A stretch of DNA of 53,380 nt from Verrucomicrobiota bacterium (GTDB lineage Bacteria > Verrucomicrobiota > Verrucomicrobiia > Chthoniobacterales > Terrimicrobiaceae): assembly GCA_026398275.1 (NCBI GenBank), contig JAPLTF010000037.1, forward strand, positions 1-53,380, read 5' to 3'. The notes under the pieces were generated by a model, which was not told the DNA's origin, did no database searches, and was given only the letters and a program-made list of their open reading frames with translations. The translations under genes and the position numbers were made by a program. This document shows, one piece after another, positions 1 to 53,380 of the stretch. Every line of letters begins with the position of its first letter. The stretch's first letter is position 1.

Positions 1-109
1 AGTCCAGCCAGAGCTTGAGCTGCTTACCCTCCACGTCCATCTCGCTCTTGACGACCTTCCACCCGTTGCCAAGCCCCAGTGCCATTCCAAAAAGTGTGTT
101 TGCATCCAT
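1..109 (-). CDS. ISL3-like transposase, N-terminal part (cut by window edge)
   Basis: Reading the minus strand from the ATG at 109-107 gives 36 codons that run off the left edge. The visible protein has a W-K-V-V ... M-D-V-E-G-K-Q-L-K-L-W-L-D pattern, which resembles the conserved start of ISL3-family transposases, where a hydrophobic strand pair precedes a CxxC zinc motif. The zinc motif and the DDE core would lie outside the window, so the family call rests on about 25 residues. It is too short for a confident ORF call by length alone. The terminal inverted repeat of the element should lie somewhere in 110-243, but I cannot define it. Whether the element is intact is unknown. Confidence 0.5.
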   Translation of the reverse strand, partial: MDANTLFGMALGLGNGWKVVKSEMDVEGKQLKLWLD

Positions 110-220
110 AACCGAGAATATCTGCACCGATCATGCCAAGCTTTCCAGCCCTTCCCGCGCAGTCCGCAGGACAGCCTTCTCAAAGTTCCCCCCGAACGCC
201 TGCCGCGGCGAGCGGTGCGG

Positions 221-250
221 GGTTTGGGGGCGCACAACCCCCATCAAACC
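221..250 (-). terminator. hairpin at the 3' end of the GH78 gene
   Basis: GGTTTG and GGGGG pair with CCCCC and CAAACC across a 7-nt loop, with a 2-nt bulge. The stop codon of the minus-strand rhamnosidase-like gene (246-244) lies inside the stem. No T-run follows, so it may be an imperfect terminator or a 3'-end stabilising structure. Confidence 0.4.
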
Positions 251-2574
251 GGTTCTTTCCACCCACTTAAAACGACGAAATGCCGAAGTTTTACGTCATA
301 GTTTTCTCCCGTGCGCTTCCAGGAAGACCGGATCGGGCCGAGTGGCGTGGGCACCGTGCATTCGAGCGAATCCCCGAGGAACGTGGGATCGAAGGCGATG
401 CTCTTCCACCCGGGTGCGGTCTGGCGGATGCCGCCGAGGATTTGCATGAGGTGAAAGAGCGGGTGCGCCGACCAGGCGTGGGAGAAGCTTTCATTGCCTC
501 GCCCCGGTTCGAAGGTTTCCCATGTGGTGCCGTGCTCGGCCATTTTGGTCCAGTGTTTTTTGATGAAGGCAATGACTTCGGATTGATAGCCGCGCCTGCT
601 GAGTTCGGTGAGAACGTAGGTGACCCAGTAGGAACTGGGCATGGCCTCGAAAACTTCCTCGCCGCGAATGTAGGGTAGAAGCCGTTTTTCGAGCATGGAT
701 TTTTCCTGCTTTGGCGCAAGATGGGTGAGTAACGCCAGGGTCTGGGAGTGGATCGAATACTTTCTCACGACCTTGCCCTTGGCATCGTATCCATCGGCCA
801 GCAGGCCGTCGGGACCGAGCAGGCGAAGGAGCGATTTGCGAAGCTGGGCGCTCCAAAGCTGCAAAGGTTTGGCTTCTCTTTTTCGACCACTTGCCGCGTA
901 GAGCAGGACGAGCTTGTCGAGGGCTTCGAGGAGCCAGAGGCTGAGAACGGTGGGACATCCCTCTTTGTGGAGAGTCGTCCAATCGAGGAAGAGCCAATAA
1001 CGCGGATCGTGGCGAATGAGCCCGATCTTGGCATCGGTCATTTCACGGAAATAACCGAGTATTCCCTGAACCGTGGCTTCGTGCGTTTCGAAGGCCTCGG
1101 TTGAGGCGGTTTGCCAGTAATGATCCCAAAGCGTGAGGATCCAGGTGAGGCTGAAATCCGGCAGGATGCACGAGTGGGCTTTGGTCGGCGCGTGGCCGTA
1201 GGTGAGCCCGTTCGGGATCGTTTGCGAGGCGATACAGTGAATGCCGCGCCGCAGAAGTTTGGCATCATTGCAGAAATGAAAGGTGTTCCAAGCCTGCACG
1301 CGGGCGTCGCCCCACCACTGGGCTTGCTCCCGCCACGGGGTATCGACATAGGCATCGAGGCTGCAGCACTCCTGCGTCCAGGCGCAGGATTCCCAGATGG
1401 CGTTCAGGGTGGCGTCCGAGGAATGGAACGATCCTTCCCGCGTGAAGGGGTAGGCCATGCGGCGGATGGAGAAATCGAGCTTCAGCGGGCCGGCCGAGTC
1501 GCGCACGGTCAGCACGGCGTAGCGGAATCCCATGGGATGGAAAAACGTGTGTGCGTTCGCTCCGGCGCGCAGGATCGCGCGGTTGCCCATGGCAAGCGCC
1601 GACCACGATTTTGGATCGACATCCGGCGTGAGTCCGGCTTTGCCGAGGGTTTCGTAAAACGTGATGTCCACGATCTCCCCGCCATTCGCGCCTTTTGTTG
1701 TTAGGATGGGCACGCCGACCACGGTTCGGCCAAAATCAACGAGGATGCTTTCCCAGCGATGCTCTCCGGTGGGTTGAAAACGCAGAGACTTGGTGGTCGC
1801 AGACATCGGTTGATGCGTGAGGCCTTCTTGAAAGCGCTGGAGAAAGACATCGCGTGGAGCGCTGTCGTTGGTTCGCGATTTGCCACTGGCCACCCCGATG
1901 GGCTTTCCGCGAAAGACCTCGTCTTCCCGCAACAGCGGAATCCCCCGGGACTCCAGCGAATACCAAGGCATGGCATTCCACGTGCGGCTGTCATAAGGAT
2001 GCTCCCAGTCGGCGTCGCGGAAGTTCACTTTGAACCAATCCGGCGATTCCTCGCGCAGATCGACATGTTCCTGAAATGCCAACTGGGCGCTGTAGGGGAC
2101 GGTGTTTTTGCTGATCCCGGTCTGTCGTCGGCACTTCCAGGAATGGTCGGTGACCACGCGGACTTTCCCTGCCTCCAAGGCAAGGAGCACGCCGGCGGTA
2201 TCCTGGGACACATAGGAAAATGTTCCGCATCCCGGATGATAGGCGCGCACGGCCACGACATTGCGTCCTGGTTTGAGGTGCGCCGCCACATCGAGTTGGT
2301 CGAAGGGCCAGTGGGCTTGAAAGCCCCGCGCCGGGCCGCTGCACACGTAGGTGCCGTTGATGAACAAGCGATACGCCTGATCGGAGGTGATGGAAAGACG
2401 CGCCCGTTTCGGGACTGTCTCCAAAACGAACGCCTTTCGGAATACCGCGTAGCCGTTGTTCAGGTCGTGATTCTGCAACCCCGGCCAGATCCAACGGGCG
2501 CGTTTGAGGGCTTCCGGGATCGTGGTATTTTCGGGATCCCTGCTATCGCCCGGGACGGATTTGGATGATTTCAT
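244..2574 (-). CDS. alpha-L-rhamnosidase-like glycoside hydrolase (GH78 type)
   Basis: The predicted protein has 776 residues. It follows the GH78 plan: an N-terminal beta-sandwich (RARWIWPG ... YRLFINGTYV ... LKPGRNVVAVRAYH), a second carbohydrate-binding-like beta domain, an (alpha/alpha)6 barrel entered by DAYVDTPWREQAQWWGD, and a C-terminal beta domain. GH78 enzymes hydrolyse terminal alpha-L-rhamnose from plant or bacterial polysaccharides; the exact substrate cannot be read. No clear signal peptide is visible, so it may act inside the cell or be exported by another route. I chose the ATG at 2574 (M-K-S-S-K) because the in-frame extension to 2628 overlaps a rhamnosidase fragment in another frame. 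It is transcribed away from the LacI gene and probably belongs to the same sugar-use island. Confidence 0.85.
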   Translation of the reverse strand: MKSSKSVPGDSRDPENTTIPEALKRARWIWPGLQNHDLNNGYAVFRKAFVLETVPKRARLSITSDQAYRLFINGTYVCSGPARGFQAHWPFDQLDVAAHLKPGRNVVAVRAYHPGCGTFSYVSQDTAGVLLALEAGKVRVVTDHSWKCRRQTGISKNTVPYSAQLAFQEHVDLREESPDWFKVNFRDADWEHPYDSRTWNAMPWYSLESRGIPLLREDEVFRGKPIGVASGKSRTNDSAPRDVFLQRFQEGLTHQPMSATTKSLRFQPTGEHRWESILVDFGRTVVGVPILTTKGANGGEIVDITFYETLGKAGLTPDVDPKSWSALAMGNRAILRAGANAHTFFHPMGFRYAVLTVRDSAGPLKLDFSIRRMAYPFTREGSFHSSDATLNAIWESCAWTQECCSLDAYVDTPWREQAQWWGDARVQAWNTFHFCNDAKLLRRGIHCIASQTIPNGLTYGHAPTKAHSCILPDFSLTWILTLWDHYWQTASTEAFETHEATVQGILGYFREMTDAKIGLIRHDPRYWLFLDWTTLHKEGCPTVLSLWLLEALDKLVLLYAASGRKREAKPLQLWSAQLRKSLLRLLGPDGLLADGYDAKGKVVRKYSIHSQTLALLTHLAPKQEKSMLEKRLLPYIRGEEVFEAMPSSYWVTYVLTELSRRGYQSEVIAFIKKHWTKMAEHGTTWETFEPGRGNESFSHAWSAHPLFHLMQILGGIRQTAPGWKSIAFDPTFLGDSLECTVPTPLGPIRSSWKRTGENYDVKLRHFVVLSGWKEPV

Positions 2575-2782
2575 GGAGACCAATTTTGGAAACGCGCAGG
2601 CTGCAAATGAGAAACTCCGCCAGATCAATGTCCTCCACCGTGATCTGCGGAGAAACGAACCTCATCACACGCGTGAGCACCACACGTCCGTTGATCCACA
2701 GTCGAGCCGTAGGATCCGCAGAGAAAAACATCTTGGTCGGCTGACCGGAATCCCATCGGAACGTCTTCTTGACTGAAATCAT
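2575..2782 (-). pseudogene. duplicated N-terminal fragment of a GH78-like gene
   Basis: A minus-strand frame beginning M-I-S-V-K-K-T-F encodes a GH78-type N-terminal strand set (KMFFSADPTARLWINGRVV). It is identical to residues of the second rhamnosidase gene at 9452 and continues with T-V-E-D-I-D-L-A-E-F-L. It then loses family resemblance and runs into the start of the complete GH78 gene in a different frame. It cannot encode a whole enzyme. The first 131 bp (2772-2642) are identical to 9528-9658 in inverted orientation. I read it as a remnant of a duplication or rearrangement. Confidence 0.7.
2642..2772 (-). repeat. 131-bp perfect inverted repeat, copy A
   Basis: The reverse complement of these bases matches 9528-9658 at every position I compared. 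The match stops abruptly on both sides (2773 and 2641). Copy B lies within the intact reading frame of the GH78-like gene at 9452; copy A lies in a non-functional remnant. The copies face each other and bracket about 7 kb holding the LacI gene, the secreted proteins and the glycosidases. Confidence 0.95.
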
Positions 2783-2830
2783 TGATATTGAGTAGCTGCG
2801 TTTAAGTCAAAACTCTCCCGTCAAGACGCA

Positions 2831-2874
2831 GGGTTTCCTCTTGGACTAAAAGATTCTCCCCCGCAAGGAAACCC
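2831..2874. repeat. hairpin in the intergenic region before the LacI gene
   Basis: GGGTTTCCT (2831-2839) and AGGAAACCC (2866-2874) form a perfect 9-bp inverted repeat with a 26-nt loop. It lies between the diverging rhamnosidase remnant and the LacI-family regulator. The rest of 2783-2997 shows no reading frame, only the operator-like sites listed separately. Confidence 0.5.
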
Positions 2875-2931
2875 AATCGTGGCAATGAAGGGTGCTTTCA
2901 TCAAAAAACCAGTGCCGCAAAGTTAAGCAGG

Positions 2932-2970
2932 TATTCACTGGATCAGGCGAAATCATGTTGACTGGACAGT
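2932..2970 (+). promoter_or_regulatory. candidate operator/promoter of the LacI-family regulator
   Basis: Two sequence words here recur before the PEP-CTERM gene. TATTCACTGGA (2932-2942) is the reverse complement of 4079-4089. ACTGGACAGT (2961-2970) is the reverse complement of 4075-4084. The second word overlaps a possible -35 (TTGACT, 2958-2963) with a weak -10-like TTGTAT at 2983-2988 and 19-bp spacing. This would fit autoregulation by the adjacent regulator. The pairing of sites with this regulator is an inference from position and repetition. Confidence 0.5.
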
Positions 2971-2997
2971 TGAGCTGGAAAGTTGTATGGAAACACC

Positions 2998-4050
2998 ATG
3001 CCATTGCCGCAAGCCTCCGTTCCCATAAACTTCCGGAAGATTGCTTTGGAGAGTGGTTTTTCTAAATCCACGTTATCCCTGGCCTTCAAAGGCGACCCTC
3101 AGATTCCTCCCGTCACGCGGCAGAAAATCCTCAAGATCGCGGAGCGGCTTGGTTATGAGCCATCCCCGCCGATGAGGAAGCTGATGTCCGAGATCCGGCG
3201 CTCGCCAAAGAACCGCTCTGTGCTCACGATCGCAATTCTGCACAGCATTCGCCGCCCGCAACCCACCGGGCGAGAGGAGCCGATTTATAAAATGTTCGTG
3301 GGCGCAACTGAGCACGCAGAAAAGCTCGGATATCGCTGGGAAGAATATCTCACCCACGACTCCTCCCACGACATCGTCAAGCTGGAGAAAAGGTTGCGGA
3401 GTCTGAACACGGACGGGGTGCTATTCCTACCGCCGATGGATCTGGATTTCGTGCCCGACTTCAAATTGCTGACGCTGCCTGCCATCCTGCTGGGTGTCGC
3501 ACCCGAGGGAGTCCGATTCAGGTCTGTTCGGGCGGACCATTTTGGGAACGTGCAGAAAGCCTGCCGCACGCTTATTGCGCGCGGGTGCAAACGAATCGGA
3601 CTGGTCGGAGAATCTCATATTTTGCGCCATGTGTTCTCGGCGTTTGAAGGCGCATTTTTTGCGACGATTTATCAGGCCGGCCTAGCCCATATTCCCCCTT
3701 TGATTACTGAAATGGACTCCATGAGCGTAATTGCAGAATACGTCGAGAAAAATGCCTGCGATGGAATTTTGACCGGCCCAAACTGCGATCCTGCATTCCT
3801 GGCTTCCACGCGGGGAAAATATTCTCGAAATGTTCGGATCGCAACCTATCCAGGTCAATACATCATGGACCGCTCGCGTAACATCTCAGGGATTGATGAG
3901 CAATGGGAACTGATTGGTCGCAGCGGCATGGATGAATTGGCTAGAAGCATCGAGATGCACAGGGTTCATTCTTTTGACCCGCCACAGCACCTTTTGGTTC
4001 CCGGGGTTTGGGTGGAGGGGGAGACGACGAAAAGTCTTGGAAAAAAATAA
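2998..4050 (+). CDS. LacI-family transcriptional regulator
   Basis: The protein has about 350 residues. It opens with a LacI-type helix-turn-helix (INFRKIALESGFSKSTLSLA) followed by the hinge-region pattern TRQKILKIAERLGYEPSP. After that comes a periplasmic-binding-protein-like effector domain, with TDGVLFLPP and a GCKRIGLVGE strand typical of the family. Such proteins repress or activate sugar-use operons in response to a sugar ligand; the ligand is not predictable. I prefer the ATG at 2998 over the TTG at 2983, because the TTG overlaps the possible -10 element. The gene sits between a divergent GH78 gene and a plus-strand run of secreted proteins and glycosidases, and operator-like words occur before it and before the next gene. 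It is the likely local controller. Confidence 0.85.
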   Translation: MPLPQASVPINFRKIALESGFSKSTLSLAFKGDPQIPPVTRQKILKIAERLGYEPSPPMRKLMSEIRRSPKNRSVLTIAILHSIRRPQPTGREEPIYKMFVGATEHAEKLGYRWEEYLTHDSSHDIVKLEKRLRSLNTDGVLFLPPMDLDFVPDFKLLTLPAILLGVAPEGVRFRSVRADHFGNVQKACRTLIARGCKRIGLVGESHILRHVFSAFEGAFFATIYQAGLAHIPPLITEMDSMSVIAEYVEKNACDGILTGPNCDPAFLASTRGKYSRNVRIATYPGQYIMDRSRNISGIDEQWELIGRSGMDELARSIEMHRVHSFDPPQHLLVPGVWVEGETTKSLGKK

Positions 4051-4074
4051 CCTCCATTTCAAGAACGCCACTAC

Positions 4075-4089
4075 ACTGTCCAGTGAATA
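4075..4089 (-). promoter_or_regulatory. candidate operator upstream of the PEP-CTERM gene
   Basis: ACTGTCCAGT (4075-4084) runs directly into GAATA (4085-4089). On the minus strand this reads TATTCACTGGACAGT. It combines both words found separately at 2932-2942 and 2961-2970 before the LacI gene. It lies about 80 bp before the start codon at 4170. Confidence 0.5.
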
Positions 4090-4130
4090 ATGGGTTGAAC
4101 AGACCGGATTTTGGTGAAAAATTGCGGGCA

Positions 4131-4150
4131 GGTTGAGAAAAAACTCAACC
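4131..4150. promoter_or_regulatory. 20-bp palindromic hairpin in the leader of the PEP-CTERM gene
   Basis: GGTTGAG (4131-4137) and CTCAACC (4144-4150) flank a six-A loop, 19 nt before the ATG at 4170. It could be a leader hairpin or a second operator. No T-run follows, so a terminator role is less likely. Confidence 0.5.
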
Positions 4151-4169
4151 TTAAAAGAACATTAAAGCC

Positions 4170-5093
4170 ATGAAAAAACCAACGACAACCTCCCCCCTAT
4201 TCAGCCTGCTAACTCGCTTCGCGCCGTCCCTACGAGTCGGCTTCGTCTCGTCAGTGGCGATTATTGTTGCGATCAGCATGGCGCCTGCTCACGCCACAAC
4301 CTTGCTCACCGATTCCTATCTCAATCCCAACGCGCCTGACAGCGGAGCAGAGCTGAATGACAATCTGGCAAACCGGCAGACTGGTTCGCTGAAGCCGGTG
4401 GGATATAGTTCGAGCACGCTGAACACGGGCCCCAGCGGTTCCGGATATGCCTATCTCAACGAAAGTTCCAATCTGGAAATCCTCCCGGATGCCGGCACAT
4501 ACGCAAAGGTTTGGACGACGACCGGCTTTGCAACGGCCGCGGCGACGACCATTTCCGTGGATATCTGGCCCACGGTCACGCAGCCCGCAGGTTCAGGGTT
4601 TGCCTCCTTCCTGATCGGTGGCGGGCTTGCCAACACGCAGGCGAATGATGGCGTGATATACGCTGGAGGTGCGGCAAACGCCATCACGGTCTCCCTGTAT
4701 GGTAAAGGAACCCTCTGGATTAAGGATCAGTCGAAGTTCGACGGAGCTGGTGCCGAAACCATTTTTTATGCGGACAACTATTTTAACAACAACGGCTTTA
4801 AAACCCTTTCGATCGTTACCTCTGCCTTTGCTTCAGGTCCACAAACCCTGAGCTTCTACCTCGATAATACCGCTGTGCTGACCAACTACACACGCACAGT
4901 CGGCTTTACCTCGGATAACTACATCGGCTTCCAAGCCTACAGAAATCCAGGCGCCACGCAATCGGTCTTCGACAACCTCAGTGTAACGGTCGTGCCGGAA
5001 CCTAGCACCTTTGCCAGTCTGGCTCTGGTCGCTCTTGTCATGGCGCTAATTCACGGTGGCCGCAGGGTCCGCAATCGAGTCCGCGCGAGCTAA
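4170..5093 (+). CDS. secreted PEP-CTERM protein
   Basis: The 307-residue protein has an N-terminal signal segment (VGFVSSVAIIVAISM then APAHA). Its middle part is rich in Gly, Ser, Thr and Asn and ends in a Q-S-V-F-D-N-L-S strand typical of LamG/concanavalin-like jelly rolls. The C-terminus is a canonical PEP-CTERM tail: V-P-E-P-S-T, a hydrophobic segment and a basic end (GGRRVRNRVR). PEP-CTERM tails are recognised by exosortase, and the protein is presumably anchored or processed at the envelope; no exosortase gene is in this window. The next gene encodes a paralogue without this tail. Candidate operators lie upstream, so LacI-family control is plausible. Its binding partner, perhaps a glycan, is not identifiable. 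Confidence 0.8.
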   Translation: MKKPTTTSPLFSLLTRFAPSLRVGFVSSVAIIVAISMAPAHATTLLTDSYLNPNAPDSGAELNDNLANRQTGSLKPVGYSSSTLNTGPSGSGYAYLNESSNLEILPDAGTYAKVWTTTGFATAAATTISVDIWPTVTQPAGSGFASFLIGGGLANTQANDGVIYAGGAANAITVSLYGKGTLWIKDQSKFDGAGAETIFYADNYFNNNGFKTLSIVTSAFASGPQTLSFYLDNTAVLTNYTRTVGFTSDNYIGFQAYRNPGATQSVFDNLSVTVVPEPSTFASLALVALVMALIHGGRRVRNRVRAS

Positions 5094-5116
5094 ATCTGGC
5101 CACACGTCACCTTTCT

Positions 5117-5899
5117 ATGTCACAGATTATGATTTCCGCAACAGCACTCCGCAATGCTGTCTCCTTGCTGGTTGCCGCATTGACCGCTACCGGCTCCACC
5201 AATGCTCTGGCACAGGGTATCTTCATGGATGATTTCAATCTTCCAACCCGCCAAAAAGGAGAAATCAACGATTCATTGGATCGTCAGACTGGTAAGCTTG
5301 CCCCGGTTGCATACGGGTCAAACACCAGAAACTCGGGTCCCGGCGGTTCAGGCTACGCCTACATTGAGGAGAATCAGGCACTGGAGTTGAATCCCGACGA
5401 GGGAGGCACGGCGATCGTATGGACAGAGGCCCCGCTGAAAACCAAAGCGGGCTTTCAGTTGAAGGTTAATGTTTGGCCAACCGTTACGCAGGACTCTTCC
5501 ACAGGGAGCGCCTCTGTTATTGTCGGAAGCGGTGCGGGAACGCGAACATTGAGCGAAGCGGAGCAGGAAAATGGTAATTCTGAGGGGGGCATTGGGATCC
5601 GGATATCCGGGAGCGGGCTTTTGGAAATCCGCGATTTTTCAAAGTCAGGTAAGGCCCAGCTTATCGAGAAGCCATTAGAGATTGGTCCGAAGAATACGTT
5701 TCGAAACGTGCAATTTCAAATCTCTCAATCAGCGAATGGAAGACCCAGCGTATCAATCTACGTTGACAAGCAAGCTGTCCTGGAAAATTACGTGCGCAGT
5801 CAAAACTTCAAAGATTACTACATCAGCTTTTTGGCCACCAAGGGACCGGGTGACAATCAATCCGTATTTGATGATCTTAGCCTAGAGGAACTCCCTTGA
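5117..5899 (+). CDS. secreted paralogue of the preceding protein, lacking PEP-CTERM
   Basis: The 260-residue protein has a signal peptide ending near L-A-Q-G. It shares a succession of motifs with the preceding gene product: N-D-S-L-D-R-Q-T-G against N-D-N-L-A-N-R-Q-T-G, then G-S-G-Y-A-Y, W-P-T-V-T-Q and Q-S-V-F-D-D-L-S at the end. The two are clearly tandem paralogues. This one stops directly after the last shared strand, at about the point where the other adds its sorting tail. It is therefore probably released or periplasmic instead of anchored. It lies 23 nt after its paralogue and 1 nt before the next gene, so the three are likely cotranscribed. The function is unknown; a glycan-binding jelly-roll fold is my best guess. 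Confidence 0.7.
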   Translation: MSQIMISATALRNAVSLLVAALTATGSTNALAQGIFMDDFNLPTRQKGEINDSLDRQTGKLAPVAYGSNTRNSGPGGSGYAYIEENQALELNPDEGGTAIVWTEAPLKTKAGFQLKVNVWPTVTQDSSTGSASVIVGSGAGTRTLSEAEQENGNSEGGIGIRISGSGLLEIRDFSKSGKAQLIEKPLEIGPKNTFRNVQFQISQSANGRPSVSIYVDKQAVLENYVRSQNFKDYYISFLATKGPGDNQSVFDDLSLEELP

Positions 5900-5900
5900 G

Positions 5901-7133
5901 ATGACCGCTAAATCAGGATGGCTTGCAGCCACATGGGGATTATTGTTGTGCGTGCATTCCTTGGGAGCCGCCGGGGAACCGGAGAAACAGGTGTCAAAGC
6001 CCGCTCCATATCGTCCCGATCGCTTTCCGATCATGGCGTATAGCCAACATCTTGATGATTCAAAAAAGACGCAGAAGTGGTATCAGGGAATCGCAGACTG
6101 CGGATTTACGGTAGTGGGATTCTGCGACAATATCGCTCAACTCAACCGGGCGAAGGCGGCAGGTTTGAAGGCGTTTGTCGTCGATGAAAACCTCGCCCTC
6201 CAACCATGGGAGCAAGCGGACCCTGCAAAGATTGAGGCCGCCATAGATCAAGCTGTTGCGACTTTCGGAAGCGACAAGACGACGCTGGGCTTCTACCTGT
6301 GGGATGAACCAAAGGCGTCCCAGTTCAAAGGATTGTCATTAGCGGTATCGCGACTCAGGGAGTCCGCGCCCCGGCTGACAGAATTCGTCTGCATGCTGCC
6401 CAACTACGCGAAGCTGGACACCTCCTACCGAGAGTTTCTGACGCAATATGTTGAGACGGTTTCGCCCGCTGTCCTTTGCTATAATTTTTATGGCACCTTG
6501 GAAGGGGGGAAACTCAGGGACGGCTATTGGGATAATCTGAATGATGTTCAGTTCGTAAGCGCCAAGGCGGGAATCCCGTTTTGGACCACGGTTCTTTCCT
6601 GTCCTCATTTCAACTTCCGTGAGTTGAGCGACGCTGACATCCGCTTCCAGGTCTTTTCGGCCATCGTCTATGGGGCGAAAGGCATTGCCTATTATTTGTA
6701 TCAGACGCCCACAATAGGAAACTACAGGCTTGGGCCGATTGATATCGACGGATCCAAGACGGAAACGTGGTATATGGTCAAGAGAGTGAACCGCGTTCTG
6801 AACGCGTGGGGCCCAACTCTCCTTCAACTGCACCTCAAGGGGGCATACCATCTTGATAAAGCTGAACCGGCAGCCGGAGAGCCCTCCAATCTCATCCTTA
6901 CGAATCCGGGTTCCACGGAGCTTGTTGTCGGGGAGTTCGAGCATGAAGATGGCGGCACCTATCTGATCATCCTCAACAAAAACCTCTCCCAATCGGCCGG
7001 GCTGTGGCCTGTCTGGAGAAAAAAGCCTTCCAAAATCGAGCGCTTGAGGGAGGATGCCACGTGGGTGCCGTTTTCGGGAGAGGATATCTGGTTGGCGCCC
7101 GGACAGGCAGCTCTTCTACGAATCGAAGAATAG
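5901..7133 (+). CDS. secreted glycosidase-like TIM-barrel protein
   Basis: The 410-residue protein has an N-terminal signal segment (WLAATWGLLLCVHSLGAAG). It then shows beta/alpha-barrel features: RFPIMAYSQH, a G-F-Y-L-W-D-E-P strand end whose Glu could be the acid/base, A-V-L-C-Y-N-F-Y and a YGAKGIAYYLYQT strand. The last 90 residues look like an all-beta domain (LVVGEFEHEDGGTYLIILNK). The layout suits clan GH-A hydrolases such as GH42- or GH50-like or uncharacterised families, but I cannot name the family. The start ATG follows the previous stop by one base, which indicates translational coupling. It probably works on the polysaccharide handled by this island. Confidence 0.6.
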   Translation: MTAKSGWLAATWGLLLCVHSLGAAGEPEKQVSKPAPYRPDRFPIMAYSQHLDDSKKTQKWYQGIADCGFTVVGFCDNIAQLNRAKAAGLKAFVVDENLALQPWEQADPAKIEAAIDQAVATFGSDKTTLGFYLWDEPKASQFKGLSLAVSRLRESAPRLTEFVCMLPNYAKLDTSYREFLTQYVETVSPAVLCYNFYGTLEGGKLRDGYWDNLNDVQFVSAKAGIPFWTTVLSCPHFNFRELSDADIRFQVFSAIVYGAKGIAYYLYQTPTIGNYRLGPIDIDGSKTETWYMVKRVNRVLNAWGPTLLQLHLKGAYHLDKAEPAAGEPSNLILTNPGSTELVVGEFEHEDGGTYLIILNKNLSQSAGLWPVWRKKPSKIERLREDATWVPFSGEDIWLAPGQAALLRIEE

Positions 7134-7153
7134 TGACAAAACCGGGCTCACCG

Positions 7154-7825
7154 ATGATTGCGTGCCTCGCTGAAAGCCAAAATGCCTTTACGACAAAAGT
7201 TGTTCTGAAAACAACGCGACGAGTGAGAGAGGCGGCCTTCACTCTTATGGAGGTTTTGATCGTCGTGGCGATCGTTGCGATTCTTGCTGCCATCTTGGTT
7301 CCTGTCGCCGGCAAAATGAGTGAGGCGGGTAGGGCCACGAAATGCATGTCCAACCTGCGGCAGCTTCACAGCGTCCTCATGCTTTACGCGAACGACAACA
7401 ATCAAATGCTTCCCTCTCCCGACGTCAATGCATCTCCAGACTCTCAATCGGCGACGCACTGGTTCCGGCGGCTTGATCCCTACATTCCTCAGCAGGACCG
7501 GATGAAGATTTTGACTTGTCCCTCGGCCAAGGGGTTTCAAGCCGGGGGTTGGGCGACTGCATACGGGATGAATTACTATTTAGGAAAAGACCAGGATTGG
7601 CAAACCTTGTCCGTGGAGCAGAAAAGCCAGGTGATTCTTTTGGCCGACGCGATCATCAACCCCGCCTGGCATAGTGCCGCATCAGCGATCTTCGAGGATG
7701 GAGGTCCCTTTACCAAAACGGTTGATCTGCGACATAGAGGTAAGGCCAATTTCCTGTTTCTGGACGGCCATGTGGAGGCGTCGGAAGAGTATTCAAAAAA
7801 GCCGGAATATTTTTATAAAAACTAA
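7154..7825 (+). CDS. pseudopilin-like protein with H-x9-DG tail
   Basis: The 223-residue protein has a prepilin-type N-terminus: a basic leader, then A-F-T-L-M-E-V-L-I-V-V-A-I-V-A-I-L-A, with the fifth-position Glu expected for prepilin peptidase cleavage and N-methylation. The rest contains a Cys near the middle (LTCPSAKGF) and the C-terminal motif H-x9-D-G (H-R-G-K-A-N-F-L-F-L-D-G). This motif marks a large pseudopilin family abundant in Planctomycetes and Verrucomicrobiota. Their function is not established; assembly into a secretion pseudopilus or surface fibre is assumed. I chose the ATG at 7154 because it follows the preceding stop and gives a normal-length leader. A decayed relative of its last 30 residues occurs at 9176-9277. 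Confidence 0.8.
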   Translation: MIACLAESQNAFTTKVVLKTTRRVREAAFTLMEVLIVVAIVAILAAILVPVAGKMSEAGRATKCMSNLRQLHSVLMLYANDNNQMLPSPDVNASPDSQSATHWFRRLDPYIPQQDRMKILTCPSAKGFQAGGWATAYGMNYYLGKDQDWQTLSVEQKSQVILLADAIINPAWHSAASAIFEDGGPFTKTVDLRHRGKANFLFLDGHVEASEEYSKKPEYFYKN

Positions 7826-7958
7826 TATGGCACTCAATACGGATGCGGTCCCTTTTCCCGGCGTCCGTTGGATGTCCCATTTCATCGGGACGTTTTCAAC
7901 GAGATAGTCCGCACCACCCACGCACGGTTGCAACCTCAGATTTAACTGCCATTCGAAA

Positions 7959-9269
7959 ATGACATCAAGAACCATGAGCCGACAGACTCCGCTGCGATTC
8001 GGAGTGAATTACATTCCGTCCAAAAATTGGTGGTATTCCTGGCAGGATTGGGATGAGAGATCTGTGTCGGACGACCTGGATGCCATTGCCGGTCTGGAGA
8101 TGGACCATATCCGCATTCAGATCCTCTGGCCCGTATTCCAGCCGAATCGTCATTTCCTGAGCAACAGCGCGCTCGACCGGCTTTCGAGTATGGTGGACAT
8201 GGCGCACGCGCGCGGGCTATCGGTTCAAATCGCGGTCCTTGACGGATGGCTGAGCGGGTTTTCGTTTTTTCCAGCATGGAAAGACGGGAGGAACATGTTC
8301 ACACATCCTGACCTGATCGCCGCCGAGAAAGCCCTGTTCAAGGGGATTGCGGATCGGGTGGGAAGCCATCCGGGGTTTCTCGGGTTTGACCTTGGAAATG
8401 AACTGAGCGTGCTGGTGGAGAGGGGTGAGGCCTGCGGGTTGTCTGAGGGCGACCGATGGGCCGCCGATATGCTGGGCTTTTGCGCAGATCTCGCTCCGGG
8501 GAAATTCCACGTCAATGGCGTGGACCACTGCCCCTGGTTCTGGGATACGGCCTTTTCCCGACGCGGTCTGGCCAATACGGGTTCAGCGACTTCGCTGCAC
8601 ACCTGGACAAAATTCACACAGGCACTCGATCTTTATGGCCCACTCGGAACCGGCAGCGTCCACCTAGCCGAATACTGCGTCGAGCTCGCAAACGCCTATG
8701 CAGAGGATCCCGCACGTCCGGTCTGGATCCAGGAATTCGGCGCCTCTTCCTGCTGGATGTCTCACGAAGAAATCCCGGAGTTTGCAGAGAAGACGATCCG
8801 CCACGCCGCGACGTGCCGGAATGTCTGGGGCTTTACCTGGTGGTGTTCGCACGACATCCCACCGCATTTTTCAGACTTCGATCCCATGGAATACGATTTG
8901 GGGTTGCTGACGACGGCCAACGAGGTGAAGCCGGCCGGAGCCCGTGTTATGCAGCTCATCAGGGAGTTCCGGACTTCGCAGCCGATGGCAATCGATCGCC
9001 CGGACGCCCTGATTTTGCCGGACGGACTTCTGGGAGAGCCCCAGGCGGAGCCGCGCGGCTGGCAGTTTGCACGGCGCTACATGCAATGCCTCGACGATGG
9101 CCTTCGTCCAGCCATCGTTCTCGAAAGCCGCGCAACTGATTCCGCCTACCTTGCGTCACGAGGCATTCGGAACCTGATCGGCAACATGGAGGCAGGGCCG
9201 ATTTTCTGTTTCTCGACGGCCATGTCGAGGCATCGGGAGAATACTCAAAAAATCGCGACTGCTTTTTGA
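7959..9269 (+). CDS. clan GH-A (GH5-like) glycosidase, 3' end probably rearranged
   Basis: The protein is 436 residues with no obvious signal peptide. It shows a GH5-like barrel: F-G-V-N-Y-I-P near the start, DHIRIQILWPVFQP, then G-F-D-L-G-N-E-L-S with candidate acid/base Glu148, and V-W-I-Q-E-F-G-A-S with candidate nucleophile Glu259. G-F-T-W-W-C-S-H-D follows. These support a retaining beta-glycosidase such as a mannanase or glucanase. The last ~28 residues are not credible protein. In another frame the same DNA encodes the tail of an H-x9-DG pseudopilin, so the original C-terminus has probably been lost. The catalytic barrel seems complete, and activity is possible. The alternative start at 7974 is equally plausible. 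Confidence 0.7.
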   Translation: MTSRTMSRQTPLRFGVNYIPSKNWWYSWQDWDERSVSDDLDAIAGLEMDHIRIQILWPVFQPNRHFLSNSALDRLSSMVDMAHARGLSVQIAVLDGWLSGFSFFPAWKDGRNMFTHPDLIAAEKALFKGIADRVGSHPGFLGFDLGNELSVLVERGEACGLSEGDRWAADMLGFCADLAPGKFHVNGVDHCPWFWDTAFSRRGLANTGSATSLHTWTKFTQALDLYGPLGTGSVHLAEYCVELANAYAEDPARPVWIQEFGASSCWMSHEEIPEFAEKTIRHAATCRNVWGFTWWCSHDIPPHFSDFDPMEYDLGLLTTANEVKPAGARVMQLIREFRTSQPMAIDRPDALILPDGLLGEPQAEPRGWQFARRYMQCLDDGLRPAIVLESRATDSAYLASRGIRNLIGNMEAGPIFCFSTAMSRHRENTQKIATAF

Positions 9270-9277
9270 ACGATTAA
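9176..9277 (+). pseudogene. remnant of an H-x9-DG pseudopilin tail
   Basis: In the frame ending at the TAA 9275-9277 the DNA encodes R-Q-H-G-G-R-A-D-F-L-F-L-D-G-H-V-E-A-S, then G-E-Y-S-K-N. It matches the C-terminus of the pseudopilin at 7154 (K-A-N-F-L-F-L-D-G-H-V-E-A-S-E-E-Y-S-K) and keeps the H-x9-D-G spacing. No start or body of that gene remains. It overlaps the end of the GH5-like gene in a different frame and so marks a deletion or recombination junction near 9176-9185. Confidence 0.75.
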
Positions 9278-9341
9278 ACCCGAAAACGGCGGTTCCCGTA
9301 GCGGAACGGGGAACCCGTTTCGTAATCGCAGTTTTCGGGTT
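9277..9341. repeat. nested palindrome (REP-like or terminator-like)
   Basis: AACCCGAAAAC (9277-9287) and GTTTTCGGGTT (9331-9341) are perfect 11-bp inverted arms. Inside them GGTTCCC (9291-9297) pairs with GGGAACC (9309-9315). The structure starts at the stop codon of the pseudopilin remnant. There is no T-run after it, so a small palindromic mobile repeat is as likely as a terminator. Confidence 0.6.
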
Positions 9342-9451
9342 AAAGTAAAACTTAACAACCTGTCTGGATGATTTCCATTTTACTGATTGTAATGAAACGC
9401 ATTGTGATTAGCTCGCCGGAACGCACCCGTTGACTTCGTCATTGAATTCCA

Positions 9452-11749
9452 ATGAGTATCGCTTTCCACCTCTCGTTCATTTTTCGCGCCGGCAAAAATC
9501 ACCCTGTTCCGAATACCTGGACGTATTTCAAGAAGACGTTCCGATGGGATTCCGGTCAGCCGACCAAGATGTTTTTCTCTGCGGATCCTACGGCTCGACT
9601 GTGGATCAACGGACGTGTGGTGCTCACGCGTGTGATGAGGTTCGTTTCTCCGCAGATCCATTGGTGGGGTGTGCCAACCTTTCAGCGTTCACGCGGAGGA
9701 GCCCCTGGCATCGCGATCCATGGCCACTTCCTCAAGACCGATTCCACGTGGCTGTGGCGCCCTGCGGATGAGTTTCTGAGTCATTCGCACCAAACCATTG
9801 GCGGCAACGCGCAGCGCATCCGTTTCCCGGTAATTCTGGATGCACGACTGATGGATTCAGATCAGACCAAATGGTCGAGATCCGTCGATGTGCGGTCCGA
9901 GGCCTGGTCGCGTCCTGTCCTTAAAGAAACCCCTCCACTTACTCGAAAGGAAGAATTTCCCGTGCGGGTGGTCGCTGTTGGAACAGTGACGCCTCCTCGA
10001 ATAACTGAAGCCCCTCATCGCGATGCTCAGGTCAGTAGCCTGGTCAAGCACTCCCGCTACGAAATGGATGATGCGAGGGCGAAACATGACACCCGCTCGC
10101 TCACCCGGCTGCAACCAGGCAAGGATGGCTACGCCACTCTGGATTTCGGCAAGCCGCTGCATGGTTATCTGCGATTGGAAATCCTGGATGCGCCCGCCGG
10201 AGCTGTTCTCGATTTCACTTATGGAGAAATCCGCTATGACCTCCACGCCGAGAAGCGGGTCCTCCTTGACGATGGGTCTTTTGATCCCGAGTTGACCGTT
10301 GGCACCCCATTCGGCGATCGGATCACTCTGCGCGGAGGTGCCCAAACCCTGGAGATCCCGGAAGAGAGAACATGGCGTTGGTTGATGATCACATGGCGGA
10401 ACACGACCGCGCCAATTGATATCGGCTCCATCTCCATCATGACCAGCCAGCATCCGGCTCCGGAACTGGGATCCTTTTCCGCCACTGGACAAAGGGACAT
10501 ACCCAAGCTCGTCGAACTCTGCCTCGACCATGCCAAAGTGACGATGTCCGATGCCTATGTGGACACTCCCGGGCGCGAGGATGCCCAGTGGCTGGAGGAT
10601 ATCCAACACCGTGCGCAACTGGCCGCCCAGTGGTTTGGCGATACCGCCCTGCGTCAGGTCACTCTGCGCCACACCGTGGAACAACAGACCGCAAGCGGAC
10701 GCTTCCGGGTTTTTCCTCCCGAAGACTATCAGGAGCAGGGATTGCAGACTTTGGATTGGGGCATCGTCTGGATCGGGATACTTTACGATGACTGGATGTG
10801 GACCGGAGAAACGACGCGCCTCCGGAAATACTTTCCCAATCTGGTGCGATTCCTCGATTTGGCGCACTCGCAGACAAACTCCGAAGGCCTTCTCGTTGAC
10901 CGGACATGCATGACGGATCTTCGCTGTGCGCTTCGCGCCAACCTGGATAACGGCGAAATTGAGAGTATCCCGAACGCCTGGTATTATGGATTCCTCAAAA
11001 ACGCCATCGCTCTTGCTCGGGCCATCGGAAAACAGCATCCAGCGAATGAGTGGCTCCGTCGGGCAGAGCGCGTCCGCAAGGAGTTCCGGCGATTTATCAA
11101 CCAAGCGGGCCCGACAAAGGGTCTGGTCTCGGAAGTCTGGTCGCCGGTTACGGGACCAAGAGGATTCGGACAAGCGGCGAGTGTCTCTGCGGTCTTCCAT
11201 GGACTCCTCACACCCGGCGCATCCATCAAAGTTCTCGAAGCCGCTTTCGCTACGAAGGACGGTTCGCCACCACGCGGCGTTCACCGCTGGAACAATCCGA
11301 CCTATGCCTATCGCGCTTTGCGCTGCCTCAGCGATCACGGGCTTGGGAAAAAGGCAGCCGCCCACTTTCTGGAGCGATATCGCCCCTATTTGCCCGACGG
11401 CCCCTTGCCGGAATATTTTGTACCCGGTGCCGGACAACCTGACGATCCGACAGGCTCACATGGCTGGGCGGCCGTCCCGCTCGTCTGGCTGCACGACACG
11501 GTGCTCGGTGTGCGGATTGCGAGTCCGGGTGGTGCCAAACTCACGTGGAACCCGGTGGATGTCGGATGGTCGGAGGCTCATGGAAAAACCATGACCCCCC
11601 GCGGACTGTGCACGGTGAAGGCCGATTGGAAACGGCAACGTTTTTTGCTGAAGCTTCCGCCCGGATGCACCGCAGACATCACTTTGTCAGCGAAAAATCG
11701 ATCTGGAGCCAGGACTTGGAGAAGCGTCCGGGGATCGTTTGAGGTTTGA
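9452..11749 (+). CDS. GH78-like alpha-L-rhamnosidase, N-terminal domain possibly shortened
   Basis: The 765-residue protein has the GH78 order. An N-terminal beta domain (PNTWTYFKKTF, RLWINGRVV) comes first, then a beta-sandwich with DGYATLDFGKPLHGYLRLEI. The helical barrel is introduced by the conserved SDAYVDTPGREDAQWLED, and a C-terminal beta domain follows. Directly after V-S-P-Q-I the sequence jumps to H-W-W-G-V-P-T-F. The other GH78 protein here has about 20 residues at that place (DQLDVAAHLKPGRNVV). The duplicated fragment at 2575-2782 retains T-V-E-D-I-D-L-A-E-F-L there. An in-frame deletion is therefore likely, at the edge of the 131-bp repeat. The barrel looks intact. No Shine-Dalgarno sequence or clear signal peptide is seen. 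Confidence 0.75.
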   Translation: MSIAFHLSFIFRAGKNHPVPNTWTYFKKTFRWDSGQPTKMFFSADPTARLWINGRVVLTRVMRFVSPQIHWWGVPTFQRSRGGAPGIAIHGHFLKTDSTWLWRPADEFLSHSHQTIGGNAQRIRFPVILDARLMDSDQTKWSRSVDVRSEAWSRPVLKETPPLTRKEEFPVRVVAVGTVTPPRITEAPHRDAQVSSLVKHSRYEMDDARAKHDTRSLTRLQPGKDGYATLDFGKPLHGYLRLEILDAPAGAVLDFTYGEIRYDLHAEKRVLLDDGSFDPELTVGTPFGDRITLRGGAQTLEIPEERTWRWLMITWRNTTAPIDIGSISIMTSQHPAPELGSFSATGQRDIPKLVELCLDHAKVTMSDAYVDTPGREDAQWLEDIQHRAQLAAQWFGDTALRQVTLRHTVEQQTASGRFRVFPPEDYQEQGLQTLDWGIVWIGILYDDWMWTGETTRLRKYFPNLVRFLDLAHSQTNSEGLLVDRTCMTDLRCALRANLDNGEIESIPNAWYYGFLKNAIALARAIGKQHPANEWLRRAERVRKEFRRFINQAGPTKGLVSEVWSPVTGPRGFGQAASVSAVFHGLLTPGASIKVLEAAFATKDGSPPRGVHRWNNPTYAYRALRCLSDHGLGKKAAAHFLERYRPYLPDGPLPEYFVPGAGQPDDPTGSHGWAAVPLVWLHDTVLGVRIASPGGAKLTWNPVDVGWSEAHGKTMTPRGLCTVKADWKRQRFLLKLPPGCTADITLSAKNRSGARTWRSVRGSFEV
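9528..9658 (+). repeat. 131-bp perfect inverted repeat, copy B
   Basis: These bases are the exact reverse complement of 2642-2772. This copy is within the N-terminal coding part of the GH78-like gene and is continuous with family-like residues on its 5' side (WTYF). It is probably the original location. Confidence 0.95.
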
Positions 11750-11849
11750 AAGTATCCGCTCCCGCTCACCTATTTGCAATAAGAAGTCTCTTTTCGGAAT
11801 CGAGAATAAAAATGAGTCAAGCGATGAATCGGCCGTTTGTTTTCCTGAA

Positions 11850-13262
11850 ATGAGCGGGTCCTCCCCAAACACAACATCGGGACCGAAGAGGTATTCGGTC
11901 GGCACCCTCACCTACACGCTGCCGGGTCTGGCATTTTTGATGGGGTGGCTGCTGTGGGGTGATTTTTGTTTTACGCTGATGGAGTCGGTGTTCCCTGCGG
12001 TGTTGCCTTTGAAACTCAAGCATCTGGACGCACCGAGTTGGGTGATTGCGCTCATTGTTACGGGGATTCCAGGTCTTTTGAATGCGACGGTGTGCCCGGC
12101 GGTGAGCTTTTTGAGTGACCGGCATCGCAGTCCGATGGGGCGGCGGATTCCGTTCATTCTCTTCACGATTCCGTTTCTGTGCGCGTTTCTGATTTTGCTC
12201 GGTTTCGCGGGTCCGATTGCGGCGTTTCTGGCCAAGCACGGGATTGTGTCTGACGCACGGTTTGCGGCGCTGATCATGTGCGGGGTGTTCACGGTGGGGT
12301 TTCAGTTTTTCAACATGTTCGTGGCCTCGGTCTATTACTACCTCTTCAACGATGTGGTGCCTCATGAATTCCTCGGACGGTTTTTGGCAGCGTTCCGGGT
12401 GGTGGGAACGCTTTCGAGCGCGCTGTTTTCGTTCTTCATTTTTCCCCATGCCGAGACGCATTTTACGGCAATCTTCACCGGTGCGGCGGTGCTCTATGGC
12501 GTGGTCTTCTATTTGATGTGCCGGTATGTGAAGGAAGGGGCGTATCCTCCAGCGCCATTGATGGCTTCACAATCCCGTTCCCACCTCGTGGCTGGCATAA
12601 AGACGTTTTTTGTCGAGTCGTTCTCGCGACGGTTTTATTGGCTCTTTTATGCGTGGGTCGCGCTTTCTGCCGCCGGCGGAACGATCATGGTTTTCCAGGT
12701 CTTCTTCGCCCAATCGGTCGGGCTGACGCTGACCCAGTTGGGACAGTTCTTGGGGACTGCGGGAATCGTCACGGCCGTTTTGTTGCTGCCCTGTGGCGTG
12801 TTCTCCGACCGATATCACCCGGTGCGCACGATGCGGATCGCCGCCACGGCCATCCCGTTCTTCAGCATCCTGCCCATTGTTTTTGTGGTGGTGCCCGTCC
12901 CCCCGGATTGGGTTTTCTTTGTTTGGTGTGTGACGTATGGTGCCATTGCCCCAGTGACAGCCCTCTACTGGGCATCCGAGTTGCCGACCTACATGCAGAT
13001 CCTCCCGCGCGAGCGATATGGCCAGTTTTCCTCTTCCAACGCCATGGTTCGTTCGCTGGCAACAATGGCCGGAGGGGTGCTCGGTGGCGGATTTCTGGAT
13101 TTCTTGAAAACCTTGTCGCCAAACCCGGACGACGCCTTTCGTTTCATCCCGCTGTGGCTGGCCGGGTTCCAGGCACTGAGCGCCGTGGCCTTCTGGCTTC
13201 TCTACACCGAATGGAAAAAACGTGGGGGTCGGGACGGATATATCCCGCCCGCAGTTGGTTAG
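11850..13262 (+). CDS. MFS transporter, probably sugar/oligosaccharide type
   Basis: The protein is about 470 residues with roughly 12 hydrophobic segments and belongs to the major facilitator superfamily. The loop S-D-R-H-R-S-P-M-G-R-R-I-P between segments 2 and 3 corresponds to MFS motif A. It resembles the GPH/SLC45-like sugar symporter branch. A second F-S-D-R-Y-H-P-V-R-T loop marks the internal repeat. I chose the ATG at 11850 because the longer frame from 11739 overlaps the rhamnosidase end and adds a polar, unconserved extension. The gap to the rhamnosidase gene is 100 nt. It likely imports the sugar released by the glycosidases upstream; that link is an inference from position. Confidence 0.75.
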   Translation: MSGSSPNTTSGPKRYSVGTLTYTLPGLAFLMGWLLWGDFCFTLMESVFPAVLPLKLKHLDAPSWVIALIVTGIPGLLNATVCPAVSFLSDRHRSPMGRRIPFILFTIPFLCAFLILLGFAGPIAAFLAKHGIVSDARFAALIMCGVFTVGFQFFNMFVASVYYYLFNDVVPHEFLGRFLAAFRVVGTLSSALFSFFIFPHAETHFTAIFTGAAVLYGVVFYLMCRYVKEGAYPPAPLMASQSRSHLVAGIKTFFVESFSRRFYWLFYAWVALSAAGGTIMVFQVFFAQSVGLTLTQLGQFLGTAGIVTAVLLLPCGVFSDRYHPVRTMRIAATAIPFFSILPIVFVVVPVPPDWVFFVWCVTYGAIAPVTALYWASELPTYMQILPRERYGQFSSSNAMVRSLATMAGGVLGGGFLDFLKTLSPNPDDAFRFIPLWLAGFQALSAVAFWLLYTEWKKRGGRDGYIPPAVG

Positions 13263-13466
13263 GATTTCTGTGACAAAAGAGCCCTCGGGCAAAACCACTT
13301 ATTAACAGCGTCCGCATTTTCTGATCGATCTTGTGGATCCCCGGGCCTCTCGGCACCGGACATCCTCGAAATGCCCGGCATTTTGAAAGAATTTCAGCCA
13401 GCCAGCGGGAGCTTGGAGGATTTTTGCGGCAATGGGCTCCAGGGTTTGCCAATATGGCGGCCTGAC

Positions 13467-16430
13467 ATGACGACACTTTCTTTTGAGCGATTGGGAGCCC
13501 GGATGTCCGGCGAGCTCGTGACTGGCGGGACGATGAGGAAGCTCTACGCGACCGATGCCTCGGAGTATCAGGAGATGCCGCTGGCGGTGGCATTTCCAAG
13601 AGACGAGACCGATGTGCGCGAGATCATCCTCTTCGCGAATGAGAACCGGGTCGGAATCATTCCGCGAACGGCGGGCACCTCGCTTGCCGGGCAGGTGGTC
13701 GGCGGCGGGATCGTGGTGGACCTCTCCCGGCACTTCGGGCGGATTCTCGACATCAACAAGGAAACGCGCAGGGTCCGCGTGCAGCCGGGGGTCGTTCGCA
13801 ACGAGCTGAATTTTGAGCTGGCGAAGCACGGGTTGTTTTTCGGCCCGGAGACCTCGACGGCGAACCGGGCGATGATCGGAGGCATGGTGGGGAACAATTC
13901 GTGCGGATCGAACTCGATCGTTTACGGAAGCACGCGCGAGCACCTCGTCTCGGTGCGCGGATTTTTCAGCGATGGAAGCGAGGGGGTGCTCTGCGGTCTC
14001 TCCCCGTCGGAGTTTGGGGACAAATGCCGGGAGGATGCGACGATGGAGGGCCGGATCTACCGCTCGATCCGGGAGATGCTTGGCAACGCCGGGAACCGGG
14101 GCCTGATCACGGAGAATTTCCCACAGAAATCCATCCCCCGCCGCAACACGGGCTATGCGCTCGACCTCCTGATGGATGCGGATGTTTTCGATCCGGAATC
14201 CCCGCAGGAGTTTAACTTCTGCAAACTCATCGCGGGTTCGGAGGGCACGCTTTTCTTCGGTCTGGAGTTCGAGCTCGATTGCAGCCCGCTTCCCCCGCCG
14301 CATGTCGCCCTGGTTTGCGGTCATTTTCATTCGGTGGACGAGGCGCTGCGCGCGAACCTTGTGGCATTGGATTTCGGCCCCTCGGCCTGCGAGCTGATCG
14401 ATCGTCACATCCTGGAATGCACGCGATCGAATCACTCCCAGGCCCAAAACCGGTCGTTCGTTGTCGGGGATCCTGGAGCTGTTCTGGTGGTGGAGATCCG
14501 GCGGGATCAGGAAGCAGAGATGGAGGCCGCTGTGGCGGCGCTGCAATCCGCCTGGCAGGCGGCGGGATTTGGCTATGCCACCCCCGTGCTGCGAGGGGCC
14601 GAAGGCAACAAGGTCTGGGAGCTGCGCCGTGCGGGGCAGGGGCTCATGAGCAATGTCGTCGGTGATGCCAAGCCGCGCGAGGTTGTCGAGGACACGGCGG
14701 TGGACGTCCACGATCTGCCCGCATATATCGCGGAGTTCAAAGCGATTCTTCAAAGTAAGTATGGCATCGGGTGCGTGTATTATGCGCATGCGGGAAGTGG
14801 CGAGCTGCACACGCGCCCGCTCTTTGACCTCAAGACCGAAGAGGGCCTGAAAACCTTCCGGGGCGTCGCCACCGACATTGCTCACCTCGTGAAAAAATAC
14901 CGCGGGTCGCTCAGCGGCGAGCACGGTGACGGACGGCTGCGCGGCGAGTTCATCCCGCTCATGGTCGGGCAGGAATGCTACGACCTGATGAAGGCGGTCA
15001 AGGCCGCGTTCGATCCGAACAACGTCTTCAACCCCGGCAAGATCGTGGACACGCCGCCGATGGACACGCACCTGCGCCACAATCCGGGCGCACCCACGCC
15101 GGAATATGAAACGGTCTTCGATTTCAGCGATGTGGCCGGCGTCGTCCGCGCCGCCGAAAAATGCAACGGCTCAGGCGACTGCCGGAAGTCGCACATGGCC
15201 GGCGGAACGATGTGCCCGAGCTACATGGCCACCCGCGAGGAAAAGCACACGACTCGGGCCCGCGCGAACATCCTGCGCCATATTCTCAACCATCCGGCCG
15301 ACGCGGCGAAGCCGTTCGACAGCGCCGAGATCAAGGAGGTGATGGACCTCTGCCTTTCCTGCAAGGCCTGCAAAAGCGAATGCCCTTCGAGCGTGGACAT
15401 CGCGAAACTCAAGGCGGAGTTCCTGCAGCACTATCACGATTCGCACGGAGTTCCGTTCCGCTCGCGGCTGGTCGCGGGATTTTCCGATGGCGCGCGGCTC
15501 GCCTCGATTGCCCCCGGGATCTACAACGCCATCTTTCAGACCCCGTGGATCCGCAAAGCCTTCAACAGGGTTGTTGGGTTTCATCCGGAGCGCACGCTTC
15601 CAAAAGTCAACCGCGTGACACTGCGGCACTGGCTCAAGGGCCACACTCCGCTGCAGCCGGTCGGCCGGCGGAACGGCCGCGTGCATCTCTTCTGCGATGA
15701 GTTCACCAACTACAACGACCTCGACGCCGGGATCGCCACGGTCGAGTTGCTGGAGCTTCTCGGCTACGAAGTCGTTTTGCCCGCACATGTCGAAAGCGGG
15801 CGCGCCTCGCTTTCAAAAGGCATGGTCCGCCGGGCGAAATCCTTTGCCGATAAAAACGTGCGGCTGCTCGCCCCGATGGTTTCGGAATCGGAGCCGCTCG
15901 TCGGCATCGAGCCGTCCGCAATTCTGGGATTTCGCGATGAATACCCGGTTCTGGTGGACCCCCCGCTGCGGGAAACGGCGAGAGCCCTCGCCCCGCACTG
16001 CCTGCTGCTCGACGAGTTTATCGCGCGGGAAGCGGATGCCGGGCGCATCTCCGGTGAGGTTTTTACCGACCGCGCTCAAACGATCCACCTTCACGGACAC
16101 TGCCATCAGAAGGCGACGGCCTCGCTGGATCCCACGATCCGGATGCTGACGCTCCCCAGGAATTACTCGGTAAAAATTATTCCGTCCGGCTGCTGCGGAA
16201 TGGCCGGCTCGTTCGGCTACGAGGCCGAACATTACGACGTCTCCATGAAAGTCGGAGAGCTTGTCCTTTTTCCGGCCGTCCGAAAGACATCCGCCGACGC
16301 CCTCGTCGCGGCCCCGGGAACGAGCTGTCGCCACCAGATCCACGACGGCACCAAAAGAAAGGCGCTGCATCCCGCCGAGATCCTGAGATCGGCATTGTGC
16401 GGGGAGGACGGCACGATGCCTGCGCTCTAG
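13467..16430 (+). CDS. fused FAD/Fe-S 2-hydroxyacid dehydrogenase (YdiJ/GlcD-GlcF type)
   Basis: The protein of about 987 residues fuses a GlcD-like flavoprotein with a GlcF-like iron-sulfur subunit. The FAD-binding PCMH domain shows P-R-T-A-G-T-S-L-A-G-Q (residues ~66-76) and a G-G-M-V-G-N-N-S-C-G-S segment. The FAD-oxidase C domain ends in LSGEHGDGRLRGEF. Two ferredoxin-type clusters follow: C-N-G-S-G-D-C with later C-P-S-Y, and C-L-S-C-K-A-C-K-S-E-C-P near residue 629. A CCG-type domain follows (S-G-C-C-G-M-A-G-S-F-G). Relatives oxidise D-lactate or D-2-hydroxyglutarate and pass electrons to the respiratory chain. The ATG at 13467 (M-T-T-L-S-F) matches the usual start of relatives; an in-frame ATG at 13371 adds an unlikely 32 residues. 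It is a stand-alone gene, convergent with the next. Confidence 0.85.
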   Translation: MTTLSFERLGARMSGELVTGGTMRKLYATDASEYQEMPLAVAFPRDETDVREIILFANENRVGIIPRTAGTSLAGQVVGGGIVVDLSRHFGRILDINKETRRVRVQPGVVRNELNFELAKHGLFFGPETSTANRAMIGGMVGNNSCGSNSIVYGSTREHLVSVRGFFSDGSEGVLCGLSPSEFGDKCREDATMEGRIYRSIREMLGNAGNRGLITENFPQKSIPRRNTGYALDLLMDADVFDPESPQEFNFCKLIAGSEGTLFFGLEFELDCSPLPPPHVALVCGHFHSVDEALRANLVALDFGPSACELIDRHILECTRSNHSQAQNRSFVVGDPGAVLVVEIRRDQEAEMEAAVAALQSAWQAAGFGYATPVLRGAEGNKVWELRRAGQGLMSNVVGDAKPREVVEDTAVDVHDLPAYIAEFKAILQSKYGIGCVYYAHAGSGELHTRPLFDLKTEEGLKTFRGVATDIAHLVKKYRGSLSGEHGDGRLRGEFIPLMVGQECYDLMKAVKAAFDPNNVFNPGKIVDTPPMDTHLRHNPGAPTPEYETVFDFSDVAGVVRAAEKCNGSGDCRKSHMAGGTMCPSYMATREEKHTTRARANILRHILNHPADAAKPFDSAEIKEVMDLCLSCKACKSECPSSVDIAKLKAEFLQHYHDSHGVPFRSRLVAGFSDGARLASIAPGIYNAIFQTPWIRKAFNRVVGFHPERTLPKVNRVTLRHWLKGHTPLQPVGRRNGRVHLFCDEFTNYNDLDAGIATVELLELLGYEVVLPAHVESGRASLSKGMVRRAKSFADKNVRLLAPMVSESEPLVGIEPSAILGFRDEYPVLVDPPLRETARALAPHCLLLDEFIAREADAGRISGEVFTDRAQTIHLHGHCHQKATASLDPTIRMLTLPRNYSVKIIPSGCCGMAGSFGYEAEHYDVSMKVGELVLFPAVRKTSADALVAAPGTSCRHQIHDGTKRKALHPAEILRSALCGEDGTMPAL

Positions 16431-16480
16431 CAAACGCATGCCTGCCGGAGCGCGGGCGCGGCTGGGGCCTGGCCGCCGGA

Positions 16481-19400
16481 CTACTTCAGCAGCTTCTCCA
16501 GCTGGCTGTCCGGCTTGGCCCCGAGTTCCAAAGCCTTGGCGTAGAATTTTTTTGCGAGCTGCTTGGAGGCCGCATCCCCGGAGGCGTGGAGGACGGCGAG
16601 ATTGAAGTGCGCCTCGGCGTAGGCCGGGCTGAGCTTCAGGGCTTTCTGGATCTCCTGGATCGCGCGCTCCCGGTCTCCCTTCTGCTCAAAGGCGACGCCG
16701 AGATAGTTGAAGGCCGAGGGATCGCTGGGATCGAGATAGACCGCGGTGAGCAGGGATTTCATGGCGGCATCGGCCTGGCCGGTCCGGAGAAGAATGATTC
16801 CGAGCGTCGTGTGCGAGAAGGCGTCGTCCGGGCTGATCGCGATGGCGTTGCGGATCGACTTCTCCGCGAGGCTCAGCCGGCCGAGCTCGAGCTGGACGGC
16901 GGCGAGGTTTGACCAGGCGAGGCTGTTGGTCGGTGCCCTGTCGGCGACCTGCTGGTAGAGGGTCTCGGCCGCCTCGAAATTTTTCGCCTGGAACTCCTTC
17001 TCGGCCCTGGCCTGAAGGATCTGCAGGGACTCCCCGGCGGGGAGGGCCGAGGTCGTCAGCACCGAAGAGGGCTCCGCGTTGTTGAGAAAGACCGGGGCCA
17101 CCTCGTTCAGGGAGAGCGGCGGCGGAAGCGTCAGCTGGAATGCCTGTGCACCGGCCTCGCCCAGGAGCTTCTCCAGCTCGAGGATCTTCAGGTCCCGCGT
17201 GGCGAGCTCGGTGAATAGATTTGAGATTTTGTCGTTCGCGAGATCCAGATCGGATTGGAGCTGGGTGATGAGGGCCATCTTCACCGGCTCGTCTTTTTCC
17301 AGTTCGAGCGCCTTGGCCTCCGCGGCCTCAAGCCGTTCGGAGAGGCTGCGGTTGCGATCGAGTGTGAGCTCCGTGTTCTTCGCGGTCTGGAGGCGGAGCA
17401 GCGTGTCGTTGAGCTGGGTGGCAAGCTGGGTGTTCTGCTCCTTGAGCTTGTCGAGCAGCTCGGCGTTGTTCCGGACGGCGGCTTCAGTGGATTTTTTTGG
17501 AAAGAGCTGGATCGCCAATACCGCGAGCGCGCACACGGCGGCAACCGACGCGAAGGCGAGCGCTTTCCGCGAGGAGGGACGCCTTCTTCTGGAATCCTCG
17601 AGCGAATGCGATACCTCGGCAAGCTGCCGCGAGAGGACGCGGTTCTGCCTCCTGGCCTCGTCGAGCTCGGAGCTGTGACGATCCAGGTTCTCCTTCAAAG
17701 TCTTGGCGGAATCGGCCTCGATTTGGGCAATTCTGGAGCGCAGCGAATCCTCCGACTTCCGGAATTCCTCCAGGACCCGCTCGTGCGAGACCAGGCGGAC
17801 CTTGAGGGACTCGGCGAGGGCCGCTTCGCCCCTGGCCTCCTCGAGCTGGGTGCTCAGATGTTTTTCCTTGGCGCGAAGTTCGGACAGCGACGCGGTCTGG
17901 GCGGCAAGCTCGGCCTGGAGCAACCCGACGCGGGCGGCATCGCGCCGGGCGGCTTCGAGCTCCACGGCGAGGGACTTTTCTTTCTGGCGAAGCGCCTCCA
18001 GATCCATCCTGCGGGCAGAAATCTCCTGGCGCAACGCCTCGGCATCCCGGCCCTGCACACGGGCGGCTTCCAGCTCCGCGAGCAGCGACTGCTCCCGCTC
18101 CTGAAGCGCCTGCAATGCGGCGCGCTGGTTACTCAAATCCTGGCCGAGCTTCTCCACCCGTCCGCCTTCGTCCCTTGCGGTCTCGAGCTCCCGAAGCAGA
18201 TCCGCCTCGCGCTGGCGGAGCCCGGCAAGCGTCAGCTTCTGCCCAGAGAGCTCCTGTTGCAGCTGATCCATCTGCCCCAGCCTGGCCTGCGCCACATTCA
18301 AGTCCCGTTGAAGCGTCTGCTCGCGGGAGCGGAGCGCCTCCACCTCGGCGCGCACCGAGACGAGGTCGTCCGTCAGCTTCCTAACTTCCGCCCCATCGAC
18401 GCGCGCCGAGTTCAGCTCCGCAACAAGCGAGGCCTCGCGTTGGCGGGAGGCTTCGAGCGCGGCCAGCTGGGCGGCGATTTGGATCTGAAGCCTTTCGGCA
18501 ACAAGCGCCTGAGCACGGGCGGAATCGATCTCGGAAAGCAGCTCCGCCTCCCGTCCGCTCTGGAGCGCAATCGAGGCCTGCTGCTCCTCAAGCTGCTTTT
18601 GAATGGCCTCCGCGCGGGCCGCGCGGGCATTGGCGGCTTCGAGCTCGGAAACCAAAGCGCCCTCGCGCTGGCGCAGGCCCTCGACGACGGTCCGCTGCGC
18701 GACCAGCTCGGCGCGGAGCTTCTCCGACTGGCCGGCGAGGATTCGCGCACTTTCGAGTTCGAAGGAAAGATGTTGCTCCCGCTCGCGCAGAGCCTCCATC
18801 GACTCCCGGTATCCGCTCAGCTCATCCAGCAGTTTGTCGGAGTGCACGGTCCCGCGGGATTCGGCCAATTCGGCGGAAAGCGACTCCTCCCGCCCGCGCA
18901 TCTCCTCGATCTCCGACCTCTGGGCGATCAGTTCGCCCTGCAGCGACTCGACAAGCTTGAACTGGTATTCTGCGGACTCCAGCCGGCTGGAGAGCGACTT
19001 TTCGCGCTCCTTCGAAACGAGGAGCTCCGAATGCTGCTGCTCCAGCTCCTCCTGCAGCTTGCGGGCCCAGACCCGTGAGGAATGCCCCCATTTCAGCTCT
19101 GCGCGCTGTTTGGCAAGCCGGCCCTCGAGCAAGCGGGCTCGCTCCTCAAATTTTTTCGCCGCGGCAAGCTGGTCCTCCAGCGCCTGCTCCCGCTTTCTGG
19201 ATTCCTCCAGCCTCGCCAGATGCTCCCGCGCTTCCGTCTGGAAGGATTGCGCGAGCGCGGTCTCCACATGGGCCTCCTCCAGGTGATGCGCCAGTTCCTC
19301 CCTCTGCTTCAGCAGCGCTTCCATCTCGGCTTTTTGCGCGTTCAGCTGCGACGATAGCGCCTCCACCCGGGCGGCTTCCTTCTTCGCGGACTCCAGCTCC

Positions 19401-19684
19401 GACAACAAGGATTTTTCCCGGCTGTGAAACGACTCAAGCGCCTCCTCCTGCTGCTGCGCCAACTCCACCTGAAACGCAAACGCCTGCCCCGCCTTGTTCC
19501 GCGTCTCCTCGATCTGCATCCGCAGAAAATCCTCGCGCGACTTCGCTCGGTCCAGCTCCGCCTGGATCACAGCCAATCGCTGGTCCGCAGTCAGCGGATT
19601 TTTTTCCCCCTGATCCCCATGAAACAAACCCGAACCTTCTGCCGGGAAATAATCAGGATCTTTCTGCGAGTTCATAAAGGACAT
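16481..19684 (-). CDS. membrane protein with 38-residue coiled-coil repeats and C-terminal TPRs
   Basis: The 1067-residue protein has no family name I can give. Residues ~46-640 are made of consecutive units of nearly always 38 residues. They have the pattern xLRxREx-L-xxELExAR-x9-L-xxEL-xxQ-xxLE, with about 15 units, one of 37 and one cut to 24 residues. A basic stretch (D-S-R-R-R-R-P-S-S-R-K) and a single membrane span (~709-728, FASVAAVCALAVLAIQLF) follow. After that come another coiled coil (~740-860) and four to five TPRs (~905-1060, with A-W-S-N-L-A-A-V-Q-L-E-L-G-R and N-Y-L-G-V-A-F-E-Q-K-G-D). The positive-inside rule puts the long coil in the cytoplasm and the TPRs outside. An envelope scaffold or tether is plausible. 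It stands next to, and divergent from, the exopolysaccharide initiation gene. Confidence 0.75.
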   Translation of the reverse strand: MSFMNSQKDPDYFPAEGSGLFHGDQGEKNPLTADQRLAVIQAELDRAKSREDFLRMQIEETRNKAGQAFAFQVELAQQQEEALESFHSREKSLLSELESAKKEAARVEALSSQLNAQKAEMEALLKQREELAHHLEEAHVETALAQSFQTEAREHLARLEESRKREQALEDQLAAAKKFEERARLLEGRLAKQRAELKWGHSSRVWARKLQEELEQQHSELLVSKEREKSLSSRLESAEYQFKLVESLQGELIAQRSEIEEMRGREESLSAELAESRGTVHSDKLLDELSGYRESMEALREREQHLSFELESARILAGQSEKLRAELVAQRTVVEGLRQREGALVSELEAANARAARAEAIQKQLEEQQASIALQSGREAELLSEIDSARAQALVAERLQIQIAAQLAALEASRQREASLVAELNSARVDGAEVRKLTDDLVSVRAEVEALRSREQTLQRDLNVAQARLGQMDQLQQELSGQKLTLAGLRQREADLLRELETARDEGGRVEKLGQDLSNQRAALQALQEREQSLLAELEAARVQGRDAEALRQEISARRMDLEALRQKEKSLAVELEAARRDAARVGLLQAELAAQTASLSELRAKEKHLSTQLEEARGEAALAESLKVRLVSHERVLEEFRKSEDSLRSRIAQIEADSAKTLKENLDRHSSELDEARRQNRVLSRQLAEVSHSLEDSRRRRPSSRKALAFASVAAVCALAVLAIQLFPKKSTEAAVRNNAELLDKLKEQNTQLATQLNDTLLRLQTAKNTELTLDRNRSLSERLEAAEAKALELEKDEPVKMALITQLQSDLDLANDKISNLFTELATRDLKILELEKLLGEAGAQAFQLTLPPPLSLNEVAPVFLNNAEPSSVLTTSALPAGESLQILQARAEKEFQAKNFEAAETLYQQVADRAPTNSLAWSNLAAVQLELGRLSLAEKSIRNAIAISPDDAFSHTTLGIILLRTGQADAAMKSLLTAVYLDPSDPSAFNYLGVAFEQKGDRERAIQEIQKALKLSPAYAEAHFNLAVLHASGDAASKQLAKKFYAKALELGAKPDSQLEKLLK

Positions 19685-19825
19685 TAAGAATTAATACGCA
19701 GATCATGCGAAATATCGTAACCGACTGCAAGCCAATTGTGCAACCGGATGAAAAAAGGAGTTCTTGAGATTTTTTTTTGATAAGCGAAGATGCATGCTTG
19801 TCCGATTTGAAGCAAATAATCCCAT

Positions 19826-21223
19826 ATGTTCCAGTATCGTGAGCTTGGTTTGATTCAGCTGTATCAAATCGGCGTCACGCTGGTGATGAGCGTTTTGTTT
19901 TGGGGATATTTCCTGATCCTGGACAACTTGGTTCCGGGGTTTTCTCTGATGGGATTTTCGACGTATCTCGAGTATTTTCTGGCGATCACGCTGGGGTTTC
20001 AGCTCTCGTTCCTGAGTTCGAAGCAGCACGATATCTTTTCCGTGACGTCGGGGATCATGGAGAGCCACCGCTTCATCTGGCCGCACATGGTCTTTGCGAC
20101 GGCGATCACGTTCATGTTTGCGTTTTTGAAGCGGGACGAAGCGATCTCGCGGCTGTTTCTTTTCACGTATATTCCGCTGACGTATGTCGTGCTGGTGGTG
20201 ATCAACCGCTATTTCGCGCTGAACATCCTGAGGAGGTGCCTGCACCACCAGAGCCAGAAGCTTCTGCTCATAGGCCGGCCGGAGGAGCTGCCGAATGTCG
20301 AATCCCTGCTCTCGAAGGCGAAATTGTTCGGGCTGGTCACGGCCGGCATGCTGACGGAGGCGGACGAGCTGCCCGAGGGCATCAGGAAGCTCGGCGGGCC
20401 GGACGATCTGGAGCAGGTTTTGGACACCCACGACATCGGGAACATCTTCATCATCGGGAGCCCGAGAGACCGCCGGTGGCTTGGCGGGTGGATGCGGCTG
20501 GCCGAGGCCCGAGGGTGCAGAGTCTCGATGGTGAACGACCTGGATGTCTTTCTCCAGAGGCGGCTTTCCTTCTTCCGCTGCGACAACATCGACATGATCG
20601 AGCTCCGCGAGGAGCCGCTCCAGAACGCGATCAACCGCATGGTCAAACGGACGTTCGACATCTGCTTCAGCCTGGTGGTGGTCGTCTTTATCCTGCCGCC
20701 GCTGATCCTGCTGGTGTGGATCTTCCAGAAGCTGCAGGCCCCGGGCCCGCTCTTTTTCAAGCAGAGGAGATCGGGGCTGCACAACAATCCGTTCACGATT
20801 TTCAAATTCCGCACGATGTATGCCGACCAATGCGAGTCCTCCCGCCAGGTGACAGCAAATGACGGGCGGGTTTTTCCGGCGGGGCGCTGGCTGAGGAAAT
20901 TCAGTCTCGACGAGTTTCCCCAGTTTTTGAACGTGCTGGACGGCCAGATGAGCATCGTGGGCCCGCGGCCACACATGCCGGAGCATGACGAGGTCTTCGA
21001 GGAAACCATGGCGGCCTACCGGATCCGCCACTTCGTCAAGCCGGGCCTGAGCGGGCTGGCGCAGATCCGCGGGTTCCGGGGAGAGGCAATGTCGAAGGAC
21101 CACATCGTGAGACGCGTCGAATGCGACATCGAATACATCGAGACGTGGTCGCTGCCGCTGGATATCCGGGTGATCTGGCGGACGCTGATCGATGTCCTGC
21201 GGCCGCCGAAATCCGCCTACTGA
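19826..21223 (+). CDS. polyprenyl-phosphate sugar phosphotransferase (WcaJ/Wba type)
   Basis: The 465-residue protein starts exopolysaccharide synthesis by moving a sugar-1-phosphate to undecaprenyl phosphate in the inner membrane. It has four N-terminal membrane segments and a soluble domain with a Rossmann-like strand (KLLLIGRPEELPNV). A fifth hydrophobic segment (FDICFSLVVVVFILPPLILL) leads into the catalytic core. The core shows the family hallmarks F-K-F-R-T-M, S-L-D-E-F-P-Q-F-L-N-V-L, M-S-I-V-G-P-R-P and V-K-P-G-L-S-G-L-A-Q. Length and order fit the full-length WcaJ group. It converges on the GT4 operon, and the two stop regions overlap by 7 bp. The sugar, glucose or galactose, cannot be told from sequence. 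Confidence 0.9.
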   Translation: MFQYRELGLIQLYQIGVTLVMSVLFWGYFLILDNLVPGFSLMGFSTYLEYFLAITLGFQLSFLSSKQHDIFSVTSGIMESHRFIWPHMVFATAITFMFAFLKRDEAISRLFLFTYIPLTYVVLVVINRYFALNILRRCLHHQSQKLLLIGRPEELPNVESLLSKAKLFGLVTAGMLTEADELPEGIRKLGGPDDLEQVLDTHDIGNIFIIGSPRDRRWLGGWMRLAEARGCRVSMVNDLDVFLQRRLSFFRCDNIDMIELREEPLQNAINRMVKRTFDICFSLVVVVFILPPLILLVWIFQKLQAPGPLFFKQRRSGLHNNPFTIFKFRTMYADQCESSRQVTANDGRVFPAGRWLRKFSLDEFPQFLNVLDGQMSIVGPRPHMPEHDEVFEETMAAYRIRHFVKPGLSGLAQIRGFRGEAMSKDHIVRRVECDIEYIETWSLPLDIRVIWRTLIDVLRPPKSAY

Positions 21224-22299
21224 TCGAAGAGCAGGCGGGTCATTTTTTCCACAAAAGCCTCCCTGGAAAACAGCACCGCGTGAGCGCGGATGGCGTCCCG
21301 GTTCCAGGATGTCTGCTCGCACCGGCTCACGGCCTCAAGGAATCCCTCCTCGGATGCGTCGGTGAAAAATACGCCCGTGAGCCCGTCGACAACGGTTTCC
21401 AGCGCCCCGCCCCGACCGAGCGCGATGACAGGTTTTCCGCAGGCCATCGCCTCGACGGGCGTGATTCCGAAATCCTCCTCGCCGGGCAGGATGAGGCCGC
21501 GGCATTTTGAGTAGTGCTCGTGGATTTCCCGGTCTCCCATCCGCCCGCAAAACCGGATCGATGGTCCGGCCATCTCCTCGAGGCGCTCGCGATAGGGCCC
21601 CTCCCCGATCACCACTAGGCGTTGCCCCGTGCGGGTGAACGCCCGGACAGGCAGCTCGATATTTTTGTAGCCGAGCAATCTGGAGACCACGAGGTAGTAG
21701 CCTTCCTCGGCGGCGGACACATGGAACCGTGAGGTTTCCACCGGCGGGTGGACGACCAGCGAGTCCAGGCCGTAGCATCGCTTGACCCGCTCATGAACAT
21801 TCCGGGAATTGGCGACAAGGACATTCATCCTGGATGCGGCTTCACGGTCCTTCTCGCGAAGCCCCGGAAGAACGCGGCGGGCGAACCCGTTCACCAGGCG
21901 CGCGCCGAACTCGTATTTCAGGTAGTCATCGGTCTGCCACAGAAACCTCGTCGTGTTGTGCATGTAGCAGACGGTCCGCGTCCGCGGCGGAAACCGGAGA
22001 TACTTCGCAAACGTGCTGGAGCTGATCCAGGCGACATCCGCATCGATCTGCCCGAACGAGCGGAACGCGAGCGGATAGAGCGCGACGTATTTTTTGAAGT
22101 GGACGCTGTCCTGGACGAACGGGAGATGCTGCATCCATGACGTGCGGATATCCGCCCGGCGGAACTCCTCCCAGAGCCCGCTGTAGCGGCAGACGCTCGT
22201 GAAGATCGGCGCATCCGGAAAGCTCTCGTGCATCGCGGCGACAACCCGCTCGGCGCCCCCCATCTGGATGAGGTAATCATGTGCGAGCGCGAGTTTCAT
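21217..22299 (-). CDS. GT4-family glycosyltransferase
   Basis: The 360-residue protein has a GT-B fold. The N-terminal domain begins M-K-L-A-L-A-H-D-Y-L-I-Q-M-G-G-A-E-R, and the middle has Y-Y-L-V-V-S-R-L-L-G-Y-K-N-I. The C-terminal nucleotide-sugar site has the E-x7-E motif in E-D-F-G-I-T-P-V-E-A-M-A-C-G. N-terminal M-G-G-A-E-R is typical of GT4 enzymes in polysaccharide loci, several of which use GDP-mannose; the donor here is not certain. It is the last gene of the minus-strand operon, and its start overlaps the previous stop by 4 nt. Confidence 0.85.
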   Translation of the reverse strand: MKLALAHDYLIQMGGAERVVAAMHESFPDAPIFTSVCRYSGLWEEFRRADIRTSWMQHLPFVQDSVHFKKYVALYPLAFRSFGQIDADVAWISSSTFAKYLRFPPRTRTVCYMHNTTRFLWQTDDYLKYEFGARLVNGFARRVLPGLREKDREAASRMNVLVANSRNVHERVKRCYGLDSLVVHPPVETSRFHVSAAEEGYYLVVSRLLGYKNIELPVRAFTRTGQRLVVIGEGPYRERLEEMAGPSIRFCGRMGDREIHEHYSKCRGLILPGEEDFGITPVEAMACGKPVIALGRGGALETVVDGLTGVFFTDASEEGFLEAVSRCEQTSWNRDAIRAHAVLFSREAFVEKMTRLLFDQ

Positions 22300-23453
22300 C
22301 GGGAAGTGATTCCGGACAAGACGATGTCAGTTTTTTGGAGCACCGTGGACAGGGAATAGTTTTTTTGGGCCATGTCCAGCGCAAGCATTCCCGCTCCCCG
22401 CCCGCGATCGGGGAGGGCGAGGACGTTTTGCAGGGTCAGGGCGAGGCTGGCGGCATCGCCCGGCAAAAACAGCCAGCCGGTTTCGCCATCGCGGATGATC
22501 TCCTCCGGACCGCCTGACCGGCTTGCAATCACGGGCTTTCCGGAAAGCATTCCCTCCACGACAACCCGTCCGAACGGCTCGGGCGCGACCGATGTGTGCA
22601 CGATGATATCCGCAGCCTGCATCAGCCGGGGAATATCCTCCCGCTGGCCAAGAAATTCCACCCGTCCCGCCAATGCGGGAGAGGAGGCGAGCGCCCGCAA
22701 CTCGCCGGCATAGCCGCGGTCGTCACCGGTGAAAAACGGGGCGCCGACAATCCACACCTTGAGCCCGGGAATTTGCGCCGCCGCCCGCAGAAGGACGTCC
22801 TGACCTTTCCAGCGGGCGATCCGCCCGAATACGGCGGCGACCGGCCCGGTGCCTGAATGAAATTCCTGCCGCGCCGCAAGAACCTCGCCAGGCGGAAACG
22901 GAGCAAATTGGGCAGGGTCAAATCCATTCGGGATCACATGCACCGGAGCTTTTCCGCCCGCAGCAACGCAGGCCGCCGCGGTGGCTGTTGAGTTGGCGAT
23001 GACCGCCGTGCATTGGTTGGCGGCCTGGACAATCAGGCGGATGTTCAGCCGGCTGAAGTGCTCCGAGGTCAACAGATCATGCAGGTGGAAGACGGCAGGC
23101 TTGCGGAGCCCGAGCCCGGCGGCGACCCCGTAGAGGAGAGCCTTTGCCGTGTTGAGATAAACCAGATCCGCGTCCCGGATTTCCTTTCGCAGCAAGCCCA
23201 GAAACCCTGCCAGCTCGGGAAGCGCGCGGAGGTGGTCCCCCATTCCGGCCTCCTTCGTGATGGCGGACAAACTCCGCGGCGCGTCGATCACCGATACCGG
23301 GACGTCCCGCTCCCGAAGGATCTCCTCGAATCGTCCGCGGGAAAAAAGCAGAACCCGCGAGCGGCCGCGATAATTTCCGGCGATATCCGCCAGGCAAAGC
23401 TCCGCGCCGCCGGGCTGGCCGCTCTGATCCAGAAAGAGAATTCGTCCGCTCAT
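22296..23453 (-). CDS. GT4-family glycosyltransferase
   Basis: The protein is about 385 residues with a GT-B fold. It begins M-S-G-R-I-L-F-L-D-Q-S-G-Q-P-G-G-A-E-L and has FGRIARWKGQDVLLRA. The E-x7-E motif sits in P-E-P-F-G-R-V-V-V-E-G-M-L-S-G-K-P. I chose the ATG at 23453 because it overlaps the stop of the preceding GT gene in an ATGA arrangement; the longer frame to 23537 would overlap by 88 nt. It adds a sugar to the lipid-linked repeat unit at the cytoplasmic face. Donor and acceptor are unknown. Confidence 0.85.
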   Translation of the reverse strand: MSGRILFLDQSGQPGGAELCLADIAGNYRGRSRVLLFSRGRFEEILRERDVPVSVIDAPRSLSAITKEAGMGDHLRALPELAGFLGLLRKEIRDADLVYLNTAKALLYGVAAGLGLRKPAVFHLHDLLTSEHFSRLNIRLIVQAANQCTAVIANSTATAAACVAAGGKAPVHVIPNGFDPAQFAPFPPGEVLAARQEFHSGTGPVAAVFGRIARWKGQDVLLRAAAQIPGLKVWIVGAPFFTGDDRGYAGELRALASSPALAGRVEFLGQREDIPRLMQAADIIVHTSVAPEPFGRVVVEGMLSGKPVIASRSGGPEEIIRDGETGWLFLPGDAASLALTLQNVLALPDRGRGAGMLALDMAQKNYSLSTVLQKTDIVLSGITSR

Positions 23454-24592
23454 CGGGAGGCGACCCGGGCATAGACGTCCGCAACCCGCCGGGCGATCGC
23501 GGGGAGGGAATAGTTTTTCTCCGCAAATGCGCGGCACTCGCCGGACGAGGGCAGGGACGACGGTTGACCCAGCGCCCGGAACAGCCCGCCGGCGATGGCG
23601 GATGGGCTTGTTCCCTCAAGCAGGAGCGATCCGCTCAGCTCGGCCACGGCCTCGGGAAGTCCCCCCACCGGAGTGACGAGCACCGGAACCCCGCAGGCCA
23701 GCGCCTCCAACGCCACGAGCCCGAATCCCTCGAGCTTCTGCGACGGCACAATCGAAAAGTCCGATGCCCCATAATATCCCGGCAGATCATCGTCAGGGAT
23801 GAATCCGCAAAAAAATATCCGGCTTTCCAAACCGAGTTTCCGGACCTGATCGCGCAGCCCGCTTTCCATTTCCCCGCGCCCCCCGATATACAAATCCGTG
23901 TCCGCATGGGAAGCGGCGATGCCCGCGAAGGCCTCGATCAGCTCGGCGATGCCCATCCGCGCGACCAGGCGCCGGACGCAAAAAACGGCCCGCCGATCCA
24001 ATGGCCAACCCAGGCGCTGGCGGATCACATTCCGGTTTTCGGCCGGGCGGAATTTCTCAACATCAACAGCCCCTGGAACAACCGAAATCCGCTCCGGCGC
24101 AACGCCGAACTTTTCGACCAACAGAGTCCGGAATGCCCCGGAGAGCGTGATGAAGTGATCGGCGCGGGAGTAGACCCTGCGCTCGATCGCCCGCTTGCAA
24201 AACACGGCTGCCGCGCCGGCACCGGACGCCGCAGCCTCCTCCGCCCACGGGCCATGAAAGTGGACGACGCGCCGTGCGCCGTTCAGATCTCCCGGCAGGA
24301 AAAACGAGTAGAGCGCAAAGTGGCTCGCAAGAATTTTCGGGGACGGTTCCGCTGTAACGCCCGCCCCCCATGTGCGGATCGCGGCACGCCGCTTCCAAAT
24401 CGGCGCGGCTGATGCCCCGAGCGAGATCCGTTGGAATTTCCCCCCCCCTGTCGTGGCCCCGTCAAATGCCGCAGCCGTGAACGGCCTCCCGATGGCCTCA
24501 AGCCCGGCCAGCAGGGAATCGAAATATCGGTCGGCACCTCCGCCCGAAGGACGAAAATGCATTCCCAACTGCCAGATCGTGAACGCGCTCAT
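23450..24592 (-). CDS. GT4-family glycosyltransferase
   Basis: The protein has 380 residues and a GT-B fold. The N-terminus has M-H-F-R-P-S-G-G-G-A-D-R, a glycine-rich acceptor loop. The donor site has FCVRRLVARMGIAELIEAF and an E-x7-E motif in L-E-G-F-G-L-V-A-L-E-A-L-A-C-G. It overlaps its neighbours on both sides by 4 nt, which points to translational coupling within one transcript. The specificity is not predictable. Confidence 0.85.
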   Translation of the reverse strand: MSAFTIWQLGMHFRPSGGGADRYFDSLLAGLEAIGRPFTAAAFDGATTGGGKFQRISLGASAAPIWKRRAAIRTWGAGVTAEPSPKILASHFALYSFFLPGDLNGARRVVHFHGPWAEEAAASGAGAAAVFCKRAIERRVYSRADHFITLSGAFRTLLVEKFGVAPERISVVPGAVDVEKFRPAENRNVIRQRLGWPLDRRAVFCVRRLVARMGIAELIEAFAGIAASHADTDLYIGGRGEMESGLRDQVRKLGLESRIFFCGFIPDDDLPGYYGASDFSIVPSQKLEGFGLVALEALACGVPVLVTPVGGLPEAVAELSGSLLLEGTSPSAIAGGLFRALGQPSSLPSSGECRAFAEKNYSLPAIARRVADVYARVASR

Positions 24593-25722
24593 TTTGCCGC
24601 CTCCTCCATCGCCGTGGCCATGCGCCGCGCGACAACCTCCACGGTTCCATTTTCAAGGACCCACTTTCGTCCGCGCTCTGCCAACTGTCCCCTCAATGCC
24701 GGCTGCCCAGCCATCGTCCGGATGCCGGCAGCCAGGGCCGGCGCGTCGCGCTCCGGAAAGACCAGCCCGCCGCCGCTCTTCGAAATCAAAACCGGAATTT
24801 CTCCGGAGTCCGAGCCCACGACCGGAGTCCCGCAAGCCATCGCCTCGACGATGACGCGACCGAATTGCTCCTTCCACGCAGGCTGGGTTTCCGAGGGGAC
24901 GACGAGCAGATCCATCGCGCTCAGATACTCCGGAATCCGCAGGTGCGGAACGAAGGAATGGAACGTCACGCGGTCGCGGATTCCCCCTTGCGAAAGCAGT
25001 CGCTCAAACTCCGCCTGCCAGTCTCCGGTGCCGATGACATGAAGCTTCCACGCGCAATCTTTCAGCAGGGCCAGTGCGGATGCCAGCGTCCCGAGCCCCT
25101 TGGATTCCACAAGCCGCCCGACATACCCGATGACCGTCTCCCCGGCCGCGTGGGGAAATAGCGGCGCATCGGCCTTGCGCGGATAGCAGACCGTGGGATC
25201 GATCGGCAGCGGGCAGACGGTGCAGCGGGCCAGCGTGTTTTTTGCGGCGAGCACCGAGGCGACCGTCTCGCTCACCGGAAAGGCAAACCGGCTCGACCGG
25301 TGGACGAACCGCTCGATCCATGAAAAGGGAGGCGGGTAGGATTTTAGAATATTTTGTGCGGAATAATATCCGAACGCAGCCGGAGATTTGAGCCGGGAGT
25401 TGGCGAAACACACCTGCCCGGTCGCGGTCGCGTAGGGCTCGTGGTGCATGTAGATGACATCGAAACCTTCCCGGGCCAGATACGCGCCCCACGCCTTGCG
25501 GTAGCAATGCAGGATGATGTTCCCGTTGAACGCCACGGGGAACCTGTCCACCCTTCCCTCGAGCCCCGGCCAGTCGTTCTGATCGAGCGAATTCCCAAAC
25601 TCATCCCGCCAGCCCGCAGGGATCACCAGCCGTAAATTCCACCCGGTCGCGCGGCGGATCTCCGCAAACACCGCCTGGTTCGCGGCTGTCGCACAGGGAT
25701 GGCTGACGATCAGGACCTTCAT
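24589..25722 (-). CDS. GT4-family glycosyltransferase
   Basis: The protein has 377 residues and a GT-B fold. It starts M-K-V-L-I-V-S-H-P-C-A-T-A-A-N and has a central G-Y-V-G-R-L-V-E-S-K-G-L-G-T-L. The E-x7-E motif is in K-E-Q-F-G-R-V-I-V-E-A-M-A-C-G-T-P. The H-P-C-A motif near residue 8 is unlike its four operon neighbours, which have G-G or D-G-S loops, so it probably takes a different acceptor. Its start and stop overlap the neighbours by 4 nt. Donor and acceptor sugars are unknown. Confidence 0.85.
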   Translation of the reverse strand: MKVLIVSHPCATAANQAVFAEIRRATGWNLRLVIPAGWRDEFGNSLDQNDWPGLEGRVDRFPVAFNGNIILHCYRKAWGAYLAREGFDVIYMHHEPYATATGQVCFANSRLKSPAAFGYYSAQNILKSYPPPFSWIERFVHRSSRFAFPVSETVASVLAAKNTLARCTVCPLPIDPTVCYPRKADAPLFPHAAGETVIGYVGRLVESKGLGTLASALALLKDCAWKLHVIGTGDWQAEFERLLSQGGIRDRVTFHSFVPHLRIPEYLSAMDLLVVPSETQPAWKEQFGRVIVEAMACGTPVVGSDSGEIPVLISKSGGGLVFPERDAPALAAGIRTMAGQPALRGQLAERGRKWVLENGTVEVVARRMATAMEEAAK

Positions 25723-26858
25723 CGCGCCAGCTCGTAAGCCTCCTCGGTCAGGCTCGCCACATGCTCCCAGGTGTAATTTTTCTCAACGACCTCCCTCGCG
25801 TTCCGCCCAAGGCGTTCGCGCAAATTGGAATCCTCGAACAGGATGGCCAGCTGACCCGCGATGCCCTGCGGATCGGAGTCCACGAAGAACCCCGTCTGCC
25901 CGGGCTCAATGAAGTCCTCGGTTCCGTTGATCCTTGTGGCCACAATCGGCAGCCCGCACGCAGCGGCCTCGATGGTGGCGAGACTGAATGCCTCGTAGTG
26001 GCTCGGAAAGAGGAACACGTCGCCCGCGGCGAGCGCGGTCGGAATGTCATTGCGAAAGCCCCCGAACCGAATCCTGTGTGCCGCCCCGACCGAGCGGGCG
26101 AGTTCCTGAAACCGCCCGCGATCCGGGTCATCCCCCGCCACAAAAAGGTTCGCATCCGGCAGGAGCGCGACCGCCCGTATCGCGGTCTCCAGCCCTTTGC
26201 GGCTCCACTCGCCTCCGCTGAACACCGCCACTTTGTCGTCGGGCTGAAATCCATTTTCCGCCCTCCACTTCCCCCGCTCCTCCGCAGTGGTGGGATGAAA
26301 AACCCGGATGTCCGCGGCGTTGGGAACGATCCGGACCGGGGCGGGGCCGATGGCATAGGTGTCGCGCAGCTCGCGCTCGACCCCGCGCGAGACCGGCAGA
26401 AAGACGGGCGGCTTTTTCCCCTCGCGCCACGTGTAGAGATCAGCCTCCGCGCGGCACGTCGCCTTCAGGTAGAGGCGGCGGGTCATGCGCCTCGCGAAAG
26501 ACACCCTTTCGCCGGACGCGGTATTTTCCAGCACGCGCATTTTGACGGGCTGGATATTTTGAATGGTGACGACATTTGCGCGCAGCGTGTTGCAGCCGAT
26601 CGAATGCACGATGTCATAGTCGTGGCGCGCCAGCAGGCGGTTCACCGCAAAGTGATAGGAGGCGAAGTCCGCCACCTCCGGCCAGCCGGGACCCGGCACG
26701 CGGTGCCAGCGGACGGCCTGCAAATCCAGATCCTCGACCTTGCGGGCATACAGATGCACGTCGTGGCCGCGCCGGGCGAGGATCTCGGCGACCTCATTGA
26801 CCGCGCGGGCGCTGCCGTCCCGCCGGTTGCAGTTGATCATGGCAAAAGCGATTCGCAT
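25719..26858 (-). CDS. GT4-family glycosyltransferase
   Basis: The protein has 379 residues and a GT-B fold. It begins M-R-I-A-F-A-M-I-N-C-N-R-R-D-G-S-A-R and has V-A-V-F-S-G-G-E-W-S-R-K-G-L in the donor domain. The E-x7-E motif is in Y-E-A-F-S-L-A-T-I-E-A-A-A-C-G-L-P. This resembles the WaaG-like branch that acts on lipopolysaccharide core, but the similarity is not enough to assign it. It follows the ligase-like gene by 4 nt and is the first glycosyltransferase of the operon. Confidence 0.85.
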   Translation of the reverse strand: MRIAFAMINCNRRDGSARAVNEVAEILARRGHDVHLYARKVEDLDLQAVRWHRVPGPGWPEVADFASYHFAVNRLLARHDYDIVHSIGCNTLRANVVTIQNIQPVKMRVLENTASGERVSFARRMTRRLYLKATCRAEADLYTWREGKKPPVFLPVSRGVERELRDTYAIGPAPVRIVPNAADIRVFHPTTAEERGKWRAENGFQPDDKVAVFSGGEWSRKGLETAIRAVALLPDANLFVAGDDPDRGRFQELARSVGAAHRIRFGGFRNDIPTALAAGDVFLFPSHYEAFSLATIEAAACGLPIVATRINGTEDFIEPGQTGFFVDSDPQGIAGQLAILFEDSNLRERLGRNAREVVEKNYTWEHVASLTEEAYELAR

Positions 26859-26862
26859 AGGT

Positions 26863-28197
26863 TCAGGCCATGGCGGGGCGGGCCCGGAGGGCTGCCGCCT
26901 GCTTCATTCGATCAAGAGCCATTTTCGGGTTGGCTGCAAACCCTGTGAAAATAAAGAAGACCGCCGAGCTCGGTCCGGCAAGCCAGTCTCCAACCATCAG
27001 CACCACCGCGCCGGTGATGAAGAGCGCCTTGAACATCATCAGCGACTCGTTCCTCAGACCCGCGCGCTCCATGGCCCTCACCCTCGCCCAGACAAGGTAG
27101 AACGCGTAGAAGAAGCAGAACGAACCGATCCAGCCGAACGAGAAAATAATGGAAAAATACCCGTTGTCCCCGATGGCGGATCCGGACTCCAGCGTCCCGG
27201 TATTGACGCGCCCGCCCAACCCGCTGGATCCAAGCCCTGTTCCGAGAGGGTTTTTCAGGGCTGTGGTAAGCCCGTACCCCGCAATTCCGATTCTCCCCTT
27301 GAAGGATCCGTCCTCGGTGATGTTGCTGAATGTTTGAAGCCGCTTGTTGACTTTCTCGGAAGAGAGTTTCCCAAGGAAGAAATTCGCCCCGAAGGCACCC
27401 ACACAAAGCAACACGATGATCCGGAAAGAGTTTTTCCCGCCGTTCAAAAGCGGGTAGAGCACGGTCGCCAGGATGATCGTGATGATCGACGTCCGCACGA
27501 ATGTCAGCAGGATGGTCGCCAGAATCAGGGCGACAGACGCCCAGCCGGTCACGTTGCGCCAGCGCTTTGAAATCAGCATCGGAATCACCGCAAACGACAG
27601 AAACCCGGCGAACGGCCCCCGCTCAGCCATTGTCGAGAAGACGACCATCTCCGTGGATTTCAGCTTCCCGAGATAGCCCTCAAACCCGACCGCCCTCACC
27701 CAGAACGCATCCCAGGGAGGGATCGTGTAATATTGATACCATCCGTAGATGCAGGCGACAACCGCCGCCCAGCCGATGGATTTGATCCAGCGATCCAGAA
27801 CTTTTTCGTTCCCGCCTGCAAGCGCCGCGCAGCACATGATCGAGATCGGCGCCACATACTCGGCCAGCGCGTAAACCGCCGCGAGCCCGTTGCGGACGAT
27901 CCCCACGACGAACGCCATCGCCAGCGCCCAGGCAAACAGCCGCATGATCTTTTGAAACGAGGGAGGGAACCGGTTGTAGTGCTGGACAACCATCAGGAAG
28001 ACCAGCCCCGAAACCACCAGAGGGGTCAGACTGATCGGCGAGAACGCGTTGAAGGCTCCCTGCATCCAGTCGACATAGCGCCGGATCCCGCGGTTGAAGA
28101 CCGTCACCCAAACCACGTAATCAATGATCCAGCTCGAATGCTTGAAATACAGCACGACCGCCGGAGCCACGATCAGAAGCGCGACGAACCAGTCCAT
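26863..28197 (-). CDS. O-antigen ligase/polymerase-like membrane protein
   Basis: The protein has about 444 residues and roughly 11 membrane segments. A large loop before the last spans contains N-P-L-G-T-G-L-G-S-S-G, the pattern seen in Wzy_C/WaaL/RfaL-like proteins. These join or polymerise lipid-linked glycan units on the periplasmic side. It could be the Wzy polymerase or the ligase of this locus; sequence alone does not decide. The ATG at 28197 has a purine-rich GGGGAGGG about 8 nt upstream, while the longer frame to 28308 would start in polar sequence. It leads the minus-strand operon of five GT4 genes, and its promoter lies in 28198-28322, shared with the divergent GT gene. Confidence 0.8.
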   Translation of the reverse strand: MDWFVALLIVAPAVVLYFKHSSWIIDYVVWVTVFNRGIRRYVDWMQGAFNAFSPISLTPLVVSGLVFLMVVQHYNRFPPSFQKIMRLFAWALAMAFVVGIVRNGLAAVYALAEYVAPISIMCCAALAGGNEKVLDRWIKSIGWAAVVACIYGWYQYYTIPPWDAFWVRAVGFEGYLGKLKSTEMVVFSTMAERGPFAGFLSFAVIPMLISKRWRNVTGWASVALILATILLTFVRTSIITIILATVLYPLLNGGKNSFRIIVLLCVGAFGANFFLGKLSSEKVNKRLQTFSNITEDGSFKGRIGIAGYGLTTALKNPLGTGLGSSGLGGRVNTGTLESGSAIGDNGYFSIIFSFGWIGSFCFFYAFYLVWARVRAMERAGLRNESLMMFKALFITGAVVLMVGDWLAGPSSAVFFIFTGFAANPKMALDRMKQAAALRARPAMA

Positions 28198-28322
28198 CAG
28201 CGCGCCCTCCCCGCCACGGGCTCCCCCCGCAGGAGAATGCAAACGAGTGACTCCGGAAATCTGATCATTGGACCATTTCGGGATACCCTTTCCGGCAACC
28301 GGGTGCAATAACTACGGTTCGC

Positions 28323-29627
28323 ATGGAGACCCCGCGGAGACGACTCGTTCTGTTTACCAGCCTGCCCAAGGTCGGCGGACATTCCACCCTCACCTACGGA
28401 TTGTGCCGGCTGCTGAAGCCGGATTTTGCGCGCATCGAAATCTGGTGCAAGGTCATGCCGGAACACGGCCACTCGGAGCCGCTCGCAGACAAATTGCGGG
28501 AGCTGGGCTGCGAAGTGAACATGCTCTCCGATCTCCACGGAAAACTCCGCGCCGCTCAGGTGTTCCGGTTTTTTGTGCGAAATCTTTTGCGGCCGCCGGA
28601 TGTGTTTTTTGCGCTGGCCATGCGGCACCTGTCGCCGCTGCTGGCAGTCCTGTCGCTCGCAAGGAAACGGATCTACTACCAGATCACCCATGACCTGAAA
28701 CCCGGCACCGTCCGCATGCTGAAAACCTACGCGCGCTTCTTTTCGAAGATCGTATTTATCTGCCCGGCGACATTTGAGGATTTCACGGGGACCGCCACCG
28801 CCGGGCAAATTTCCGAAAACTCCCCCCCTGACGACCAGGCCCCAGGGGGCATGGGCGTCCCGCCCGTGCAGGCGCTCGTTGGACCGCGAAGGCCAGTCTC
28901 CAAACAGGCGGGACGCCTGTTCCCCCTGTTTGGCACGACTTCAAAAGTTGCGCCAATCGCTGCGCAACTTGAAAAATATTCCTGGATCCCGCAATCTTCC
29001 GAGATCCCCGTGACCGCGAAGGATCAGCTCCCCGCCGAGCGCTGCACCGCTGCCGCTGAGGGCTCGCCGCTCCGCTTCGGCATCATCGGGCGGCTCACGG
29101 AGGAAAAGGGCGCGGAGGTCATGCGGGAGTTCGCTGATTCGGCGGATGCCGATTGCGAGCTCCATGTCGCCGGGAGTGGACGCATGGAGCCCGCCTTCCG
29201 CGAACTCGCCGGACGCGATGCCCGCCCGGGCAAACCGGTCGTGCATTTCCACGGCGCGTTCGATCCGGCGGGACGAGAGGACTTTCTGCGGAAATTTTTC
29301 TGCGGCATCGACCACCTCGTCGTGCCGTCGCAGGACGAGTGGGAAACGCTCAGCATGGCCGCGCTCGAAAGCCTCCAGCACGGCGTGCCCTGCGTCATCT
29401 GCCGCACGGGCGGACTGAAATCGTTCGCGCACCCGGACCTCGGCCCAGCGCCGGATTCCGTCATTCGCCTCGTTGACGCTGCAGATCTCCCCGCCATGCT
29501 TGACGATCTTTCCCGACAGCCAAGGCCATCCTGGGAATCGACCGGCCAAGCCTGCCTTGAGCACTATGACCGGCACTTTTCCGATGCCGCCATTTTGAAA
29601 CGCTGGCAGGATCTCCTGGTTCGTTAA
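28323..29627 (+). CDS. GT4-family glycosyltransferase with REP-like palindromes in its linker
   Basis: The 434-residue protein has a GT-B fold. The N-terminal domain shows F-T-S-L-P-K-V-G-G-H-S-T-L-T-Y-G, and the donor domain has RFGIIGRLTEEKGAEVM. E-x7-E is in E-T-L-S-M-A-A-L-E-S. Between F-T-G-T-A (about residue 160) and L-E-K-Y-S-W-I-P-Q (about 217) lies a proline/glycine-rich stretch. Its DNA contains two palindromes, and one (G-G-M-G-V-P-P-V-Q in translation) has the look of a mobile REP-type repeat. The stretch is in frame and falls in the inter-domain linker, so the enzyme may tolerate it. The gene is divergent from the ligase operon and convergent with the next GT gene. Confidence 0.8.
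   Translation: METPRRRLVLFTSLPKVGGHSTLTYGLCRLLKPDFARIEIWCKVMPEHGHSEPLADKLRELGCEVNMLSDLHGKLRAAQVFRFFVRNLLRPPDVFFALAMRHLSPLLAVLSLARKRIYYQITHDLKPGTVRMLKTYARFFSKIVFICPATFEDFTGTATAGQISENSPPDDQAPGGMGVPPVQALVGPRRPVSKQAGRLFPLFGTTSKVAPIAAQLEKYSWIPQSSEIPVTAKDQLPAERCTAAAEGSPLRFGIIGRLTEEKGAEVMREFADSADADCELHVAGSGRMEPAFRELAGRDARPGKPVVHFHGAFDPAGREDFLRKFFCGIDHLVVPSQDEWETLSMAALESLQHGVPCVICRTGGLKSFAHPDLGPAPDSVIRLVDAADLPAMLDDLSRQPRPSWESTGQACLEHYDRHFSDAAILKRWQDLLVR
28847..28926 (+). repeat. REP-like palindromic element inside a coding region
   Basis: GGCGTCCCGCC (28854-28864) and GGCGGGACGCC (28907-28917) are perfect 11-bp inverted arms, flanked outside by GGGGG and CCCCC. The arms with spacer make a GC-rich hairpin of about 80 bp. 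Its translated G-M-G-V-P-P-V-Q and Q-A-G-R-L-F-P-L words are, in my knowledge, recurrent in translated repeats of Planctomycetes and Verrucomicrobiota. A second palindrome, AAGTTGCGC (28945-28953) with GCGCAACTT (28962-28970), follows. Confidence 0.75.
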
Positions 29628-30844
29628 GCCCGCCGGGATTCGAGGATGCCCATCATCTGATCCGCGACATCGCCGATCTCAAAATACTTCTCGGCCGCAA
29701 GCCTCGAGATCGTCACCGCCTCCGGCCCCTCCCTCCGCATAAAAACCTCGCCGATGGCGTCGCAGAGCGCTTCTGCGGATTCCGCACCCAACACGATATC
29801 GCGGGAGCTCAGATAATCGCGATTCCCGTTCGTGGAGCCGACAATCACCGGAATCCCGCAGGCCTGCGCCTCGGCGACGGACGAACCAAAATCCTCCTCC
29901 TCGCTCGGCTGGATGAGGACATCGTGCGCGCGAATCAGCTCCGGCACCCCGTCGCGGGGAACATGCTTCCGCCAGACAAGACGCTCCGGATACGGAAAGT
30001 CCTCGATCAGCCTTTCATACCCGCAGACCATCCGGACGTCGCCCGCGATCGTGAGCCGGATGTCCCATCCGCGGGAAACCGCCAGCTCCGCCGCGGAGAG
30101 GAAAAGATCGAGGCGCTTGCGGGGAACGATTCTTCCCAGCCAAAGGCAGCGGAGTTCCCCGGGCGTGCGCTGCCGGGTGCCGGGGTGAAATGCCTCCAAA
30201 TCGACCGGATACGGAAGGGCCGAAACCTTCGCCTCCTCGAATCCAAACAAACTCACAAGCGACGTTTTCGACTGCCTGCTTCCGACGATCACATGGTCGG
30301 AAAATGGAAACGGAGGAAGCCCGGCGGGTGAGAGCCGCATCCGCGCGAGGCACAGCCATTTCCAGGCGGCGGCCGTGCCGGAAACATTTTTGATCTGCTT
30401 AAAGTGCCGCAAAACCGCCCGCGCATCCGTCCCCGGAGGCCCCTGGGCAAAGGCGATGTTGGGGAGCCCCGGCACACGGCCCCGCGCGTAGTCGCCCAGC
30501 CAGAGGAAGCGATCGAACGGCTCGCGCGAGTGCGCCGCAGAAACCGATTTCAAGAGCGCCCGGTGATAGGTCGCAGAATCCAGCCTGCAAGCCAGCGGCC
30601 CGAGCAATGGAAGCTTCTCCACCTTTCGCCTCAAACCATCGGCAATCGGGTTGACCGTCTCGTGAAACCTGAAAAGCGGATGATCTCCCAATAGCGGACG
30701 GGGATCGACAAAGCTGGATTTGGAGAAAAAATCCACCCGGCATCCACGGGCCAACATGGCCTGCAACAACAGGCCGTTCGCGCCAGCCATGCTCCCGGAT
30801 GCGGACGAAACAAATCCTGTCACAGCAAGCTTGAGCTCCGGCAT
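29624..30844 (-). CDS. GT4-family glycosyltransferase
   Basis: The 406-residue protein has a GT-B fold. The N-terminus is G-S-M-A-G-A-N-G-L-L-L-Q-A-M, the middle C-L-W-L-G-R-I-V-P-R-K-R-L-D, and E-x7-E lies in E-D-F-G-S-S-V-A-E-A-Q-A-C-G. It ends tail to tail with the previous gene; the two TAA stops overlap over 29624-29627. It is separated from the folA gene behind it and may have its own promoter in 30845-30914. The donor sugar is unknown. Confidence 0.85.
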   Translation of the reverse strand: MPELKLAVTGFVSSASGSMAGANGLLLQAMLARGCRVDFFSKSSFVDPRPLLGDHPLFRFHETVNPIADGLRRKVEKLPLLGPLACRLDSATYHRALLKSVSAAHSREPFDRFLWLGDYARGRVPGLPNIAFAQGPPGTDARAVLRHFKQIKNVSGTAAAWKWLCLARMRLSPAGLPPFPFSDHVIVGSRQSKTSLVSLFGFEEAKVSALPYPVDLEAFHPGTRQRTPGELRCLWLGRIVPRKRLDLFLSAAELAVSRGWDIRLTIAGDVRMVCGYERLIEDFPYPERLVWRKHVPRDGVPELIRAHDVLIQPSEEEDFGSSVAEAQACGIPVIVGSTNGNRDYLSSRDIVLGAESAEALCDAIGEVFMRREGPEAVTISRLAAEKYFEIGDVADQMMGILESRRA

Positions 30845-30914
30845 TTTCAGGGATCCTTTTTCAAATCGAAGAAAGAACAGAATGAAGTCTCAAGCTCCAA
30901 ACGCAAGACCGGCT

Positions 30915-31400
30915 TCAGCCCTCTGGATGAATCGCCGGGCCGGGAGTTTGCCCGATGCGCCGGAATCTCCGGATCGTATAGCCATCCCCCGCGAGGACGA
31001 CTTCGCCGGCATCGAATTCCGATTCAAACTCCGGAAACCACGTGTCCCCCTCGACCCGCATGTCCACAAGCGTGAGCAGGATCTCCCGGCACTGCGGAAG
31101 CAACGCCGCATACAGTTCGGCCCCCCCGATCACATAAACCTCGCGCCCGTCTCCAGGAGGAACAATCTCCGGGGGATCCCGAAAAACCCGCACCCCTTCA
31201 ATCGAAGCGGTCCGCGAAAGCACCCAGTTCTCCCGCCCCGGCAGCGGCTTCCCAAGCGACTCGAACGTCTTCCGCCCCATCACGATCACATGCCCGAGGG
31301 TCGTGCGCTTGAAAAATTTCAGGTCCTCCGATAGGTGCCACGGGATCTTCCCCCCGGCCCCGATCACCCGGTCCCGCGACATGGCAGCAATGGCGATCAT
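30915..31400 (-). CDS. folA: dihydrofolate reductase
   Basis: The 161-residue protein reduces dihydrofolate to tetrahydrofolate with NADPH in the cytoplasm. It shows the family landmarks: M-I-A-I-A-A-M-S-R-D-R-V-I-G at the start, W-H-L-S-E-D-L-K-F-F-K with the catalytic Asp, H-V-I-V-M-G-R-K-T-F-E-S, N-W-V-L-S-R and V-I-G-G-A-E-L-Y. Length fits the family. I chose the ATG at 31400; the frame extends to 31445 with residues that do not resemble DHFR. It follows thyA by 106 nt, the usual pairing, since ThyA makes the dihydrofolate that FolA recycles. Confidence 0.9.
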   Translation of the reverse strand: MIAIAAMSRDRVIGAGGKIPWHLSEDLKFFKRTTLGHVIVMGRKTFESLGKPLPGRENWVLSRTASIEGVRVFRDPPEIVPPGDGREVYVIGGAELYAALLPQCREILLTLVDMRVEGDTWFPEFESEFDAGEVVLAGDGYTIRRFRRIGQTPGPAIHPEG

Positions 31401-31506
31401 GGCGAGACAGCAAACCGGAAGTTGGTGATCGGAAAGATCAAACAACCGTGCCCCGCGCGGGAAGATTTGACTCTCCGCGCTCCGCTTTCCGCTCTCCGGT
31501 TTTCTT

Positions 31507-32301
31507 TCATATCGAAATCTCGGCCTTGATCGCCGGGTGCGGGTCGTATCCCTCCAGCGTGAAATCTTCGAATCGAAAATCTTCCAGATTTTTCACAGCC
31601 GGGTTGAGAACCATGCGTGGGAGCGGGCGGCATTCGCGGGCGAGTTGTTCGCGCGCCTGGTCGAGGTGATTGGCATACAGATGGAGATCGCCGAACGTGT
31701 GGACAAATTCCCCGGGCTTCAATCCGGTCACCTGCGCGACCATCATGGTGAGCATGGCATAGGACGCGATGTTGAACGGGACACCGAGGAAGAGGTCCGC
31801 GCTCCGCTGGTAGAGCTGGCAGCTCAGTTCGCCGTCCTGAACGTAAAACTGAAACAGCGCATGACACGGCGCGAGAGCCATCAGGTTGAGCTCGCCAGGA
31901 TTCCATGCGCAGACCACCAGCCGCCGGCTGTCGGGATTCGCGCGGATCTGCGCGACCACCTCCCCGATCTGGTCGATCGACGAGCCGTCCGGCTTCCGCC
32001 AGTCCCGCCACTGCGCTCCATAGACGCGGCCGAGGTTCCCCTCCTCATCCGCCCACTCGTCCCAGATCGTCACCTTGTTATCGCGCAGGTAGCCAACATT
32101 CGTCTCGCCCCTGAGAAACCAGAGCAGCTCGTGAATGATCGACCGCAGGTGCACCTTTTTTGTCGTGACCAGCGGAAACCCGTCCCGCAGATCAAACCGC
32201 TCCTGCGCCCCGAAAATCGAATGCGTCCCCGTCCCCGTGCGGTCGGATTTGAAGCGGCCTTTCTCAAGGACCAGGCGGAGAAGTCGGTGGTATTGTTCCA
32301 T
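31507..32301 (-). CDS. thyA: thymidylate synthase
   Basis: The 264-residue protein converts dUMP to dTMP with methylene-tetrahydrofolate. It has the landmarks S-D-R-T-G-T-G-T near the start, [11 protein letters not shown], the active-site [11 protein letters not shown] and [22 protein letters not shown]. The end is the usual [11 protein letters not shown]. With the ATG at 32301 it has exactly the length of E. coli ThyA, so the longer frame to 32403 is rejected. It is divergent from a GT1 gene, with a 131-nt shared promoter region. Confidence 0.95.
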
Positions 32302-32432
32302 GCCGGTGGGAGAGTATCCGGTGGCCGGCCCTCTTGGCAATTCCGGCGGATGAGGTTTCCGCATTCCGCCGCACCCGTGCCCAGGATCGAAAAACGCTCG
32401 CATTGCTCCCCCCTCCAGTGCAGAGGATGCAC

Positions 32433-33683
32433 ATGCGCGTCACCTTCGCCTCCCTCGGAACACTCGGGGATTTGCACCCGCTTCTCGCCGTGGCACGCGC
32501 GGTTCAAAATCGTGGCGATGATGTGACGATCGCCTCGTCGAAAGGTTTTGGCGGCTACGTCGTGTCGCTGGGTTTTCGCTTCTGCCCGATTCGGCCGGAC
32601 CTCGAGCCCGGCTTCGGCCAGGTGAGCTGGCTGAGTGATCCAGCCCGGGGACCGGAGCGGCTTCTGCGCGAAGAGGTCTTCCCATCGGTGCGCCAGACTT
32701 ACGGGGATTTGCTCGAAGCCTGCCGGACAGCGGACCTTCTGGTGGTCGGAGAGCTGGTCTATGTCGCTCCGCTTGTCGCCGCAAAAACCGGGATTCCGTG
32801 GGTGAATGCGGTCCTCTCGCCAAGCTCGTTTCTGTCCTCACTCGACCCCTGCGTGCTCGCGCCAGCCCCCGCATTCCACCACCTGCGGCATTTCGGCCCC
32901 CTGCCGCACCGGCTCCTCCTGGGCTACGGAGACCGCCTCACGTCGCGCTGGGCGGAACCGTTATACATGTTCCGCCGGAAGCTCGGGTTCGCCCCGGGCA
33001 GGAATCCCGTCTACCATGACAAGCACTCCCCTCACCTGACCCTCGCACTCTTTCCGAAGCTCTTCGCCGCGCCCCAATCCGACTGGCCGCCACAGGTCCG
33101 GCAAACAGGATTCCCGTTCTTTGAACAGCCGCCGCAAGCAACCGACAGCCTGCCGATTGAATCCTTCCTGGATGCCGGAAGTCCGCCGCTGGTTTTCACC
33201 CTGGGATCCTCGATGGTTGGGATCGCCGGTGATTTCTACGCTGAGGCGGCGCGGGCGGCCGCAGCCCTCGGACGCCGCGCGATTTTGCTCATCGGAAAAA
33301 ACCCGCCGCCCACCGGTCTCCCGGACTCGATTCTCCCCGTGGCTTATGCCCCGCTGGAATCGATCTTCCCCCGGGCCGCGGCCGTCATCCACCACGGCGG
33401 GATCGGCAGCTGCGCCATGGCGCTGCGCTGCGGGGTTCCATCGCTGGTCATCCCGTTCGCCTACGATCAGCCGGACAATGCCGAGCGCCTCCGCAAGCTC
33501 GGCGTTGCCCGGACGCTGAAGCGCAGCCGGGCCTCCGCCGGTTCGCTCGTTCGCATGTTGAATCAGGTCCTCGATAATCACCGGATGCGGGCTGATGCGC
33601 TGCAGTTGGCACATCGGATCACACCGGACAAGGACCTGAGCCTGACAATCCAAGCTCTGGACAATCTGGTGCAGCCCGCGTGA
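32433..33683 (+). CDS. GT1 (UGT-like) glycosyltransferase
   Basis: The protein has about 416 residues and a GT-B fold of the UGT/MGT type. The N-terminus is [23 protein letters not shown]. The donor-site signature contains H-H-G-G-I-G-S, with [21 protein letters not shown] after it. It most resembles RhlB-like rhamnosyltransferases and sterol/lipid glycosyltransferases, which decorate hydrophobic acceptors. The ATG at 32433 has AGAGG six nt upstream and is preferred over the one at 32427 or the far one at 32334. It precedes an ABC exporter gene, so a glycolipid made here could be exported by it (inference). Confidence 0.8.
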
Positions 33684-33752
33684 GCCAGCTGAAAGCCCTT
33701 CTTGGCTTGTGGGGAAGACCAATCCCATATCCACTGCTCCTGCCGTAATGCC

Positions 33753-35628
<1,876 letters not shown>

Positions 35629-35742
35629 GGAAATTCAGAGGACGTAGAGGAAACCTGCTTCGCGCCCCAATTTCCACACTTTTTTTCAAAAGGCCGAGGA
35701 AAAGCCGAGTGTCAAAAAATGGCTGGCCAAAGTCGAACCTTG

Positions 35743-35751
35743 TGCTATTAT
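35743..35751 (+). promoter_or_regulatory. possible extended -10 promoter of the small winged-helix gene
   Basis: TG-C-TATTAT (35743-35751) matches an extended -10 box 9 nt before the ATG at 35761. No good -35 is visible, and the leader would be very short. It nevertheless favours the 35761 start over the ATG at 35719. Confidence 0.3.
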
Positions 35752-35760
35752 CGGGTTCTT

Positions 35761-36066
35761 ATGCTTATGCAACGGAAAAGTGCTTTCTCTCGTCGTCTTC
35801 CTGATTTGGTGACCGAAGAGTTGGTTGCGGTGCTCTCCAAGAAGAGTTCATTCGAATTCAAGCAGTTATTCGACGTGGTCCACGAGCGCCTTCGGGCGCG
35901 CAACGCCGCCAGCGGCGGCGAGGAGATGCTGCGCCTCCGTGCTTACGAAAAACTCCAGAATCTCGTTTCCCGTGGCATGGTCAAGAAAACCGGAAAAAAA
36001 TACAAAGGGCTTGCCTCGCTTGCCAAAGCGTTGACTCCGGCCGAGCCCATCCCCGTCGGGAAGTAG
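35761..36066 (+). CDS. small winged-helix-like protein of unknown function
   Basis: The protein has 101 residues, is basic and is mostly helical. E-E-L-V-A-V-L-S-K-K-S-S-F-E-F-K-Q-L-F could be a recognition-helix region. R-L-R-A-Y-E-K-L-Q-N-L-V-S-R-G-M-V-K-K-T-G-K-K-Y reads as the last helix and wing of a winged-helix domain. I do not recognise a named family; a DNA-binding or nucleoid role is a guess. The frame could start at 35719, but that ATG lies before the possible -10 box. It stands alone between a tRNA gene and the pilT-like genes. Confidence 0.6.
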   Translation: MLMQRKSAFSRRLPDLVTEELVAVLSKKSSFEFKQLFDVVHERLRARNAASGGEEMLRLRAYEKLQNLVSRGMVKKTGKKYKGLASLAKALTPAEPIPVGK

Positions 36067-36112
36067 CCTTTCCTCTTTCAGGTTTTTTCTGGCGGCGCTA
36101 CGCTGATCGCGT

Positions 36113-36143
36113 GGCGGGCATTTCTCCCGCCTGACGAATTTTT
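36113..36143 (+). terminator. weak rho-independent terminator-like hairpin
   Basis: GGCGGG (36113-36118) pairs with CCCGCC (36126-36131) over a 7-nt loop, and a six-T run follows at 36138-36143. The gap between stem and T-run is 6 nt, longer than ideal. It lies after the small winged-helix gene and before pilT. Confidence 0.45.
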
Positions 36144-36200
36144 TCGAAGGGATAGGAAAAACTTGGATTGCTTTGCGTTGGCTGGTAAACGCATTCGAAC

Positions 36201-37319
36201 GTGAGTCAGGAATCCCCCACAGTCGAGGTTGGCGAGCAGCAGGAAATCCACACGCTCGACCATGTCGATCAATATCTCATGATCGGCAAGGAGTCGGACG
36301 CATCCGACATCCATCTGAGCGTGAACTCGAAGCCCATCTGGCGGAGATACGGCATTTTGGAAGCCATCTGGAACCAGGCCCCGGTGCTCACAGCGGCGGA
36401 TACCGAGCGGCTGGCGATGGGGTTTCTGGATGACAAGCAGAAGCAGCAGCTCGCGGAGCGCGGCGACGTGGACTTCGCCTACTCGAACAGCCTGGGCCGT
36501 TTCCGGACGAGCGTCGTGCGCCAGCGGATCGGGCACGATCTGGTTTTCCGAATCATCAACAGCCGCGTCCGCAACATGGACGAGCTCGGCCTGCCGCCGC
36601 AGCTGAAGCTGCTCACCCAGTATCAAAACGGGCTGGTGCTGGTCACCGGTTCGGTCGGCAGCGGAAAAAGCACCACCCTGGCGGCGCTGGTCGACGAGAT
36701 CAACCGCCACCGGCAGGATCATATCATCACGCTCGAGGATCCGATCGAATACGTGATTCCCTCCAAGGGCTGCCACGTCACCCAGCGCGAGGTCCACACG
36801 CATACAAAATCCTTCGGCAACGCGCTGCGCGGTGCCCTCCGCGAAGATCCGGACGTGATCATGGTCGGGGAAATGCGCGATCTGGAGACGATTTCCCTGG
36901 CGATCACAGCCTCCGAGACCGGGCACCTCGTGCTCGGCACGCTCCACACCAGCAATGCCGCCCGCACGCTCGACCGCGTGCTCGACGTTTTCCCGACCGA
37001 CCAGCGCGACCAGATCCGCATCATGGTGAGCGAGTCCCTGCGCGGGGTGATTTCGCAGCAGCTCATTCCCCGCGCGGACGGCACCGGGCGCGCCCTGGCC
37101 ATCGAGATCCTCATGAACACGCCGGCTGTCGGCAACGTGATCCGCGAATCGAAGACCTTCATGCTCCCGGGCATCATCCAGACCGGGCGCAAGCTCGGCA
37201 TGAGATTGATGGACGATTCCCTGACCGAGCTGTTTGAGGCAGGCATCATCTCCGCCGAGGAAGCGGTCTACCGGGCCGATCAAAAAAACCAGATGATGCA
37301 GGTCACGGGGCACCACTGA
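36201..37319 (+). CDS. type IV pilus retraction ATPase, PilT type (first copy)
   Basis: The 372-residue protein belongs to the GspE/PilT ATPases that pull pilin subunits out of type IV pili. The N-terminal PAS-like domain has A-S-D-I-H-L-S-V and R-Y-G-I-L-E-A. The ATPase core shows Walker A G-S-V-G-S-G-K-S-T-T (Ser in place of the usual Pro), the Asp box T-L-E-D-P-I-E-Y-V, Walker B V-I-M-V-G-E-M-R-D and the His box G-T-L-H-T-S-N-A. The start is GTG at 36201. It is followed after one base by a second PilT-type gene, so the two may form a mixed or alternative retraction motor like PilT/PilU. Confidence 0.85.
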   Translation: MSQESPTVEVGEQQEIHTLDHVDQYLMIGKESDASDIHLSVNSKPIWRRYGILEAIWNQAPVLTAADTERLAMGFLDDKQKQQLAERGDVDFAYSNSLGRFRTSVVRQRIGHDLVFRIINSRVRNMDELGLPPQLKLLTQYQNGLVLVTGSVGSGKSTTLAALVDEINRHRQDHIITLEDPIEYVIPSKGCHVTQREVHTHTKSFGNALRGALREDPDVIMVGEMRDLETISLAITASETGHLVLGTLHTSNAARTLDRVLDVFPTDQRDQIRIMVSESLRGVISQQLIPRADGTGRALAIEILMNTPAVGNVIRESKTFMLPGIIQTGRKLGMRLMDDSLTELFEAGIISAEEAVYRADQKNQMMQVTGHH

Positions 37320-37320
37320 T

Positions 37321-38505
37321 ATGGCCTACATCAATCAATTTTTTAATGTGCTCATCGAAACCGGTGCCTCGGATCTCCATCTCGGGGAGGGGCAGCCGCC
37401 GAAGATCCGCCGGCACGGGGAGATTGTGCCCATCCGCGAGGAGGTCCTCACCCATGAGGAGATGAGCTTCATGCTCCAGGAGATCTGCGGCGAGCGGAGG
37501 TGGCAAAAACTCGAGGAGACCGGCGACCTCGACTTCGCCTACGAGATGGATGAGAACAACCGTTTCCGCTGCAACTACCTCAAGCAGACGAACGGCTACG
37601 GGGCGGTCTTCCGGATCATCCCCACAAAGATCAAGACGCTTGAGGAACTCGGCGTGCCGACGGTGATCAAGACATTCGGCCACATGCGGGGCGGGATCGT
37701 GCTCGTGACCGGCCCCACCGGATCCGGAAAGAGCACCACGCTGGCGGCGCTCATCGACTACATCAACTGCAATTTCTCGCGCCATATCGTGACCATCGAG
37801 GAGCCGATCGAATTCGTGCACCGCAACAAGATGAGCATCATCACCCAGCGCGAGGTGCCGGAGCACGCGCCGACATTTCCGATCGGCCTCAAGGCCGCCC
37901 TGCGCGAGGACGCCGACATCGTGCTCGTGGGCGAAATGCGCGACCTGGAGACCATCTCGCTCGCTCTGACCGCCGCCGAGACCGGCCTCCTCGTCTTCGG
38001 CACCCTGCATACGAACAACTCGCGCAAGACCGTTGACCGTATGATCGACGTGTTTCCGAGCGACCAGCAGGCACAGGTCCGCACGATGCTCTCCGCATCG
38101 CTCCGCGGGGTCGTGGCCCAGCTCCTCATGAAGAAGCAGGACGGCAAGGGCCGGGTCGCGGTCAACGAGATCCTCGTGGTCAACAGCGCCGTCGCCGCCA
38201 TCATCCGCGAAGGTGCCACCCAAAAGCTTCAGGACGTCATCGTCGCCGGAAAAGGCGAGGGCATGCAGTTCATGGACGACGCGATCATGGAGCAGCTCAT
38301 GAGCGGGGCGGTCAACGCCCACGAAGCCTACATGAAGTCGATCGACAAGCAGCGGTTCAAGCCGTTCCTCCCTCCGGAGGAGGAGGGGCTCGTCAATGCG
38401 GCGGGCGTTCCCGATGACGTGGACCACCACGACCTGGGGAAAAAGCTGGTCCTTCGTCCCAAAACCCATGTGGACGAAATCAAAAAAGCCCTGAAGTCGA
38501 AGTGA
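37321..38505 (+). CDS. type IV pilus retraction ATPase, PilT/PilU type (second copy)
   Basis: The 394-residue protein shares the PilT plan: N-terminal A-S-D-L-H-L-G-E-G-Q-P-P-K-I-R, Walker A G-P-T-G-S-G-K-S-T-T, T-I-E-E-P-I-E-F-V-H, Walker B D-I-V-L-V-G-E-M-R-D and G-T-L-H-T-N-N-S. The C-terminus is about 40 residues longer than in the first copy (L-P-P-E-E-E-G-L-V ... D-E-I-K-K-A-L-K-S-K). It begins one base after the first gene's stop and overlaps the coaX start by 4 nt. Two non-identical motors from one operon suit the PilT-PilU model. Confidence 0.85.
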   Translation: MAYINQFFNVLIETGASDLHLGEGQPPKIRRHGEIVPIREEVLTHEEMSFMLQEICGERRWQKLEETGDLDFAYEMDENNRFRCNYLKQTNGYGAVFRIIPTKIKTLEELGVPTVIKTFGHMRGGIVLVTGPTGSGKSTTLAALIDYINCNFSRHIVTIEEPIEFVHRNKMSIITQREVPEHAPTFPIGLKAALREDADIVLVGEMRDLETISLALTAAETGLLVFGTLHTNNSRKTVDRMIDVFPSDQQAQVRTMLSASLRGVVAQLLMKKQDGKGRVAVNEILVVNSAVAAIIREGATQKLQDVIVAGKGEGMQFMDDAIMEQLMSGAVNAHEAYMKSIDKQRFKPFLPPEEEGLVNAAGVPDDVDHHDLGKKLVLRPKTHVDEIKKALKSK

Positions 38506-39323
38506 GCCCGCAGCTCCCGCGCGCAGCGAAGGCATCCTGCCCGTCGGGGAAGCAACAGATCCCTCCGGCAAAGCCGGAGCAGGGTGCCCCCCGCGAGGAA
38601 GTGCTCCTCGTCGATATCAGCAACACTTTTGTCAAGCTCGCCCTGGCACATGGCGGACAGATCGGACGCGTCCACCGGATTCCCACAAAAACCCTCACTG
38701 CCGCACAAATTCGCAAAATCACGCGCGGGCACCGGCTGAAAGGCACGGTCGCCGCCTCGGTGGTTCCGGAAAAAAAGCGGGAGGTCGACGAGGCGTGCGG
38801 CGAGGTCTGCTGGGTCGGGCCGGACATCAAACTCGGCGTGGGCATCGACTATCCCTCGCCGCGCGGGATCGGCCCCGACCGCCTGGCCAACGCGGCCGGC
38901 TGCCGCGCGCACTACGGAGTGCCGGCGATTGTCGTGGATTTCGGCACGGCGGTCACCTTCGATGTCCTCTCGGCAGAGGGAGACTACATCGGGGGGGTGA
39001 TCGCACCGGGACTCAATGCCATGACAGAATACCTGCACGACCGCACCGCCCTTCTCCCGCTCATCCGGCTGAGCGAGCCGGTTTCGGCTGTCGGACGCTC
39101 CACGCGCGGGGCGATGATCTCGGGTGCCGTTTATGGCTATCGCGGACTCGTCTCGGAAATCATCCGGCAGGTGCGGAAGGAGGCATTCCCGCGGAAACGT
39201 CCGAAGGTGATCGCCACCGGCGGGGATGCCGAGCTCATCGCTGCGGGCTCGGCTCATTTCGATGCCGTGGACCCTCTCCTCACCCTGCGGGGGCTCCTGG
39301 TCGTGGCGGAGCTCAATCTGTAA
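38502..39323 (+). CDS. coaX: type III pantothenate kinase
   Basis: The 273-residue protein makes the first step of coenzyme A synthesis, phosphorylating pantothenate. The phosphate loop D-I-S-N-T-F-V-K-L-A matches the family D-x-G-N-T pattern, with Ser for Gly. G-P-D-R-L-A-N-A-A-G, V-V-D-F-G-T-A-V-T-F-D-V and G-G-V-I-A-P-G are the usual CoaX motifs. The C-terminal V-I-A-T-G-G-D-A is the second nucleotide-site strand. About 30 Pro/Ala-rich residues precede the phosphate loop, so the GTG start at 38502 could be replaced by a later one. It is coupled to the pilT-type gene by overlap but is functionally unrelated. Confidence 0.85.
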   Translation: MSPQLPRAAKASCPSGKQQIPPAKPEQGAPREEVLLVDISNTFVKLALAHGGQIGRVHRIPTKTLTAAQIRKITRGHRLKGTVAASVVPEKKREVDEACGEVCWVGPDIKLGVGIDYPSPRGIGPDRLANAAGCRAHYGVPAIVVDFGTAVTFDVLSAEGDYIGGVIAPGLNAMTEYLHDRTALLPLIRLSEPVSAVGRSTRGAMISGAVYGYRGLVSEIIRQVRKEAFPRKRPKVIATGGDAELIAAGSAHFDAVDPLLTLRGLLVVAELNL

Positions 39324-39390
39324 GCAGGACCGCCGAGATATTTCTCAGCCTCTGATGGATATTTTTCAAACGCGCCTGTAGGATAAGCCC

Positions 39391-40374
39391 ATGAACCGGC
39401 GCTCGCGCACTCTCGATCTCGGCTCTTCCAGCACCGGCATCCGGCCCTGGATTCTTCCCGCCTTGGTCCTGTCGCTGCTTCTGCACGCCCTTTTCTGGAT
39501 GTGGTCGAACAAGGTGAACATCAACCCGCTGAGCGGGGTCGACTACGATCCCTCCCCTCCGCGCCGGTTCCAGCTTGCCAGCCCGGACCTCGACCCCCGC
39601 CTGCTCAACCCGGCACCGTCCGAAACCAAACATGTCGCCGCTTCGCCGGTCGCCGTGAAACTCCCCGACGAACAGGTCGCCATCGAGAAGTTTTCCGGGG
39701 ACAAGCCCGCCCTCCCCCCGGCGCCGAAACTCGACAACGCCATCCTCTCCGAGACTCCGCAGCTTTCCCCACCGTCCCTCACCAGCGCCCTCCAAACCCT
39801 GCAGTCCAAGGATGCCGCATTTCCGGATGACAAAGCCCTGGCCAGCGAGCTGCTCTCCGAAAAACCTTCGCTGAGCGAAAATCCCGCAGTGCAGCTGCCG
39901 GGGCCGGGGTTTGAAAAAGGCGTGAAGTCTGCCGGGGGAGGGTCGCCCGGCGTGGCGAACGGATTCAGCAACCTCGATGACCTTCTCGCCCAGACCGGTC
40001 CGCTTACTCCTGAGACCGCCCCGATCCTGATGCCGACCGACCTGCTCTTCGACTACGATTCCCCCGGCTTGCGCATCGAGGCGCTCGAGAGCCTCCAAAA
40101 GCTCGGCCGCCTAATCCAAAAAAACCCGGGTGCCCGGTTCGTCATCGAGGGCCACACCGATTCCTTCGGATCGGACGAATACAACCTCGAACTCAGCCGC
40201 AAGCGCGCCGAGTCGGTCAAAGCCTGGCTCACCGAAAGCATGGGCCTCCGCGGAGAATCGATCCAGACTGTCGGCTACGGAAAATCCCGCCTTCTCGCCC
40301 CGGGGGGCGGAACCATCGAACAGCAACAGATCAACCGACGCGTCGAGATCGTCATCCGCGCACCGGAACCATGA
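39391..40374 (+). CDS. OmpA-domain envelope protein with N-terminal membrane anchor
   Basis: The 327-residue protein has one membrane span near residues 25-45 (W-I-L-P-A-L-V-L-S-L-L-L-H-A-L-F-W-M-W-S). A long Pro/Ala/Ser-rich linker follows. The C-terminal OmpA/MotB peptidoglycan-binding domain has V-I-E-G-H-T-D-S-F-G, N-L-E-L-S-R-K-R-A-E and I-N-R-R-V-E-I-V-I. The layout suggests a protein anchored in the inner membrane that reaches across the periplasm to peptidoglycan. The linker resembles that of TonB-like proteins. It overlaps glnD by 4 nt, so it may be cotranscribed with glnD and the FtsX-like gene. Confidence 0.8.
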   Translation: MNRRSRTLDLGSSSTGIRPWILPALVLSLLLHALFWMWSNKVNINPLSGVDYDPSPPRRFQLASPDLDPRLLNPAPSETKHVAASPVAVKLPDEQVAIEKFSGDKPALPPAPKLDNAILSETPQLSPPSLTSALQTLQSKDAAFPDDKALASELLSEKPSLSENPAVQLPGPGFEKGVKSAGGGSPGVANGFSNLDDLLAQTGPLTPETAPILMPTDLLFDYDSPGLRIEALESLQKLGRLIQKNPGARFVIEGHTDSFGSDEYNLELSRKRAESVKAWLTESMGLRGESIQTVGYGKSRLLAPGGGTIEQQQINRRVEIVIRAPEP

Positions 40375-43109
40375 TTTCACCCAACGAACAAAAACTCCAG
40401 CGGACGGCAAGGGAACTCTCGGAACGCACAAGCCGGAAACGGGACGACCCGATCACGATTTTCAAGGGCTTCCGGAAGGTCGAAGAGCAGCGGCTCCGGA
40501 TGTGGCACAATGCGGGCGGCGGAGGCCGGGAAATCACCCGGCAGCGGTCGGATCTCGTCGATATTCTTTTCGCCGAACTCTTCGAGGGCGTGATCACCTC
40601 GCTCGCCCCCAAGGGCCTCTCCGGCCGGCTCTGCGTGGCCGCGTTCGGGGGCTACGGCCGCCGCGAGCTCACGCCGTTCAGCGATGTCGACATCCTCTTT
40701 CTCCAGAGCAGCCCGAAGCAGGACAAGGAGGTCGAGGAGATCATCCGGCAAACCCTCGTCCTTCTGTGGGATCTCGGGTTCAAGGTCGGGCACGCGACGC
40801 GCACGATTCCGCAGGCGATCAAAAAAGCGAACGAGGACATGATCACCAAGACCTCGATGCTGGAATCCCGGTTCCTCGCGGGTGAGCGCGGGATCTTCAC
40901 CCGGTTCAAAGACCGCTTCCAGGCGGAATGCGTGCAGGGGCACGAAAAGGAATACATTGCCTGGCGGCTGGACAATCAGGCCGAGCTCCGGATCAAACAC
41001 GGATCGAGCGTCTTCCTCCAGGAACCGAACGTGAAGAATGGAATCGGCGGCCTGCGCGATTACCAGAGCCTCCTGTGGATCTCGCATTTCAAGCTGGGGC
41101 TGATGACGACCGCCAAGCTCGTCGAGGCCAAAGTCCTGCGCGAAACCGAGCGCCGTCCGCTCGAGCGCGGATACGACTTCCTGCTGAGGACCCGCACGGA
41201 GATGCATTACCTGAACCAGCGCGCGGTCGACACCCTCAACCTCCAGCTCCAGGGCAAGATCGCGGTCGCATTCAACTACCAGCAGAAAACGATCCTCCGC
41301 AAGGTCGAGGCCTTCATGAGGGAATATTACAGCCACACGCGGAACATCCATCTCCTCACCGAAGCCGCGCTCCAGCAGATGGAGGCGCGGCCGGTCAAAA
41401 AGCCGACCGGCCTGCTCGGGATGTTCGGGGCGAAGCCGAAGGCCGAAAAGTTCGATGGATTTCTCGTCCGGCAGGGCCGGATTGAGCCGGAGTCGCGCGA
41501 GATTTTCCACGATGACCCGTATCGCATGATGCGGGCGTTCCACCATGCCCAGGTGCGGCAGCTCGAATTCCACGCCGAGCTCTCCGACCTGATCCGGCGC
41601 AGGCTTCCCCTGGTGAACCGGACGTTCCAATATGCGCTGGCCGCACGGGAGACGTTCTTCGCCATCCTCTCCCGCAAGGGCGAAGTCGGCCCGGTGCTCC
41701 GCCTGATGCACAACCTCGGATTTCTCGGGCGCTACATGCCGGAGTTCGGGGCGTTGGACTGCCTCGTCCAGCACGAGTTCTACCACCGCTACACCGCAGA
41801 CGAACACACCCTCGTCTGCATCGAAAAACTCGATGCCATGCTTTTTGAGGACTCCGAAAAGCTGAGCGGATACCGGAAGATCTTCCAGAAGATCGAGGAC
41901 CCCGCGATCCTCTACCTCGCGCTGCTGCTGCACGATACCGGCAAGGCGGCGAACGAGCGCAACCACGAGGAGGCCAGCGCCGTCCTCGCGCACAAGGTCG
42001 CCCGGCGGCTCCAGCTTTCCCCGGAGCGCCGACGCATGCTCATCACCCTCGTGGACTCGCACTACGTCCTCTCCAAGATGTCGCAGTCGAGGAATCTCGA
42101 GGATCCCGCAACGGTCGAGGAATTCGCCCGCATCGTGCACAACCGGCAAAACCTCGACGCGCTCATGCTCATCACCCTCGCCGACGGCATGGGCACCAGC
42201 GACCAGAACTGGTCGGACTGGAAGGAGGGGCTCGTCTGGTCGCTCTACCGCAAGGCCTGCACTTACCTCGAAGGAGGGCCGGCCGCCGTGCTCGAACTCC
42301 AGCGAAACCGCGAGGAGCAGCAGCACGCGATCCTGCGCCGGCTCGGGCGCGATTTTTCCGACGAGGCCGAAGCCCATTTCCACTTCATGCCGGACCGGTA
42401 TTTCCAAATGTTCGAATACGAGGAGATCGCCGCCCACCTCCGCCTCTTCCGCACGTTTTTTGAAAATCAGCGGAAGGAGGACTTGCTCGCGCTGGCTCCG
42501 GTCTTTCACTGGGTTCCGCGCCCGGAGCAAAGCCACAGCGAGGTCTGGGTGTGCGGATGGGACCGGCCGCGCCTGCTGGAGAGGATCGCCGGCGCCTTTC
42601 TCTCTGCGCAGATCAACATCCTCAGCGCGGATATCTTCACGCGGAGCGACAGCCTCGCCCTGGATATTTTCCGGGTCGCCAGCACCCAGCACCAGCCGGT
42701 CACCAACCAGAGGGACATCACCCGCGTCGAAACCCGCCTCGCCGACTCGCTCGCCGTTGAAGATTACGATTTCACCCCGCTGATCAGCAAGGAGACCCGC
42801 CTGCGGTCCTACCGGCTCTCGCAGGAGTTCGATCTGCCGACACGGATCACGATCGAGAACTCCTCGCATCCGATCTACACGCTGCTGGATATCCAGACCC
42901 CGGACCGTCTGGGCCTGCTCTACGACCTCCTGCGCGCGATGGGTTCGGCCGGGCTCATCATCGAGCTCTCGCGCATCACCACCGAAATGGATGTCGCGAT
43001 GGATTCCTTCTACATCCACAACAAGGATGGGGGAAAAGTCATCGACCCGGCCGCGATCAAACGCCTCCAGCGGCTCCTCCAACGCGCGGCGGTCAAGGTG
43101 GAGGGATGA
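40371..43109 (+). CDS. glnD: [protein-PII] uridylyltransferase / uridylyl-removing enzyme
   Basis: The 912-residue protein controls PII by adding and removing UMP in response to glutamine. The nucleotidyltransferase domain has G-G-Y-G-R-R-E-L-T-P-F-S-D-V-D-I-L-F-L (~92-110) with the two catalytic Asp residues. A helical domain follows, then the HD domain (L-L-L-H-D-T-G-K, with H-E-E nearby, ~520-535) that removes UMP. Two ACT domains end the protein (E-V-W-V-C-G-W-D-R-P-R-L-L and Y-T-L-L-D-I-Q-T-P-D-R-L-G). Size and order are those of GlnD. It overlaps its neighbours by 4 nt, an unusual setting between an envelope protein and an FtsX-type permease. Confidence 0.95.
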   Translation: MISPNEQKLQRTARELSERTSRKRDDPITIFKGFRKVEEQRLRMWHNAGGGGREITRQRSDLVDILFAELFEGVITSLAPKGLSGRLCVAAFGGYGRRELTPFSDVDILFLQSSPKQDKEVEEIIRQTLVLLWDLGFKVGHATRTIPQAIKKANEDMITKTSMLESRFLAGERGIFTRFKDRFQAECVQGHEKEYIAWRLDNQAELRIKHGSSVFLQEPNVKNGIGGLRDYQSLLWISHFKLGLMTTAKLVEAKVLRETERRPLERGYDFLLRTRTEMHYLNQRAVDTLNLQLQGKIAVAFNYQQKTILRKVEAFMREYYSHTRNIHLLTEAALQQMEARPVKKPTGLLGMFGAKPKAEKFDGFLVRQGRIEPESREIFHDDPYRMMRAFHHAQVRQLEFHAELSDLIRRRLPLVNRTFQYALAARETFFAILSRKGEVGPVLRLMHNLGFLGRYMPEFGALDCLVQHEFYHRYTADEHTLVCIEKLDAMLFEDSEKLSGYRKIFQKIEDPAILYLALLLHDTGKAANERNHEEASAVLAHKVARRLQLSPERRRMLITLVDSHYVLSKMSQSRNLEDPATVEEFARIVHNRQNLDALMLITLADGMGTSDQNWSDWKEGLVWSLYRKACTYLEGGPAAVLELQRNREEQQHAILRRLGRDFSDEAEAHFHFMPDRYFQMFEYEEIAAHLRLFRTFFENQRKEDLLALAPVFHWVPRPEQSHSEVWVCGWDRPRLLERIAGAFLSAQINILSADIFTRSDSLALDIFRVASTQHQPVTNQRDITRVETRLADSLAVEDYDFTPLISKETRLRSYRLSQEFDLPTRITIENSSHPIYTLLDIQTPDRLGLLYDLLRAMGSAGLIIELSRITTEMDVAMDSFYIHNKDGGKVIDPAAIKRLQRLLQRAAVKVEG

Positions 43110-45619
43110 CCCCGCGTTTCGGAGCCCTGTTCTTCCGGCAGGTCATCCGCCCGACGTTGCGGCATCCGCTCCTGCCGTTGCTGAATATCCTCAGCATCGG
43201 CCTCGGCGTGGCCGTGTTTCTGGCGATCCAGATTGCCAATCGCGGGGCGCTGGCAAGCTTTCAGAACTCCGTCGGCCTCGTCGCCGGCCGCGCGCATTTG
43301 GAAATCCGCGGCGACATTCCCGATTCCGTGCATCCCGCCGTCGCGGGCTTTCCAGGCATCCGCTCCGCCACACCTCTTGTTGAAGGGATTATCACCCTGC
43401 CGGACCAGCCGGGCGAATATCTCCGCCTGCTCGGGGTGGACCCGTTCACCGGCGACCGCCTCCGGGTTTTTGAAATCGGAGCCCCGGATGGCACATCGCT
43501 GGATCTGGAGGCGTGGCTGCGCGAGCCGCTGGCCGTCGCGGTTTCAAACAGCCGCAACGCGCCGTTCCGCGTGCTGGCCGCCGGAAAATCTGTCGAGCTC
43601 CACCCCCGCTTCGTCATCCGGACGGATGAAACCACAATCGAATCCGATGACAGGCTCGCGGCCATGGATATCGGCTGGGCGCAGGAACTTCTCGGCCTCC
43701 AGAACCGGCTGACCTCGATCCAGATCGAGCTCGACGACCCGCTGCAAGCGGACGCAATGATTCCTGGGTTGCAAAAGCTCGTTCCTCCGGATGTCACCGT
43801 GGCTCCGCCGGCGAGGCGGGGTGCCGAGACCGAGTCGATGCTGGCTGCCTTCCAGCTCAACCTCACCGCGCTGAGCCTCGTGTCCATGGTGGTCGGCGTG
43901 TTCCTCATCTACAACAGCCTGTCCGCAACGGTCGTCCGACGGCGGGTGGAAATCGGAATCCTGCGGGCGAACGGTGCGACGAAGGCGGAGATCTCGGCCC
44001 TGTTTCTCGGGGACGGCCTGCTCTGCGGGCTCGTCGGATCCGCCCTCGGAATCCTCATCGCCGGGCCGCTGGCCCATCTGCTCGCCGCCCCGGTGGGACA
44101 GACGGTGTCCTCCCTGTATGCGCTGGTCAGCGTCGGGCATCTCGCCATCACCCCCTCCCAGGTCGGGCTGGCGTTTCTGGTCGGCACGGGGGCCGCGCTG
44201 CTCGCCTCATGGCATCCCGCTTCCGAAGCCGCCGCCTGCAATCCCGTTGATGTTCTTCACCCGGGCTCGACCATGACGGCCTTCTCGTTCCGCTCAGGAA
44301 AATGGCTTCTGCCGGGTCTTGGCCTGCTGGCCATCGCTGGTGCCAGCGCATGGTCCGCATTCCAAGGCGGTGGAAAACACCTCGGCTTTGCCTCCGTCGC
44401 CCTCCTCATCGCCGGTTTCTCGCTCATTGTTCCGGCGGTGGTCGTAAGCGCGTGCCGGCTGATGAAGTTCCGGAGCTGGATGATGCGGTTGGGCGTCCAG
44501 CATCTCGTGCGATCGCTTCACCGGAGCGCCGTCACGATCGCCGCCCTCGCGGTTGCTGCCGCGATGACGGTCAGCGTTTCCGTGATGATCCATTCCTTCC
44601 GCGGAAGCGTGTCGGCCTGGCTCGAAAAAACTTTGGTCGCCGATCTGTTCATCGCGCCCGCGGCGAATGAAATTGCCGGCCTGCAAAGCTTCATTCCTGC
44701 GGACGCGGTGGAATGGGCCCGCCACAACCGTCTGGTCAAGGAAACGGGCACATTCCGCGAGATCCAGGTTCTCCTCAACGGCCAACCGGCCGCCATGGGC
44801 GTCGTCGAGGGCGGTGCCCGTGGAAAATTGGTTTTCCTTTCCGGGAACGAAGATGCGGGAACGCTCTTCCACTCTTCCGGCCATGTGGTCGTCTCGGAAA
44901 GCTTCGCGAACCGGCGGGGCACAAGGCCGGGCGATGTGCTCATGCTCGCATCTCCGCAGGGCCCGCTCACATTCCGCGTCGCCGGCGTGGTCAAGGACTT
45001 CACCCGCGACTCCGGGCTCATCATGATGGACCGCCGGAATTTCGACCGCGCATGGAACGACCCGCGCGTCCACTCGCTCGCAATCACGCTGCACGATCCG
45101 GCGCTCGCCGCATCCCTCGCCGCCGAATTCCGGAATCAATTCGGAAAGTCGGGGGAATATTCGATCTACACGAATGCCTCTCTCCGCCGGCGCGTGATGG
45201 ATATTTTCGACCAGACCTTCGCGGTGACATCCGTCCTCAGGGCCATCGCGGTATTAGTCGCGGTCGCCGGGGTGGTCCTCTCGCTCACCACGCTGATCAT
45301 TGAGCGCGAGCGCGAAATCGGCATCCTCCGCTCCCAGGGCGCGTCGCCGGGCCAGATCAAAGGCCTCGTCTTCACCGAGGCCGGGCTCATCGGGCTTTTT
45401 GCGTCCCTCGTCGGAATCGCCTGCGGCGCGGCCATGGCCATGGTCCTCACCTGGGTCATCAACAAGGCCTTCTTCGGGTGGACGATCGAGCTCCGCTACC
45501 CGCTCGATGTCCTCTTCGGGACCCCGCTCTGGATCATCCCCGCCGCCATCGCAGCCGCCTGGCTCCCCGCCCTCCGCGCCTCGCGCATCCCGCCCGCCCA
45601 AGCGCTGCGGTTCGAGTAG
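43106..45619 (+). CDS. FtsX-like ABC transporter permease (large two-FtsX form)
   Basis: The 837-residue protein has a first membrane span (L-L-N-I-L-S-I-G-L-G-V-A-V-F-L-A-I), a large periplasmic part, three spans (~265-390), and a second FtsX block. R-R-V-E-I-G-I-L-R-A-N-G and E-R-E-I-G-I-L-R-S-Q-G are the cytoplasmic coupling motifs that touch the ATPase. The C-terminus has the usual P-A-L-R-A-S-R-I-P-P-A-Q-A-L-R-F-E. Such permeases belong to MacB/LolCDE-like or DevC-like systems moving lipoproteins or hydrophobic compounds. No partner ATPase gene adjoins it, so it must be encoded elsewhere. Confidence 0.85.
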   Translation: MTPRFGALFFRQVIRPTLRHPLLPLLNILSIGLGVAVFLAIQIANRGALASFQNSVGLVAGRAHLEIRGDIPDSVHPAVAGFPGIRSATPLVEGIITLPDQPGEYLRLLGVDPFTGDRLRVFEIGAPDGTSLDLEAWLREPLAVAVSNSRNAPFRVLAAGKSVELHPRFVIRTDETTIESDDRLAAMDIGWAQELLGLQNRLTSIQIELDDPLQADAMIPGLQKLVPPDVTVAPPARRGAETESMLAAFQLNLTALSLVSMVVGVFLIYNSLSATVVRRRVEIGILRANGATKAEISALFLGDGLLCGLVGSALGILIAGPLAHLLAAPVGQTVSSLYALVSVGHLAITPSQVGLAFLVGTGAALLASWHPASEAAACNPVDVLHPGSTMTAFSFRSGKWLLPGLGLLAIAGASAWSAFQGGGKHLGFASVALLIAGFSLIVPAVVVSACRLMKFRSWMMRLGVQHLVRSLHRSAVTIAALAVAAAMTVSVSVMIHSFRGSVSAWLEKTLVADLFIAPAANEIAGLQSFIPADAVEWARHNRLVKETGTFREIQVLLNGQPAAMGVVEGGARGKLVFLSGNEDAGTLFHSSGHVVVSESFANRRGTRPGDVLMLASPQGPLTFRVAGVVKDFTRDSGLIMMDRRNFDRAWNDPRVHSLAITLHDPALAASLAAEFRNQFGKSGEYSIYTNASLRRRVMDIFDQTFAVTSVLRAIAVLVAVAGVVLSLTTLIIEREREIGILRSQGASPGQIKGLVFTEAGLIGLFASLVGIACGAAMAMVLTWVINKAFFGWTIELRYPLDVLFGTPLWIIPAAIAAAWLPALRASRIPPAQALRFE

Positions 45620-45757
45620 CCGGGACGCTCCGACTATTCCCCCAATTGCCGGTTTGTTTCCAAGAGCTGGTATCACGAGAAGCGTGGCAGGGACGCCGGT
45701 CGCGTAGCGGCGGCCTGCGGCTGATCTTTTGCGACAGCCCGCGCATGGGGGGAGGAT

Positions 45758-45870
45758 TAGAGCGGTTTCCGTTTTACTGCCGCGGCGCTGTGCCGCCGCG
45801 CCGGGAGAACGCCCCGACACAGCGGGGCGGCTACAATTTCTGCGGCTACGACATTATTTAAACCGCTCTA
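45758..45870 (-). mobile_element. MITE-like element with 11-bp terminal inverted repeats
   Basis: TAGAGCGGTTT (45758-45768) and AAACCGCTCTA (45860-45870) are perfect inverted ends of a 113-bp segment with no coding capacity. Internal GC-rich palindromes (GCCGCGGCGC-TGTGC-CGCCGCG and CCCCG-ACACAG-CGGGG) are present. Both ends carry TA, which would fit an IS630/Tc1-like TA target duplication. The stop codon (TAG on the minus strand, 45870-45868) of the GT2 gene is in the right arm. The adjacent 45620-45757 has no gene. Confidence 0.65.
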
Positions 45871-47025
45871 GTCTCCCCCGCGCTTCCGCGGAAACATCCG
45901 GCGCTCGCGCAGGAGGTGGAGGAGCCCGAAGTAGAATCCCGCCAGCACTGTTTGTCCCGCGAAGATCAGCCCGATCTCAAGGAACGCCAGCAGCCCGGTC
46001 GGAAAGATGCCGGTTTCCGGTGAGCGGAACCGGACCTGCACGACGATGCCGGTGATGACGCAAAGCAGGGCGAGCAAAAATCCAATGATGACGAAGCGCT
46101 CGAGGGTTCCGCGGTTTTGCAGAAGATAGAATTTTGTGCCCGGCGGGTGAAGGCTCGACTCAATGGCGATAAACTTGGCAAAGATCGCCAGCAGGATCGC
46201 CTGGTATCCGAGCACGGTGGCGACGGTGGAAAAAATGTGCGCCAATCCCGTCCAGGCCGCAGGGATCATGTTCAGGGTGGCCGCAGCAAGCGCAACAAAC
46301 CCTGCGGTGGCGAGGATGATGCCGGGGATGCCGAACGTCCAGCGGGGGCTCATCAGAAGATAGAGCCGGAGGCTTCTCCAGCCGTCGCGATAGGTTTTCA
46401 GGTGGGGCTTGCGGTTGCGGCCATCGGGCGAGAGCGTGGTCGGCACCTCGGTGATCTTCAGCTCGTAAAGCTCCGCCTTGATGAGCATCTCCAGGGCGAA
46501 CTCCATGCCCGTGCTCTGGATGCTGAGCCTTGTCACGGCCAGCTTGCGGAAGCCGCGCAGGCCGCAGTAGAAATCGTGGCAAACGACATTTCCGTAAATC
46601 CTCCGCCCCAGGGCGCTGAGCATCGGATTGCCCACGTATCTGTGCATGAACGGCATCGCCCCTTTGGAGATTCCGCCCTGAAAGCGGTTTCCCATGACCA
46701 GGTCAAACCCCTCGCGGAGCTTGTCCACAAACGGCTGGAGGGCGAGGAAGTTGTAGCTGTCGTCGCAGTCGCCCATGATGACGAAGGTTCCCTTTGCCTC
46801 GTGAATTCCGGCGGAAAGAGCGGCTCCATATCCCCTGGCCGGGACATTCACGACACGCGCTCCGAGCTCCCCTGCGATCCGGGGCGACCCATCCGTGCTG
46901 CCGTTGTCGGCGACGATGACCTCGCCGTCGATGCCGCTCGATTGGAGAAACGCCAGCGCCTTTTCCACGCATGCAGGAAGCGTTGTCGCCTCGTTGAGGC
47001 ATGGCATGACAATGCTGAGTTCCAT
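45868..47025 (-). CDS. GT2-family polyprenyl-phosphate sugar transferase-like membrane protein
   Basis: The protein has about 385 residues. The GT2 domain shows S-I-V-M-P-C-L-N-E, V-I-V-A-D-N-G-S-T-D-G-S, V-I-M-G-D-C-D-D-S-Y-N-F and N-R-F-Q-G-G, as in dolichyl/undecaprenyl-phosphate hexose synthases (GtrB/ArnC-like). Four C-terminal membrane spans follow (TFGIPGIILATAGFVALAAA and later segments). Such proteins make a lipid-linked sugar donor at the cytoplasmic face. I chose the ATG at 47025 (M-E-L-S-I-V-M-P) instead of the far start at 47193. The last residues, R-G-G-D, are followed by a TAG that lies in the MITE-like element. The GT39-like gene nearby could use the lipid-linked sugar. Confidence 0.85.
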   Translation of the reverse strand: MELSIVMPCLNEATTLPACVEKALAFLQSSGIDGEVIVADNGSTDGSPRIAGELGARVVNVPARGYGAALSAGIHEAKGTFVIMGDCDDSYNFLALQPFVDKLREGFDLVMGNRFQGGISKGAMPFMHRYVGNPMLSALGRRIYGNVVCHDFYCGLRGFRKLAVTRLSIQSTGMEFALEMLIKAELYELKITEVPTTLSPDGRNRKPHLKTYRDGWRSLRLYLLMSPRWTFGIPGIILATAGFVALAAATLNMIPAAWTGLAHIFSTVATVLGYQAILLAIFAKFIAIESSLHPPGTKFYLLQNRGTLERFVIIGFLLALLCVITGIVVQVRFRSPETGIFPTGLLAFLEIGLIFAGQTVLAGFYFGLLHLLRERRMFPRKRGGD

Positions 47026-47113
47026 GGGGCCTAGCGAATCAGAACAGATTTGATCGTCCGATACAATCCCCGATGGGCGAGCATGCCGGTTGAGGTTCCA
47101 GCGGGCGATGCGA

Positions 47114-47181
47114 GGTAGGGGCGGGCCTCCGGACCGACCGCGGAAAGAGACTTCGGCGGGCCGGGGACGTCCCTCCCTGCC
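47114..47181. repeat. REP-like GC-rich palindromic repeat
   Basis: GGTAGGG (47114-47120) and CCCTGCC (47175-47181) form inverted arms with one G-T pair around a GC-rich spacer (GCGGGCC, then CGGGCCGGGG). It lies in the 202-bp gap between two minus-strand genes, where I see no gene. Similar G-G-T-A-G-G-G-G-C-G-G-G-C-C-T words occur, to my knowledge, in repeats of this phylum. Confidence 0.5.
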
Positions 47182-47227
47182 AAAAAATGGCATTCAACCC
47201 CACCTCAGATTGGATCACACCTGCGGG

Positions 47228-49135
47228 TCACGGATCGATGTGGTAGATGACGACATTCGCGGAGGGCAGGAACTCCATCGTCGAGTTCTGCAGCCGCGGG
47301 AAGATGTTCAGGTTTTTTCCGATCCTCCCGTCCGGGTTGGCGAAGCGGTAGAAAAATCCGAGCCAGAAATCCTTCATCCGGGTGGCGGAGACGCCGCGGA
47401 AAATCGGGGAGCGCTTCGCTTCCTCCATGAATTTCACGCGGAATTCCATCAGCTGCATCCGCATTTTTCCGACGACGGGATCGAGGAAATCCGGGAGTGC
47501 CGGGGCGGGCGGGGTCGGGAGCCCGTCCTTGGCGAGTTCCTCCATCGCGATCTTTGTCCAGACGAGTGCGCGAAGTTCCTGCGCCTGTTCCGGCGTGACC
47601 GGGACGCCCGCCGCCGCCGCGGCGAAGCGGATGTCGGACTCGTCGGGAAACATCCACTCCATTTCGGACTCGATGAAAACCATCGGCTTTTGGAAGGAGG
47701 CGAAGAACGATTTCCGCACAGGGGCCACGCTCTGGACCGGGAGCCCGGTATAATACGTGAGGGTGAGGTGATCGTTGGGCGACGCGTAGAAGCGGGTGCC
47801 GTCGACGAAGGGATTTTTTTGCAGCGCCTCGATGACGGCGGAAATCCCCGGCCTGCTTCCTGACACCGAGGGATTTTCCAGGAGCGCCAGCCTTCCGCGG
47901 GCGGCGAGAAAGCCCGCCATCACCACGACGGCAAGCACCGCCGCGCGGCGCGGGGGGATTCCCCGCAGGAGGTCCGAGGTGAGCATCGCCAGCACCAGGA
48001 CATACGGTGTCCACAGGATGAGCGAGAGCCGCTCGTAAAAGAAACTCGCCGCCGGGACCACGATGTGGAATGTGGCGTAGCCGATGGCGAGCCACGCAAA
48101 CAGTGCGAGGTAGATTTTTCCGTGCTCCCGGACGACGGAATGGAAGCGGGCTGGAAACCATGCGGGCCGCAACCGGCCGAGGATCAGAATCAATGCCACG
48201 CCGGCCAGAAGGGCGAGCTGATCCGGGCGGTTGAGCGTGTAGGCGAGCCAGTCGGAAAACGAGTCGAAGAGCTTGTTGGCCTTGGGGACATGGGATGCGG
48301 TCGAGAGAAAACCCGAAAGCAGGATCCACGGAGCAACAAGACCAGCGCAGACCGCGCCCGCGCCCAGGGATTTGTAAAACCACTGCCGGTGCCGGATCAC
48401 TGCGGGAACGGTCACGATCGCCGCAAGGGCAAAGATCATCGCGGAAAGCTGGTGCGTGTGAAAAAGCAGCGCCTCCGCAAATCCCAGGAGCAGGAAGTCG
48501 CGCCACCTTCCCCGCCGGACCATGCGCAGCAGGCACCACGCCGCGAAGGCGGTCATCAAAAGCGTCATGGAATAATACCGGGCCTGGTATCCGAAATCGA
48601 CGGTCTTCGCATTGAACGCCATGAGGGTGAGCGCGGCAAAGCCGGCGGCCGCTCCGCCGAGTTCGCAGCCGAGCGAGTAGATGATCAGCATGCAGAGCGC
48701 GGCGCAGACGATGGCCGGGATTCTCGGGGCGACCGTCCTCAGGGCGATCTCGTCAGCGCTGTGCCGGACTGCGGGAGGCTCCGACGGATGATCCGGCCGC
48801 AGGCCGAAGAGCGCCTGGGAAGCGGCGATGGCGTAGAGCGGGAGCCAGCCGTGGTAGACGGCCAGCCCCTGCGGGGAGTAGCTGCTGTCGCGGAATTCGT
48901 ATTCCGGGTTTCCGTCCCATGGCTCGGTGAGCGTGTTCTCGTAGATCGGGATGCCGAGGTATTCATTGAGCGGCAGCCCGCGATCGAGGATCGTCAGGGC
49001 GTTGATCCCCGACTCCGCCTCGTCGCACCACAGCCCGGTCCGGTTCATCCAATCGACCCGCAGCGTCACGCCTGCCAGGATGATCGCCCCCGCGAGGAGG
49101 GAAGCGAAGTGCCTGCGGAGAAACGGGTCTGCCAT
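47228..49135 (-). CDS. GT39/ArnT-like membrane glycosyltransferase
   Basis: The protein has about 635 residues. It has some 10-12 membrane spans in the first 430 residues and a C-terminal soluble domain. The first periplasmic loop has the acidic pair L-W-C-D-E-A-E-S-G-I-N-A, the D-E hallmark of GT-C enzymes using a polyprenyl-phosphate sugar donor. G-Y-Q-A-R-Y-Y-S-M-T-L-L matches the R-x-Y pattern in GT39 proteins. It probably transfers a sugar to lipid or protein on the periplasmic side, perhaps from the donor made by the GT2 protein downstream. The start is M-A-D-P-F at 49135 with GAGGG 8 nt upstream; M-P-M-A at 49141 is the alternative. It follows the barrel gene by 11 nt. Confidence 0.8.
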   Translation of the reverse strand: MADPFLRRHFASLLAGAIILAGVTLRVDWMNRTGLWCDEAESGINALTILDRGLPLNEYLGIPIYENTLTEPWDGNPEYEFRDSSYSPQGLAVYHGWLPLYAIAASQALFGLRPDHPSEPPAVRHSADEIALRTVAPRIPAIVCAALCMLIIYSLGCELGGAAAGFAALTLMAFNAKTVDFGYQARYYSMTLLMTAFAAWCLLRMVRRGRWRDFLLLGFAEALLFHTHQLSAMIFALAAIVTVPAVIRHRQWFYKSLGAGAVCAGLVAPWILLSGFLSTASHVPKANKLFDSFSDWLAYTLNRPDQLALLAGVALILILGRLRPAWFPARFHSVVREHGKIYLALFAWLAIGYATFHIVVPAASFFYERLSLILWTPYVLVLAMLTSDLLRGIPPRRAAVLAVVVMAGFLAARGRLALLENPSVSGSRPGISAVIEALQKNPFVDGTRFYASPNDHLTLTYYTGLPVQSVAPVRKSFFASFQKPMVFIESEMEWMFPDESDIRFAAAAAGVPVTPEQAQELRALVWTKIAMEELAKDGLPTPPAPALPDFLDPVVGKMRMQLMEFRVKFMEEAKRSPIFRGVSATRMKDFWLGFFYRFANPDGRIGKNLNIFPRLQNSTMEFLPSANVVIYHIDP

Positions 49136-49146
49136 CGGCATGTCCC

Positions 49147-50808
49147 TCAGAATCTCATCCCGAGCGACATGCCGCTGGTGTTGCTCATGTAGTTGTTCCC
49201 CTGCGTGTCGTTCATCTTTTGCTGGAGGTTGTTGAAGAGCCTGAGGTTCACCTCGTCGGTGAGCATGTAGGAAACCGACAGGTTGGCCTGCACGAAATTG
49301 AACGTCCCGGTGTTCTGCCCCGACAGCGACACATTTTCCACCCGGCCGGCGGAGAGCCCGCCATCCAGCGTGGTGGTGTGGGACAACCTCCACGATGCCG
49401 CAGTTTCCACGCTGGTCGTGATCTGCAGGTTTCCCGAGTTGAAGGCATCCATGTCCACGCTCCGGAAAAACCGCAGCGAGACATAAGTTTTCGACGACGC
49501 TCTGTAGATGGCGGAGAGGTTGATGACCGAAGTCGAGGCCGAGGACGAGCCGCCGGCGGTCGAGCTCGACTGGCGGAACTCCAGCCCGCCCTCGCCCCGG
49601 ATGACAATCTTCGATGTCGGATTGTAGAGCAGGCGCAGCAGGAAGGATTCCGAGGTGGTCATTCCCGTGGCCGAATAAAAATAGCTCAGGGCCATTCCCG
49701 CGCCGACAGTCGTCTTGCTGGAATACTTGTAGTCGACCGAGGCATTGAGCGTTCCCTGGAACTGCTTCCCGCCGGGGTTCGAGTCTGTCACTCCCCCGCT
49801 GAAGCTCAGAATCGCATCGGTTTTTCGTGTGAGCGCATAGCCGCCGAAGATCTGGACGAAGACCGCCTTTTGCTGCGACTGGCCCTGGCTGTTGAGGAAG
49901 AGTCCGCTCTGGGCGAGGTAGCTGGCATCGAGGCCGACCCGCAGCTTCGACCAGCGGTAGCGCGAGCTGAACATAAACGCCTGGTTCACCGAGTTGAGCT
50001 GCTTGTATTTGGCATACTGGAGGACGCTCGGGGACCAGAGAAATTGCATGGTCCCCTTTTTTCCGGTCTCCAGATAGACCGTCGGTTGCAGGGTCATGAT
50101 CATGTCCGCCCGGGGATTCTTGCTCGCGCCGAAGACGTTGTTGTTGTAGGCGGCCGAGGCCTCCACCGACACGCCGTAGCGGACGCGGCTGTTGCCGATG
50201 GAAAACGACCGCTTGGCGTTGAGGAAGCGGGGGGCTCCGATGGTTCCGAGCGGGCGGTTCTGCGGCGATGGGCCGAAGGCTTCCATGGGCAGGCCGGTCA
50301 TCGAGGGGCCTGCGATGTTTGGGATTTCGAGCGAGGGGAGCTGCTGGTTCGGCGCGGCGAGCGGGGCCGCCTCGAGCCCGGTTTGCAGAGAGGGAGCAGC
50401 GAGGTTTGGGGTGCTGAGGTCCGCCTCCAAGGGTTTCGTGTAGGCGGAACCGCTGCCGTCGCCAACCACTCCGGGAAAGGCGCGGCCTTGGAACAGGTCA
50501 TTGCCGTCAATGATCGGCGGGCCGAAGTCCGGCTCCTTTGCCAGCTTGAGAGATTCAAGGCCATCCAGGACATTCGGAGTGCCGGGCGGGGGTGCGGCGG
50601 TTGACGAGGCGGTGCCGCTGGCATCCGGCGATCCGTTCGTCGTTGCGGTTGACGAGGCTGACGGCTGTTCCGGCGCAGCGGCCGACTGCGCGAGGGCGGG
50701 CACTGCAAACGCAAGACAAAGCGCCAGCGCAGCGCATGAGATCAGCAGCGCCTCTGTGCGGGCGCTACGGCCTTTGAGCGACAGGAAACACATTGCGTGT
50801 GCACGCAT
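49147..50808 (-). CDS. outer-membrane beta-barrel protein of the polysaccharide locus
   Basis: The protein has about 553 residues. It has a signal peptide (L-L-I-S-C-A-A-L-A-L-C-L-A-F-A-V-P-A-L-A-Q), a Pro/Ala/Ser-rich linker to ~residue 190, and then alternating amphipathic strands (R-V-R-Y-G-V-S-V-E-A-S, T-L-N-A-S-V-D-Y-K-Y-S). The C-terminus ends in M-S-L-G-M-R-F, the aromatic end expected for BAM-dependent barrels. It resembles barrel proteins found in polysaccharide loci (BBP2-like). A role in exporting or shaping polysaccharide is inferred from its position between a Wzc-like gene and a GT gene. The ATG at 50808 is preferred over the long extension to 51027, which overlaps the previous gene. 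Confidence 0.75.
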   Translation of the reverse strand: MRAHAMCFLSLKGRSARTEALLISCAALALCLAFAVPALAQSAAAPEQPSASSTATTNGSPDASGTASSTAAPPPGTPNVLDGLESLKLAKEPDFGPPIIDGNDLFQGRAFPGVVGDGSGSAYTKPLEADLSTPNLAAPSLQTGLEAAPLAAPNQQLPSLEIPNIAGPSMTGLPMEAFGPSPQNRPLGTIGAPRFLNAKRSFSIGNSRVRYGVSVEASAAYNNNVFGASKNPRADMIMTLQPTVYLETGKKGTMQFLWSPSVLQYAKYKQLNSVNQAFMFSSRYRWSKLRVGLDASYLAQSGLFLNSQGQSQQKAVFVQIFGGYALTRKTDAILSFSGGVTDSNPGGKQFQGTLNASVDYKYSSKTTVGAGMALSYFYSATGMTTSESFLLRLLYNPTSKIVIRGEGGLEFRQSSSTAGGSSSASTSVINLSAIYRASSKTYVSLRFFRSVDMDAFNSGNLQITTSVETAASWRLSHTTTLDGGLSAGRVENVSLSGQNTGTFNFVQANLSVSYMLTDEVNLRLFNNLQQKMNDTQGNNYMSNTSGMSLGMRF

Positions 50809-50815
50809 GGCCGGG

Positions 50816-53356
50816 TCAGGGGGCTTTGCGCCAGGTTTCCGCGGCGTGAAGCATTTTGGTGCTGGCCTGATCCTCGGTGAGGCCCGCCTGGACGAGGCGC
50901 TTGAGCAACTCCTGGAACATGCGGTTTCGCTCCTGGCCGGCCGCGGAGGCATCGTGCCGGGTATTGATGGAAAGTTCGTTTCGCCAGATTTTGAGCGTGA
51001 GCAGGAGCTGCTGCCGGGCCTGCTCATGGGTCATTCCTGAGGATTTGAGCAGGGTGATGAGCTCGCCGAAGATTTTCCGGCGGACGGCACCTTCGTCCGA
51101 GGCGTCCCGCCGCTCGTCGAGAGCGGGAACGAACACGCACCCGCAGGAGCATTTCCGCTTCATGTTTCTGACAGGGCCCACGGAGGTTCCGCCTTCATCT
51201 GTGGTCTGCGCCAGGCATGCGGAAAGGCTGGCGTAGGATTTGCCGCAGGCCGGACAGGAAATCCCGGAAGCAACGCTCATCGCGGGCTGGTAGTCAGGCT
51301 CCAGGCCCGCCAGCGGGCTATGGAAGGGCCGCGGGGCGAAATTGAGCACGACGCCCGAAATCCGCGCAGCGGAGCGACGCAGCAGCTCGAGCGCCCGCTT
51401 CGAGGCGGCCTTCGGGGTTTTTCCCGAGCGGATGACGAGGCAGACAAACGGGAACAGCCGGGCAAACGAGAGCGTGTCGCTTACGATTGCGACCGGAGCC
51501 GAATCCACGACGATCTTATCATAGAGCGGCTTCGCTTCGGTGAGAAAATCGAGAATTCCCTGCCGGGTGATCGTCTCCGCAGGGAACGGGCAGGGGGTTC
51601 CGGCCGAGACGATGTCCAGATTCGGCAGCGTGGTCGAGTGGATGGCACTGGGGAGTCCGCACTCCCGCTGGAGGAAGTTTGAGAGGCCGTCGCGGCCTCC
51701 GTTTCCGAAGACGATTCTCTCCAGCGAGGGCTGCCGGAGGTCGGCATCGACCAGCAGCGTCCGCTGCCCGGCCTGCGCCATGGCCACGGCCAGGTTGACG
51801 GCGCAGAACGACTTGCCCTCGTCCTCCACGGCGCTCGCAATCAGGATGAAATTTCCGGCCTCCTCCTCCTCGAGCACACGCAGGGCCGCGCGCAGCGAGC
51901 GGATCCCCTCCGCCGTGCTGGAGAACTTGTCCGTGATGGCGGGGCAATTTTCCCATGAGGAACCGGCGGGGTTGTCCTGCGGGGCGTCCTTTGTCGGAGA
52001 ATATTCCGGGATGGCGCTGAGCACGGACAGTCCGAGGAGCTGCTCGGCTTCCTCGGGCGATTTGATGCTCGAGTCCAGCTGCATGAGGAGAAAAATGATG
52101 CCGAACCCGGCGGCGAGGGAGGCGACCAGGGCGGCCCCGAGAAGCTTGAGCGCCTTCGATCCGGAGGGGACTCCCGGGCCGGCGGGGTTGACAACCTGAA
52201 GGAGGACCGGCTGGCTGCGCGCCTGGCTGAGCTCCTCGGTCAGGCGCTTGATGGCGGAATCGTAGGCCTGGCGGTCGGCGTCGATCTGCCTTTGCAAAAC
52301 GTTCGACGGAACCGAGAGGTCGCGGACCTGGATCACCTTCTCTTCCTGCAATGCCCGCTCCTTGAGGAGCCCCTCCTCCTTTTTTCTGGCCCCGGCGAGC
52401 GCGGACTCCGCCAGCTTCGGAGCCGAGAGGATCGCGGCCCGGAGTGAGGCCTGCAGTTCCTTGAGCTCGGACTGCGCCTGCCGCATGTAGGGGTTGTCCT
52501 CGCGGTAGCGGAGCGCCAGCTTGGCGAGCTTGTTGTTGCTCTCCGCGATCTGGGCGTTCAGCGAGACGATTGAGGGCATCCTCTGGACGCTGTCGATCTT
52601 GATGAGCTTGTCGGGGTCATCCTGGCAGCCCTGGATCTGGGCCATGTCGCTTTCAATCCGCAGCCTCTCCGTCTTGGCCTCGGTGCTCCGCGAGTCGAGT
52701 TCCTTGAGCTGGTTGGCAACGATGTTCATGTCCCCGTCGATCGATACGTTTCTCAGCGTGCGCGTGTAGGTATTGCGCTTCTCCTCGGAGGTCCGGAGGT
52801 TTTCCTCCATCTTTTTCACCTCGTCCTTGAGGTAGCGGATGTTGACGCCCACGGCCGAGATCCTCTGGTCGCGGTCGTATTCGATCCCCTGGTCCACGAT
52901 CATGTTGCAGATCCGCTGGGCCATGATGGGATCCGGGTTGGTGAACGAGATCTGGATCAGCCGTGTGTCCTGGATGAGATGGACCGCGCTTTCCTTCATC
53001 AGGTAGCCCGCGATGGCGTCGTCATTGAGCTTGCTGAGCGGCCAGCCGCCGAGCGTGAGTGAGTCGAGTCCGGCGGATTTGATCTCCTGCACGACGCGTT
53101 TGATGAGCATCGGGTTGACGAAACTTTTCTCAAGGGTCTTGAGGTCTTCGGGATAGGGCGCTCCCTCCACCGTGAGGGGGCTGTTGCTGAGCGAGATCGC
53201 AGCAGTCGAGGAGCGGCGCTCAATTTTGAGGTCGGAGGTTGCCACGAATTCCGGCTTGGAAATTTTGACCAGATAGACGCCGACACCGATGCCGATCAGG
53301 AGGCAGGCGACCGGGATCCACCAGAGCCTCAGGGAGGTCCGCAGGAAGCCCGCCAT
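50816..53356 (-). CDS. Wzc/ExoP-like chain-length and BY-kinase-like protein with unusual C-terminus
   Basis: The protein has 846 residues. The Wzz-like part has a span at ~11-30, a periplasmic coiled-coil region and a span at ~403-425 after a Pro-rich motif (P-A-G-P-G-V-P-S-G-S-K). The ATPase part has E-D-E-G-K-S (511-516), L-L-V-D-A-D-L-R (534-541) and I-V-V-D-S-A-P (615-621) as Walker A, A' and B. Residues 701-704 (C-P-A-C) and 736-740 (C-S-C-G-C) look like a zinc site. Two similar helical units (759-795, 810-845) follow. No tyrosine cluster is present. It likely controls chain length. The N-terminus could extend beyond the right window edge, because the frame is still open. Confidence 0.8.
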   Translation of the reverse strand: MAGFLRTSLRLWWIPVACLLIGIGVGVYLVKISKPEFVATSDLKIERRSSTAAISLSNSPLTVEGAPYPEDLKTLEKSFVNPMLIKRVVQEIKSAGLDSLTLGGWPLSKLNDDAIAGYLMKESAVHLIQDTRLIQISFTNPDPIMAQRICNMIVDQGIEYDRDQRISAVGVNIRYLKDEVKKMEENLRTSEEKRNTYTRTLRNVSIDGDMNIVANQLKELDSRSTEAKTERLRIESDMAQIQGCQDDPDKLIKIDSVQRMPSIVSLNAQIAESNNKLAKLALRYREDNPYMRQAQSELKELQASLRAAILSAPKLAESALAGARKKEEGLLKERALQEEKVIQVRDLSVPSNVLQRQIDADRQAYDSAIKRLTEELSQARSQPVLLQVVNPAGPGVPSGSKALKLLGAALVASLAAGFGIIFLLMQLDSSIKSPEEAEQLLGLSVLSAIPEYSPTKDAPQDNPAGSSWENCPAITDKFSSTAEGIRSLRAALRVLEEEEAGNFILIASAVEDEGKSFCAVNLAVAMAQAGQRTLLVDADLRQPSLERIVFGNGGRDGLSNFLQRECGLPSAIHSTTLPNLDIVSAGTPCPFPAETITRQGILDFLTEAKPLYDKIVVDSAPVAIVSDTLSFARLFPFVCLVIRSGKTPKAASKRALELLRRSAARISGVVLNFAPRPFHSPLAGLEPDYQPAMSVASGISCPACGKSYASLSACLAQTTDEGGTSVGPVRNMKRKCSCGCVFVPALDERRDASDEGAVRRKIFGELITLLKSSGMTHEQARQQLLLTLKIWRNELSINTRHDASAAGQERNRMFQELLKRLVQAGLTEDQASTKMLHAAETWRKAP

Positions 53357-53380
53357 GTCGAATGCCGCCGCTCCGCTTCC

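Follow-up and report, generated by a model that had tools for sequence, protein, structure and literature searches.

A genus-specific Verrucomicrobiota membrane protein with a 38-residue coiled-coil repeat, genetically tied to exopolysaccharide synthesis and tentatively read as a trans-envelope scaffold

Long bacterial coiled coils that depart from the heptad are represented by Scy and FilP, in which a long, hendecad-based repeat is not a multiple of seven. PgaA, PelB, AlgK and BcsC are located at the outer membrane in synthase-dependent systems and are not known to carry a cytoplasmic coil. The TPR domain of PgaA is described as a periplasmic scaffold for polysaccharide export (PMC9384988). 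In PodJ, the cytoplasmic coiled coils are followed by a single membrane span and then by a periplasmic TPR domain (PMC8980812). With regard to coil geometry, it has been reported that continuous coiled coils tolerate no strain larger than that of a stammer, and that most known non-heptad coils deviate in the opposite way (PMC4786415). Among solved dimers, a survey found neither 3+3 nor 4+4 decompositions for periods over 15 (PMC9369452); it covers structures only, so that unreported sequences may exist. Our literature search for a 38-residue coiled-coil repeat, or for a link of coil, TPR and exopolysaccharide in Verrucomicrobia, found nothing.

The gene described here lies in a window of 53,380 nucleotides, the whole stretch of DNA that was analysed, at 16481-19684 on the minus strand (the strand of all its parts given below). 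It is an open reading frame of 1067 aa, with the second highest codon-usage score in the window. Position 19675 is more likely than 19684 to be the true start, since both orthologs begin at a Met aligned with residue 4. The original prediction could not match the whole protein to a named family, and the searches agree with it: only the TPRs exceed Pfam or NCBIfam cut-offs. The match to SMC was confined to the coil and reached 25 bits versus an equivalog cut-off of 567, and the SpiroCoCo coiled-coil protein scored 18 bits versus an NCBIfam domain cut-off of 75. PilW (60 bits versus 154), Tgl (38 versus 225) and MamA (51 versus 200) likewise stayed far under their NCBIfam equivalog cut-offs.

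Self-comparison of residues 21-700 gave an identity of 0.257 at lag 38, for which z is 14.5 relative to shuffles; harmonics follow at lags 76 (z 10.7) and 114 (z 8.4). An iterated gapless profile found 14 units, scoring 21-40 versus a largest shuffled maximum of 8.2, which form an array at residues 92-646 (17747-19411). The units start at residues 92, 130, 168, 230, 268 (profile hit at 267), 305, 343, 381, 419, 457, 495, 533, 571 and 609. The spacing between profile hits is exactly 38 in 11 of 13 cases and 62 and 37 in the remaining two. About 15 units with two exceptions had been predicted, of which the period and the exceptions stand and the count is corrected to 14. The spacing of 62 corresponds to a 24-residue insert between units 3 and 4 (residues 206-229, 18998-19069), which is shared by the three orthologs and overlaps the strongly conserved stretch 192-216. 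Within the sole 37-residue spacing lies a conserved hinge (residues 277-282, 18839-18856) with Gly or Pro in three species, and the rod begins with a conserved N-terminal tip at residues 42-91 (19412-19561). Control coils from the same genomes, namely the paralog family and SMC, showed mostly lags of 7, 14, 21, 28 and 35; lag 38 rose to a z of about 4 in just two paralogs and was absent from SMC.

The 38-residue repeat exists at the protein level only, and it is judged to be old because TRF found no tandem repeat in the DNA and the units have a mean pairwise identity of 45% in nucleotides and about 30% in protein. This protein identity holds at every separation, and no higher-order or graded duplication was found among the units, whose similarity is flat against separation. 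The composition of the unit was tallied over 42 units from three species. Large hydrophobics occupy positions 2, 6, 19, 23 and 30 in 93-100% of units and position 33 in 76%, positions 9 and 16 are Ala or Ala/Val, and position 37 is Glu. When positions 13 and 26 are read as core too, the core spacings are 4-3-4-3-3-4-3-4-3-4-3. In our reading the unit would comprise four heptads plus one decad, with the stammer (the 3-3 step) at positions 13-16-19.

Fourier analysis of residues 305-646 placed the hydrophobic peak at 3.453, 3.453 and 3.454 in the three species, close to 38/11, with a power of 4.5-5.4 at 38/11 versus 0.06-0.21 at 3.5. Both sequence marks of an overwound coil, a 3-3 core spacing and a mean core period below 3.5, are present. 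Because the hydrophobic period is 38/11 = 3.4545, the cytoplasmic coil should be, and probably is, overwound; a simple geometric estimate suggests a left-handed supercoil and shortens its pitch from 14.5-18.6 nm to about 11-13 nm. The phase shift in each unit and the unusual supercoiling of the original prediction are thus borne out, the former as a three-residue stammer and the latter as a prediction from this stammer and the core period. It is quite improbable that the coil is an ordinary one, a generic spacer that arose by tandem duplication of a 38-residue segment and whose period is mechanically meaningless. Evenly diverged units about 30% identical are what an old expansion would leave, but large hydrophobic residues persist in 76-100% of units at core positions 2, 6, 19, 23, 30 and 33 against a background of drift at the other positions; all three species share the 3.4545 peak, hardly any power lies at 3.5, and no unit has been gained or lost.

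Gly and Pro are enriched at unit positions 13-14, and the three breaks of the coil in the AlphaFold model (277-282, 431-433 and 545-548) all fall at unit positions 10-16. Since the helix breaks sit at the unit stammers, regularly spaced weak points are plausible, in line with the bends or kinks that had been proposed. The structure models, which are of single chains only, show continuous helices, one membrane helix and five TPRs; for the full-length protein the confidence scores are low (pLDDT 67, pTM 0.26). The charge pairs 5-10, 22-27 and 29-34 of the unit are attractive and almost never repulsive, and they would favour a parallel in-register pair of chains. The overwinding might serve pairing specificity, weak points or resistance to tension; stammers can make pairing specific in that the partner needs the same phase, and the resistance of left-handed coils to tension is named in the same survey (PMC9369452).

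The same coil could also belong to a membrane-anchored former of IF-like filaments of the FilP, Scy or crescentin type, whose rods would associate laterally, with staggers at multiples of 38, into a cytoskeletal submembrane mesh unrelated to polysaccharide, which we think unlikely. The coil is long and regular, with an Ala/Leu core and ordered charges, and long-period coiled-coil repeats were reportedly described in Scy and FilP by Walshaw in 2010 (cited in PMC6599971), but the charge profile favours no axial stagger at 38 or its multiples, and the linkage of the coil gene to WcaJ (see below) would be left unexplained. To our knowledge, IF-like proteins have neither a membrane span nor a periplasmic receptor domain.

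Beyond the array, hydropathy and the predicted model place a single hydrophobic transmembrane helix at residues 707-727 (17504-17566), preceded by an Arg-rich stretch. The net charge is +3 to +4 before the span and -1 to +1 after it in three species. Because the side before the span is the more positive in all three, the N-terminus is placed inside, and a single-span protein with N-in, C-out topology is strongly supported. The TPRs are placed in the periplasm because the homologous TPR domains of a class-wide family follow signal peptides, as we read them from the N-termini in this genus and near relatives. These positions agree with the predicted single span and outward-facing TPRs. The idea that the 38-residue array crosses the envelope was not upheld, as the positive-inside charge and the periplasmic homologous TPR domains place it in the cytoplasm; the periplasmic part would be only a separate 114-residue stalk, a linker and the TPRs. 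The cytoplasmic coil has about 667 residues, or about 99 nm if fully extended, and the 114-residue helix in the periplasm is about 17 nm long.

The helical stalk (residues 732-845, 17150-17491) is a single helix in the model and is 68-80% invariant. It is followed by a flexible linker (residues 846-883, 17036-17149) that is disordered in the model and holds a conserved Pro-rich stretch (LPPPLSLNE, APVFLNN), and by five TPR repeats (residues 887-1053, 16526-17026) recognised by Pfam and the models, with a capping helix at 1060-1066. PF13414 (69 bits) and PF13431 (68 bits) score above gathering. A model built on 18 sequences shows the 114-residue helix, the disordered linker and the five TPRs, as five helix pairs, at pLDDT of about 88-97. 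Foldseek matched the TPR domain to PDB structures at E 4e-10, closest to designed TPRs, OGT and MamA; this similarity is as expected of any TPR.

Full-length orthologs were found in two other species of the same genus, with 72% (G005) and 59-60% (G004) identity, on the MAG contigs JACSRU010000073 (Chthoniobacterales) and QYQL01000078 (labelled Verrucomicrobiaceae). Both have the same 14 units and both exceptional spacings (62 and 37), so that the length and number of the units are kept in these close relatives. From about residue 40 to 1067 there are zero indels in every ortholog pair at 57-72% identity, whereas paralogs in the same species are 70-78% similar yet have two to five indels, and other genes of the locus have up to three. 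Length locking of the coil protein is suggestive rather than proven, because SMC arms are also nearly indel-free. Units at the same position are far more alike between species (mean identity 0.51-0.64) than different units (0.29-0.30), so the array was already complete when the species split. Its middle (367-516) is the least conserved part of the protein, with 16-32% of residues invariant, and has drifted in sequence with its length kept. Invariance in the three species is 72-80% in the tip 42-91 and the stretch 192-216 (76% in the latter), 68-88% in the stalk and linker start (742-866) and 44-80% in the TPRs.

A golgin-like distance ruler or tether, which fixes a cytoplasmic structure (an internal membrane, the nucleoid edge or a ribosome-free layer) off the inner membrane and has its polysaccharide neighbours by chance or co-regulation, is also unlikely. 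About 1027 residues free of indels at 57-72% identity, a least-conserved middle and a conserved tip are what it would predict, but SMC arms are likewise length-locked where distance-setting is not required, and weak points at the stammers together with the hinge lower the likelihood of a stiff ruler. Of the ruler, spacer or envelope tether named in the original prediction, the ruler is backed by length locking only, and the locus context points to an exopolysaccharide scaffold and not to a generic tether.

With a profile of the coil, matches among 213 genomes of the order and 388 of the phylum occurred only within the genus, in which three of four genomes have the cytoplasmic coil; the same profile gave no match in the PDB. 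The TPR-domain family is class-wide (163 of 384 genomes at E 1e-30), and its members in this genus and near relatives start with signal peptides. It includes L002 (G000:C96:49195-52971) and its relatives, an exported family of Verrucomicrobiia of about 590-1300 aa, laid out as signal peptide, N-terminal helical module, coil and C-terminal TPRs, and without an NCBIfam name beyond TPR-type matches below cut-off.

Divergent from the coil gene lies a gene for a WcaJ-type undecaprenyl-phosphate sugar-1-phosphate transferase (19826-21223, plus strand), the polysaccharide initiation gene of the original prediction. All three genomes with the coil gene show this arrangement: G005 has it at C13:17925-19325 and 19474-22668, and in G004 the coil contig carries the first 113 residues of WcaJ. 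The fourth genome of the genus (G006) has neither coil nor WcaJ. Nearby genes of the locus encode a Wzy-type polymerase, GT4 glycosyltransferases, a Wzc-type autokinase and an EpsL-like protein. In G005 the order is WcaJ, coil gene, EpsL-like gene (384 aa) and Wzc-type gene. The window has its Wzc-type gene (50816-53356, minus strand) at the opposite end of the contig. Three genomes of other genera of the family (G003, G007 and G008) have WcaJ without the coil, and there WcaJ adjoins the Wzc-type gene and an unassigned gene of 470-536 aa, located between the two.

Several other genes were recorded along the contig. The Wzc-like autokinase has about 170 extra residues beyond its kinase domain, and the periplasmic part of its G005 ortholog is unrecognised by Pfam. 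Directly downstream of it, 49147-50793 (minus strand) encodes 548 aa without a Pfam or NCBIfam match. Convergent with the coil gene is a fused FAD-linked oxidase and Fe-S (GlpC-like) protein (13371-16430, plus strand), which is YdiJ-like and well under the equivalog cut-off. A PilT-type pilus ATPase over the family cut-off (36201-37319, plus strand) lies near the exopolysaccharide cluster.

The intergenic region between the coil gene and WcaJ (19685-19825) has a block conserved in three species with the inverted repeat CGCA-N5-TGCG at 19697-19709, which may serve the two divergent genes as a common operator. A second, TGCA-rich element is also present in the region, and no sigma-70 promoter was found there. 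Elsewhere in the window the block did not occur above chance. Near WcaJ of coil-less relatives it was not found; only a TTATGCAACC-like piece precedes WcaJ.

The safest statement is an anatomical one: this genus-specific N-in membrane protein combines a long, probably overwound coil in the cytoplasm with a TPR receptor in the periplasm, and has a genetic tie to exopolysaccharide synthesis. For its function, our tentative reading, to which we give a probability of about 0.45, is a trans-envelope scaffold of a Wzy-type exopolysaccharide machine. Two chains would form a parallel in-register dimer, in which matching stammers would force exact self-pairing and fix the rod length. The periplasmic TPRs would bind a peptide or an export component of the polysaccharide machine, possibly out to the outer membrane, and the N-terminal tip and the 192-266 region would bind a cytoplasmic partner such as synthesis enzymes, the Wzc-type kinase or a positional marker. 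In this way the scaffold could gather the polysaccharide apparatus or set its place, much as PodJ acts on polar complexes. The reading is supported by the topology, the unit charges, the structure models, the neighbouring polysaccharide genes and the likeness to PodJ and PgaA, by the conserved ends with a drifting, indel-free middle, and by the linkage to WcaJ in 3/3 genomes and the absence of both genes from the fourth, an association that rests on four genomes of one genus. The three genomes of other genera count against it; as they hold WcaJ without the coil, the coil is not needed for the pathway as such. A wider proposal, which is rather doubtful, is that the periodic stammer, with 11 turns per 38 residues, overwinds the coil evenly into a left-handed rope in which stammer phase sets self-pairing, register and regularly spaced flexible joints, and that a single genus recruited this rope as a length-defined cytoplasmic organiser of exopolysaccharide assembly by linking it across the membrane to a TPR receptor of older origin in the periplasm; it would be the first example.

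Compared with known systems, the coil protein is like Scy and FilP in having a coil of long repeats whose length is no multiple of seven, but these have another, hendecad-based period and, as far as we know, no membrane span or TPR. PgaA-type scaffolds (PgaA, PelB, AlgK and BcsC) differ from it in being synthase-dependent, at the outer membrane and without a cytoplasmic coil. The likeness to them is a periplasmic TPR domain in a polysaccharide system (PMC9384988). An overwinding three-residue insertion is shared with stammer or decad coils such as L1ORF1p (PMC4786415), but coils of that type hold isolated stammers, whereas the coil protein has one per 38 residues, about fourteen times. Stammers and long non-heptad bacterial coils are known already; an array with one stammer per 38 residues was not found among the described periods. 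A coil over-twisted at such regular intervals is hardly described, and about fourteen evenly spaced stammers offer a ready test object for whether overwinding can spread along a rod and whether stammer phase governs partner choice and register.

The class-wide coil and TPR proteins (e.g. G000:C96:50695, 725 aa) have homologous C-terminal TPRs, with 40-49% identity for the closer members, but they bear signal peptides, are wholly exported, have an ordinary heptad coil, show several indels between species and are unlinked to WcaJ in the loci read. The likeness to PodJ, the polar scaffold of Caulobacter, is the same order of parts, compared by the description of PodJ; one long periodic coil here stands against six coils plus a disordered client region there. 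No Pfam match to a PodJ-type C-terminal peptidoglycan-binding domain was found at E up to 10 in the three orthologs, and Sel1-type periplasmic repeats reached 10.7 bits versus a curated cut-off of 30.7. PodJ has a peptidoglycan-binding domain and the coil protein does not; the latter is built like PodJ but is not a member of its family. The comparison suggests that Verrucomicrobiota may have their own coiled-coil/TPR scaffolds, reaching from the cytoplasm to polysaccharide export, independent of the PodJ solution of Alphaproteobacteria.
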